DNA from: Phoenix dactylifera
Taxonomy: Eukaryota > Streptophyta > Magnoliopsida > Arecales > Arecaceae
Reading direction: 5' to 3'
Assembly: GCF_009389715.1 (NCBI RefSeq)
Contig: NC_052409.1
Span: 1,342,001-1,406,000 of the forward strand
DNA length: 64,000 bases
Below, piece after piece: positions 1 to 64,000 of this stretch. The position numbers were made by a program, and so were the translations under genes. The notes beneath the pieces are model-generated. The model did not search any database. It was given only the letters and a program-made list of their open reading frames with translations, and was not told where the DNA came from. Position 1 is the first letter of the stretch; every line of letters starts with the position of its first letter.

Positions 1-136
1 ATGCATGAATACCTCTTCTCTATGAAGCATTTCTATGCTGTTCTTTTTATTTGGACATCGTTATATGTTTAGCTGGTTTTCTTCCTAACTCAGGAAAAAA
101 CTATCTAACTGGCAAATAATTATGCTTTTATAACAG

Positions 137-3100
137 TCTTCAAGAAAAACTATCTAACATGGAGTCTGAGGATCAAATTCTCCGACAGCAGACCTTGTTG
201 CATGCACCTGTAAAACGCATGTCTGAACATTTGTCAATTCCAGCAACTCCAACAAAACATGTACCAACATGCTCTAGAAAAATGCTTCATTGATTTCTTT
301 AGATTAGTTAGTTATGCTTCTAATTTCTCTTGGTTTCTGTTATCGCAGAATTTGGAGAATGGTCACCATGATGTTGAAGTGCCTAAGGTTGCGCCCCATT
401 GTGTTTTGCCTTTTGGAATCAGCTTCTGTTGTTTCTTGTGAACATAATTATATTTAAGTCCTGCATCATAAGAATATATTTTTATGCAGGAACCTCAAAG
501 TGCACCTCCAGCTATTAAGGATTATGCAAACAGCGATCCTAAGTTGAGGATAGAGAGGCAGCATGTACGTGCTGTTGTGCACGGATTGTCAGAATGAAAT
601 CAATCAGTTATCCATGCATATAGTGCTTGTGGATGATTTTATTGATTTATTTTTGACAGAGATCTTCTTTGTGCAGGAAATTGTTGATGCCCTCATTAAT
701 TGTGTCAGCAAACATATTGGGTTTAGTCAAGGAAAACCAGTTGCAGTGCTTACCATATACAAATGCCTCCTACACTGGAAATCTTTTGAAGCAGAAAAGA
801 CCAGTGTCTTTGATCGTCTTATTCAGATGATCGGTTCTGCAATTGAGGTAATTGGATGTTTACATGCTAATTAATTGTTTATTCTGTTATTATTAACTGA
901 TGGGACTGCATCTCAGCAGATCAATTTGTACTTGCATACAGGGGTGGCAATCTTGATCCCGAACCATTTACCCTGACCCATTGGGTTCACATGTTGGGTA
1001 GGGTTTGGGTCAAGACCCCTCAATCCATCAGGTAATGGGGGTTACATATGTAATGATTGGTATTATATATGTATATATGCACGCACGCGTGTGTGTAGGG
1101 TTACATATGTAATGATTGGTATTATATATGTATATATATGTGTGTTTGTGAGCATGTATTGCTTTTGTGTAGTGAGTGATCTTAGCTGTTAAATATTGAT
1201 CTAGTGGCTTATAATTTAACAGAAGAATAGATGGATAAGGGTTTGTACTGTATGTTTTGTTAATATGTTTTGTTGTTAATTGCAAAACATATGTTTGATT
1301 ATTTGATATAACTAACAATCCACGAAAGTGTGAAAAATAAATAGTCTATTCATGTGATAAAAGCTCAAGATTAAATGAGTCTGAACTAATTAAACGCGCC
1401 AGCGGGTTGATTGTGGGTCAGGCGGGTTGACTGCAGGTTGGATTCGGGCAAGGCCCATAGGCCCTTGTTAATATTATATGAGCTCAACCCGACCTGACCT
1501 GCCGATTGCCACCCCAGCTTGCTTATAGACAACTAGATGTGTATATTGGTTCTGTAGCTTTAATGATAGCTTAAGTTTTATCACTTCAACCTATAGTCTT
1601 TGAAAAGGTATTCACTATAAAAAATGAAATTTTTGATTCAGAGTTAACTAAATTGCCATCTATCACTTCTGTCTGCAGAAATAATTCCATTTTGTTCTTA
1701 AAAACTCAAATGGCTTGCCAAAAAATTCACAATACTATTGTGACATTTCTAGCCCCTCTTTAAGAATTTCTTTTCATTTGATCCATCTTGTACCTAATAT
1801 ATATAGATATTATGTCAGACATATTATGTTCTCGAGTGAGAAATACTTGATAATCTTTTTCCATGTTTTTGAGAGAGATACCTCTCAGACCTGTTTAAGA
1901 AGTCAATTCGTTAGATGTTACCAGGGTTTCTTGGGCTTCAAATGATGTTACCAAGAAAATAAACTAGGAATTTAATTACATTCATATTGAGACAATTTTT
2001 TATTTGTCTCATGATTTATGCTTCCATTCTTATCATTCTTTGCTACTCTAAGAAATGAGGCCATTAGAAGAATCATATAAGTTGCAGTAATTGAAGACAC
2101 TGGAGAACTTGCTGATGGTATGAGCGTGTGACTTGACTTGAGGCATACTCATCGATAAGAAGATTCTATTTTTGTATGTAAAGGTAAACAGAGAGGGGAA
2201 AGGATCCAAGGTCTCATGGATCGAGATTTTGAGAATTTGAATAATCTTGCAGTGACAGTAGATGCAGCTGTTAATGGAACGATTGATGATGTTGATGAAG
2301 GATTTAAGTCTGCTTAACAACTGGGGGCAAGGCTTGATGCCTTGGTAGGTATAGATCTCACATATGTTATAGTAGACAAGATTTACCAAAGGATTATTGC
2401 ATTACATAAGGTGACATAGAGTTTCCATAGAAGTAAATTACGCGTGCTAATTTTGTTTTCATATCAACCTCAATATGCAGTGCTGCGGGGAAATATTTCA
2501 TTACTTCCAATTTCTGGTGTAGGGAATATCATGTATTGTGGCTGATGGTTTTCTGCTAAATTAAAAAACAGATTTTTGTCAATTTATTTGGAGTGCTATT
2601 TATCATTGTTGTCAAGTTGGTCCTTTGTGTCACCCAAGGTCCGCCGTACCGGTACCGGTCGGCGTACCGGTGGCGGGCCGGACCGGTACGGTACCGGTCC
2701 CGTCCGGTACGTACCGGCCGGTATCGGTACAGTACCGGCCGGTACCCGCGAGCCAAAACCACAGCGCCTCGCGCTGTGGTTCATTAAAAAAAAAAAATTT
2801 CGTACCGGTGCGAACCGGAGGCCGGTACCAAGCGGTACCGGCCGGTACGGGTTTCGTACCGGCCGGTTCGCACAAGAAAACCGGAGATACCGGTTTTCTT
2901 GTGGTTCCGGTACCGGTCTAGGACCGGACCGGTACGTACCGGCCCATACCGGCCGGTACGGGCCGGTACGGCATTCCATGGTGTCACCTTTACAGGATCG
3001 ACCATCTTGAGCCTTCAGTAATGGTCTCTTGTTCTTTAAGCATATTATTAACTCTACTTATTGCTAACTCAGATATAGTACACTAGTCATATGTATGATC

Positions 3101-6100
3101 TATGAGTCATACTTAGTTCTATGAGTATGCTTTATAGAATAAAATATATACCTGTTTTATGACATTAATAGTAATATGTCATAACTCATGTAGAATTCAT
3201 TGCATATATTTCATTGTTTATTCAATTGTTGGTTCTACAATGAAATTCATAGGGATATAGTTCCTTTTGCAGCCATTCAGCCATCATCCTTTCTAATTTG
3301 GAGGCTTCATCTTATCTCCAACAAATATCTTGGAAAAAAAAACTTTAGGCATGATCCTCTGTTGTTCAATTAGTTTTTCAAAGACTAGCTGGAAAGAGTC
3401 AAGTGATCAATCAGTGTTTTCTTTTGTCTGCTGCCTCTGTTATCTCTGGATGCTGTTTATGATAAAACAAAAACTGTATAACTTGTAAAGAGGATCTCGA
3501 CCAACAAACTTTATCTTGATACTATCTATAGTTATTATTTTAGTATTTGCTTGTGATACCAATGCTCATAATTTTACCATTATCAGCTCATTGTGATGAA
3601 ATCTGTGATGCAGAATGAGGAGAACAATGTCCATCTTGCCTACTGGCTGTCAAATACATCTAGTTTGTTATTCCTGCTACAACGGAGTCTCAAGGCTGCC
3701 GGTGCAGCTGGGACTGTTCAGCATCGTAAACCCCCTCCTCCAACATCATTGTTTGGGAGGATGACACAAGTATGTGATAATTATGATTTTCTTCTTTACA
3801 AAGTTTCATTTTCTTTATTGGATATCCATGACCATTGCACTTATGCTTCTTCTTGGACACAAAAATGTAATAACAACACATTTGCATCTCGTATTGTTGC
3901 ATGTTCTAGAGATTTCATTCTTCTGCAAATCTTCCTGTGGATGAACTGAATGTTGTTGTGCGTCAAGTTGAGGCCAAGTATCCAGCTTTGCTTTTCAAGC
4001 AACAACTCACAGCTTACGTAGAGAAGATATATGGAATTGTCCGTGATAATGTAAAAAAGGACTTGTCTTCGTTGCTTTCATCATGTATTCAGGTATTCTG
4101 CATATTGTTTTGCTTTCATTACCCAATACTACCTATCTCTAAAGGTTAAACTCCTGCTACATAGTTCCTTTCAGAAATAGTTTGTAAAACTGAACAATAT
4201 CTTGAATTCTTGATCGATTTTGTTGTTTTGAACCTTCAGTTATTGAGTGTTCTCTTAACAATCTGTTATACTTGGTACACTGCTTATGTTCTACATTATA
4301 AATGTGCAGCTGCTTGAATTAATAAGTTTTTTAAGGGTTCAGCTGTGACCCTACCCATAGGATCATCAATCCTATTGCAGAGGTAGTGTCCCAAAATGCA
4401 TGTCGGTCCATATAAATCGACAATTAGCATACTCGATCATATTCATGACCTACACATATTGAACATGTTAGGACAATAAAGGGCTTTGAATACTTTGGAA
4501 TACAATCAGCTGAAGTCATTGTCATGTTATTAGTCACTATACATTCTGTGACAACTCCAGGCATGGGTAGGATGTTGCTGTAACATTTTTTTTGGGTGTC
4601 TTGGCATTTTAGATATTATAGGAATAATAAACAGTGTGAGTTCTCTGATTTGATTTCTCATCATGTATTTTCACCATGTAGAATTGGAACACCACTTAGT
4701 TTTAGTATGCAATTCTTGTAGATTTTGTTATATATAAATTTATCCTCAAAATATTGTTGCTTTGTTATATATGTAAGCGAATTTCAATTTATCAGAATAT
4801 TTGTGACCTTGCTTTCATATCTCAATTTTTTAATTTAATTGATGTTGAAAATTTAGGCACCGAGAACAAGGGCGCTGCGGGTCTCAGGGCGTTCATTTGG
4901 GAGTCAACCTCAGAGCACCCACTGGCAGAGCATCATTGATTGCCTCGATAACCTTCTGCAAACATTGCAGGAAAACTATGTAAGTTTATTAGGTAAAGTT
5001 TAAGTAATTGTTAGGGGTGATAATGTGCCAGCCCAGGCCTAAGACTGATGTCAGCCTGGGAACACAATCTTATGCCTGCCGAGCTTGGCCTAGGCTGAAA
5101 CTGGTCCGAGTATAGCAGGCCAGAATTTGACCTTTGTTCGGATTATTATGAGGCTGAGCTAGGCTCAAATTGGATGCGATCCATTTTGTGCAGAATGCTA
5201 AACCAGGGCCTAGCTTGTTGGGTTTCAGGGTTTTGGGTCCCAGGGCCTAAAATCAGAGCCCATTTGTCCAGGCCTGGCCTTTTGGGCAACTTGGCCAGCC
5301 TGTCCCGTTATTGGCCTCAGTAGATTTGCAGCCTTAGTAAAATTGCACCATTTGTTCACAAGAAGAGGACTTGTCATTGACCTGGTGGTTTTCCAGGTGC
5401 CCACAATTCTAATTCAAAAGATGTTTACTCAGATTTTCTCATTCATCAATGTACAACTTTTCAACAGGTCAGTGATTGTTTTGATTTTTCAATCCTTTCA
5501 TCTATGTGGAGGCAATATGTATTATTGTTTTTCTGGTGCTACTCTGCAGTCTACTCCTTCGTCGGGAGTGTTGCTCCTTCAGCAATGGAGAGTACGTAAA
5601 GGCTGGTTTGGCTGATCTGGAGTTATGGTGTGCACAAGCAAAATCTGAGGTAATCATCTCTGATTTACAGTTAATTACTTTTGGTTGCTCTGAATTTCTA
5701 ACAATTTCTCGCATTTCAGTATGTTGGATCATCTTGGGATGAACTTAAGCACGTAAGGCAAGCTGTGGGCTTCTTGGTATGTAATTTGTGTTACCATCTG
5801 AAGCATCATAGACTATCAATTTACAGAATTTATTTGGAATTGTCAATCATAACAGAACTAACTTGTATAACTGGGATTATCTTGTATATCTTGGTACAAT
5901 ATACCATGGTATGCGGTATCGTACCATACCGGATGGTACCGGACATACCGGACGGTACCGGGCGTAGCGTACTGGTTCGGTATCGGTACCGGTACTGGTG
6001 GCGTACCGACACTTAGTATGCCAGACATACCGCGTACCATATTGACACTATACTAGGTGGCATAGGTACGAAGTCTGGTACCTGTACAACGAACCTTACA

Positions 6101-7652
6101 ATATATACAGATATAAGTTCTTATTACCGTTCTGTAGCAAGCTGTGGCCTGAAACTTGCATTACTGGACACCACTGCTACTACAGAACTGCTCTACAAGT
6201 GTCTCCCAATTTTACCTAAAACTACCATGATTATATGAAAAATGTGTGGTCCCAACAATCTAGGGTCCTAAGAGGCCTTATTTTTGCACCAAAGTGGCTT
6301 CCTCAGGAGTCGAACCTGTGCAATTTCTTGTAGCCCAAGCCTTTTACTATTCTACCAAGCAATGGCCCCTAAAAAATTTGACTGATATAATCATAAAGCC
6401 ACTATGATTATATCAGTTACATTTTTTTATTTTTATTTTTTATATCAATAAATTGTCCGGTTGGCAAAAGAAATCCTGTTAGAGATTGTAAGATGTAATC
6501 TAAAATATGGTGTATCCTACTTTGGTAGTGCCTGCTTATTATCTCCATTGATGTATGTGACACATGCAACAGTCTTTCAGAAAGAAGCTGCAAATGTGGA
6601 TCACAGAATAAGCAAGCCTTCTGTGTTTATTTAATTAACTTTGCGGCACATACCCTGCTGCACATTGCCTACATAAAAGAATTTAATCAATACATTATGG
6701 CATCATGTTTTTTTGTTAATGTTTTTTCCTTCAGTTTTGTATTAAACCATACTAGTGGTCGTGATGTAGAACCATTTCTTCTCTGATGAACGCTCAAGTT
6801 AGGGCACTTGATGCTCTGAAAAGATAGGATTGATGAAATTGGTGTCCAATACACTTAAATATGCCAGATTTCTAATTCCAATCTGGGATCAAACATGACT
6901 GGAGGAAACTGTTTTTGAGGATGGATGGTTGATATTTCCACTTTTTACCCCTAACCTAAAGTGTACTCTGAATTCTTGTTGAACTTTTTTCACTAGATAA
7001 ACATTTGATGTTTATATATTATTTCTGGAGATTGCAATGTTAGTTGTTGCTCTATTCAGCAGTTGATCTTGGCAAGTTCATATTTGTAGAAATCATTAGA
7101 ACATCTTGTTAAGGAAACATCCAGAACATTTCTCCAGAAGCTTGTTGCCCTTTTTTCTGTCCAAGGCAATTATCAAGTGGCATTAATGGCATGAATTCTA
7201 GGTTTGTGGAGTTTTTCGGTCCTGTCCCTTGTCAAGTGTCTTAGCTAATCATTAACAGTGTAATGCAGTTAGCAAAACCATTCGAAAGGTTTGAGGCTTT
7301 ATTGTCATATATGTAGATATCCATGTATAATAGGTCAAATCTTTTCCGAGCTTTAGTAGAACTGGTAGTATGTCACAAGCTATAGTTTCAAACTCTTGCT
7401 TGTCAAGTCAACAGTATGCCATAAGCAACAGTTGTTTTGTTTAAGAAACATTAAATAAAGTTTTGTTTTTTGAAGTGTTCTCAGGATTACTGGAGTGAGT
7501 AATTAATTAGGATCAAGGTATCTGATGAAATGCATCCTCTCCTGTTTCTCCCATTACCTGCTGTATCTGCTTTCCATTTGCAGGTAATATTTCAGAAGTA
7601 TAGGATTTCCTATGATGAGATTGTCAATGACCTCTGTCCGGTAACAACACCT

Positions 7653-7702
<50 letters not shown>

Positions 7703-8604
7703 TGTGTGCTCACGCGCATGTGTAAGCATGTGCATGAGCACACTTTCATGTTTGTGTGCCTTTTTGCCTGTGTCACATGGTTCACATGTCCATGCTGATT
7801 ATTTTCTTTCTGCAGATCCTTAGCGTTCAACAGCTTTACAGAATTTGCACACAGTATTGGGATGACAAGTACAACACACAAAGTGTTTCTTCTACTGTAA
7901 GTTCAAACAATTAATCATCTGTCTTGTGTAATATGTTCATCCTTCCCAAGTGTTTTTAGGAATCATGAAGTTTCAATTTCCACGCACATTCATTGTTCTG
8001 CTGAGTTTATTTGCACCTTGTTTTGGATGTTGTAACCCACTTTATACTGGCCAACTAATCAAACTGCATAATAACTTTTACAGACTGAAAAATAAATTAC
8101 TGCTGATGACCGGCATAGCCATTTCATGTTGAATTTTGTATAAGCTAATTGACCATATTTATAAAATAGTGCACCTAACTAAGGAGTTTATTTCAGGAAA
8201 AATAACTACTGGCTCCTTCGTCATGTCTTAATACAGGTTCTTTCTGGCATGCGGGTTTTAATGACAGAGGACTCTAATGATGCAGATAGCAGTTCCTTCT
8301 TGCTTGATGATAACTCCAGGTAGCAGGAACAAAAAATTTATCTGTCATATTATTGTGTGACACAGGATTCTTTCCAGCATGCAGGTTTTTTTTATTATAT
8401 TATTGTGTAATAATCTATAAACATGTACGTTGGCCTAAAAACCTATAACTTGAATAAAATTTGATCAGTATTGCTCCTGTTTTCTGATGCAGCATTCCAT
8501 TCTCTGTCGATGATATTTCAAGTTCTCTAAAAGAAAAGGACTTCTCAGATGTAAAACCAGCAGAGGTGCTTCTCGATAATCCGGCCTTCGAATTTTTAAA
8601 GTGA
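137..8604 (+). CDS. Class XI myosin heavy chain, C-terminal part (DIL tail)
   Basis: Partial gene; the motor domain and IQ motifs lie left of the window. Fourteen exons join in one frame: 137-260, 349-387, 490-564, 677-847, 3614-3769, 3910-4092, 4857-4979, 5397-5467, 5550-5649, 5720-5776, 7584-7640, 7816-7896, 8237-8319 and 8493-8604, giving 477 aa and a TGA stop. The first exons end the coiled coil; then comes the DIL (dilute) globular tail with family landmarks such as [49 protein letters not shown] and [14 protein letters not shown], ending in NPAFEFLK. Class XI myosins move organelles and vesicles along actin and drive cytoplasmic streaming; the DIL tail binds cargo receptors. All introns are GT-AG. 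The 2.8-kb intron 848-3613 holds a hAT element and a GGTACC repeat, and the 1.8-kb intron 5777-7583 holds another GGTACC copy and a SINE-like unit. Family assignment is strong; the paralogue is not resolved. Confidence 0.95.
939..1517. mobile_element. Non-autonomous hAT transposon (MITE-like) in myosin intron
   Basis: About 579 bp bounded by near-perfect terminal inverted repeats: CAGGGGTGGCAATC on the left and GATTGCCACCCCAG on the right (the right end read in reverse is CTGGGGTGGCAATC). Flanks are CTTGCATA (931-938) and CTTGCTTA (1518-1525), an 8-bp target duplication with one mismatch. The CAGGGGTGG end and 8-bp duplication are the signature of hAT elements. No transposase is encoded. The subterminal regions are rich in GGGTT/AACCC words, and the middle carries two copies of a ~40-bp AT-rich segment starting GGGTTACATATG near 1038 and 1098. 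Confidence 0.85.
2636..2985. repeat. GGTACC-rich foldback repeat, copy 1
   Basis: About 350 bp in a myosin intron, built almost entirely from TACCGG/CCGGTA words around KpnI-type GGTACC palindromes. It holds nested inverted repeats: AACCACAGCGC at 2757-2767 pairs with 2771-2781 (3-nt loop); GTGCGAACCGG at 2808-2818 pairs with 2863-2873; ACAAGAAAACCGG at 2872-2884 pairs with 2890-2902 (5-nt loop). Every frame across it translates to low-complexity GTG/PVP/RYR peptides, so I do not call any coding. Related copies occur at four other places in this window. Confidence 0.8.
5011..5330. repeat. Degenerate hAT-like element (possible)
   Basis: In the myosin intron 4980-5396. The left edge TTAGGGGTGATAATGTGCC resembles the GGGGTG(G/T)CAATGGGCC start of many plant hAT MITEs. 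The interior is rich in GGCCTAGGC/GCCTGGCC words in both orientations, and the right side ends in TTATTGGCCTCAG. I could not find a clean terminal inverted repeat or target duplication, so this is a resemblance only. Confidence 0.35.
5895..6075. repeat. GGTACC-rich foldback repeat, copy 2
   Basis: In the myosin intron 5777-7583. Dense ATACCGG/CCGGTA words (for example GGTACCGGACATACCGG and GGTATCGGTACCGGTACTGG) grade into diverged ATACC/GGTAT words on both sides. It looks like an older relative of the copy at 2636-2985. Confidence 0.65.
6240..6376 (-). repeat. Possible tRNA-derived SINE
   Basis: Read on the minus strand, a GGGGCCATTGCTTGGTAG start (about 6350-6368) is followed 35-45 bp later by GGTTCGACTCC at 6306-6316, a perfect match to the pol III B-box consensus, then GAGGAAGCC. 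The layout of an A-box-like block, then a B box, then a variable body is that of plant tRNA-derived SINEs. A full tRNA cloverleaf cannot be folded and no target duplication was found. Confidence 0.45.
6381..6417. repeat. Perfect 15-bp inverted repeat (hairpin)
   Basis: ACTGATATAATCATA at 6381-6395 is the exact reverse complement of 6403-6417, with a 7-nt loop. It lies in a myosin intron directly beside the SINE-like unit. Confidence 0.85.
7654..7708. repeat. Compound (CT)n(TG)n microsatellite
   Basis: About 31 bp of CT repeats run directly into about 24 bp of TG repeats. The tract starts 14 nt after the 5' splice site at 7640/7641 of a short (175-nt) myosin intron. Confidence 0.95.
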
Positions 8605-10172
8605 GGCCATGGAACCTTGAGTATTTTTGCATTCCCATAGTCGTCTCCTAAAGGCATATTCTTGCTTCTCTCCAAATGATGTAAATCCATTCATTTTCTC
8701 ACCATTTGTATTCTTCCCTTCCCTGACGGGTGTATAAATTAATATTTTTTGGACTGGATGTGTAAAGTTGTTTCTAGGGGCAGCTGATGGGGTTGGGGTG
8801 AGTTTCAGCCTCCCCATAGAGAGTTCGTTTTTTACAAGTGAGGTGAGGCAGCATTCTTTTTTAGACAAGTTCCAGGTTTCAATCAATCAAATATAGGGTC
8901 CCTTTACATAGTGTAAGGCATCGGGTAAATGTAAAGCAACAGATTATGAAAACAGATGTTTATAGGAAATTATTATTTTTCCTTTAATATTGAAAGCGGA
9001 GCCATTTTGTGCTTGATTTATGTATTGAATGAAATTAAAGGGTTGCTCTTTTCTGTCCCAGCCCCACCCGATATTCATGCTTGGATTTGAGATTGACCAA
9101 GAATTGATTATTGGGTAATCAGCAATTTTCCCATTCTGCTCCACATCAAGCTGGCTCCTGTCTTTTCTTTTACTAATTTCCTCATGCAAGTAGTGCTGGA
9201 GCTTGGGCAAGTACCTATCAGGAGGTCCTCAAAAGAACTCCTATGTGAAAAACTTTTGGGAAGATGTTGCCTTAATGCTTCTGTTTGCATGGAGGTATCA
9301 TGCAGGTTGATGTTGAGACTGCAGACATGTGAAATCAAATCTATCCCCAAAATTTTGGTAACCAAGACATTGTATCTGCTGGTCGGTGATGAGGATATCC
9401 TTGTTGGAGAGATCTGCATCAATCATATTTCCTCTTTCTCATTTGTAGTTGTGAGAAAACATCAAGAGACTAGGCTTCCACACTGGAGTGGTTAAAGCCA
9501 TGCATTAGGCACAGGTCTAATAAGCTGTCGACCCGACCGCAAAGTGGGCATGGCAGGATGGTGTTATGCTGATTGTAACTATTAGCTCATATTGGTAAAT
9601 GATATATGATACATAAGATTGATTATAACTGATAGCAGATGCCCTTATTTATATATTTTACAAACCTATGGATACATTCCTGCTTTCGGTTGATTCGCTC
9701 CTATTTCTTTCTCCCTATCTTTAAGAATCTGGGGAGTTTTTGTTTAATAATAGCGTATAAAGGAGGTGCCATATGGAAGCTGGCCTTTTTTAACGTGTGA
9801 CAAACAAACAAGGGTGTCATATGGAAGCAGTGAATTGAAGTTGTGATTTCCTCAACAACAAAGGTTCATAGGCAGGCGAAGAAAGACTAGGGGTAATCTG
9901 TGTCATAATAACACAGAATTTTTCAGATGAAGCTTCCTCATCACCAATTTTTTGACTGCTTACTCCATGGCGCAGAGAACAGCAGCCGGATCTCCAGATG
10001 GCCAGAACAAACAAAAGAACTACCAAAGAAGCACCCGAGAACCTCTTCGCACCAACTCCCCTTGTTTTTGTCCGCTTCTCATAAATTAGCTGATGCTGCC
10101 GCCTTCCGCCGGTCGAGCTGCTGAAATTGAAGCACAGCTCGAAGGAAGTACAGGCGCAGCGAAGGGAGAACT
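8605..10172. other. Intergenic region, myosin 3' side to phytocyanin promoter
   Basis: I see no convincing gene. The left part is presumably the myosin 3' UTR. Short open frames near 9108-9495 occur on both strands, but they lack recognisable domains and splice structure and look like chance. A short near-repeat, GTGCCATATGGAAGC then GTGTCATATGGAAGC, lies about 55 bp apart near 9767 and 9812. Confidence 0.5.
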
Positions 10173-10180
10173 CTATAAAT
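10173..10180 (+). promoter_or_regulatory. TATA box of the phytocyanin gene
   Basis: CTATAAATA sits about 105 bp upstream of the phytocyanin ATG, a normal distance for a plant core promoter with a short leader. Called from consensus and position only. Confidence 0.55.
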
Positions 10181-10283
10181 ATACGGCTCCACCTTGCGGC
10201 ATTCCCATCCCCAAAACTCCATAGGGAAGATCTCTGGCTGACTGAAGCCTAGGCTACTCGTACCATTACCAAGGAGCTCTCCA

Positions 10284-11223
10284 ATGGCTTGCAGACAAAT
10301 GCTGGCTGTCCTTGCAGTAGCTGTGGTTGCCATGGCGATCCTTCCGGCAATGGCTCGAGCAACGGAATATGTGGTCGGCGATGACATGGGTTGGAACCTT
10401 GGAGTGAACTACACTGACTGGGCTCGGGGCAAGGTGTTCAGAGTCGGCGACTCGCTTGGTATCGATCCTCTTCTTCGATTCTCTAATGATCAAACTATTA
10501 ATTATATACGCTATCATCCTTGGCCACATCATGATTGAATGCCTCAAAGTTAGAATCCAAGCCTCCCTGGCATTTCCCATAGTCACAGATTCTTATAAGA
10601 TGCATTGAGATAAATGCAAGTGATTCCTGCCATCCATGCATATCTCATGTAGAGGACCGTTTCCACGAAGCCTATATATATGTATATATGGGCTTGGGTT
10701 ATGCTCTAATCTTTGGAAAATTCAATCTTCCTCTGCATGACGGACATGGTTCATTCCCCAAGATAAACCATAGATTTAAATCTGACGGGTTTCTTAGAAG
10801 TCTAACGTAAGACAGTGCAAAGATTAGACAATATCTGGGGAAAAAAAATGGATGGATCTTGAACTTTATTTCTTTATAAATCTTGCAGTCTTTAGGTATG
10901 ACCCTGAAAATCACAACGTCCTCAGGGTCAGTGGCCCAGATTTTCAGGCATGCAACAAGGTTTCAGCACAGGGGCCTCTAGCCTCTGGGGATGATGCGGT
11001 CCCACTCTCAAGTCCAGGGAAAAGATGGTACTTCTGTGGAAAGGCCGGGCACTGTGAATCCGGCCAGAAGCTTGTCATCACTGTCCTTCCAAGCTTGCAG
11101 GCTCCCGCTGCGTCCCCCACCCCTACCGCTCTGGTTCCCGGTTCCTCCAACAAGATTACGGTAGCAGAGTACCAGAGTTTCATGGTGGTGCTTGTGGCAG
11201 TTCTGACGACCTTCATGACTTAA
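10284..11223 (+). CDS. Phytocyanin, mavicyanin/stellacyanin-like, probably GPI-anchored
   Basis: Two exons, 10284-10458 and 10889-11223, encode 169 aa. Residues 1-26 are a hydrophobic signal peptide; the mature protein starts near TEYVVGDD. The plastocyanin-like domain keeps the copper ligands His67 (in NHNV), Cys108 (in WYFCG), His113 and, at the axial position, Gln118 (in HCESGQK). Cys80 and Cys114 are the usual disulfide pair. Gln instead of Met at the axial site marks the stellacyanin/mavicyanin type. A Pro/Ser/Ala-rich linker and a C-terminal hydrophobic stretch (FMVVLVAVL) suggest GPI anchoring at the outer plasma membrane. Asn42 lies in an N-glycosylation sequon (NYT). The single intron interrupts the domain between the GDSL and FRYD segments. 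Members carry electrons or act in cell-wall biology; the exact role is unknown. Confidence 0.9.
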
Positions 11224-11404
11224 AATGATAGATCGTTCTAATTTATCTTTGAGATTTCATTATGTACGTCAATTTAAAATTGGTTTGTTATGTTGTAATG
11301 TCTGCTCTCATTTGATTTACCATATTTAGAGTTTATATATGAGAAAGATGAATCCTTTTTGTCTAGCAAAACCCATTCAGAAACAAATTGCACTGAATAA
11401 TAAT

Positions 11405-11406
<2 letters not shown>

Positions 11407-11482
<76 letters not shown>
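11407..11482. repeat. (AT)38 microsatellite
   Basis: An uninterrupted AT dinucleotide run of about 76 bp, downstream of the phytocyanin stop codon. Confidence 0.97.
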
Positions 11483-11484
<2 letters not shown>

Positions 11485-12826
11485 ACACATCCTATTTTTA
11501 AATGGATGGCCGTGGTTGCTGAGCCCACTCTCATGTTGATTCCCAAACTTGACAGCATCAGCTATTCCAGCTTGCCCATCTGTAAAAAATTATCCCTCAA
11601 TGAGAAGCTGCTCTGGTTCAATATATTTAATGTACTTACACTACTAGGAATTGCACCCAGCTGTACGTCCTTATTCCGTCTTAAACACTATGAGAAATGA
11701 ATTTATACCTGTCGCATCGAAACTAATCCCGAGAGATAGTGCAATGCATGGAATAACAGGATAGGATTGGCAAAAGGGCGGCATATAATATTGTGCACCG
11801 GAATAAAACTTTTCATGCAAGGCAGTTGGACACGAATTCGTCAAAGGTCTCCTAGCCTTTGAAAACTCTGTCAACTTTTGCACCGCCCTTTTGGAAGCCT
11901 TTAGAATTTCCTTCTGAAGTACCTTGGTTCACTAATAAATTAAAAGTCAGACTAAAAGCCAAGACATCGAAGGAAGAAATTATAAGACAAAAAGTCGGAG
12001 CCACGAGACCATGGTTTGGAAAGGTCGGAGGTTCGCATTCGATTACCTTTTTCATTTTTGACTTTTATAAAGGTGCTAACGTGCTTGCTATGATGGCATC
12101 ATGGCAAATAAAAAATTCAAGAAACATACAAGTGGTCAGTGTAATCTTCCTTAAATCAGACATTATACAAACCGATGCCTCTAGCTTGATTGATATGGAA
12201 GGTGTTAACCATGTTATGGGCATATATATTAAGGAGAAAATATGACTGCTTTATGTTACTTGGCGAATCTCGTGTGGCCAGCCAGTTTATCTCATAATGG
12301 TGAACGCCAAGGGATGCTGTTGGTTGAAGACTTGAAGTCCGCTGAGCCACTGCATTTGAGTGTGATGCAGGACAAAGTTGGAGAACCGGGATTGAAGGGT
12401 GATGCAAATGAAGTTGTTTAAGGGTCCATACAAAAACGGTCAGCTGGTTGTATATCGAGAGGCAACAGGGCAGCCGAATGGGCGGTCTTATATATGTCCA
12501 ACCACTTCGATGACACTCTTTAGATTAGAAAGAGAGAGTTGCCTGGTGTGCTTCGGAATTTATTATTTTTTGATTTTTTTTACTGTATCCGAATCCATTC
12601 TGCATGATACATTTGTCTCAGTAAAAAAAAAATGATCAGACGGCAAACTTGAAGGTCAGAAATCCCTCACAGCTCTACTTATAAAATATTTCTATAATTA
12701 AGACATAAAATAAATTCATATAGTTTTAGTTTACATTCAATTCATAAAAAAGCTAGTTGGTTTTCACTGAACAATAATCTCATCTAATTTTTTAAAAAAT
12801 ATAAAAATCTATTACCTCCTCGCATC

Positions 12827-12830
<4 letters not shown>

Positions 12831-12881
<51 letters not shown>
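12831..12881. repeat. (AT)25 microsatellite
   Basis: An uninterrupted AT dinucleotide run of about 51 bp in the same intergenic region. Confidence 0.97.
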
Positions 12882-12883
<2 letters not shown>

Positions 12884-14007
12884 CCCAAAAAATATATTAG
12901 AACTAAAAACATGTCATTTATTTTAATTATTATTTTTTCAAATTAAGTACAATACACAGACAAAGGGTAGCAACATGATAGCGCTGCCCAATGTCAATTC
13001 GGATTCTTAAAATACATGGGTTGGTGCCAATAAAAAAATATATTATTAGTCATAAACCATGAACTATAAAGTTAAGCTGCCACATGCATGCAACCATTTG
13101 CAAAATATCACGTGCCGCTCACGACAGTGGGGGAGAGAGTTTGGTAATATTGTTTTCAGTTACAGCCTCCTCCGTCGATGCCGCCTTCTTCTCATGATTG
13201 TCTTCCTCCAACGCCCCATATTTAATTTCAGGCCGCAGCAATCGGCACTTTCTCCATTCCCAAAATAGCTAAAAGAACGAGGCGAGCAACGAAAAAAAAA
13301 AAAAAACTGAAATTTCCGGAATCCTAAAGACCTCTTGTCCAATAACCAAAAATTCTCCCCATGGCCTGCTTGAATTCGATCTTTCCAGGTTACTCGGCTT
13401 GATCCGAAGAGGGGAGCGATACGTAATTCCAGGTACCATGGATGACCCTCGTTTGCTCGGGATATTGGAAGTTTTCAGCTCCTTTTTAGGTTTGATCTTG
13501 CTCTGAGGCATGCTTGGATCGAAACCCATCTCTAATTGTTCCCGAATCTTATGATTTTGATTTCAAAATTGCAACTTTTAGTGCTATCTTGACCAATTGT
13601 TGTTTTCTTCTCTGCATGCATTCGAGTTTCTTCCCCTTATTTTGCTCGTTTGGGGTGTGGTGTGTTGTGGTAAGTTTCGATTTTTTTCGACCAGTTTTCT
13701 GTTCTATCCTGTCGGATTGGAGCTATGCCCAATTGATTGATATAAAGGTTAAGAAGCATGTCTTTAATTCGGATTTCTTATTGGAATTTCGGATGTTGAT
13801 TTATATGAAAACTTCTAAAACTTGTATTGCGGAAATTTTTTAACTGTTGATGGCTTTAACTTTGGTCTGCAATGTGCAATCAGTTTATTGACAGATAGCA
13901 TCAAAATGATCGCTTCGACTTTAATCGCCCAGATTAAAAATCTCAATTTTATAGGGCAGTGTTGGTCGGTCGTGGTTAAATTTGATTGGCAATTTGGATG
14001 GTAGCAG

Positions 14008-14094
14008 ATGCACATTACATGGATTGAACAATTGAAGGCGTGGGAATTCTGCTGGTGTCTTGGAGACACACATGTTCAAGTGTTCGGGAATTGA
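14008..14094 (+). CDS. uORF 1 in kinase leader (28 codons)
   Basis: The ATG lies directly after a candidate 3' splice site (GTAGCAG, ending 14007) that would close a leader intron starting at GTACC (13432). It reads 28 codons to TGA at 14094 and overlaps the second uORF in another frame. No known peptide is recognised. It may be an ordinary leader ORF that lowers translation of the kinase. Confidence 0.4.
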   Translation: MHITWIEQLKAWEFCWCLGDTHVQVFGN

Positions 14095-14167
14095 AGAGAT
14101 GGATAAGAATCTTCTAGAGTTTGGAAAGTTCTGTGTGCCAGATGACGTCGATGAGACCCATTTCTAA
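14072..14167 (+). CDS. uORF 2 in kinase leader (31 codons)
   Basis: ATG at 14072, stop TAA at 14165-14167, only 8 nt before the kinase ATG at 14176. The encoded peptide (MFKCSGIEEMDKN...) is acidic and not of low complexity. The tight spacing to the main ORF would favour poor reinitiation. Whether it is a conserved-peptide uORF cannot be judged from one sequence. Confidence 0.45.
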   Translation: MFKCSGIEEMDKNLLEFGKFCVPDDVDETHF

Positions 14168-14175
14168 TTTGAAGA

Positions 14176-17100
14176 ATGGACGGTGAAATACCCAGTCCTC
14201 CAGGTCAGAGATTTGCGCAAGATTACAATTATTTGGTCGCAGGTGAGGTACCTTCAAACAAGCACTTGAATAACATCTCTGTTCGGACTGGCGAGGAGTT
14301 CTCCATGGATTTCCTTCAAGATCGAATCACACCAAGAGGAGCAACATTTAGACCTGGGATAGATCGTGGGCAAATGAAGAATGTAGGATGTAATAATTAT
14401 CAGATTTTTCAGGCAGGCTATGAGGATCTTGCAGGCATTCTTGGGCTTGGAAGAACAGACTCTAATGGTTATTCTGATGTTTCTAATCCTAATTTGGCTA
14501 AAGGGCATTTGATGGATGGCAAGGCTATGGAACATATTGATAGAACAAGCAAAATTCATGGCGACAATAATAGGAAAGTGACAGAGAACTGTATGGATGA
14601 GTGTTCTGAACCTGGTCCTCTTTCTGAGCCCCTTCAAGGTTATCAGAATTGCCCTCGTGGACCTGGAGTCGTGGAAAGTCCTCAGTCCAGTAAAGTGAAA
14701 TTCCTATGCAGCTTTGGTGGAAAGATCTTGCCGAGGCCAGGTGATGGGAAACTGAGATATGTTGGTGGTGAGACACGGATTATCTCCATCAGAAGGAATC
14801 TTTCATGGAAAGAACTTATGCAAAAAACCGTGAGCATTTGCAACCAACCTCACACCATCAAGTATCAGCTTCCTGGCGAAGATCTTGATGCTCTGATATC
14901 TGTTTCTACAGATGAGGATCTTCAGAATATGATGGAAGAGTACTATGGGCTTGAAAAGGCTGATGGATCTCAGAGACTTAGATTATTTCTCATATCCCTG
15001 ATTGAATCTGATAACCCTTCTATAGATACTAGAGACTTGCATAGCAGCTCAGAGTACCAATATGTTGTTGCTGTGAATAACATACTAGAGCCAGGTCCCA
15101 GGAAAAGCTCAAGTGGTAATAGCTATTCAAGCCAAATGGGATATCATTTAGATAATTCTCCAAGATTTCAGAGAGATTCCCCTTCTTTTCCTCATTCTGA
15201 TGTTATCAATGGACTTGCTGCTCCAGATCATGCTGGCATGTTCATGCATCTCCCTGGTCCACAGTTCTTTGTTAGTTCTCAAACTGCACCAAAGACCCCC
15301 ACACAGTCACCTCCTTTTTCTCCAAGGCCAGTTCAGCAGAGAGATATGAGACATTCTAGCAATCAATCATATGATGATCAGTTTATAGCAGACCGACCAC
15401 TGGAGAATTATCATGAGATTGATGCTAGCTATTGTCTACAAGGAGTACCAAAGCTGCATCCTAACATGCGTAGTGATGTTGAGATGCCGACTGTATCTCA
15501 TGGAATGCCTTCTCAAAATCATAAGCACATCAGGGATTTTATTAATCCACCATTTACTCGCAATGACAGTGACTTAGGTTTATATCCATATTATGAAAAG
15601 CCTCCTCAAACTGAAAGAGCTTTTCATTCTGACAAATGCCCCAATCAGATAGGAGATTCACTGAGTTGGATATTGGGATCCAATGATTCAATTGGTCCAC
15701 CTCAAGGTATGCCTCATGCATATTCTGATTCAGTGCTTCAAGAACAAGGTGAAAGGAATTTGTCTAATGCATCAGAAGGAACAACACCCTACATGGACTT
15801 TACAGCATCACCATTTTGTCAACAAATATGCCAAAATAACCTGCAGGAAGGAACAACACGATTCCATGAAAATATAGATATCAATCACCCAAATCTTTCT
15901 GATAAATTACAGAGAACCTTGTCCACCAGTCCTCAGGTTAGACCAGAATTTGCATATTCTTCTCATCATCCAGAAGTTCGTGGAAGAAATGAATCTAAGC
16001 ACCAAATTGCCTATTATCCTGGTGAAGAACATCGACGTAAACAAAGATCTGATGACCTCAATTCTGGGTCACAAGACTGTTATGTGCAACATTGTTTGGC
16101 TGGAGATGCGGTTACACAGATGAATGAGAAAGGAGCTCTTCTTCCTCGGGATAAGAAACTTTATCATGATGATTTTAATGCAACACAAGAGACATCCATT
16201 TACAAGAGTAAGTTACTTGGCACAAATTACAACCCTGGTGGTATGCGTGGTGCTCATGTTTCTTCCCAGGAGTTAGAAGCATTAGAAAGTTCTGTTCCTA
16301 CATCTTCACTTTTTTCTTCAAAATCTGATTCGGATAATCTCAAAGTGCATTCTCCTGGCAACCCATTTGATGGATCGAAGCCAGAAATTTCCACCAAAAG
16401 CTATGGAATTGCTAATAGTCTGCGTGGTGAATCATCTGAACCATTAAATGATCATCTTGCATGTGAAGGTGGCAATGTCATGGCTCTTCCACCTTCTGTT
16501 TCATGGCCAAAGGATTCTCTAGAAGCTCCACTTCCAAACAAATTTGCTGAAGACATTACTCCAGAGTGTTGTGGTGATAAAACTCCAAATGACCTAGTTT
16601 ACGCATTATCAAGTGATCCTGTTTCTCATCTTCCTCCAGGCACAATGTCTCAGAAGGATAACCAAGGATACAAAGTATCAGGTTCTACAGCTCCACTTGT
16701 TACAGTCGGTGGCATTGGTCTGAGTCTAAACCTGCATGCTGATGACCCTCCGAGTTGGTCTTTCTTTCCAAATCCAGCCACAGGTAACATTTTAAAGAAA
16801 GAAGTTGTTCTTCTTGATTGGGACTCCATTAATCATCCTGATTCAGGCATCACTGACATGGATCATGAGGGCTGCGGTCTTGAACCATGGAAAGGAGGAG
16901 AGAACAGATCAATATGTAATGTGCATAACAATGTTGCACCGGAGACAGGGGTTATTATTGAAGATGTAACTGACAGTGTTCCTTCAGATATCCCAGCATT
17001 CCCAACAATTGTTCCTCATGTACTTCAGGAGGCAGTTGATGAAGTGGAAACTGGTGAAATCTCCTTGCCAAAAGTGACTGATGCAGAGAGCAACACTCCG

Positions 17101-20100
17101 GAGTCTGTTAGTGAGGTAAATATTGCGTGGTATTTATTTGAAATTCTCACTATTCTAAACCAACTGTTTCATACTACATCTGATGTATCATGTCTGTACT
17201 CTAGGATGCAAAAACTGATGAAAGAGATATGGATGAATCCATAAGTGATGCTGCAATTGCAGAGATGGAAGCTGGTATATATGGTTTGCAGGTATGGGCT
17301 GTATTTTATGCTTAATTGTGATATGCCATCTAACATGGTTTGAGCCCTAGCTTTACTAGCAAGCTAGACCATTGCCGGTTAGCTCATGTCATTTTGAAAC
17401 TTGTGCTGGTGAGCTCTGTCTTCCTTGATTGCATGATCCACAAATTTCTGATCCATGAGTTATTTCACATTCAATGTGATGTTTACTACAGCAAAACAGG
17501 GAAAAATTTTTTTATCTTATGAAGCTGCTGAACCTGTTTTTGTTATGCAAATATTTGGAGAATTAAATGTATATTCATCTGTTTCCATACTCTCCTGAAA
17601 CATTATAACTAAATTGGCCTAGCCGAAGAAGATTTAACACTACTTTGTCTGCTTATTGCCTAATGGGATATAGTGGATAATTATCAAAAGCCTTTGTTTC
17701 TTTTGCCTCTTTAATTGATTCAACTTGCTCTTGTAGTATTTTATCCAAAGTTCGCCATCTTGGTACCGGACCCTATACCAATGCCACATTAGCACTATAT
17801 CGGTACAGTATGGTATGGAAACTTTTCAGCATATTGAGTCTCGGTACGCCTACCGTACTGGATACTCGTACTGAACTAGTACGGTACGGTACATTCTGTG
17901 CCACCAGAGTTCGGGTTGGTACCGTGAACCATGATTTTATCAGAGCATTGCTCTTTACTACTTGTTTAATACGTAATCCATCATATTATATTATTTCAAT
18001 AATATGTGGATGATTTGTATTTCATGGGTTATGGATAGGAGTATTTGTAAATCATTTTATGTATTTCTTAATGCCTATCACTATGTATTTTAAAAATCTT
18101 GCTGCCTTTTCTACATCTACAGTGTTTGCAGGTTCTCTTATATTACATGCTTCTCTTTTGTTTTATTTTCTTTCGCTTGTATATATTTCAACTCCTTTTG
18201 AACCTTTTATGATCATTCTCTATTGCATCTGCCCTTGCTGTGCCATTTGCAAATGCAAAGCTTGTGACTGTAGACTACAGAACCTGTAGCTGTATAGCAG
18301 AATATGCTATTCTTCTTTCCCTTCATTAAATCTCACTATAAACAATTTTCAATTAATTTTTAAAAAAATATGATTCTTTGAAAAAATTGAAGTTATTAAA
18401 TATATGTTATTCTCAAAAATCTTTTGGCTCTTATTTCACTGAGTAGAGCTCGGTGACCAAATTTTTTATCTTCCACTGATTCATATTCTCCCAATGTTCC
18501 TAGTTTTTCATACTAAAGTTTCTATAGTAATGAGTTATCAAAAATCTTTTTTAGCTCTTATTTCACTGAGTGAAACAGGCTGGCCAAATTTTTTATCTTC
18601 TGCTGCTTCATATTCTCCCAATTTTCCTAGTTATTCATACAAAAGTTCTATAAAGCAATGAATTATTGTATGCATATTCTCCCTTTCCCTCATGTTCACA
18701 GACATCTGTTCATTTCTCAGTGCTAAATGATATATCGCTATTTATCTAAATCTGGTAGTTTCTTTTTTTTTGAGAAAATCTAAAACTGAAAGTTTCATAT
18801 GCTGATGAGCAGATCATAAGAAATGCTGACCTTGAAGAGCTACGTGAATTGGGATCTGGTACATTCGGAACTGTCTTCCATGGAAAGTGGCGGGGAACAG
18901 ATGTTGCAATTAAGCGGATTAAGAAAAGTTGCTTTTCAGGGAGATCATCTGAACAAGAGCGATTGGTGCGTTGAGAACATGATCACTACTGATGTATTTT
19001 TTGCTTTTATTAATTTTTATCTTTTTTGGTTTGTAGCTTCTGTAATATTTCTTATGATTGCACACATCCCCTTCTCACTATTTAGGATGACCATAGGCAA
19101 AGAACCCTGTCCCATCCATTTGAGTTTGGGTTGTGAAGTCCTCTTCAGGGATCATATCTATTCGGGTTAGACCTGCCATCTAGTCATGCTTTTCATATCT
19201 TTCGTCACACCTAGACAAAATTAGGTCTACCCAATATACCTTCTTCTGCAAATTTATCACCCCCATACCCATCTTGGACTGATGCATGGAAAGAAATCAG
19301 AAAGCTTTTGTAAAACAAATAGACATGATTGACTTTTAGAAAGCATGGTAAAACTAGCATACATGTAAAAGAAGAATGGATCTAGAGTAGATTAGGTGTG
19401 TTTTAGGTGTTTCCTTTTTGGGTTTCTTCTCTGTTAAAAATAAAAGAGAAAATATAAAAGGTCCTCAGCTCCTCGCCTTTCAAACCAGAACAAGGGCCTT
19501 TCTCGGCTGAAGGACAGGATTGGTCTCAAACCGGAGGAATGAATGAAGTTCAGTGGCTTTTCGCAGTTGAGCCGGCCATAGCTAGAACCCCTGTTCAATC
19601 TCATAGGGCTGAAGGAAAAAGAGTCTGGAGGTTCCCCCCCTCCAAGAATCAGTCAGCTGCATGGTATCAATAATGGTTTTGGTGAGGTGGGAAAGAAAGA
19701 TAAGATCACAACTATTGGTAACTCAAGGATAGTCCTCTACTCCTGCCCTCGATCTTTGTTCCTTTTTGGATAGCTCTCTCCCTCTAACCATCAACTAGCC
19801 TGAAAGAAGAATATTTACATTTTCTCTGAAAGAAAAGGAACATTTCTTTAGTTTCTCATTAGTTGATTTTAGGTTGATACCTGTTGCTGGTGGTCCAAAC
19901 CGAGAACGATTGGCACAACGGTGTGAACGGGGTTCCCTTGGAGTTGGGTTGATTGCGCTCCACCTTCCACCGGAAAACCTGCAGGCAAGCCTCGCACCAC
20001 CACTGGGGTAGTGGGGGCCCTCCGACGATCAAGTCAGAGGAGATTGAAGGAGAAGGAGAGATAGTAGTAACGGATAAGAGAATACTCTGGAAAACCTTTG

Positions 20101-23100
20101 CTTACCCTCCCCCTCCCCCCCCAGTCCCATATATATCAGGCTGGGGGGTTTTTCCGGGGATTCGTCATCGTGTGGCACGATGGGGCTGCCACTGACATGG
20201 CCGTTACAGGGCGTCGTGGGGCAGCGCTGGGTACGGCCCTGGCAGGGCATAGTGGAGCTCCGCTTTGTACGGCTGTTACAGGGGATCGTGGGGCAGCGCC
20301 GGATACGGCCGTTGCAGGGAGTAGTGGAGCAGGGGGCCGCGGCGTGCCTCAGAGGAACAGTCTGTTGTTGTCGAGAGATTGCCGACTCGGGGTCGGATGA
20401 CTGGATCAGGGGGCAGCCGACTCGGGGTCGGGCTGCGGAGACGTAGATATCCGACTCGGGGTCGGATTGCTGGATCAAGGGGCAGCCGACTCGGGGTCGG
20501 GCTGCGGAGCCGAAGATATCCGACTCGGGGTCGGATTGCTGGATCAAGGGGCAGCCGTAGTCTTCCTGGGCGCGCGTGCCGGTCACGTGGGGCATGGTGG
20601 CTAAATTCCCCCGTAACAGTAGCCCCCACTTCCGAGCCTGGAACCAGGAGGGGAACGGGTGAAGGGAGTGATGCTTCGAGATTGCCGCCATCCCTCGGAA
20701 AGGCGCGCGCGCTTCGAGCTCCCCGCCTCCTTTATGGCGTATAGCGGTTGTCGCTGATCTGGCCGTCTGCGGATTTCGGCGGACATCCTTCCTTAATGGC
20801 GTCGATTCGCCTTTGGGGCGCGAGCGATCCTTCGGCAGCCAGGCGTCCTCTGGCGTCATTGCCTGCTGATTCTCTAACTGCCTCCCTACCCCTTGCGGAC
20901 GTGCCCGGCGTTCCCGACCCAGGGGTTCCTCCAAGCTGACCCTCTGTACCTTTCTTTGCCCTTTTCTTTGTATGTTGGCGTTTTGCCAAGTTGTATGGGT
21001 CTCGGCCCTGAAACAATGAAAGTTAATGCAAATAGAGTGTTTCTTCATTTCACTTTCGTCCTTCCTCTTTTTAACTTTTGGTAGCGTCTCGCCGACTCCT
21101 AACTCTTGAAGTTCTTCCGGCGCTAGGCCAGGCATCCGAGGGTTAGGCCTCAGGAAATTCTTCCGGCGCTAGGCCAGGCATCCGAGGGTCAGGCCTCAGG
21201 AAATTTTTCCGGCGCTAGGCCAGGCATCCGAGGGTTAGGCCTCAGGAGCCAGGCATCCGAGGGTTAGGCCTCAGGAAATTCTTCCGGCACTAGGCCAGGC
21301 ATCCGAGGGTTAGGCCTCAGGAAATTCCGCTCGTTAGTCGGCCAAGGCTGGCGCAAGCCGAGGCGACCGGTCGGGGCTTCAGGCTAGTCTGCTCCCGGGA
21401 TGATCATCGGGTTAGCCTGGCATCCGAGGGCCGAGCCTCGGGAAATTCCGCTCGTTGGTCGGCCAAGGCTGGCGCAAGCCGAGGCGACCGGTCGGGGCTT
21501 CAGGCTAGTCTGCTCCCGGGATGATCATCGGGTTAGCCTGGCATCCGAGGGCCGAGCCTCGGAAAATTCCGCTCGTTGGTCGGCCAAGGCTGGTGCAAGC
21601 CGAGGCGACCGGTCGGGGCTTCAGGCTAGTCTGCTCCCGGGATGATCATCGGGTTAGCCTGGCATCCGAGGGCCGAGCCTCGGGAAATTCCGCTCGTTGG
21701 TCGGCCAAGGCTGGCGCAAGCCGAGGCGACCGGTCGGGACTTCAGGCTAGTCTGCTCCCGGGATGATCATCGGGTTAGCCTGGCATCCGAGGGCCGAGCC
21801 TCGGAAAATTCCGCTCGTTGGTCGGCCAAGGCTGGCGCAAGCCGAGGCGACCGGTCGGGGCTTCAGGCTAGTCTGCTCCCGGGATGATCATCGGGTTAGC
21901 CTGGCATCCGAGGGCCGAGCCTCGGGAAATTCCGCTCGTTGGTCGGCCAAGGCTGGCGCAAGCCGAGGCGACCGGTCGGGGCTTCAGGCTAGTCTGCTCC
22001 CGGGATGATCATCGGGTTAGCCTGGCATCCGAGGGCCGAGCCTCGGGGAATTCCGCTCGTTGGTCACGCGCCTGTCGCTTGCCGCTCGACGAGATTTCTC
22101 CGTGGCCAGCTACGATCGTGTTTCTCCTCTTCTCCAAGCGTCGCCTGGGGAACACCAGAAGGGTATTAAATGCTAATTGAAGCGTTACTTGGGAAATCGG
22201 ATCGCCAGTTGCTGCTTGCAAGGAGTGTCAGTTAAGCGGCCGCGATACGCGCGCTCTTCGAGGCGGATGCGGCCTGAGCGCGAGCGGAGATACGTGGGCC
22301 GCGGGATACACGCTGCCCGGAGTGTCCTGCGTGAAGAATGCAATTAAGGAGAACGACTCTTAGGAGATCGTGGGAGGATACGCCTCGAGAGCCGGAACGG
22401 CTCCGGATTCGGTGCGCCCGCCTTTATTGGAGCCACCCGCATCGGAACGACCGGGGGGCCTCAGTTTGGCTATAAATACAAGTGCAGGCGCGGTGGAGCC
22501 TGCCAAGCCGGAGCTATTCAGGTTGCCATGGTTCGTGGACCTCCTCTCCGGCGTGTGGCTGGGAAACCCCCGCCGGAGGAACGGGAGGCGCGCCCCTCGC
22601 GACTTCCGCCAACTAGCCGTTTCATCTGGGATCAACAGGGAGGTTCTCCCCGGCGGAACTCCGCTCTAGGCGTTTCATCCGGGATCACATCCCCCCTCTT
22701 TTCAGCCCCGCCTCCCGATTGAGCTCTGCGCCAGACGCCTCATCCGGGTTCGCGCCTCCTCGCGCTTTTCTCCCTTGTGTTCCTTCCCTCCCCTTCTCCT
22801 GGGGAGGACCGGAATATTCCTTGGAGGTGGCGTTCCTCTGGAGGCAGCGGGAACTCCTCCTTCGTCCACTTCTTCTTCGTCCGCGCCGGCTCTTTGTCTT
22901 TTGCGTGAGGCGTCGATGGCGCCTCCGGGGAGAAGCACCCACGCCCGGTGGGATTGCAGCTGCTTCGGATGGAGGGTTCGGGATCCCAGATCTTCAGCTC
23001 CACGGAGTCTCCACCTCTTCCTTGTTTTCTTTACTCCCCAATTCCCCTCTGGGAATTCTTTGTAATCACACGAACACACCGTTGTAACCAGGAATTATTG

Positions 23101-26100
23101 AAATAAAAAGAATTGTACATTTTTCGAACTGTCTTCCTGGCTTTGTCGTTCTACTGGTAATACACCCGCAGGTTAGCGGAATTCCAGCTCCTCGGAATTT
23201 CTCGACCATCTAGGGCCTCCAACTGGTAGGAGCCAGGTCGGTATAGTCGATGCACATCCTCCACTTCCCGCTCGCCTTCCGGACAAGTACAACATTTGCC
23301 AGCCACTCGGGGTAGCTTACCTCCCTTATGAATCCTGCCTCCAAGAGCTTGTCTACCTCCTGGTCGACCATCCGGATCCGATCCGGGGCACAGTGTCTCT
23401 TCTTCTGCTTTATTGGTCGGTGGGTCGGGTCGACGTTGAGGGCGTGAGAAATGACCTCCGGGTCGATCTCAGGTACATCGGCCGCCGACCAGGCAAATAC
23501 ATCGGCATTGGCTCGGAGGAATTCCACCAACCGGGCCCGAGCTCCCGGGTCGAGATTGGCGCCGACCCGGATCGCCCGGTCGGGGCGGCCTTCCTCAAGG
23601 GGAACTTCGACCACACCCTCGGCTGGCTCCCCCTGCCGCAAGGCCACCTCGTCTCTGGCGTCAAGGGACTCGACGCTTAGGGCTTCCACGGGCTTCTTCC
23701 CTTTGAGAGTCGCTAGGAAACATTGCCGTGCGGTCGGTTGGTCACCTCGGACCTCTCCGATCCCAGCCGCCGTGGGGAACCGCATGAGCAAGTGGTACGT
23801 AGAGACCACCGCACGAAGGGCGTTCAGTCCGGGTCGTCCGAGGATAGCGTTGTAGGCCGAGGGAACACGGACGACCAAGAACCCGAGTCGCACCGTGGCT
23901 TCTGCGGGTGCAACGCCCGCAGTCACAGGCAGCTCGACGACTCCTTCGGCCGGGACAGCGTCACCAGTGAATCCGATGAGGGGGGTGGATGTTTTGTGCA
24001 ACAATTGTCTGGACAAGCTCATCTTTTGGAAGGCCTTGTAAAACAAAATATCGGCTGAGCTTCCACTATCAACAAGAACACGCCTTACATCATAGTTTGC
24101 CATAGTGAGGGAGATCACCATGGCGTCATCGTGGGGAGTCTGAACCCCCTTTACATCCTCATCAGAAAAGGTGATTACATTGCCGACCCTCTGCCTCTTT
24201 ACGACGGCCATCCCTGATGCTTCCGCCGAGCCCCCTGCGTTCCTCACAGGCCGAGAGCAGCCCCCAGTGATAGTATGGATCACGCCCGCAACGGGTCGGT
24301 TCTGCTCCCGAGGCTCCGGAGGAGCCGGGTCGGCCGGACGCGGGTCCGCGGGGGGACGTCGGTCGCTCACATATCGACCGAGACGCCCCCGACGGATGAG
24401 AGCCTCGATCTCGTCCCGAAGCTGGAAGCAGTCCTCCGTGTCGTGGCCGTGGTCTCGGTGGTACTCACAGTACGCCCGAGAGGGCCTCTTCCCGGAGATC
24501 TTCCGCATCTGTCTCGGAGCCGGGAGATCCTCCCGCCCCTTGATCTCCATAAGGATCTGGGCCCGGGGAGTCAGGAGAGGGGTGTACCGGTTGAAACGTC
24601 GAGGCGGAGAACGAGGGCGTGGGGCGCCGTGGTTTCTCGCCGGCGACGGGCTTCTGCGCCGACGCTGGGGCGTCGGGCTCCTCCTCTGGCGTGCCTCTTT
24701 TCGCCTTTTCTTTCCAAGCTTTGGAGGGATCTCGGCGGCCTCCTTGCTCCGGTGGGCGGCCGCCTCCTCGGCGTCCGCATACTGGTTCGCCCGGGACAAC
24801 AGCTCCGGGAAGCTCCGTGGCAGGCGTTTATCCAGGGAGAAGGTGAGTCTGCCCTTTCGGAAGCCACGCTTCAGGGCTGAAAGGGCCACCTCCTGACTCA
24901 GGTTCCGGACCTCCAGCGTAGCCTTGTTGAAGCGGGTAAGATAATCCCGCAGGCTCTCTCCCTCGTTTTGCCGGACATCAAAGAGGGAGTCGGAGACCAG
25001 TCGCCGCCGGCTACTGACGGCGAAGTGAGTGATGAAGAGGCGAGTGAACTGGTCGAAGGACCGGATCGAGTCAGCCTCCAGCCCGGCGAACCACGCCCTC
25101 GCCGGGCCACGGAGGGTTGCCGGGAAAGCTTTGCAGAGAAGGGGATCTGATGCTCCGTGGAGGAGCATGAGGGTCCTGAAACTCTCGACGTGATCCCGAG
25201 GGTCCGCCGCCCCGTCATAGGGCTTGATCGCCGGCATTTTGAACCCCGGCGGATTCGAGGTCCGCAGGATCCTCGAGGCGAGCGCCGGCTGGGAGGAGAT
25301 CTCTAAGTCGGCGAAGGGATCTTTGGAATGGCCCTTCAGGACCTGGAGTTGTCGGTGGAGATCGTCCACCCGCCGGTCCAGGGAACGCGACCGGTGGGTG
25401 GGAGACAAGGAGCGGCGAGAGGGGGATCGGCCGGAGCGCGGGTTCCTCGAGGACTGGGGGGTCTGGGAACGCGCCCGGGCCCGCCTCTCGTACCCCGCGC
25501 AGCTCCGGTGGGAAGGTCCCGGCAGAATGGAGCGTGCTCGAGAATCCTCCTCGCGTCGGCGCTCCTCCCCATGGGAGAGGAAGGAACGCGGGTTAAGGAG
25601 GACAGGCGAACGCTCAGGCAGCGGCGGCTCCTGAGCCTGCTGCGGCGCCCGGGACATTGCACCCTGCAGATTCTGCACCGCCTCCGCGAGGGTGCGAACC
25701 TGCTGGGTTAGCTGGTCGAACTGGGCGGCTTCGACCATCTGAATGGGCGGTGGGGCGGTGGAGTGTTGCTGAGGGCGTGTTAGAGATGCAGCGGCTTCCC
25801 GGCCAGAGGCGCGAGAGGCCCCGCGACCGGAAGCATTGGAAGCTCCACGACCACCTCGCCGTGCCATTACGATCGCTCTAAGATCCGGGCCCTCCTTCTA
25901 GCGCCAACTGTTGCTGGTGGTCCAAACCGAGAACGATTGGCACAGCGGTGTGAACGGGGTTCCCTTGGAGTTGGGTTGATTGCGCTCCACCTTCCACCGG
26001 AAAACCTGCAGGCAAGCCTCGCACCACCACTGGGGTAGTGGGGGCCCTCCGACGATCAAGTCAGAGGAGATTGAAGGAGAAGGAGAGATAGTAGTAACGG

Positions 26101-29100
26101 ATAAGAGAATACTCTGGAAAACCTTTGCTTACCCTCCCCCTCCCCCCCCAGTCCCATATATATCAGGCTGGGGGGTTTTTCCGGGGATTCGTCATCGTGT
26201 GGCACGATGGGGCTGCCACTGACATGGCCGTTACAGGGCGTCGTGGGGCAGCGCTGGGTACGGCCCTGGCAGGGCATAGTGGAGCTCCGCTTTGTACGGC
26301 TGTTACAGGGGATCGTGGGGCAGCGCCGGATACGGCCGTTGCAGGGAGTAGTGGAGCAGGGGGCCGTGGCGTGCCTCAGAGGAACAGTCTGTTGTTGTCG
26401 AGAGATTGCCGACTCGGGGTCGGATGACTGGATCAGGGGGCAGCCGACTCGGGGTCGGGCTGCGGAGCCGTAGATATCCGACTCGGGGTCGGATTGCTGG
26501 ATCAAGGGGCAGCCGACTCGGGGTCGGGCTGCGGAGCCGAAGATATCCGACTCGGGGTCGGATTGCTGGATCAAGGGGCAGCCGTAGTCTTCCTGGGCGC
26601 GCGTGCCGGTCACGTGGGGCATGGTGGCTAAATTCCCCCGTAACAATACCAGTAATAAATATATGCTCAAAACTTTTTTCTGTTGGACCTGGAACCTTCT
26701 GATGCATTCCAACAACAATTCCATCTTTATGGGATTGGGCTTGGTTATGTAAAAGAAAATGCATTCTTTTTTCTTTTCTTTTGGTGTATCTGAAAAGAAA
26801 ATGCAACTAAAAATGTTATTTGTGGTGTTGCATGTCTCTACTTGAATGAGAGTCTTTAACATCTCGCATTGTCAGAATGAAGATACGGGATTTTCCATTA
26901 TCGCATGTGAGTGCTATATATACAAGAAAATATGAACATGCATTAGATAAAATTTCTATTATTTCAGCACTATACCTTCAACAGTTTTGGAGGCCTGGAG
27001 TAACCTAAGCTAAAGGAGAAGTCTCCTTCAAAAGAGGGGTGACACATCTAAAATGGATGTAATAATTACAAATCATGCATCTGGAGAGGCAAATTTTTTC
27101 TTTATTTCTCCAGCACCAAAAGGAAGACACACTTAGTTGCATTGGAACTAATGTAGCAAATGCGGATAAGCCATAATAGAACCTTAGATTAACTTTTTTG
27201 ATTAAACCAGCACTAATGTAGAAAACTATATCTGACTCTTGCATCCTCTAGCTTCGACTTATTTTCATCTTACCTGATTGTACCACATGAATTACTCTCA
27301 AGAGTACCCATATTTGTGAGCTTAAAATATTACATGTATAAATAATTGCATCTATTTTGCAAGTTGATAAGTTACTTATGCTGTTGGATCATTATTCTCT
27401 TGGTTCTGCAGACCAAGGATTTCTGGAGGGAGGCACAGATCCTGTCAAATCTTCACCATCCAAATGTGGTTGCATTTTATGGGGTTGTTCCTGATGGAGC
27501 TGGGGGAACACTGGCCACTGTAACAGAATTTATGGTGAATGGATCGCTCAGGCATGTCCTACTAAGGAAGGATAGGTGAGCATACCATAGTTTCTGGTAT
27601 ATTGTTTCATCTTATTTCTTTATGACTAGGACAGGATTGTGCTTAAAATGTACTCTGCAGGGCACTTGACCGCCGTAAAAGGCTGATAATTGCAATGGAT
27701 GCAGCTTTTGGGATGGAATACTTGCACTCAAAGAACATAGTTCATTTCGATTTGAAATGTGACAACTTACTAGTTAACTTGAGAGATTCCCAAAGACCAA
27801 TCTGCAAGGTAGTGCCAGAAATTGCAAGTCTACTTTGACACTTATTGAGCAGTCGATCTGGTATATTAGAATCATGTTTCATATAAAGCTACATTTCCTA
27901 CTATCATTTGATCTTTGCTTCTGGAAAACTTGTTATTGATGTTTAGTGTTTGCCTCGGTCCAGGTTTTGTTCTGCATTGGCACATCTGCAGTATATATGA
28001 AATTAATAAAGAAAAGCAGGGCGAGTGGGGGAAGGTTGGTAGGGACGGGGGTGGGTTGGTTTGTAGTCAGCGTTAAAAAGGAACTAGAGTAGGAGGGCTC
28101 AACGAACAAGCGTAGAGCATAAATGTGGCTTTGAAAAGATGCAGCTGGAAATTTCTAAATTTTTTCCTGGAAGAATATATGGTTGTGAAGATATCGCTGT
28201 TTTAGCTTTAAAGTGGTTTCAAAAGAATAGCTAATATTGTTGTCGTCGCTGTTGGAATCTAAACTTAGAATTCAAATAGTTTATTAGTGAGAATTTGGAA
28301 ATCGCATTTGCAGGTTGGAGACTTTGGATTATCAAGAATTAAACGCAATACCTTGGTTTCCGGTGGTGTACGAGGAACCCTTCCTTGGATGGCACCCGAG
28401 TTGTTGAATGGAAGCAGTAGCCGGGTTTCTGAAAAGGTACCTAGTCCATTTGGTAGTTTATACATTTCATGAGGGAAGCTAACTGTATATTTGGGCTATT
28501 GTAGGTTGATGTTTTCTCATTTGGAATAGCAATGTGGGAAATCCTCACCGGCGAGGAACCCTATGCAAACATGCATTGCGGCGCAATCATAGGTAAATCT
28601 GTTTTTAAACTTCCAGAGAAATAAAGGCTTGCTTAAATCTTGTTATCGAGTTATGGATGTGCAGGAAATAAGAGTGTAGAGTATTTGATGGGGATGATCT
28701 CATTTCTTTCTTTTTTGCATATTTTTGGATCATGGAGTTTAGGATAACATTGCCTACTCTTTCAGGGAAAAGGTAACATATAATGCAGTGAGGATTTCAC
28801 ATAATTCCAAATTATTTCTTGTTTTCTTCCTCATCTCAGAAAAATGACCTTTGACAGGTAGTAATCGGAAAGATTTCCCCTTGTTTTGCTAAAGCAACCT
28901 GAATCAGTAAATAAAATAAGTGGCAAAATTTATAAATAGGTGACTCGAGCTGCTCTTACCTCTTTCATGTAAATGGTAACCTAATTTATAGTACAATTTT
29001 GTCCGCATGATGTATCATGAAAAGGTGATTTCTTAGCTGCATTAGCAGGCAAGATCCAATTATTTTTTTTTTTATCATTAACAAGATCTATTGCTGTAGT

Positions 29101-29441
29101 TGATTATTTGCAGTAATTTGTGGATGGAGTATGATTTTTTTTAAGAAACAAAATGCTGCATGTGCCAATCAATTATCTGTTAGGTGTCATGCGAATCAAT
29201 CAATTGCATGTCTAGTTCTGCAATAATAATCTATGTTGCGAAATGTGAAGGAGGAATTGTGAACAACACTCTTCGGCCACCAATTCCTGAGCGCTGCGAT
29301 CCTGAATGGAGGCGGCTAATGGAAGAGTGCTGGTCACCTGATCCTGCCGTCCGCCCCTCATTTACTGAGATTACTGATAGGCTACGTGCTATGTCAGTGG
29401 CTCTTCTTCAGTCGAGGGGACAGACTCATGCAAACAGATGA
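14176..29441 (+). CDS. PB1-domain Raf-like MAPKKK (group B Raf-type kinase)
   Basis: Eight exons join in frame: 14176-17115, 17205-17291, 18813-18965, 27412-27575, 27661-27808, 28314-28436, 28505-28592 and 29251-29441, giving 1297 aa. A PB1 domain lies at about residues 172-272 ([20 protein letters not shown], then [15 protein letters not shown]). A long Ser/Pro/Asn-rich, probably disordered region follows. The kinase domain spans about 1016-1285: glycine loop GSGTFG (1023-1028), Lys1043 in VAIK, catalytic HFDLKCDN with Asp1145, DFG with Asp1167, then MAPELL and a C-terminal [17 protein letters not shown] in place of HRDLK fits plant Raf-like kinases. All catalytic residues are present, so it should be an active Ser/Thr kinase; PB1 suggests oligomerisation or partner binding. 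The third intron (18966-27411) is 8.4 kb because an LTR retrotransposon sits in it. Confidence 0.95.
17757..17940. repeat. GGTACC-rich foldback repeat, copy 3 (diverged)
   Basis: In the kinase intron 17292-18812. Words such as TTGGTACCGGACC, CGGTACAGTATGGTATGG, AGTACGGTACGGTAC and GTTGGTACCGTGAACC recur in both orientations. It is a more AT-rich, diverged relative of the other copies. Confidence 0.6.
19882..20618 (-). repeat. Left LTR (3' LTR of the element)
   Basis: 737 bp, same length as the right LTR. It contains a short direct repeat array with CCGACTCGGGGTCGG motifs (about 20384-20550). A TATATAT at about 20130, read on the minus strand, could be the LTR core promoter. Confidence 0.93.
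20619..20633 (-). other. Polypurine tract next to 3' LTR
   Basis: Read on the minus strand, GGAAGTGGGGGCTAC ends exactly at the 3' LTR. This is the expected place and composition for the plus-strand primer of reverse transcription. Confidence 0.6.
21112..21330. repeat. ~46-bp tandem repeats inside LTR element
   Basis: Four to five imperfect copies of a unit containing TTCCGGCGCTAGGCCAGG, then CATCCGAGGGTTAGGCCTC. One copy (near 21246) lacks its first part. The second half of the unit (CATCCGAGGG...GCCTC) is also part of the adjoining 121-bp unit, so the longer repeat probably grew from this one. Confidence 0.85.
21327..22060. repeat. 121-bp tandem array inside LTR element
   Basis: About six head-to-tail copies with period 121 bp. 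The landmark GGGATGATCATCGGGTTAGC recurs with its ATG at 21400, 21521, 21642, 21763, 21884 and 22005. Copies differ by only a few bases. The array is in the non-coding part between the pol break and the 3' LTR. A reading frame runs through each unit only because the unit has no stop in that frame; I do not call it coding. Confidence 0.95.
23210..25867 (-). pseudogene. gag-protease polyprotein with truncated reverse transcriptase
   Basis: An uninterrupted 885-codon frame starting 22 nt after the primer site. Order: an Arg/Gly/Ala-rich start, a short coiled region, a retrotransposon gag capsid-like domain (about 195-375; [19 protein letters not shown] and ARAWFAGL), an RS/RR-rich basic stretch, a zinc-knuckle-like [14 protein letters not shown] (about 470-485), an aspartic protease with DSGSSADIL, and the first segment of reverse transcriptase ([20 protein letters not shown], then CIDYTDL). 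The frame then leaves the family sequence and stops after eight unrelated residues. The catalytic palm of RT, RNase H and integrase are missing. Gag and protease look intact, so the product could still form particles. Full-length relatives have roughly twice this polyprotein. Confidence 0.9.
25889..25907 (-). other. Primer-binding site of the LTR element
   Basis: Starting 2 nt inside the 5' LTR on the minus strand is TTGGCGCTAGAAGGAGGG, the expected position and TGG start of a tRNA primer site. The tRNA it matches cannot be named without a search. Confidence 0.6.
25909..26645 (-). repeat. Right LTR (5' LTR of the element)
   Basis: 737 bp, almost identical to the left LTR. Differences seen by eye are CACAGCGG against CACAACGG, GGCCGTGG against GGCCGCGG, and GAGCCGTAG against GAGACGTAG. 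Confidence 0.93.
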
Positions 29442-30984
29442 AGATCATTAGAGAGAATCTGATTAATTCTGAGCATAGGCTATCAAGCCTTCTGTCCCTT
29501 TTATTAGAATTGTTTTTTTGCCTTTTTTTTTTTCTTGGATCTTTTTCATTTTGGGGGGATTGAGCTTCAGCTGAGAGAGAGTTGAGTCCGATTCAAGTTG
29601 AGGTATATGCTATATCGACACTGTTTATAAGAGTATAAAAAGCGTGTTCCTTTTTTCGTTTCCTTCATAAAAGATATGATTATTCAGTTCTTTTTTCTGG
29701 GTGTAAAGCGTATTTTGGTGCGAGTATGTTATTTATGAGTCATAAAAATGTAAGAAAAGCTGAAATGTTGCTTCAAATTATAGCAGATTTGTTCATTATA
29801 TTTTACTCTTTCTCTCTCTCTCCCTCACATCGGAGTTCTCGATGGTTCAGAATTTGATTGCACTGAGACTGTGAAATGGATTATAATGGAATGAGGCCGT
29901 CGAATATTCGCAGCCGGTAGTGCCCTCTGCATCACATCTAGAAAAACTTTTAGTATGAACAAATGGAAGTCAGATGGCAGGGACTATAATTGCCTGATTC
30001 ACTGGTTCGTTCAGTTCGTAAATCGCTAGAGCTCGAAGAATCAGGTGCCTAGGATATGTCGAGAACAACTAACTCTTTTAATAAATAAATAAATAAATAT
30101 GATTCTATATCAGAATTTATCTTGATTCATAGTGGCATTCTCTAATTCTCTTTAGTTCTGGTTACGCCAGATAAAAAAGTCGGCAGAGATGTGGGTTCTT
30201 CCATCCATGCCAAAAGGTGCACCATACGAAATGGAGTTTCCTCGAGCTGTGGAAACGCGGCACTATTTTATTTATTTACAAAAGCCAGTGATGCGTTCTG
30301 AGGAAAAAAAGTTAGCTTCCATCCTTGAGCTGTGGAAAGGCGGCATAGGCAAGACGAAGGCCCGAGGGTTTTGATCGGCCTAAACCTGAAGAAAATTCAG
30401 TCATCAAAAGGCAACTTTTTTGACCTAATCGCACAACTCGATACAGAAGATTGATGACGGCTCGCCTTCTGAACAGATTCCACCCTTATATTTACTTCGT
30501 ATAAATCTGAAAACAAAGAGCTGGCGTTTACAGAGCTGAAATTTCTTGGTAAAAAAATATCGCAAGATTAACTGCTGCAGAGACTACTATTTTGAGACTA
30601 CTGGGGAGGAGAACCATCAGCAACAGAAAATACTCGAATGCCAGAAGAAATTCTGACATTACACCCATAATTCAGATATCAACCATCATCACGATACAAA
30701 ATATGTAAACACTTACCACCCAAAACCTGGCATTTTATAACTTAAGATGCGAATCTAAAACAACACAAATTTTATTCATCATTATATTACTAGACAAGCT
30801 TTCCTACACAAAATGAACCAGGCAAAGGCCTCGGGGTTTAGTGCCGTGTGATCGACAATGTACCTGGGCCCAGAAAAAGCTTGGTTGCATAACAAGGATC
30901 CTAGAGCAAATTTGACAGCTTTGTCATTGACAAGCTTCATTCCCTCTCACATATGCCAGTGAAGCAGAAATTATACAGCACCAT
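29442..30984. other. Intergenic region between convergent kinase and carA genes
   Basis: Contains the 3' UTRs of both genes and no other gene I can support. An (AATA)4 stretch lies at about 30083-30098. The frame at 30189-30374 has no recognisable domain. Confidence 0.5.
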
Positions 30985-33900
30985 TCACGTCTTGTTTGCT
31001 TTCATCAGGTCTATAAATCCTCTGAAAGCTGCAACACGAAAAGGTGATGGTTTTGTCAATAATATGCGACAGAGGATGAGCCTCAGAAATCTGAGTGCAT
31101 GCATGCCGACGTATGAAATCATAAGAAATACAACAAATAGTGATATTGCATAACTGCATCAATCTGCGGTGCATCATCGGCATAAAGACAGTAAATAAGC
31201 AATGTTATGGTAACTCAGAAAAACCACCTCAAAAGGTCACTCAGCTGTGTTTTGCACCATTCTCCTTGCTTCACTATGTGGCACACTTCATGATGCCCCC
31301 AATTCAAAGGGAGCATCGAGAATACTACAAAACAGCTAGAGTGACTTTTTGAGTTCTACTTTGAGCTACTAGAGCATTTTCTGTAAATAAACTCGTCCTG
31401 AAAAGCCAATGGAAGAAAAAGGAATTTAATTATCACTGAGTAAGTGCTGCAACTTTAATGATCATGAGAAATACAAGCCCCATTGCTTTGGAGTGAAACT
31501 AATCATACAGTGAATGCCAGACATCTCCCCAAAGCCATACATGGTTGCCCTCCTAGAAAGGCAGGTTAAAAAGAAACAAAACGGGAAGACTGTTGGTGTA
31601 TTAATGACTATTAAATTTTCATAAAATAACAGATGATACAAATGAAGTTAGCCACATAGTCCGTCATCATTACAAGGGCAAGTTCACAGGACTTGAATGA
31701 TTGTAAAAACAAAAATCAGGATTTTTTTTTAAAAAAAAATGCCGCCTCCTATACAAGTTCATGTACATATACACATGTACTTAGATGACTCAGAAAACAA
31801 CAATCAGGATTTAAAAAAAATGCTCCTTATAGATACATGTACATGCACATATCCAAGGAGATGATCACCCATATGATATAGGATGTTTATGAACCAAATT
31901 TCCAAGGGTTTACATCCCTCCAAACCATAAATTAATTAATATCTGCTTTGCCACCAGAAAGTGATCACTTTGGTACGCCTAGACACATAGGTAGGAAACC
32001 TCAAATGCATTTGTCTTTTGGTTTTTAGATATCCCAAATCTTTCCAGATCATAATTAATGGTGTAGGTATCTAAAACACGCAAAAAATCTCATCATAACA
32101 GAAGGATTGTAAGTCAACTCAATCTGTAGTTCACAAACACATTGAAATAGGCAGTCTAATATTATCACATGTTAGAATATTACCAAGCAAAAGAAATATA
32201 GAGAAAAAGATCTTCTCAAGTCAACTTAAGATTACATATCTCAATTTAAAATTGGCCGCAATTCTAGTTTAGGTCCTAAATTTAAAATGTCATCAGATCA
32301 TTTCCATAGTAATCTATACTTTCCTGGGTTCAACCCAAGGTCGGAGGAACCGGTACCGGACACCGTACGGTTCTCCGGCGGAACGACTCGATATGGGCCG
32401 TGCCTATACCGAGAGAGAAACCATGCAGAGAGGAAGAGAGAGAGAGAGCGGGGGAGGGAGGGCCGGAGGAGTGCCGGCGGAGGCCGCGACTGCTGAGTTC
32501 GAAACAAGGTCCGACCGCGGCCTTAAAAAAATTCACAAGTGAAGTCGGCAAGCGGCCGCGGCCTTAAAAAAATTCACAAGTGAAATCGGCAAGCGGCCGT
32601 GGCCTCGCTTCTCGCGGTCGTGGCCGGTCCCGCCAGCACTCCATCGGCATCCCACCCTCTCTCCCTCCCTCCCCCGTTAGCTCTCTCTTTCCTTCTTCTC
32701 CGGCTCTGGCAACGGGTTCCATTTGTGTTATTGGAACCATACCGGTGAGACACCGGTACGGCTCGGGATGGCCGGAACCGTCCGGTTCAGAACGGTTCCG
32801 CCGACCCTTGTTCGACCTCACTTTGCTCCCAAACTTCCTCAAACATACTCATTTTATATTGCTCCCAGTCTTATCATACAAACACCTCAAACTGTTTTAG
32901 CTCATTTTCATTCATTGGACCCTGATGTTTCCCCAACACATGTAGTTATACAATAAACCTGATTTTGTAAGTTTCCTATGATATTCGTTCCTCATTTCTC
33001 AGTGGTAATTTCAGCAAGCAATAAGTTCTAGCATGGACAATGAGTATGCAGAATGTTCTGGATAACAATATCATGTACTATGTTGCTGATCAATTCAAAT
33101 TGTCCAAGCTTTCAGGTTCTGCTCACTAATTTGGAACTGCGGACAGATGGTTGATCTGTAATTTGTGATGGTAACTTAGCTTTTACAACATAAATGTCAT
33201 AAACACAATATCTTTTTTGTTTAGTTAAACACAATGTCTTTAGATTTACATGCTTGATTATGTGCAAATAGTTATATTATCCAAGCAAAGCGGAGCATGT
33301 GATGAAATAAGTTACCCAGATCGGAATCATGGGGCCCTGGAGAGGACTCTGGATGATACTGAAGAGACATGATTTTTAACTCGGAGCAGGCAAGACCAGC
33401 ACAGCTATTGTCATTCAAATTTATGTGTGTCGCTTCAACCCCAACTGGAAGTGATGCTGGATCGACTGCATAATTATGGTTCTGTCAAATGAACAACGTA
33501 TTAAATTAGGAAAACAAAATTTTAGAACCAAAAAAACTTGTCACCTTTTGAACCATAAGATAATGTAACTTCAACTAACTTCAACAAAGTTACGCACAGG
33601 AAAGGGAAGGCAACATGGATGACCTTAAACCAGAGAAAAACAAATTATGGTATTTCAAAACCAGATGACCCTCAAGGAAGCACAAGCAGAAGGAATGCTG
33701 ATCTTCACATCATAACTGATGGCAATGATGGTTCAATAAACCTCTAGCTGGAAGTTTTAATCTGAGAAGACTGCTTCTAATGAACTATTCCAAAATAAAG
33801 AATCCTGACTTTCTGATAACATGGCTACCTCCAGACTGCTGATCAATTTTATAGCCGAACAAATTATCATCTATCAGTGCTCAGGCAGAAGCTTACAATC

Positions 33901-36900
33901 CAATCCTTCAGTAGTAATTTTTCTGCCCTTCTTGGTAACATATCAATTGGTCAATCTAGACTAGCAATCTTTTTAAAGGGAATAATGGGAAAGCCAAAAG
34001 CATTTTAAACAAGCATACAGATGGCAGTAACTAAACAATCAATATGAAAAGTTAAATAAACACGGTAGTTTTGAAAAGTATGCAAACCTGAGCACTGATG
34101 TCAACACGACCATTGCGGAGGTCACAAACTGGATGGTTCCCCCCATGATGACCAAACTTCATCTTAAAAGTCCTGCCACCCAATGCCTGACCAAGCAATT
34201 GGTGGCCCATGCAGATTCCAAAGACAGGAACCTTCCCGATTATTTCTTTTACCGTTTCCACAGCGTAAGGGACTGCAGCTGGGTCTCCTGGACCATTGCT
34301 AAAAAGAACTCCATCAGGTTTCATTTTTAATGTTTCCAAAGCAGGCCATTTTGAAGGCACAACTGTGATTCTGCAACCATAAGATGCCAAGCGCCTCAAA
34401 ATATTATGCTTGACTCCAAAATCATATGCAACAACCTGCCACAAGAAAAAGAAAGACATTTTTAAAGGCATGACAGTATAATACAGAGCATGTCACGTGC
34501 AGAGACATCATTATACTAACATGAAAACTTTCAGCATTGTTCCTCTCATTGCTGAATTCCCACTCTGCATCTGTTTTCTCTGACCATTCATACGGAGCAT
34601 GACATGAAACACCACTTATCAAATCAACACCTGCAAAACAAGAACATAAGCTTCCTTCTGCATTTTATTTTAACTCCGAATAAAAAGGAACTGGCCTTAC
34701 TCTGACTAATTTTTTTTGTCAGAGATATTTGAAGTTAAGGCACTTATTCTTGCTGAGATCAGGAGCCATTATAGCAAATCAAATCTGTGAAGTAAGCATG
34801 GGGAAAAAAAAGGGAATTGTGTCGCCATTGCGCATTAAAGATGAATGCAGTTCATATATCAAATCTATCTTTCTTCATTCGAAGTCCCCAATCTAAGGAA
34901 AGTTTGGAGCATTGCTTATACTCTTAGGGTGCACAGAATGCAGCCGTGTAGCCAAAAGGGTATATGTTGCAAAACCATTGGTCTTCAAGTTTCATGGAAC
35001 CCTTCTTTCTTTCTTTCTTTGTTTTGTTTTTTTCAAAAGTTGCATTGGACAAGAATTTGGGACTTAGTCAAAAGGTTGACATCAGGTTAAGAGTTGGTCT
35101 TAATCCCTTGATATACTCGGAGGATTCATACTTTCATCCATAAAAAGCCACCTTGTACAGATTGGAGATGACTTCTTGGTTAAAAGTAAGAGACTTAAGA
35201 GAAAGATCGCTATAAAACCTCAAGGTTTTCAGAGGTACAGTATGGATGTTTCCCAACATAGATGTAGTTAAAGGAAAAAAGAAAGTCTCATAATAATTTG
35301 CGATCATAGAGCTAACCTCTTGAGGCATTCCCTAATTTTTATTAGGCAGTATTAGCTCACAATGACCATGTTGTTTGCTGATATGATTTCCAAATCTTGG
35401 TAGTACCAGGAGAGCACCTAGAAACAGGGAAGGCTGCAAGTGGCACTCAGAAACAGGAAAAGGCTGAAAATGGCACCATGAAACTGGGGAGCCTGCAATG
35501 CCTGAACTCCAACTAGAACTAGGAACCAAAATTAATTCAAAGTTAATAAGGACCTGAGGCGATAATTCTTCAGTAATGAATTTTTTTAGCTTCATCTGTA
35601 AGCCTTTTGAGTAATCCTCATGGAAAACAGAAGACATTGTCTTTGTTTCTTACGTAAGATCAATCGACATTGTCACTATTGAAGTCAAAACTACGGAGTG
35701 TATTGGATGTACCACAAATCATAATATTTATGATCTCTCTTATTTTCAGAATTAAAAATATAATTATAGATAACGTGGTGTTTGACGTAGTATGATAAAA
35801 TTTCACAAATCTCTCAAATCATGGAATTAGAAGTCCCTACTTTGAGTAGCATTTTATGAGTTCATGATTTCTGCTGTTCTCTCATCTCACAACTTTCCAT
35901 TTTAAAACTTTCTTCTTTTGCATCTGATAAAGTTTCGAGTTTCTTAAATTAAATATTTTGGAATCAAGAAATAGGATAAGGTCATGGTTTTGAAATTCAC
36001 AATTAGCAAATGAAGCATACGAAAAAGTTTGTCAAAAGTTGCAACTTGCATGTGAAAACTACAATCTAAACCATACCGACAATTTTCCATCTGCGCGCCA
36101 TTTCCAACAGTTCTTCATCTGATCGAGATTCTTCAGTACTTAAGACACCTATAAGGCTCCCATCTAGTCTCAGTCTGCGTGTTATTGCACGTGTGTCCAC
36201 ATCATCTGCTCCATACCCAAAATAAAAATAAAAGATAATCAAAGTAATGATATATTTAAATAATAAAAAAAAGAGCTTATGAGGCATCACTTACATATGC
36301 CCATGATATTTTTTTTAGCTAAGTAATCACCAAGTGATTCTGTGCACCGCCAGTTGGAAGTACTAAAAAAAGGGTAAATTAGAATAAAGGTTATCAAGAA
36401 GTAGAAGATGTACTTCTTTTAGCATATGCAAACTGTCCTCTCATATCATTTATGAAATATAATAGCTGACTTGAAGTACCAGATGCTTAGATTTCTGATC
36501 ACTAAACCAGCAAGGAAACATTGACTTGATTCTTCATCATCTGCACAATAAAAGTTCACAATTCAGTCTTTGATGACTTTGATAGGCAATTTCAGCTAAT
36601 CATGGGCAAACAAATATTCAAGAACTGATTCGTCTACCAGGATTGACACCAGTATTTCCAATATGAGGATTTGTCATCAAGACGAATTGACCAGCATAGC
36701 TGGGGTCTGTTAAAATTTCCTGGTACCTAAAATAAATATTTTTTCATCTGTAAGATTGTCATGCCCAAGGAGAAGCAAAAAGTATGAATCCTCACAAGAA
36801 ATAATCATGGCATGGGAGGTATGATGCATACAGCAGAGATCAAAGAACATCCAGGATTTCTAGATATGATTGAAGTACTCTGGCATAAGATTTAGTGGTC

Positions 36901-39900
36901 TAAGTCTCCTTACAATCCAAGGAACACATCCTTGTTAGCATAGAAGGGATCAGCATATATAGTGAAAGCACATTGGAGATCAAAACATCAAATCTTGAAG
37001 GTGCACATAAACAACATTCTCCGATTCCCCTAATAATTGTCTAAGATATCTCTTCTGGCATTCACCAAGAATCAGTGTGCTGATTGATTGTTAAGTAACT
37101 TAAGGTGATATTCTACAGTTATGTAAAATTGTTATGGTCACGCTGATATGATTTAGTCTAAAACTCATTTCCATTTGTTCAATCTAGTCTCCAAAAGCTT
37201 CCCCTGAATTTCAATCCAATATATCATTGTATTTCCAGGGTTTAAGTTGACAGATGCCCAAGTGTACAAGACCCTCAATCACAAGAGTACATGATATATC
37301 AAGTAAAAAGGAACTACAGAATTCACAAGCATACAAATAGGTTGCAAGTTGCTAGTAACCTTGCTTTCTCAGCATAAACAAAGTAACTGATGGATTTTTG
37401 GAGAGTATGTCATCCTAAACAGCATGGAGTACAGCAAACATAATCCGCTATCTATAAGCTGTATCTGATATCTTGTAAGTTAACTCCTGAAAATGCAAAT
37501 GCACAACTAAGAACAGATCAAACATTGTAAAATGATAGCAATGCTCCGAAGACCATAAAGTTATGAGACTGTTCAGATGCTCATGGATTACTGATACAGA
37601 TTGCAACCCCTCTATAGAAGCATGATATAAACATGGAATCCAATTTTTCTAATAAACTATGTTCTATCTAGTGCTCTTTGTTTCATATGTGGTAAAGAAT
37701 GCATCAAATTCCAATTTATCTTCCCGAAGATTACAAGATGGAAGCAATTATAGTCTGATAAAAATATATATTATAAGAAATCTATTTTATTAGAAAGAGA
37801 TATTGATTCATTTTTCTCGCATTTCCACCAAAAAAATCCTACATCAATATTTTATGCATCAGCTGAAAACCATCATTTCTCTTAGAGAGCGAAACATGCT
37901 GGTTAAGTTTTACATGTCAATGTAACATGTATTGCCAACTATACATGAAAGCATTGCAATTCTTGCAAAACAGTACAATCAAAATTAACTCAACCAACAT
38001 TCTGGGAACAAGGTAACCTTTTTATATTTTCCAGAATATATCGCTTCGGTCAAACATCATCAATGACAATTCACAACCTTGCACCATTACCAATTAATTA
38101 AAGCTTTATAATTGAGCAAGTTTTGCCTATATCCTAATATTCACACTATCGAGCATGAAGCACCATTATTCAGAATGAGATTAAAATAGATAAATCAAAC
38201 TCAGATAATGAAAAGTTTAATAAATAATAAGTTTAGCACATACTTAATGCTAGGTGAAAACATCAGGTTAATAAGAGAAAATCCATTGATAGAAAATAGC
38301 AGAAAGGTAAATAAAAGAAGAGGGAAATAATAGTTCCAGCACATTCCCAAGATGATTGAGTAATTGTGCAATCAAAACTGAATTTATGGTATAGACCATT
38401 GATATTCAAAAATATAGCAGATAAGTGTAAAGAAGATATTAATTACCCTGTTAAAGATGTATTGAACACCACTTCACCAACTTGCGTTCCTGAAGCACCA
38501 AAAGCCTTGGCTCTCCATATAGAACCATCTTCAAGAACAAGCCTGGCATCATATGTTTTCCATGGTCTTTGCACTGGATTGCATGAGGAAAAACAGATCA
38601 GATTCTACACCTTTCTATATTTTCGGATGGTTGAATTTATAGAGAGATAATGTTAAGCAAAATGTCATATTTTGAAAATAAGTAGTTGGATTGATTTTAT
38701 ACAGTGCACATGCTAAATGTAGTATGAAAAGGTAAAGATATAAATAATTTATTTGAATGTTGAACTTAATGTTAAGTCAAACATGCAAAGTCTGACATGA
38801 CAAAGTTTTGGTTCCTTTTCTAAACTAAAGTACAGCAGATACAAGGGGTATTAAAGATTCTACAAAACAGCGGAAAAAAGATTGTCTCTGAAAGGCCTTT
38901 AGGCTCTTGAGCCACTCAGTCAACAATAATAACATGAATTCTAGATAGATGGTCCCAAGAGAAGGTTGGGACATTTATATTCCTTCCACGTTACCTAAAG
39001 TGAGGAAGAAATCTGAAGCATCCAAGAACAGACAAGCTTGTTAGTGCCAATGCAGACATTAGCAATAGTCTCACCCATCTACATGGAGCCAGCCATATTT
39101 GTCCTACTTGGCCAATTATTTCTGTCAAAGGCCAAGTCCTCAAAACAGAATTTGCCCTTAAGACTACATCCTCACGAATTTCATCCTAGTCTTTTTACTC
39201 CTTTCCATTCTTTAAACATCAAGAAGATTCTAAATCCCCAAATTAAAACATAAACTAAATTGTTAAGCAACGAACTCAATAGCTAAATTTAGGACAATTG
39301 GAAAACAAAAGAGCACTATTAGGTTGTGAGAAAATAAACAACCAGACTGAATCACCCATCAATCATTTACCATCTCCATCACAGGATGCGTCAACCGTGC
39401 TGCCCCCTTTTGCACTTTGGCCGCTACTCACTGCCTGTAACGGCCAAGAAATAAGACAAATTAAGACAGTGACACAAATCCAGTCAATTAAATTCACAAT
39501 TACTTTTAAAATTATTTAAAAAAACAAACATGGAAGGCTACTGAACCATCCTTTATCTCAAATGAAAAAAAAAATCTTAGCAAGATTGGCAAAATCCCCG
39601 CTGGAAAAGAACAAAGAAGCCCAGTGAAACATTGCAAAGAAGATTATTATAATAAAGTAGTCTGTATAACTGCAAGATGCTAGCTTTCACCTCAAAAATT
39701 AAGAAAAGTATTTATGTTTTATCAGAAAAGAAAGAAAGTTTAATCAAATAGAAACAAATACGTTCAAGAACCAATGGAAAAACCAATATGTTCACAAATA
39801 GCTTTTGAAATTTGTTGGCATGTAAGTGCAAAAGCAGCTCCCAATCCATTTTATAGGGGAAAAAAACTATTTTTCCGAGACCCAAAAAAAACCTAAAGCT

Positions 39901-40432
39901 CAACATACACAAAGCCAAAAACTAGAATAAGTGCAAGAAGCTAATTTTCTCCACAAGAGGGGAAAAAGTCGTAGTCTTTATTACTAAAGAAAGATAAGTT
40001 TGGTCCAATGGAAACAAATAAATTGAAAACCCTATGAAATAACCTAGAAGTTCCCAAAAAAATTTGCAATTTGTCAACGTAAATTCAAGAAAATATCCCC
40101 AAACCATCCATTATCTCGAAAGGTGGAATCAAAGGAAGAAAAAAAAAAAAGCATTTTTCGAGACAAACGAAACCCTATGGCTCAAGATACAACGAGCCAG
40201 CAACTTCAATGATGTCAAGACAACACCTTTCGCCTCGAAAGGTAAGAAACCAATCAACCTTTACCGGGATTCGGAGCCAGCGAGAGCTATCACCTCGGAT
40301 GGGAGCGGCTGAGGTCTTGGGGAAGAGAAGGGAGAAGGGTTTTCGGAGGACGGCCTGCAACTCAGACGAGGAGACGCCGTCTCTTGGATGCTGGATGGAT
40401 TTCACGGGAAAAAGGGGTTGAATTGTCGCCAT
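30985..40432 (-). CDS. CARA: Carbamoyl-phosphate synthase small (glutaminase) subunit, plastid
   Basis: Eleven exons on the minus strand: 40265-40432, 39371-39434, 38447-38573, 36638-36726, 36480-36540, 36295-36362, 36077-36205, 34521-34630, 34088-34435, 33316-33481 and 30985-31028, giving 457 aa. The first ~56 residues (MATIQPLF..., Ser/Pro/Arg-rich) look like a chloroplast transit peptide. The N-terminal domain ([15 protein letters not shown]) is followed by a class I glutamine amidotransferase domain with nucleophile Cys347 in [11 protein letters not shown] and His431/Glu433 in QYHPES. It hydrolyses glutamine and passes ammonia to the large subunit (CarB), making carbamoyl phosphate for arginine and pyrimidine synthesis in plastids. 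The triad is intact and the length is usual. The last exon adds only 13 residues ([13 protein letters not shown]). A MULE sits 198 bp upstream of the start codon. Confidence 0.96.
32330..32815. repeat. GGTACC-rich foldback element, copy 4 (long arms)
   Basis: In the carA intron 31029-33315. The left arm starts AGGTCGGAGGAACCGGTACC and runs through a GA-rich tract (about 32433-32462) to GTCCGACCGCGGCC. The right arm, read in reverse complement from 32815, starts GGGTCGGCGGAACCG and also runs through a GA-rich tract. At the centre is a ~41-bp tandem duplication with TTCACAAGTGAAGTCGGC at about 32530 and 32571. The whole thing is a ~485-bp imperfect inverted repeat. Confidence 0.75.
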
Positions 40433-40438
40433 GAGAAG

Positions 40439-40470
40439 ACGAAGGAGAAGAAGAAGAAGAAGAAAAGAAG
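40439..40470. repeat. GAA-rich tract in carA leader
   Basis: GAAGGAGAAGAAGAAGAAGA just upstream of the carA ATG. It is a CTT-rich leader on the coding strand, common in plant 5' UTRs. Confidence 0.7.
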
Positions 40471-40629
40471 CAGAGAGGTGGCTGAGAGAATAGGAGACGA
40501 GAGAGCGTAGCGGCAGCAGCCCTGTTCCGTAGAACGCAGAATAAATAGAAGACACTTTAGAGTGGGTCGCAGCTTACTGCGACGGCATTACATATCCATG
40601 GGCATATGATTGGGGAACGGAACGCAGTC

Positions 40630-40678
40630 GGGTAGTTCTAAATACACCCCCCCGATTGCTCAGGACACCCCCCAAAAA
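40630..40678 (+). repeat. Left terminal inverted repeat of MULE
   Basis: 49 bp, identical in inverted form to 46135-46183. It contains runs of seven and six C around GATTGCTCAGGACA. A diverged second copy follows at about 40699-40738 (CTACACCCCCCCATTTGCTA, then AGGACACCCC). Confidence 0.95.
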
Positions 40679-41116
40679 TTAAAAAAAAATTAAATACTCT
40701 CTACACCCCCCCATTTGCTAAGGACACCCCTAAAAAAATAAAAAATCCTAAATTACCCTTCACCCTCCCCACCCCCTCACCTAAATTGCTCTCTACACCC
40801 CCAAACCCCCCCCCCCCCCCAACCCCGCTCTTCCCCTCCAAAACTCCACTCCAGCCGGCTTCTCCCTTCCGCCCAAAAAACTTCGCCTCAAGCACCTCAA
40901 GCACCTCGCCGGCGGCCAAACCCCCTCCGTCTCCCCCTTCTCCCTCGCCCAAAACCCCCCCGTTCCCCCTTCTCCCTCTCGTCGCCGGCATTCTCCCCTT
41001 CTCCCTCTCGTCGCCGGCATTCTCCCGGAACCACCTCCCCGGCCATCTCCCGAGCAACGAGCACCTCGCCGGCGCCTCCACGACCACGTCGAGGTAGCTC
41101 CCCGCCCCCCCGCCTC

Positions 41117-41420
41117 CAGTGCTCCGTTCGGCACTGGATCGCCGAACAGAAGGGTTCTGTTCGGCTGAACAGTGCCGAACAGAAGCCCTCTGTTCGGCAA
41201 CACTCAACCGAACAGAAGCCTTCTGTTCGGCTGCACGGTGCCGAACAGAAGCCTTCTGTTCGGCTGCACAGTGCCGAACAGAATGGTTCTGTCCGGCTCT
41301 GAGCAGCCGAACAGAAGCCTTCTGTTCGGCTCTGTGCAGCCGAACAGAAGCCTTCTGTTCGGCACTGTGCAGCCGAACAGAAGGGTTCTGGTGCGTGCCG
41401 TGCTGAATTTTGTGCCGAAC
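41117..41420. repeat. Left array of ~33-bp palindromic units in MULE
   Basis: About eight units, each holding the near-perfect palindrome GAACAGAAGCCTTCTGTTC extended by CCG/CGG, separated by GCTGCACAGTG-like spacers. The array lies just upstream of the PMD gene's ATG (41487). Its outer edge (GTTCGGCACTGGATCGCCGA) and inner edge (GTGCCGTGCTGAATTTTGTG) both recur, inverted, in the right array. Confidence 0.93.
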
Positions 41421-41486
41421 ATTTATGTATGCAATTGAATTATTTTCTTTGATATAGCCTAACATTGAATTTCTATATTTTCAGAC

Positions 41487-43401
41487 ATGGATCCCCGTCC
41501 CGCCAGAGTTAGACCTACGGCGTCAGCTAGGAGACGTCGTGCTAGGATTGCTTCTCCCGAGCCTGCTCATATGCCATCGGACTCTCCTGAGTCAGAGCAT
41601 GATGATATGCCCGCTAGGGGCGAAGACGATGAGTCCGTTGGACCATGTCCAGGAGGTCCAGAGGATGAGTCCGTCCTGATCAGTTTCAGGACGCATATAG
41701 CAGCTTCCATCTGGAGGCAACAGGTATTGTTTATTTGTTATAGCATTATATTTTGTTTATTGATGTTTTATAAAGTAGTAGTAATTATACATTTATATTA
41801 CAGGAACGAGCTTCACTAAAGTGCATGAACCATACTGCCAAGGTTGGTGAATGGAAGTGGTGGTCTTCAAACCAACCAAATACCAGGTTCAGAGCACTAT
41901 TGAGGCAGTCGGGCCTCGTAGAGTTAGTACAGTGCTCTTATCGATTCATCGATAAGATTCTGATTTCGGGCTTCGTAGAGAGATGGCAGCCCGAGACGAA
42001 CACCTTCCATATACCATTTGGCGAGATCACTATCACATTGGATGATGTATCCGCCATTTTAGGGATTCCTGTCGCAGGTTCCTCAGTATTAGTTTCTCCT
42101 GAGAGGATGAGTGATCGGGATGCTGAGGAGCTACTTGTGGAGTTGTTGGGGGTGTCAGCTGGAGACGCGCGTCAGGAGGTACTGTCATCGCGCGGTCAGT
42201 CTGTGAGGATGGAGTGGCTGAGGACTCAGTTTCACTCTGTATCTGATAGAGACAGGCAGCAGAGGATAGAGTGTGCAGCACGAGCCTATTTGTTATTTTT
42301 GTTAGGCTGCACACTCTTTGCTGATAAGAGTGGGACCAGGGTGCCTATAGCGTATCTGTGTTTACTGCGGGATCTGGATAGGGTGAGCACATATGCCTGG
42401 GGTACAGCTGCCTTAGCATATTTGTATCGGCAGTTGGGGATTGCGTCGAGGTCATCAGTGAGACAGATCAGTGGTTATATGACGCTTCTGCAGGCATGGA
42501 TTTATGAGCATTTTCCAGCACTCAGTCCTCACCCGTCGCTCGAGTATACTGATGCCAGTCCCCGCGTGCACCGCTGGATGCCCGGTACTCCATCCCGTAC
42601 CACGATGGACCATTTAGTGGTTTTACGTGAGTCATTGGACCTTTTGAGCATCGATGAGGTACGTATCATATTACCATTTGCTTGTGTTTGTCAGTACATT
42701 TAATATGCGATATAGTATAAAACTGAAATGGACCTTTTGTTTTACAGGTTATTTGGGATCCCCATCATCGGCTTCGGGGAGATCGCCCATATATACCCGT
42801 CGCATTTTTTAGTGGCTCCATCAAGTGCCTTGATATCGTAGAACCCTATCATCCAGAAAGGGTTCTTAGACAGTTTGGTCGTATTCAGACCATCCCTCGA
42901 GCGCCACTAGCCCCTACGCGAGCCAACAGAGGTTCCACAGCAGGCTCATACCGGATACATTACTCCTATATGGATCAGCTTTGGGAGCGGTGGGAGGACC
43001 ACGTGCTGAGCCAGGCGAGCAGGAGCCACCCAGTTACCCGGCCATCAGACAGCGTACCGGGATACATGGAGTGGTATCTCCGTATCACGCACGTTGCAGT
43101 TCAGCCTCCTCATCTGCGCTCGAGTACTCATTCTGGAGCTAGGGGAGGTCATGATGATGCTGACATGCACCGGCGGCGTAATGCAGCTGCACTCGGTATC
43201 AGTACCGACATTGTACGGATGGGTCCCTCAGAGGCTACGTCACTAGGTGCCGGGCACCTATATGATGCTATTTCTCAGATGCATCAGGTACTTCTGGGTG
43301 ATGAGCCTGGCCCGAGTACAGCACCCTCTCATTCGGATCCAGGACCCTCTCATTCGGACGTACAGCAGTACACGCGTCGACGATGGCGTCATAGGGATTG
43401 A
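41487..43401 (+). CDS. Plant mobile domain (PMD) protein carried by the MULE
   Basis: Three exons, 41487-41723, 41804-42658 and 42748-43401, join in frame to 581 aa. After an Arg/Pro/acidic start comes a PMD fold of the MAIN/MAIL type: GEWKWWSSN, LVELVQCSYRFIDKILISGF, FGEITITLDDVSAILGIPV, then RAYLLFLLGCTLFADKSG, ISGYMTLLQAWIYEHFP and IWDPHHRLRGDRPYIPVAFF. The tail is Ser/Pro/His-rich. PMD proteins are known both as transposon-borne ORFs and as domesticated MAIN/MAIL1 factors in silencing and genome stability. No phosphatase domain is present, so a label as a phosphatase-7 homologue would rest on the shared PMD only. Its role for the transposon is unknown. Confidence 0.88.
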
Positions 43402-43568
43402 TGATGGAGCCTTTGTAATCTTTGTAAAGCCTTTGATATTAATGAAAAATATATATTTTTGGTACATTTACGTGTAATCTTTGTAAAGCCTGGCCCGTTC
43501 TATTTTACACAAATATAACAGTGCACATAACAATCAATCTAACAATGCGAAGACAGATATTTTTTGAT

Positions 43569-45922
43569 TTATATTGATGATGGAGTTTCAAAAATTGTAC
43601 ATATATAAACAATCAATCTAACTCTACTGTCTTGCCTCCACCTCCCCCTGAGGAGATGGAGTCCCGTGGGGGGTTTGACCCTGAATCTGATACGACTGAT
43701 GTTCTGCCTCCACCTCCCCCTGAGGTACCTCCAAATGTTGTTCCAATCAAAGCTGACCCTCCAATGAGGATCTATGCAGTCGAGAGGAATGGGCCGACCT
43801 TCCACCCTGTACCGCGCAATCTGGTGAGCACATGGTATACCATGTGTGCGTCGAATAGCGCACCCACAATTTGAATCATCAAACCCAACTGAATTGGCTC
43901 GTTTCGATTGGGCGAGGACATGATTTAACGCACTTATAGATATGAAACCTCGCAACTCTTTGAATTCAGCTGGCTTGAAGTTGTGCTGCACTACCAATAA
44001 ACTCTTCTCCAATGAGGCTTTAACGGAGCTGTGCTGCAACTCAATCAATCCATGTATTCTAGTCCAAGATGACTCGAAACTTCCTTGGCTTGATCCAAGC
44101 TGCTTTTTGAGCTTTGCATGTGCACTCTCGACCCTAGTAAACAAATGAAAGTTAGATATAAGAATTGAGGCAAATTAAATTTAAATGAGTCTTTATTTGT
44201 GATACCTATTTGTCGTCACATTTCCGTAGTGCCTGCATGTATCAGTCCACGCCGCAACAAATCTTTCCTTGTATTTGCTCAGCCAAGTATCTGACACATA
44301 CTGTAGTGCATCTGGATAGGTACCGAACTCTCTCTGCAGTGCACTCCAGCGATCATTATACTCGTCTTCCGTGGAGGACAGCACTAGTACATTCCAACTC
44401 ATAATAAATTTATCCCATTTCTCCTTCAATTCGAAAAATTTTTTGCACTTGGCCAAAACATTCCTACTAATATGCCATCTACATAATAAATGTCTAGCAG
44501 TAGGAAATACTCTATGAATTGCATTCATCAAAGCCAAGTCTCTATCTGTAACAATCAACTCAGGCAAAACATCATCAGCTATGACACTGCGCAATCTCTC
44601 TAATGCCCAAGTATAGCTTTCTTCCCCCTCAGAATTTAAGTATACAAAAGCAACTGAAAATGTCATGTCAGTAGATGTCACCCCCACAATCTCTAAGAGC
44701 GGAAGACGATACCTATTCGTCTTGTACGTGCAATCCATTATCAACACACGGAGAAATGCACGGAACAAATCAATGCTGCCAGGGTGTGCCCAAAATAAGT
44801 CATGCACAACATCCGTATTAGTACAATTCCTATGCCACTCAATATATTTAGCCTCTGATAATTTACCTAGTAGATGTTGCATTTCAGACCTCCCGGCTTT
44901 CTCTGCAACCTTAAACCGTTGACGTACATTGTAGATAGTCTTGATAGTCGTAACATTGAGGGCATCTCTTTCCTTCAATGTGGATAATATGTCCTTTGGA
45001 CGAACCAAACTCTTCGACATATCCACTAACAATTCCGTCTCCTGCTCAGATAATCTCCCTGCATATGAGTGCCCCTCCAGATTCTCTGCAGCGGGATGAT
45101 TGTGCACTCCACATACGACCAGTAATATCCAATCATCCGCAGTATCCAATTTCTTTCCTCTTAATGCAAAAGGGCATCCACACTTCTTTGTCCCACAGGC
45201 AGTCTTTATTCGCTTTTCTTTTGTGGTTCGGTACGTCCCACCCCTCTCACAACCTAACGTAATTCTGGGTTTCTTAGAAATGGTACCTGCATCGGATGAT
45301 TTGATTACAACAACAAAACCATTTCGCCTCCCAGCTTCACGACACCAATTACACAAGTCCTCTCTACTCTTGAAGATCTATACATTAAACAATTTATGTA
45401 AGTACACAGTTGTAAAAATAGCTCGCTAAACTAATACAAAATTGCACAATATATTATAATACCTCGTAAGTTGTAAATTCGCTTGTGTAATCCAGTACAA
45501 ATTCTGATCCAATTATACTCGATTCGGTTGTAGCATAGCCCTACATATAAAATAATTTATCACCAAGAATTAATGAATCAGAGGATCTGTTCGGCACAAA
45601 ATTCAGCACGGCACGCGATTTGGCACGAGAAGGCTTCTGTTCGGCTGCAGAGTGCCGAACAGAAGCCTTCTGTTCGGCTGCAGTGTGCCGGACAGAAGCC
45701 TTATGTTCGGCACTGTGCAGCCGAACAGAAGCCTTCTGTTCGGTAGAGCGTTGCCGAACAGAAGGCTTCTGTTCGGCACTATGCAGCCGAACAGAAGCCT
45801 TTTGTTCGGCGATCCAGTGCCGAACGGAGCACGAACCGTGAAAAAAAAAAACTTTCGAAACAAGGTGGAACACGTACCTTTGCGGCCGATTCTTCGTCCC
45901 AAATCACTAGTTGCTTGTCCAT
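43569..45922 (-). CDS. MULE transposase, FAR1/FHY3-related
   Basis: Four exons on the minus strand, 45878-45922, 45463-45540, 44206-45377 and 43569-44133, join in frame to 619 aa. I chose the ATG at 45922 because its 15-codon exon splices in phase into the next two. A FAR1-type WRKY-GCM1-like zinc finger (about 50-135; CREAGRRNG, KKCGCPF, VCGVHNH) precedes the MULE RNase-H-like catalytic core, with acidic residues in LIMDCTYKT (Asp256) and VTDRDLA (Asp319) followed by HLLCRWHISRN. Near the end is a SWIM zinc finger, CGCAIRRTHGIPCAHQ. The tail repeats LRGRWRQ twice, matching a duplicated stretch (43632 and 43708). The first intron holds the right palindromic array. No frame breaks are seen, so the enzyme may be active. 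Confidence 0.9.
45583..45843. repeat. Right array of ~33-bp palindromic units in MULE
   Basis: About seven units with the same GAACAGAAGCCTTCTGTTC palindrome, lying in the first intron of the transposase. The array is inverted relative to the left one: it starts with GTTCGGCACAAAATTCAGCA and ends with the inverse of the left array's outer edge. Confidence 0.92.
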
Positions 45923-46134
45923 GCTTCGAATGGGGCTTAAATCTCCTTCAAAGATCGCCTAAACGATGTAAATGGATCGAGGGGTTTAAGGGGGGTTTGA
46001 GGGGTGATTTTTTTTTTCCTTTTCAAAACGAAACGGAGGAGGAGACGGAGGAGGAGGAAGGGGGGTGTACTGAGAAAATTTCAAGGGCAATATGGTAATT
46101 ACACTAAAGGTTAGTTTGGGTATTTTTTTTTTGG

Positions 46135-46183
46135 TTTTTGGGGGGTGTCCTGAGCAATCGGGGGGGTGTATTTAGAACTACCC
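46135..46183 (-). repeat. Right terminal inverted repeat of MULE
   Basis: 49 bp, perfect inverse of 40630-40678, ending in TTTAGAACTACCC and followed by the 10-bp target duplication. Confidence 0.95.
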
Positions 46184-46193
46184 GAACGCCGTC

Positions 46194-47874
46194 GGATCTC
46201 ATGTTGCGGCTCGTGTGCTGCCTATGTGACTTCGACCTGAATCGCTATGTTTTTACTATCATGTCCCTTGGGTAGTTGGGTGGACGCCTTTTGTAAGTCC
46301 TAAATTCGTGAGAAATTATATTCTGCACCACCGTGAGCTAGGCCAATCATCGAGTCGTATGGAAAAATTATTTCCCACACTGCAAAAAATTAATTTTATT
46401 AAAATATATCTCTTCGAATGGTGGACGCTTTTTGTAAACTCTAAATTTGTGAAAAATTATACTCTATACTGTAGTGCAGTCATGCCAATCACCAAATTGT
46501 ATAAAAAAAGAGTTATCTCGAAAGAAAAATTATTCACCAATCACCGAGCCGTATAGAAAAAGAGTACATCAAAAGAAAAATTATTCTCCACACTGTGTGG
46601 GAATAATTTCGCGGGGCTTAGGGAATAAAATTTCAGGTCGAAAGCTTTGCAAAAAAATCCAGATTGCTGTATCCCAAAAAAAAAAAAGAAAATTGGACTC
46701 CGATACCGACCGCCCACGTAGGTGTGCAAGTTAGACTGAATCTGGTGCCGCTCCACCGGGATCCAGGCCTGCTCGTCAGTCTGAACTTGTCCCTAAATAC
46801 CATGCAGCATCCAAGAATTAGGGTACGATTTGGATAGGAGCAATTTATAGTCATATTGGGTGTATGGGCTGCGGCCAAGCATTTTAAAACTTGTGCCCAA
46901 GTATTCTACTCAAAAAGAAATAGTGCCTATTTAATTGATCTAGAAATGAAACAAATTACTTTTTTTTTTGTGATTTTGCTAAGCCGAAACTATCATTCTA
47001 TAACATAAATTTCCTTGTTGTTCTCAAGATAATTCGTCAATGGCATTGTTTAAGTATCAAACATAATACGCTAGAGGATCCAAATCAAGTCCGGGTCATA
47101 ATGAAAATGTGCATATTCTTAAATTACCTTGAAGAGTCTTTGCATATTGGCTCAAAATTATTCTTAAATACGCTAGAAAGATTGCTTTCATCTCAGAACA
47201 AGACCGGGTTCCTTCATCCTCATTGATTTTATCTCAGAATAAGGTCTTCCGCTTTTCGGCAATTAAGCAGATAACCACCCCCAAGAGACACCAACTCACT
47301 CACTCTTACCGAACTCGTAACCCTCATACTTCAATTGTCTACCGAGCACCAGAGCATATCAAGAATTCAAAACGAGCAATTACGACCAAAAACTACCACA
47401 ATCTTTGAACCAAGGTGATCAAAGGCATCTCTAAAATGAGAAGCAAGTGCTCAAATTATTCACTTTATGACCACCTGCTATGATCAGTCATTAAGCTTGA
47501 AACTAAATTGAGCTATTATATCAGCATGAAACATAGAAACATCATCAGCACCAAAGGTCAGATCCATGACAAAATGCCGACAAAAGACTTCAACACATTC
47601 AAAACTAAGACTAGATGGCCTAAAGGTTGCTTTCTGCCAATGGGTGCCGAGTCTCACAAAATATGAACAAAATTGTACAGGTTTTTAACAGATGACTTCT
47701 CTAGCCCTAGCTCAAATGTTTTGAGTCACACCAGTTTTAACTTTTAGGAAAAACCGACAGACGCACTTCCCTCGCCACAGATCTAAAGGCTGAACCCAGC
47801 TCAAGTTTAAGATGATAAAACTGGTGGATCACCTCGTTCCAAGAAGCTTTCTTTGACTGAACAAAACAAGGCAG
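46194..47874. other. Intergenic region between MULE and RING gene 3' end
   Basis: Before the MULE inserted, the left part of this stretch was upstream DNA of carA; it probably holds displaced carA promoter sequence. A short near-repeat family (GAAAAATTATTC/TCACCAATCACCGA words) lies at about 46310-46590. No gene is supported. Confidence 0.5.
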
Positions 47875-50800
47875 TCATGTGTCTGCAGCCAAAGTAATGC
47901 CACACTTGCATATTGGGCATAAGGTTCTCCTCTTGAGCCATGTGTCAATGCACTGTCAGTATAAGAGATGCATCAGTTATTTAACAAACACGTTTTATCA
48001 TATACATGATTTTGTTAATGAATAAGCATGATAAGAGTATGTACTTCTTTGTGGAATTTATGTAAGCATGGTAAATGGCGAATGACATCTCCAGTGGAGG
48101 GGACCTCGAGACAGATAGCACATGCTTCTTTGATGCTATCACTCTGAGGCAAGAAAGGTAAAATGACATACAAAATCAGAGGTTAAGGCAGACGCCCAAA
48201 CTTATAGTTCCAAAGGCTTCTGCCTACAAGAACAAAGAAAATTTGGACCTGTATTACTGACTGTGGCAAGCTATCAATCTGGCTCTCAGAAGCACCAGCA
48301 TGTTGATGGCTGTTATCATCAACGGCAAACAGCATCTCAAAGTCATCCCTGGAATTTGGAGGAAAAAAATGCAATGCTTAACTGATGCCCAGGTTTTGCT
48401 AGTGACTACTCAAAACAACTTGAAACATCGGAATGAAATCAGGATTTTCTGTCATCAACAAATTACACCTGTGTTTATTGTAAATTGTCTAGACATCATA
48501 TATAGGAAAGCCACCTAGGGTGCAAGAAACCCAATCATGAAAAAAAAATTAGAGAGAACCAAAAGTAGATTGAGAATGTAGAGTTCTCCCGACCACAAAT
48601 TTAGACAATTTTATGAGGGAGAAATGCAAAGGCTTTTTGTAATTTTATTTATACTGTTACACTAGAGTGATAATAGCACAGAAGGATCATATAAAAGTGA
48701 TTGTATGGTGTTAGCACACCTTTGCAAATTAGAATTTTGTTTAGGGTAATACTAATGGCAGAACAACTTGTCGTTCTCCCCTAAAAAAATCCAATGTTTC
48801 CTTCAAGTGATATGAATAATCAGATTTTCTTAGATAAGAAATTAAGCCATCAATTGGTCCCCCTAAAACTGAGAAGAGAAATGCTCAAAAGGAATATTTT
48901 TTTCCTTCAAAAACGACAATGAGAATAGAAATGTTTGGTGATGTAGTAAGATAATATAATCACCATGGACATTAATATAAATTCTTTTGAGATGATAAAA
49001 AAATAGGTAAGCATAGGTGTAGGAGACGCATGTCTAGTTGAAAGTTCAACCTGAAGATGAACTGATACTTAAAAAAAGACTAACCACAGATAAACTTGAA
49101 AGGATGAAGCCCAATCTCCCTCACGGATGAATTTGTGAACCAGCAGGGAAATAATATTAAGCATTTGGTTATTGCAAGCCTATTGGAATATGTGGAATCG
49201 GACAAATTGCAATGATTACCCAGATCATTTTGGGTTTGGTGATGCGACTAAAATTTTTAAGGAGTTTTTGATGTCAGCATGAAGCCACAAGAAATCAAAC
49301 TAAATGAAACAAGAGATATATGGTCAAAGGTATCACTTGCCTGATATTTTTTTAGATAACCTTCCACCAGCAACAAAATCAGTACACGATATCAGGAGTT
49401 TATAACACATTGGTGTTGCACTTTTTCAGTACATGTTTTTCTCCTTTATTTATTTTTACTTAACTGATTGATCAGTAGCAATCCCCAGATATTTGTTCGT
49501 CCACTCTTCCCTCAATCTTTACTTTTTAAGACCAGACATGGTATCTTACCAAAATTCTTTTTCAAAAGGTTACATTTACACCTTCCTCCATCATGGTATT
49601 GTGCATTTTCCAAAACAATAGGGCACAGGAAGCCTTATGCTTAACATAGTTTATTTTTATTTTATTTTTTTTAAAAAAAAGGCATTGGATTACAAATCCT
49701 AAAGTAGATGGACTTAGAGCGCTCTTCCAATTTGGCAGCCAGTTATCAGCATGTCTTGATTAGTACCTCCATATCTGAGATTCCTATCATCTAACTAGCC
49801 TATATTGCTAACATACCATGTGCACATTACAGGCCTGTTTGTTTCCCTGCATGTATGCACAGTTCAGACCTGTTCGTTTCCTGGCGTCTGGCCTGTATGC
49901 AGGCTCAGTTGCAGTAACTAGACATACCAAGACTGTTTGGACCAGTGCATTTAACTGGGCCATGGCAACTTGAGCTGCTAGAACAGGCCCAGATTCAACA
50001 ACTCATCCTGCAACCAAATTGGCTACAGGACAAGGTGCTGCTAGTCCAGTCATGCGGCCTGCTGTGCCCGACTCCTCATGTGTTCTCCTATCAAAAAAAA
50101 AGTGCTCATCTCTCCTTGAACACTCTCAATGACCTCGCACCCCCTCCCTCGCCTCTACCTTTCCTCTCTTAATCTCTTTTTAGTGCTATAATCAATGACT
50201 CTGGCAGCCCTCACAAGTCCTCCTTGCCTCCCCATTATTGCCAAAACCCTATGTACTCCAATTTCTCCTCAGTAATCCGATCAACGATTCCTCGCATCCA
50301 GGCCATCAGTAGGCCCAGTTGCAGTGACTAGACATACTAAGACTGTTTCGACCAATGCATTTAACTGGCACGCAGCAACTTGAGTTGCTGGAATGGGCCC
50401 AGATGCAACAACTCATCCTGCAACCAAACTGACTGCAGGATCAGATGCTGCTAGTCCAGTCATGCAGCTCGCTTCGCCCGGCTCAATGATCTTACGCGCT
50501 CTCCTATAAAAAAAATCACGTGCACTTATCTCTCCTCGAACGCTCTAGGTGACCTCACACCCCCTCCCTCACCTCTTTCTTTCCTCTCTTGATCTATTTT
50601 CCATGCTCTGGTAAACGACTTCGACGACCCTCACAAGGCCCATGCTCCGGCCTCCAAGCCTCCCTATCACCAACGCCCTACCAATCGACAATTTTGACGA
50701 CCCTCCCACCTATGGTTTGCTTTGCCGGTACTGGACACCAGACCAGTTGCCCGGCGGCATGAGTCGGTATAGGCTCGCACCATGCCGTGCCAGGGCCTGT

Positions 50801-53800
50801 ACCGACACAATAAAGAAGACAGGGGAGAGGGCAAACAAGAGAGAGGAAAAGAGAGAGAGAAGGGAGAGAGAGGGAGGGAGGGCGTCAGAGGCCAGTGGAG
50901 GGCAGGAGGCGGAGGCCGCAGCCGAGTCCCTGTTTTATTCAAAACAGGAGTCCGACCGTTAAAAATTTCGCAATTTGCCAAGTTCAATTGCATGCAACTA
51001 CCATTGCCGCAATTCCACTTGTATGCAACTTCTATTTTAATGGATTTCTAATTGCAAGGAACCAAATAGCCCCTACCAACAAGGAGATATCACAATGGTA
51101 TGGAACAGATACCTGGTATGCCCTTGTACTGAGTGTGGGAACCAAAAACTATACTAAACCAGCACTGTACCAGCTGGGTGCTGGTATGGCTATTAAAACT
51201 GATACCTAAAACCTTGAAACCAAGGGATACATATTTCTTAAATTTCCTCTCTATGGAACTTCAATAAGAAATTCCAATTATTTTTGAATAGAGAGTTCAG
51301 TGTTAATGCTACCATCAACATTTGCAATCAGACAATAACAAGAGGATATGAAATCGTCGAATCTCCTTACTCCGGAGTATATGACAGACCATTCCGAGTA
51401 TTAACAGAATCAACTGATGTACATTAGAGATCATCTAATAAGCATCAAATCTCATTGTGGTCCGATAAACATTAGGAAAAATAGATGGAAAATTGGAACT
51501 AAATATTTTACATCTCTTCCGACAATTGCATGGTAAAATTCAATCAGTAAATCAAATATTTTCAGATAAAACCATCATTGACAAATCTAATACCTCCTTT
51601 TCTTATCAATAATTTACAGCTTCACACACCAAGTACTACAGCCTATATTCCTGGCCATGTTTGCTACCAACGAATTTTCCATCTTTTCTTGATAGAGCAT
51701 TCTCCAACCAATGTCACGTATGTGGTCATACCCACTGTTTCCCACAATCCCACCATTTCAACCATTATCAAGGTAAATGGGTAGTCATATACAGCAAAAT
51801 AAGGATCTAAAATAAAAGAAGCAAAAGAGACTTTCAAAAAACAAGGCAAGTAAACTCAGACTTTACACATGGTTAGTCAAAAGAAAATGCCACAGTGGTT
51901 CAATGTCTCAAACAGAAGTTATACTTGGGATACATAATTTAAATTGAAAGCTGCAGTAATGTGGCTCGTAAAGTAAGCCCTTAACACGTCTGATTAAAAA
52001 AATCAACAAAAAAAAATTGCTTACTCATCAAAATGATGGAGAATGGGGGGAAAATCATCTTCCATGTCATGACTGTCTTCAAATGCTGCTTCTAATGCTT
52101 CCAAGAAGTTAAGCCTCTGGACACAACAAAAGGGGATGACAAGAACATAAAATAAAATATTGTCACGGATATAACCATGACATGTATAACAAATATCTAC
52201 CAAAACCAATGACCAATGAACAATTTAGAATATAAATATGAGTGAAAAGAGCAAGTGCACTATTGACAAGTAAATAGACAAGATCTCAGAGTGAGGCTAC
52301 GGAGGAACATAAGTTTTTTGAACTTTAAACAATGAATTAACAAAATCTAAGACATTTTGTCCCCTCTAACTTGAGAATGATGGTAAGAAAACAGATAAAT
52401 GAAAGAGAAGTTTCGATCCTTTCTACACAAAACTGTGTAATTACTAGAATTAACGCGATGATTTTAAAGCAATAATTCCCTCTCAAAGTCTATTTGCACA
52501 TGATTCTGGCTTACACATCAAAATCCCCTTGCTATAATGTAAAAGTTTCTAATAAAATTTTAAGAAAGTTTACTCTCAATCATTTCATAGTGGGAGGGCT
52601 ACCACTCTAACTGGAGAGTCATTACAAATAAAAAAGGATGGAAATTCTTTCTTACATGAGATCGGTGTTTCATAACTACACTAATATGGATGATTAGAAT
52701 GAAAGTTTAAAATTAACCAAACTTCATCAAGAAATTTTGCATAGCACTTTACAGTTTTGGCAGTGAGAAGACTGAACAATAGCTTACTTTATCGTTGGAT
52801 TAGAGTTAAACTTTTGTTAACCTAATGGTCACAACATTACATGTAATATTTGAAGTTCAATATTAAACATGTTGCTAATGGGATATTAGCATAGAAAGCA
52901 TCAAACCATTGTTCATAAAACAGTTCTGTGTCAAGGTGTACAAGGAAAATTATCTTAGAGGAAGATGATGGACATTGAGTACACAACATAGTGATGAAAA
53001 TCACTGAAAAATGCTGCATTCGTAATAAAAATAGAACAAGTTACCGTCTCAAAATCCATTTCAGCACTGGTGAAGCTTCTCCTCAATTCAGATATCATTC
53101 TCTGGAAATACAATGAAAATTTCAAAATAGAATTTCCACAAGTAGCATAGTAAAAGTTTCAAATATTGTGTCAGACACAAATATACAAAGCATTACCATC
53201 TCAAGATCCATTTCAGGACCATTAAAGTTTCTCCTCAACTGGGCCACTCTAGTTGATGCTGGAACTCGAGCAAGATTTGTTGATTGAGCAGAAACATTTC
53301 GGAATAGTGCACGCGGGTTCTGTGCATATAAATCTGCAATTGATGTTTCCCTCTGAAGAAGAAGAAGAAGAAGAACTACAAATGTAACGTTTTAATGTAA
53401 ACAAATGTTAAAAAATAAGGAGAGGAGAAGAAGAGCGACAAGTTACATATTCCTTCACCTATGGAAAATAGGGGTGAGAAAATACCACTACTACTGGAAA
53501 TAACGGATCTAAGGAGAGATTAGTCAAACAGAAAATACTGCCTAAGGGAAAAAAATGCAAAGATGATAGTGGTTGAGAGTTCAGAAATAATATACTTACT
53601 ACCACCTTGGCATTTTCAGAATAAATGGTTGATATGGACCTTGAAAAGTCATAAGTTCTCATATGGAAAATGGGAATTGGCTTGTCATGAAGAGTTCTCC
53701 CTTGGTTGCATGAGTTGCACATAATAAATCACTTCGCAAACAAAAACGAAAGGAAAATTATGGTAATAATATTACCACCAGAGATAACCTAAAGAAGAAA

Positions 53801-56800
53801 AATTTTGTTCACTCTCTAACTTGCCTTACATATAATTTATAGTAAATGTTTATTTTCAAGGACTAAAAGTTGACAGTGATGACAGTTTTGCATCTTTGTC
53901 CTTGTCAAGTCATTTGCAGACCTTTAAGTAGAAATGTAGAATTATCTCGGCAATGTGGCTGACTCCCCAATGCATACACGCAGAAAATTTTTAGCAGGAA
54001 AACACTTAAAATTTAAAACAAAAAGATTTGAAGGACTAATTCCCAAAAGGCATAGAGAAATCTCTTTTTAAAAAATCCAAAAAGGTGACTTAAGTGTCCC
54101 CTGAGAGTGCCCATATGATCCCTGTGTTAATGTGATATGAAAGATGGGTTACATCATTGCTTTATTAGTTCAGGCAGCACTTGTAAAGTGATTAAAGTGT
54201 AGCCTGGGTAATTTTGATTATTGTTTATAGCCTCAGCAGTTATCCCAAATTCATAATTTGGCAAGGTAATCCATGATTCTCTACATTTTTTTATCTCAGA
54301 ATGTAAAGAGGTCCTTAGCGGAATTTCTTTAAGCTTACTCTCTCATCTTCTCACAATTTCAATGGATGTCCAATATAGACTAAAATTTTGCAAATTGAGA
54401 ACTGTAGAGTGCATCTCTTTCTCAGATCTTTTCTTACTTTTATCGTGGTAGATGCAGAGACCCACCCACTTTTATCAGGGTGAAGACAGAACTTGAACAC
54501 AGGACACTCATACCCAATCCCTAACTATACCATTGGATTATTGCATCTCATTATCATACTGAGGTATCAACAATTTGGGATTCCCAGATGCATACAACTT
54601 ATTTGTACTCAAGCATCTTAAAAACAATGCAGTCAATATCCAAAGGCTTATTTGTTGCTTACAGTGATATAGTCAGTTCAATGAATGTTCTACCACTGCA
54701 TTGATTAATTTATTGAAGTAACCTTTTATTCTTTGCTCATTATACTGAATTTTTTGCAAGATAAGTACTAGTAAGTGTGCTATATGTAGATAATCATTTC
54801 TTTAAAACTGCTTTTCTTAGGTCCAGCAAATTAGGCAATACAAATTCCACCATTGACATGCAGAGCGGTGCCTGAAATCATTCATCAGCTGGGTGAACAT
54901 TGCATGAGAAAACTGAGAGTACTGAAGTTTCATCACATAATTATAAAAGACAAGGTCAATTTAGCATGTCAAGCATCGCTTAAATAATAGAAACATTCAG
55001 AATTTTTGTGATTCTTAATAGCTGATGGTCACAGATGCATGCCATGGTAACAGTCTAACAAGGATGGAGAAATGTAGAAGTCCATGCAATATTAAGTTGT
55101 TTATGCTGTTTTGGTTACAGAAACCTCTTAAATTTTGCATACCCTATGAACATAATGGGTTCAGTATATAGATTAAAGTTTGTTACAAACTTACTTTGTT
55201 CAGACAAAGCAAGATTCAAGCTTCCATTACACCAAGAACTATGTGATATATACCAGTAAGTAAAGTCCAGTATATCAAAGTTTACACATTTCAGCTGAAT
55301 AAACTGGAAAAAAAATTGCCAAACACAAACTTTGATAGTCATCTGTATTCATAGCTAGCACGGTTAGACCTACTTACAGAAAGAGGTTGACCCTGCCTTC
55401 CAATAGAGGCAGCATTTTGAGCATCCTCCTCCTGTTGTAACGACCATGCTATAGTTGCATCTATCTATTAAATGTTGGAACAACAAGAGCATTATATCAG
55501 AAACTGGCTTTCTTCTCGAGCATAGATACATGCATACATATAAGGAAAGAAACATATTAAATATAACTTGAAAGATATATGAATAAATGAAAACAGTATT
55601 CAACAACAAGGACAAAAAAAGAACAGGAAATAACCTCCTCTAAATCTCCAAATTCTTGTAACTCATGATAAAACTGCTCTTGGAGCTGGCGAGCTAATAT
55701 CTCATCTGATTCTACCTGCCTATTTCTTGCACTAGAATCATCAAAAACTCCGCAACTTTCACCTTGAGGTTTGCTATATCTTACTTCTGGGGAGTTCGGC
55801 TCATCAACTTCTATAACTGGTTGCATAAATGTGTCATGGACCTGAGAATTATGAGCTCTTGTTGATTTTGTATTTGACGTTTGCCTAGAGGATTGGATAT
55901 ACAAGATTTCTGAATCCTCCAAAGTTGTACTGGAGCATTCACCAAAATGAGAATGAACCAAGCCACATTTCCTTTTTCCTTTGATCCTCTTGCGTCGCCT
56001 ATAGTGTGTTCCAGTTTCTGATTCTAACTCAGAAGTTATAGAGAGCGGATTTGGAGTTGACCCATGATGCATCGAGACTATTTCAGGACTGTCATGTAAA
56101 AGATTTATGAAGTCTCCATCAACAGTTGCAATTTCGTGGTTCTGACCAGGTAAGATACTAGTGTCTTCCCTCTTGGAAGCACTGGAGCCCTCACCAAAAG
56201 AACTTATAGACGCTTCTTCTATATGAACCAGTCTTGTTCTCCAACCTATTCGTTTGGGAGATCTGAGAGTATCATCACCAAAATCTGCAATAACAGTCAC
56301 CCCATTCCCTCCCATTGAACAAGCCCTGCACAGTCATTGTATATCAAGGATCGCAATGGACTAGTTGAAACCAAGTATCAAAATAATCAGAAAAATGATC
56401 GCCAACATTTTTCAGCCATCAAAAGACTTATGAATATCAAAAACAGGCATTGTCATTAATGAAATACGCTAGTATCAACCATGTACAACTTAAGGATATC
56501 AAAGTTCAATTATTTCTAAAAGATAGAATTATATTACTATGCGAGCAATGCATAGCATATTTTGTCGAAGGAATTTAAAACATCATTAAAATGCAGCAGT
56601 ATCATTAATAAGCATTAGAAGCCAATTTAGAATTGAAGAAAACCTGCCCGCTTGAGGTTTAGCTTCTTTTTCTTGCATATTTGGTGCCACATTATTATCC
56701 AATATAACTTTCCCTTTCCTTTTATCAGCACAGCCGCCTTCAGAATCAGGACTAACAATGTGTACTTGACGTGGTGAGACCCCATCAAAAAGTTCATTAG

Positions 56801-57818
56801 ACACCATATTTCCATCATCATCATTTTTAGCAACAGCCTTACCCTTTGCTACGTTACTTGCAGAGATGCAACCATTATGCACCAGCTTTCTGCGTCCAGT
56901 ATTCCTAGGAGAATCATCACCAAACTGTGACCATCTTTGAAGCGATTGGCTGGTTTTGAATTGTGATGCATCGTGCACATCTCTTCCTTTCACGCTAACT
57001 TGATTGCTGATTCCAGGAAGCAAAGAATATGCCGTGCCATGAAGTGAATTCATGACATTTCGGTCATCAACCTCAGATGGGGCATCACTCTTTGTCATAT
57101 CATGTGATGAGCTATAACCATTACGTATTGGCCTCCTCTGCACCGCATTCCTCTGACATCCAGCAAGCTGTGATGATTTTGATGGGATTTTATCAGTTCC
57201 CACTTGCAAATCACTGCTAAGATGAGTCCCCTTCCCATTTTCTCTACACCTCTCTTCTTTGCTAGTACTAACAGGCAATTTCCAAGAGAACCCAACACCA
57301 TTCTGCTGCCTTCCAATAGATAATCCAGAACATCCACCATTCTCACTCTCAACAAACAGTCGTTTGCCATCCTTCCTTGAATCCCTATGCCTACTTGGAT
57401 GGGAAGGGGGAAAAGGGTTTCTTGAACCCAACTCGACTGTTTTTGCACCATGACTACTGTAATTACAAGCCATGTTTTCTTCGAATTCAACCCTTGAGGC
57501 TTGGACCTGAGGGGAAGGCCTAGTTTCATTGATCTTGGAGCTCAATTGTCCTAATCTTGCTTCTGTAAACAGGTGTTCAGCATTATCTCGCACAGTAGTA
57601 CTGCCAGGCACATCGACAAGACCTGAACCCCTCGGACAGGGGGCATGTTTTGTTGTTGCGGGAGCTATCCTTTGATCAGAATGGATTGTGTTGAACCTTT
57701 CCACGATATTTACTCCCCTTGTTGAGGGCCCCGATGACCCATCAACCGGCCGGACTATCATCAGTCTATCTGTGGTCTCCGGGACTTCTGACACCAAATT
57801 GGTGTCCATGGAGTCCAT
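47875..57818 (-). CDS. RING-H2 E3 ubiquitin ligase
   Basis: Nine coding exons on the minus strand: 56644-57818, 55635-56325, 55378-55464, 53197-53352, 53045-53101, 52025-52116, 48249-48348, 48045-48143 and 47875-47952, giving 844 aa. Residues 1 to about 600 are Ser/Asn/Arg-rich and probably disordered. [20 protein letters not shown] helix with a following WSLQQEEDA segment suggests a coiled or docking region. The C-terminal RING-H2 finger has zinc ligands Cys794, Cys797, Cys812, His814, His817, Cys820, Cys831 and Cys834 ([23 protein letters not shown]). Such proteins pass ubiquitin from an E2 to a target; the target is unknown. The ATG (MDSMDTN) lies 3 nt after a splice acceptor, so a leader intron is likely. 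An upstream ATG at 58539 could extend the protein if spliced at 58390. Intron 48349-52024 holds repeats. Confidence 0.92.
49908..50640. repeat. Tandem duplication of a ~320-bp segment, ~410 bp period
   Basis: In a RING-gene intron. The segment starting CAGTTGCAGTAACTAGACAT (about 49908) recurs at about 50319 as CAGTTGCAGTGACTAGACAT. Both continue through TGCATTTAACTGG, CAACTCATCCTGCAACCAAA, TGCTGCTAGTCCAGTCATGC and CACCCCCTCCCTC. The copies differ by scattered substitutions and small gaps. The duplication may lie inside a larger element starting near 49831 (GGCCTGTTTGTTTCCCTGCA) and ending near 51075 (TTGCAAGGAACCAAATAGCC), whose ends are loosely inverse. Confidence 0.8.
50722..51205. repeat. 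GGTACC-type foldback element, copy 5
   Basis: In the RING-gene intron 48349-52024. It shares the layout of the copy at 32330: GCCGGTACTGGACACC head, a GA-rich tract (about 50848-50882), GGAGGCGGAGGCCGC, then GTCCGACCGTTAAAAATTTC, compared with GTCCGACCGCGGCCTTAAAA in the other copy. A diverged arm with GGTATGGAACAGATACC and GTACCAGCTGGGTGCTGGTA follows at about 51095-51205. Confidence 0.65.
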
Positions 57819-60384
57819 CCTCTGCGTGATTGGAAAGATCAAATTAATCAGCCCTCAGCCTCAAAACAGATTAACAGCAGAGCTCTGGCAACCGTATTCG
57901 ATAACCAAGAAAACCCTAAAATCTAATCAAGAAAAAGATCGAGCAAGCAACCTTTTATAACAAAACATCGAATAGCAGTTCTAAGTTTTATTTTTAGATG
58001 TGACCAGATTAACTAAGCAAAAGCTGAGTTCCTGCAATAGTAATTTTTTTAAAAAAAAAAAGCAAAAAAAAAAAGTTAAACCTAAAATCTGATCAGGAAA
58101 AGATCAAGAAAATAACCTTTTCTAGTAGAATATAAAACAACAGTTCTAATTTTTATTTTTCAGATGTGACCAGATCAACAAGTGCAGGCGAAATTGGCAA
58201 CAGAAAACACCACCAAGAAACCCAGTTCACATAAGATAAAATAACAGATAAATACTACAGCTATATAAAGAAAGCAATCAATCGCTCAAGCTCCCGGAGA
58301 GAAACATAGTTCGCAGAAATAAAACTCCAAAAAACCTGACGAAATCGGACGAAGAAAAAGGAAGAGAGGACGAGGAAAACCTCAGCGGCGCCGCTGCTCT
58401 CGATAAAATCCAGAGCGGAGAGAAGCTTGGAGGTGGAATCGAGGTCTAGAGGGGAGGCAGAATCCACGCACCGTCGAACCCCCCCCGCGCCCTTAGCCTC
58501 CTTCCCCCTCCCCGTTCTAAAACCCCTTTTTAGATTCATTGCGTCTTACTTCCAAATGACGATAAAGAATATTATATAGTACTTTTTTTAAAAACAAAAC
58601 TGGCTATCTATTCTTACTATCAAAATCGGTTATTATGTTATTATACAGCCTTCCAAACTGGTAAATTTTTTATTAATTAATTTAAAAAAATGCAACCTTT
58701 TCGATATATTTCAAATAAAGTTTTTATCCAAAAATTCTAAATTAAAATTTTGTTTACAGATTTTTTTCAACTTTTAGAGAAGCCATATAAATTAATTCAA
58801 AATTTTATCAAACATTTCAAAACCATAAAAATATTTTTTAACTTTTTTTCATAAATACTTTCTAATTCTCCAAAAACCAACCATGCCAAATAGGGCCTAA
58901 AAGTCTATCCTGTTTGTGGTATCCTGTGCATCTTAAATAAATCAAAAGGTAACAAGTATCATGAGAGTGATTTGATCTAGAAATGAGTTTTATTTTCTAG
59001 TATATTTGGGGTGGCAAAAAAGTCAAGCCTTTTCCCTTTTATTAGTGTAGTTATCCAAGTAACTTGAGACTCCTTTAATTCGTAGGAAAAGAAAAAAAAG
59101 AAAGTGCAATCGACGAAAAAAAAAAAAGAAATACTTCGAAATCTTTGCGACAGGTATTATTCGAAATTTAAGTGTATCACATAGTAATTTATTTTAGTAT
59201 AGTGGCAACCTTTGAGTATGGCTATATAATCTAGTGATTCTATCTCTATTCTACTAGTTACCGCTAGTCCAATAACTAACAATGGATGTGTGCATGATAG
59301 AGAAGCAATATCTTCGACAAATGATTGTCATCTCATCTAATTTAAAATGACATGGTGATTGTGATTGGTTAAAGATAAGCTTTGGTGCAACAATTAGGTT
59401 GCTTCATTGTGACTATCATTTCTTCTTTGAAGTATCTAAAAATATAAATATTCATGATTCTAACTAGTACGGAAGATGAAGAGGTAGAGAGAACTAGCGA
59501 AAAGATGCCAATTCAAAATTAAAAAAAGCCAGGTAACCGATGAGAGAAGAAGCAAGCAACTAAGAATATGTTTATTTAACGCATCTAAAGATAATTGGGA
59601 GGAGAAAATAAAGGAAAAAATAGATGACTTTATACATGACAAAATATAATAGAAAGCAGAGTCTTTTTCCTTTTTCTAAATTTCTCTACTTTTAAGAGAC
59701 TCAAAAAGTGGGTTTAAGACAAACCTCTTCCCTCCTCTCTTTATTTAATTAAATGAGAGATCTTGGTTCTTTCTTCTTCTCTCCTAACTAAAAATAATGG
59801 ATTATGGTTTACTCCTATTTTCTTGTAACCAAATGAGTGGTTGCGACTCTCTACTCTCTATTCCTTTCTCTCAATATTTCCAAATCTAATAAGTTTTTGA
59901 TTGTTTGCTTGAATGAAAATACATTTTGCTCCGCAAGGGTCCAAATGAATCAACTTAGTGGTAAGGTGATTCAAGTCAAAAACTTGGCAAGATGAAAATT
60001 GTTCCACTATATTATGCATTACTTATAGTCATGTGTGTGTTATGACTCTTTGATGCGATTTAAATGCACCCAAGTATTAGCATTCCTTTGATTGTTTATA
60101 CGCATATAAACCATGCTCATACATAGAAACTCATGATAAAGCTTTTAGGCACATTTATGGATTTCTAGCTCTATTTTACAAGCCTTTTCCTTTCATGATA
60201 TATCTTCAACGATACACACATTAAATCTATTAAAGTTGATTAACTAAAGTTTTTCATTTTCCATGTTGTAACAGTCCTTATACCAGTTTGCATGTTTCCT
60301 AATGATTTCACCTTAAGAAAACTCATGGGTGCTTGTGTTCTACATGGCACAGAAAAATATATGTCTTTTTTCTTAAATCTATTG

Positions 60385-60920
60385 ATGTCGTTTCCACTCA
60401 ATAAAGAGATAAGAGAAAAGTATTGGCATCACAAATATATAAAAATTATTTTTATTTATAGATGCAATATGATTACCTATTGATGTTTCAAGTAGAGTAG
60501 CATATAGGTGGGAGAAGAGCAATTGATTAGAAGAGAAATATGTCTATACGCAAATGAAACTAGAAATCTCATGTCTTTTGCATGATGCAAATGCTCGACC
60601 TTCATTTGGTGAATATACTTCACTAGTCTTTCTTTTTTTTTTTAAAAAAAATAATAGATGTTACTTCCTCTCAATAAAAAAAATAAAGTGATAAAAGAAA
60701 AGTATTAGAATTACAAGTATAAAAGTTATTTTTATTTATAGATGGAATACAATTACCCACTAAAATTCTAAGTAGAGTAGCATATAGATGGGAGAAAGGC
60801 AAGTTATTAAAAAAGAAATATGTTGATATGCAAATAAAATTAGAAATCTCATGTTTTTTGCATAATGCCATTGCTCGACCTTTATCTGGCACAAAATACT
60901 TCGCTAATATAAATATTTTT
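60385..60920. repeat. Tandem duplication of a ~250-bp AT-rich segment
   Basis: The block at about 60385-60635 recurs at about 60672-60920, offset about 285 bp. Shared landmarks are GAGAAAAGTATT/AAGAAAAGTATT, TTATTTTTATTTATAGATG, GTAGAGTAGCATATAG, TTAGAAATCTCATGTTTTTT and ATGCTCGACCTT. No coding potential. The copies are clearly diverged. Confidence 0.8.
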
Positions 60921-61285
60921 TGTAAAACTCTCGTGCTAGAATAAATCATTTTTCTTCGCTACTTCAATAAAATTGTTATATTTCTCAATCCATACAAATA
61001 AAAACCCTCAATGACAGATTTTGAAATTCAAACATTTATATCAATTGATATGATCACAGCCATCTATTGGCTTGCTTAGTCTGGACTGGTCACCTGCATT
61101 GCATATGCTAAGTTCAGATGCATGGATAAATGCTGTGATATCCTGGATATGCATGAATTAACTTCATGTAGAAAGCCTCTAAAGGAAAGGAGTAAATTCG
61201 GTGACAACACTACTCGGCAACGTATTTTCGTCCACATCCGGGCACGCGTTTCCCGTAATGGCAACTAGAAGCAGCGCAAGACATA

Positions 61286-61308
61286 CACGTCCACGTGCTC
61301 TGCACGTG
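61286..61308. promoter_or_regulatory. Cluster of ACGT/G-box elements
   Basis: Three ACGT cores within about 22 bp: ACACGTCC, then CACGTG at 61292-61297 and CACGTG at 61303-61308. They lie roughly 150-300 bp upstream of the presumed leader of the right-edge gene. Such tandem G-boxes bind bZIP and bHLH factors and, in pairs, act as ABA-response elements. Confidence 0.55.
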
Positions 61309-61497
61309 CCGGATGAGTCGGGGCCTCCGCGGCCTCGGACGCAACGCACGCACGAAATGACCTAAAGGCCCCTGATGTTAAGGCGCGGTTAGTGAACCAG
61401 CGGAGGGCATTCGAGTAAAAAGACGAGCTTCAGTCTCCCTTCGCTCCAGAAAAGGAAAAAATAAATAAAAGAAACCAGGAAAGGAGGCGGAAGAGGC

Positions 61498-61523
61498 CGC
61501 TCGCTCGCTCGCTCGCTCGCTCT
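61498..61523. repeat. (GCTC)6 microsatellite
   Basis: GCTCGCTCGCTCGCTCGCTC, six units, in the presumed 5' leader of the right-edge gene. Confidence 0.9.
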
Positions 61524-62360
61524 ATTCCTCTCGCTCCCTTCTTCTCAAATATCCAACGCCCTTCGAGACTTCGCCCAATTTTCCCCCTTTTTCTGAGTCG
61601 ATTCCGTGAAAGGAGTTCGTGGAATTCGGGTATGCGCGCTTTCTTTCTTCTCCATTCGAGTTCTGGAGTTCAATTGCTTTGTTTTTATCCGATCGATAAT
61701 GGTGTCTGTATCTTGAATCTGATAAACGGGGATGGAATCGTATTTTTAGCAGAGATTTCTCCGATAATTCGTGTTTATCAGCGTTTTTTTTTAGTTATTT
61801 ATGGCATTGTATATGTTTTGAAGAGATGAAACGGAGGGAATGATGATAACTTGTTCAGGTATTAGTCCTTTAGAGAGATGGATTTTATATGCTATTTCTG
61901 GTTGATATTTTGCGATGTTTTGCTTAATATGATGGAATTTACATTCTTTATTACTGAAAATACAAAGATTTTGCTTTATTTTTTATTGCGGATCATATTG
62001 ACTGGAGGGTTTGATGTTCATCTTGAAAGTTTTGATAAAGGATTCGAGAAAGCTTGTAATGGGACACCGTGTAACCCTAAACAGGAGGAAATGGTGTAGA
62101 ATAACTCGAAATTCCAACCTGAAGTACTTGGGATGAGTTCTTCTCAATTTGGTTTATCAAGTAATGTGCTTGTGTAACTAAATTTCAGCTTTATATAATT
62201 TTATACGCTTGAATTTTTCTATCCATGGTTTTGTAATGCTAGCTAAAGGGTTCTAGCTATTGCATGCATGGTATCAGCAAGTTCTTCTATTTGCTTTCTG
62301 CAGACTGCTGTGAACATTGAGGGTTGTGGATTAAGGAAAAAGTGATTTCTCAGGGGCAGA

Positions 62361-62540
62361 ATGATAGGTAAAAGAGTGTTACTAACATACAAACGTAAGC
62401 GCTTCTCATCTCAGCCTCATCATGGTAAAGGAATTACTGCTGATTCAACTTCAAAGTCTCCAACCGGTATACTTCTAGAGATATCAAGCCAAGAAGCTGA
62501 ATCTGGTGCTGACAATGAGAAGCTGAACAAAGACAATACG
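62361..62540 (+). CDS. First coding exon of unidentified gene, truncated by window edge
   Basis: ATG at 62361 starts 60 in-frame codons (MIGKRVLLTYKRKRFSS...) to a candidate 5' splice site (ACG|GTGAAA at 62540/62541). Upstream, a leader intron is likely: donor GG|GTATGC at 61629/61630 and acceptor TGCAG ending at 62303. The peptide begins with a basic, Lys/Arg-rich segment that could be a nuclear localisation signal, followed by a Ser/Glu/Asp-rich stretch. I do not recognise the family from this exon. If not spliced here the frame continues 17 more codons to a stop. Confidence 0.55.
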
Positions 62541-62556
62541 GTGAAAAAAACTAATC

Positions 62557-62620
62557 CTATAAGTCTTGTGACATTTGTTTTTATGATTCTATAAGTCTTG
62601 TGACATTTGTTTTTATGATT
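62557..62620. repeat. Perfect 32-bp tandem duplication
   Basis: CTATAAGTCTTGTGACATTT and the following 12 bases at 62557-62588 are repeated exactly at 62589-62620. It lies just after the presumed splice donor of the right-edge gene. Confidence 0.95.
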
Positions 62621-64000
62621 AAAATGCACCTTGGTCTTCTGTTGTATTTTTTTTTTCGGGCTTGTTTAGCAAATCAGTGAATCTTTTTCACCTCTATAGG
62701 TAACTTGTAGTGCTTCCTCGTTATGTTTATAGCTGTAGCCTGATCTTGTCATGTTAGACAGTGGCTGAGCGAGCCAGTGGGTTATTCCGAAAATATCATT
62801 TCTGGGGTCATGTCATGGAGTTCATTTAACTGCCTTATGAAGTTAAGTTGTTCTGTTATGGACTTGTAATATAGCTTCATGTGCCAAAGTTTGTTCGCAA
62901 AAGAATCTACCAGGTCACAGATTACCATGCCTATTTAGAGACTCTTTGCAGAGAAACAAGAATACACTTGAAAGATCTATCTTTTTTCTCATGCTGTGTA
63001 CTTTCGGTGGTTTGCTAACAATCATGTTGATTTTTTTAAAATCTAAATTGCACAGTTCACTCATCGAAAAATAATTACCAGATCAAAACCATCTAGATAT
63101 AGGACATATGTTGAAGCTAATGACAAGATGTAAACATCAAATCACAATCGTACACAACCTTAAAGGGACGTATGGATTTTCTTTGTCCATACTCCTATTA
63201 TATCTCTCATGTGTGTGTGGGAATTGGCTGCTGATGTGTGGGAGGGAGAAATAGGTGGGAATAGGGTCTCTGTTTGATCATTCTTTCTCACTCCTCAGCC
63301 CTTATGGACAATGCATGATATATCCAACATGAGTGGGAATTGTTTAAAGAGAGGAGATTGGGGGAGGTGAACAAAAGAGATCCTATAGTCCAAATATCTT
63401 TGGGATAATGAAGATACGATATTTGATTGTCCATGTTACCCTTAGATATGGAACACCATATTGTTGATACATGCACAATTACAGTAAACACTAGTTTTGA
63501 AGAGATGTGCTTTGGCCTTGCAGTAGTACAGGGTCAGGACTCCTGGTATGATCACTACATTCGTATCGTGCTAAACTTTATTTATTTATTATGACTTATT
63601 GTTATTTTAATGACAATGGGCTGAGAACAACCTTACTATCAGCAGCATCAAGCAGTGCCTGGAATTCAGTGACTAAGATAGCAGTCAAGGGTTACCTGTT
63701 GACCAAAAGAATTCCCTAGGCTGCTCCACATGCTTATTATGTCATACATTTTCATCAGTTCTTAAGGAAGAAACGTAATATCCAGATTTTAGATCTTCCA
63801 AATTTTCCTTTAGATGGAAAGTTAATTAGTTAACATGAAAAACTTTATTGTATGATAACCACAAGTATGAGTAGTTGGAAGAAAGATTTGCATGTCACAT
63901 GCTCTTGATCCCCATGAGGTTGGTCTTCTTCTCTTTGGCTATCTCTCCTACATTGCTTTCCCCTTGTAGTGCTGAATTGCTGATAATCTACCTCTTCCGC
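62621..64000. other. Presumed intron of right-edge gene
   Basis: AT-rich sequence without a recognisable exon. A later exon was not identified before the window ends. Confidence 0.4.

Follow-up and report, generated by a model that had tools for sequence, protein, structure and literature searches.

The window, a stretch of 64,000 nucleotides of Phoenix dactylifera contig NC_052409.1, contains a Mutator-like element (MULE) copy of 5554 bp at 40630..46183. The terminal inverted repeats (TIRs) are perfect over 49 bp (left, 40630..40678, + strand; right, 46135..46183, - strand), as the preliminary description had stated. The 10-bp target duplication described there is present, but it is imperfect: the left copy, GAACGCAGTC (40620..40629), and the right copy, GAACGCCGTC (46184..46193), agree at 9 of 10 bases. 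MULE target duplications are 8-11 bp long. Perfect 9-bp duplications were found in 13 of 17 copies measured, the window copy being one of the 17. The Pfam MULE domain was detected in the transposase (E=1.3e-26, 93.4 bits against a cut-off of 27.6), and the element is thus a MULE by its ends, its target sites and its catalytic domain.

Two convergent genes lie between the ends. The plant mobile domain (PMD) gene is read on the + strand from three coding exons (41487..41723, 41804..42658 and 42748..43401) separated by GT-AG introns; it ends in TGA and encodes 581 aa in all. The product matches the Pfam PMD profile with E=6.9e-74 (249.5 bits, cut-off 34.9) and is about 30% identical to host PMD over the aligned part. 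The transposase gene is read on the - strand from exon 1 (45878..45922), exon 2 (45463..45540), exon 3 (44206..45377), which holds the catalytic domain and a FAR1 match just under the cut-off, and exon 4 (43758..44133). A SWIM-like Cys/His part (CxC...CxH) was recognized in exon 4 by eye; Pfam SWIM had no match in the transposase, and only the ZSWIM1-3 RNaseH-like domain was reported.

The window copy was compared with a complete copy of the family, L011. About 1.75 kb is absent from it, including 993 bp of transposase coding sequence, and the deletion has taken the last two exons of the transposase and part of the fourth. The junction has a 3-bp overlap (43758..43760), and an exact 32-bp pattern across it occurs once in the 773-Mb assembly. 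The transposase frame is still open because it reads across this junction into captured sequence, 110 bp from the 5' part of an Argonaute gene of the host (43651..43760, + strand, 99.1% identical to host locus L050). The element had been taken for apparently intact, with both genes unbroken. That reading is ruled out by the deletion, the coding loss and the unique junction; the convergent arrangement and the PMD exons hold, and the transposase has lost its 3' exons. Thus the window element is an internally deleted member, with its own junction, of a young multi-copy Mutator-like family whose complete copies measure 6.7-7.4 kb.

Two arrays of a 33-bp repeat with a 25-bp palindromic core were also found. 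The left array has 8 units (41141..41396) and lies in the predicted 5'-UTR intron of the PMD gene, the limits of which (about 41094-41484) were inferred from GT/AG. The right array has 6 units (45621..45810) and lies in intron 1 of the transposase gene. An Rfam scan of the window gave no family at the gathering threshold. The arrays, the OTU-like C-terminus of complete copies (see below) and the captured Argonaute fragment did not figure in the preliminary description.

The family in the palm genome

The search for further copies proposed in the preliminary description was successful. About 1,400 terminal sequences of the family are present in the assembly. Counting 40-mers with up to 3 mismatches over the whole assembly, not ranked by score, gave 168 sites for PMD, 189 for the transposase and 154 for the OTU-like exon. 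Exact markers on contigs C1-C16 placed PMD in register with 72 of 99 transposase markers, and PMD and OTU together with 57 of the 99; conversely, 80 of 91 PMD markers had OTU or transposase. Routine loss of PMD from the family is ruled out by these counts and pairings, and PMD is retained about as often as the transposase.

Among the best 106 of 417 first-look candidates, transposase exon 3 was open in 101, and a convergent PMD exon lay within 20 kb in 83, with distance modes of 2820 and 3300 bp. PMD exon 2 was open in 119 of the best 137 of 286 candidates. Both genes were open in 10 of the first 21 copies read, L011 included. The proposed pair of transposase and PMD is therefore found at the level of the family, but not in the window copy. 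The next six gene-bearing copies read, L042-L047, gave no further case of two open genes among the five measured (all but L045): L042 has indels in both genes, L043 and L044 have lost parts, and in L046 and L047 PMD is open while the transposase, compared with the L011 model, is out of frame. Perfect 9-bp target duplications flank L046, L047, L048 and L049. An apparent noncoding divergence of 10% between subfamilies A and B was considered and discarded, as it consists of the spacer, which is another sequence in B, and a left subterminal stretch. The scored lists were filled by the present family, and a more distantly related MULE-PMD family of this genome did not appear in them.

Beyond the point at which exon 4 is truncated in the window copy, complete copies go on into a linker, then an OTU-like exon and the final exon; their coding capacity is for a transposase of 887 aa with an OTU-like C-terminal region. 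OTU cysteine proteases have a DGNC motif and a C-terminal His motif, and the region contains KADGNC and GNHF. The Pfam Peptidase_C65 match stayed below the cut-off (14.8 bits against 24.3, E=0.02), and the region is therefore labelled only OTU-like. Five PDB sequence matches were obtained: 6dx5_B (E=0.0036), labelled RNA-dependent RNA polymerase and taken by us to be a viral OTU domain, OTUD5 twice (0.026 and 0.027), OTUD1 (0.25) and an unrelated synthase (0.11). The AlphaFold model of the exon had a mean pLDDT of 40 and no usable fold, and NCBIfam gave nothing useful on the two exons tested. The OTU assignment is a weak one. The linker contains a run of 8 G in most A copies versus 12, 13 or 18 in three B copies (L045-L047), which puts their OTU-like part out of frame. 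Since L046 and L047 nevertheless have perfect target duplications, the element may do without this part or obtain it in trans.

Selection on the two genes was assessed from differences among copies. In the PMD of 29 copies (L020 and L041, whose PMD is identical, are one copy and were counted once), unshared substitutions were N=78 and S=20 (expected N 69.8), shared ones N=31 and S=12 (expected N 32.2), and 5 unshared stops were observed versus 5.7 expected. No purifying signal was seen on PMD by dN/dS among family copies. These substitutions look neutral and give no sign of continuing selection on PMD; the purifying selection for which the preliminary description had proposed a test was not borne out, and the values are compatible with neutral decay. 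We regard dN/dS inside the family as uninformative. The transposase likewise gave no purifying signal by N/S. It had no stops versus 3.6 expected (P about 0.025), a hint either of constraint or of the picking of good copies, and PMD has no such sign.

The arrays are a regular part of the family, usually present at both ends, where they lie in the first introns. Two were present in 24 of 26 copies scanned; L045 showed one, and in L043 the left side had a single unit. Within single copies, identity was 0.93 in the core versus 0.45-0.49 in the spacer, for units that had been picked by their core. The core is dyad-symmetric and the spacer variable. Among 100 core matches listed, the last 3 were left out because the TIR list ends earlier, and 93 of the remaining 97 exact cores had an exact TIR end no more than 8 kb away. 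Short TIR pairs contained an exact core in 28 of 33 cases, whereas none of the 33 intervals displaced by 20 kb did; 5 of the 33 pairs had none. One copy, L048, looks like the product of recombination between its two arrays, and such recombination would leave array units behind without selection.

Captured Argonaute and DRM fragments

Between its convergent genes, L011 carries a 211-bp Argonaute piece, 99.5% identical to host locus L050, and a DRM piece. L050 is an Argonaute gene, with ArgoN (E=2.1e-34) and ArgoL1 (E=3.2e-14) both encoded downstream of the captured stretch. The best solved chains for it were Argonaute 10 (E=6e-20) and a chain named argonaute-4 (E=1.1e-18), presumably the animal protein. 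At its N-terminus the Argonaute may resemble plant AGO4, and it is a candidate member of the AGO4 clade. The DRM piece matched NtDRM 4onj with E=6.3e-19 in subfamily A and 1.2e-52 in B, where the next group, DNMT3, followed at 4e-8 or weaker. DRM and AGO4-clade Argonautes act in RNA-directed DNA methylation.

In the genome search, 55 of 60 rows fell within or next to family elements. Argonaute markers were present in 15 and the DRM marker in 19 of 34 distinct copies other than the window copy (L020 and L041 being counted once). Neither piece was found in 15 of the 34, and the spacer is missing or cut in L012, L040 and L044. Among the cassette-free copies, L016, L018, L026 and L027 have both genes open. 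The two pieces of L011 are on opposite strands, so that transcription continuing past the end of either gene would yield RNA antisense to one of them. In the family, the pieces look like one composite capture that was later reshuffled. Two independent DRM captures were considered and dropped: the A/B difference shows clustered change, as judged by eye, and a single composite capture is simpler.

Capture of host gene fragments within MULE ends is known from Pack-MULEs and transduplication (PMC13317346). In the palm family, unlike Pack-MULEs as presented in that source, the fragments, which stem from an Argonaute gene and from a methyltransferase of DRM type, sit in gene-bearing elements. A search of open-access literature by title gave no paper on MULE capture of AGO4 or DRM; the review PMC8616336 may mention such capture.

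Possible roles of the PMD gene

MULEs with PMD have been published from grasses and Amborella (PMC5418596, Ikeda et al. 2017); that paper credits their first description, in rice, to Babu et al. An anti-silencing role for transposon PMD is also already in print (PMC5418596, PMC8616336). The palm family shares with these MULEs the association of transposase and PMD. In PMC5418596 the two are described as fusion proteins, whereas the palm PMD is a separate convergent gene; the OTU-like transposase end, the palindromic arrays and the Argonaute/DRM fragments likewise set the palm family apart. Kaonashi-type MULEs also carry a cysteine-protease-like domain, which in PMC13317346 is described as ULP1 and not as an OTU-like region fused to the transposase.

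VANDAL elements are likewise multi-gene and MULE-type, with tandem repeats in introns and upstream of genes, the number of which varies by copy (PMC5735166, PMC10398659). The motifs bound by VANC21 lie in such repeats, which are found upstream of VANA21 and in introns of the VANC21 and VANB21 genes (PMC5735166). VANDALs are described as non-TIR (PMC13317346) and carry VANA/B/C; the palm family has PMD instead of VANC, and binding to its arrays is putative. Its long TIRs and the Pfam identities of its genes, PMD and MULE transposase, place the palm element outside the VANDALs.

We propose that the transposase would cut at the TIRs, giving the 9-bp target duplications, and that the arrays are putative cis sites bound by an element protein, since short derivatives lacking genes keep them. 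PMD would stand outside the cutting machinery, as an accessory product helping the chromatin of the element itself to evade silencing, like VANC in VANDAL elements. The window copy could not supply full transposase; it could still provide PMD and be mobilized in trans. We consider this whole reading evenly balanced between right and wrong, and counter-silencing is the favoured, unproven role of PMD. The mechanism is weakened by the neutral-looking PMD substitutions and by the short derivatives, which can do without a PMD gene inside them. Recombination of the L048 type could partly explain array retention, which counts against the reading of the arrays as cis sites.

Alternatively, the Argonaute/DRM pieces are ordinary MULE fragment capture (PMC13317346, PMC5418596), with PMD a host gene that was captured long ago, has no present use and hitchhikes on a successful transposase. 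The neutral-looking PMD substitutions, the expected number of stops and the cassette-free copies, which are also intact and young, fit such passive cargo. However, PMD holds the full Pfam profile despite its distance from host PMD, which would need long past constraint, it is kept about as often as the transposase, and random capture would not be expected to bring pieces of two genes of the silencing pathway together in so small a cassette. We regard passive cargo as somewhat unlikely.

The arrays could also point to PMD as a transposition co-factor, a second DNA-binding subunit recognizing them, rather than to counter-silencing. Their retention in short derivatives, the dyad-symmetric core with its variable spacer and the cohesion of two separate convergent genes would suit such a subunit. 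The FAR1-like region of the transposase could itself bind the arrays, however, and PMC5418596 and PMC7156037 describe the PMD proteins of hosts as acting in silencing and in the regulation of genes. We regard a co-factor role as unlikely.

Least probable, and distinctly doubtful, is a two-layer counter-silencing in which, besides PMD, whose family includes host silencing factors, overlapping transcript ends would yield antisense or double-stranded RNA from the pieces, and small RNAs would lower host Argonaute and DRM and weaken RNA-directed DNA methylation on the element: the clear identity of both pieces, their recurrence in the family and their opposite strands in L011 favour it, but many copies have neither piece, cassette-free copies have both genes open, the pieces look like a single reshuffled capture, the matches cover only part of the cassette, and the impression is inflated because the silencing pathway was singled out after the fact.

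The Argonaute/DRM capture is the surprising part of the finding. If the captured pieces do act on their source genes, the transposon would be silencing the silencers. The role of PMD in DNA transposons can be put to direct tests in this family, which is young, has many copies in which both genes are open, and offers cassette-bearing and cassette-free variants as well as short derivatives that point to cis sequences.

The window copy and its complete relatives

The element at 40630-46183 carries TIRs that are identical across 49 bp, which bears out the perfect termini given in the preliminary description. The flanks GAACGCAGTC and GAACGCCGTC form a target duplication of 10 bp in which one position is mismatched. 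The PMD gene encodes 581 aa in three coding exons with GT-AG introns (Pfam PMD, E=6.9e-74) and is convergent with the transposase gene (Pfam MULE, E=1.3e-26). The FAR1 match of the transposase reached 27.4 bits, slightly under the Pfam cut-off of 28.1. A Cys/His SWIM-like part was recognized by eye, and the Pfam searches returned no SWIM match. Compared with L011, the complete copy that serves as family reference, about 1.75 kb is absent. The earlier reading of an apparently intact convergent pair thus holds for the orientation and for PMD, and fails for the transposase, which lacks 993 bp of coding sequence, its final two exons being gone and exon 4 cut short. The window copy is not intact, and the exact sequence of its deletion junction was found once in the 773-Mb assembly (G000).

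L011 measures 7306 bp and has a perfect 9-bp target duplication. Its transposase comprises 887 aa in six exons. Past the SWIM-like part, a linker leads to a region that contains KADGNC...GNHF. This region matched Pfam C65 below the cut-off (E=0.02), and PDB matches were 6dx5_B (E=0.0036), OTUD5 (E=0.026), OTUD1 (E=0.25) and one unrelated synthase (E=0.11). By these matches the region resembles OTU proteases, and we call it OTU-like only. The linker contains a G run of 8 in most subfamily A copies, the subfamily of L011, and of 7 or 9 in L028, L009 and L012. In the subfamily B copies L045, L046 and L047 the run is 18, 12 and 13, and the OTU-like part is therefore out of frame. The variation suggests a slippage-prone joint between two halves of the transposase. 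A second, distinct tandem repeat of the CCGTATCGGCACATCTCGGCACGGCACAT type lies at about 4300-4490 of L011, in the intron preceding the OTU-like exon.

Elsewhere in the window, a retroelement-like region on the minus strand (20029-26871) holds a long gag-pol type frame recognized by eye (23210-25897), with similar sequences on its two sides (20029-21168 and 26056-26871); it is probably an LTR element. On the plus strand, a host-like gene at 14173-17244 has an open frame of 1023 aa, possibly the N-terminal part of a putative PB1-domain kinase, as judged by eye.

Gene co-retention, selection and age

The first DNA search of the assembly, scoring the best 40 of 886 candidates, listed 43 matches of 85-100% identity. 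Twenty loci were fetched from the top of this list, so that the sample is biased to close copies. Both ends were measured in 16 loci, and 14 of these span 6.7-7.3 kb (L019, 4.5 kb; L023, 4.4 kb). Perfect 9-bp target duplications were found in 13 of 17 copies measured, the exceptions being the window copy, L015, L019 and L021; L012, L013, L017 and L018 were left out. Among the first 21 copies (the 20 read plus L011), PMD was intact in 16, the transposase in 11 and both in 10. None of the six gene-bearing copies read later (L042-L047) was shown with both genes open, L045 being left out of the measurement: both genes of L042 carry indels, parts are missing from L043 and L044, and L046 and L047 have an open PMD and a transposase out of frame relative to the L011 model.

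Among the best-scoring candidates of the protein search, transposase exon 3 was open in 101/106 scored copies and PMD exon 2 in 119/137. A convergent PMD exon lay within 20 kb of the transposase in 83 of the 106 (distance modes 2820 and 3300 bp). Markers of 40 nt, counted across the whole assembly with up to 3 mismatches, gave 168 for PMD, 189 for the transposase and 154 for the OTU-like exon. With exact markers on contigs C1-C16, 72/99 transposase markers were accompanied by PMD, 69/99 by OTU and 57/99 by both, and 11/91 PMD markers lacked both OTU and transposase. On these counts PMD is not routinely lost. Family elements also occur in tandem, only 9-10 bp apart (L026:7835-7843, C1:5489633-5489641 and C2:625240-625249), as if one had inserted at another's edge; in L026 the TIR that follows the 9-bp target copy is mismatched at 5 of 30 positions.

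Selection was assessed from changes among copies, dropping those under 90% coverage. For PMD in 29 copies, unshared changes were N=78 and S=20 (neutral expectation N 69.8), stops 5 against 5.7 expected, and shared changes N=31 and S=12, where N 32.2 was expected. Within the 19 closest copies, shared changes came to N=8, against 10.4 expected, and S=6 (P 0.13). For the transposase in 18 copies, unshared changes were N=38, against 41.9 expected, and S=21 (P 0.16), shared changes N=5 and S=1, and stops 0 against 3.6 expected (P about 0.025). Between L011 and the B copies L046 and L047, PMD gave N=11, S=4, and the transposase N=18, S=3 and N=14, S=5. By N/S among family copies, purifying selection was thus seen in neither gene at the family's present age. 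The missing stops hint at constraint on the transposase only, not on PMD. Past constraint on PMD is inferred from retention of the full Pfam profile in a protein whose aligned part is about 30% identical to the intronless host PMD gene L029. This host gene (C11:20945100-20946194) has an open frame of more than 690 aa, and a decayed paralogue lies at C1135:51610-52769. Unshared changes in 18-19 close copies amount to 0.12-0.16% per copy; with a substitution rate of 0.65-1.3e-8 per site per year, the insertions would be roughly 0.1-0.25 million years old.

Palindromic arrays and short derivatives

Repeats of 33 bp with the core GCCGAACAGAAGCCTTCTGTTCGGC stand at both ends of most copies, the left array within PMD's predicted 5'-UTR intron, the right one within transposase intron 1. 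Both were present in 24 of 26 copies scanned, with 6-9 units on the left and 3-7 on the right; one array was seen in L045 and a single left unit in L043. Within individual copies, core identity was 0.93 against 0.45-0.49 for the spacer, a contrast favoured by choosing units by their core.

TIR ends with at most 1 mismatch numbered 702 and 699 in the assembly. The first 100 listed formed 38 plus/minus pairs, leaving 24 ends unpaired: 33 pairs measured 0.83-1.4 kb, one 4.7 kb and four 6.8-7.5 kb. The exact core occurred in 28 of the 33 short pairs, was missing from 5, and was found in 0/33 shifted control intervals. An exact TIR end was no more than 8 kb away from 93 of 97 exact core sites (of the first 100 sites, the last 3 were dropped as the TIR list ended earlier). 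Of the short derivatives, L048 and L049 were read: each retains TIRs and array units between perfect 9-bp duplications, and neither holds a complete gene. L048 looks like the product of recombination between left and right arrays, which would leave units behind, and the short copies may descend from few founders. L049 carries CT-rich tandem sequence between its left end and the array (175-750), a stretch absent from the listed matches to the L011 element.

The VANC21 protein of VANDAL21 binds to motifs that recur in tandem repeats located in introns and upstream regions (PMC5735166). On this analogy, we propose that the intronic 33-bp arrays, as putative binding sites, parallel the VANC21 target repeats.

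Captured Argonaute and DRM pieces

By the length of the spacer between both stop codons, one class of copies has 253 nt and another 733 nt. L011 belongs to the longer class and holds a 211-bp Argonaute piece that shares 99.5% identity with the start of the coding sequence of host gene L050, where ArgoN (E=2.1e-34) and then ArgoL1 lie downstream of the captured stretch. On the opposite strand are 59 codons of a DRM-type methyltransferase (PDB 4onj, E=6.3e-19). Subfamily B has 122 codons from the DRM end, interrupted by a single stop, cassette boundaries differ in L019 and L023, and the window copy retains 110 bp of the Argonaute piece. The two pieces account for part of the cassette only.

We surveyed 35 loci, or 34 distinct copies besides the window (L041 repeats L020). 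Both Argonaute markers with DRM were found in 13, one Argonaute marker with DRM in 2, DRM only in 4 and none in 15; the spacer is missing or cut in L012, L040 and L044. Cassette-free copies with both genes open are L016, L018, L026 and L027. When the genome was searched with the 57-aa Argonaute piece (61/61 candidates scored), 60 matches came up, of which 53 lie no more than 7 kb from a scored family gene (two being one element on C7). The match on C1275 is L042, C12:3141096 has a PMD marker nearby, C1:27569090 and C83:139013 are the host genes L050 and L051, and the other three are C1:23236616 and two at C18:98082xx.

The captured Argonaute may belong to the AGO4 clade; RNA-directed DNA methylation has DRM and AGO4-clade Argonautes among its effectors. 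That one cassette joins pieces of two such genes is unexpected and was noticed after the fact. RNA-directed DNA methylation is reported to silence VANDAL noncoding regions (PMC10398659). PMD in MULEs, captured host PMD and a conjectured anti-silencing role are already in print (PMC5418596, PMC8616336). As far as open-access listings show, the arrangement of PMD as a separate gene convergent with an OTU-like transposase, the palindromic arrays retained in short derivatives and the Argonaute/DRM cassette are new.
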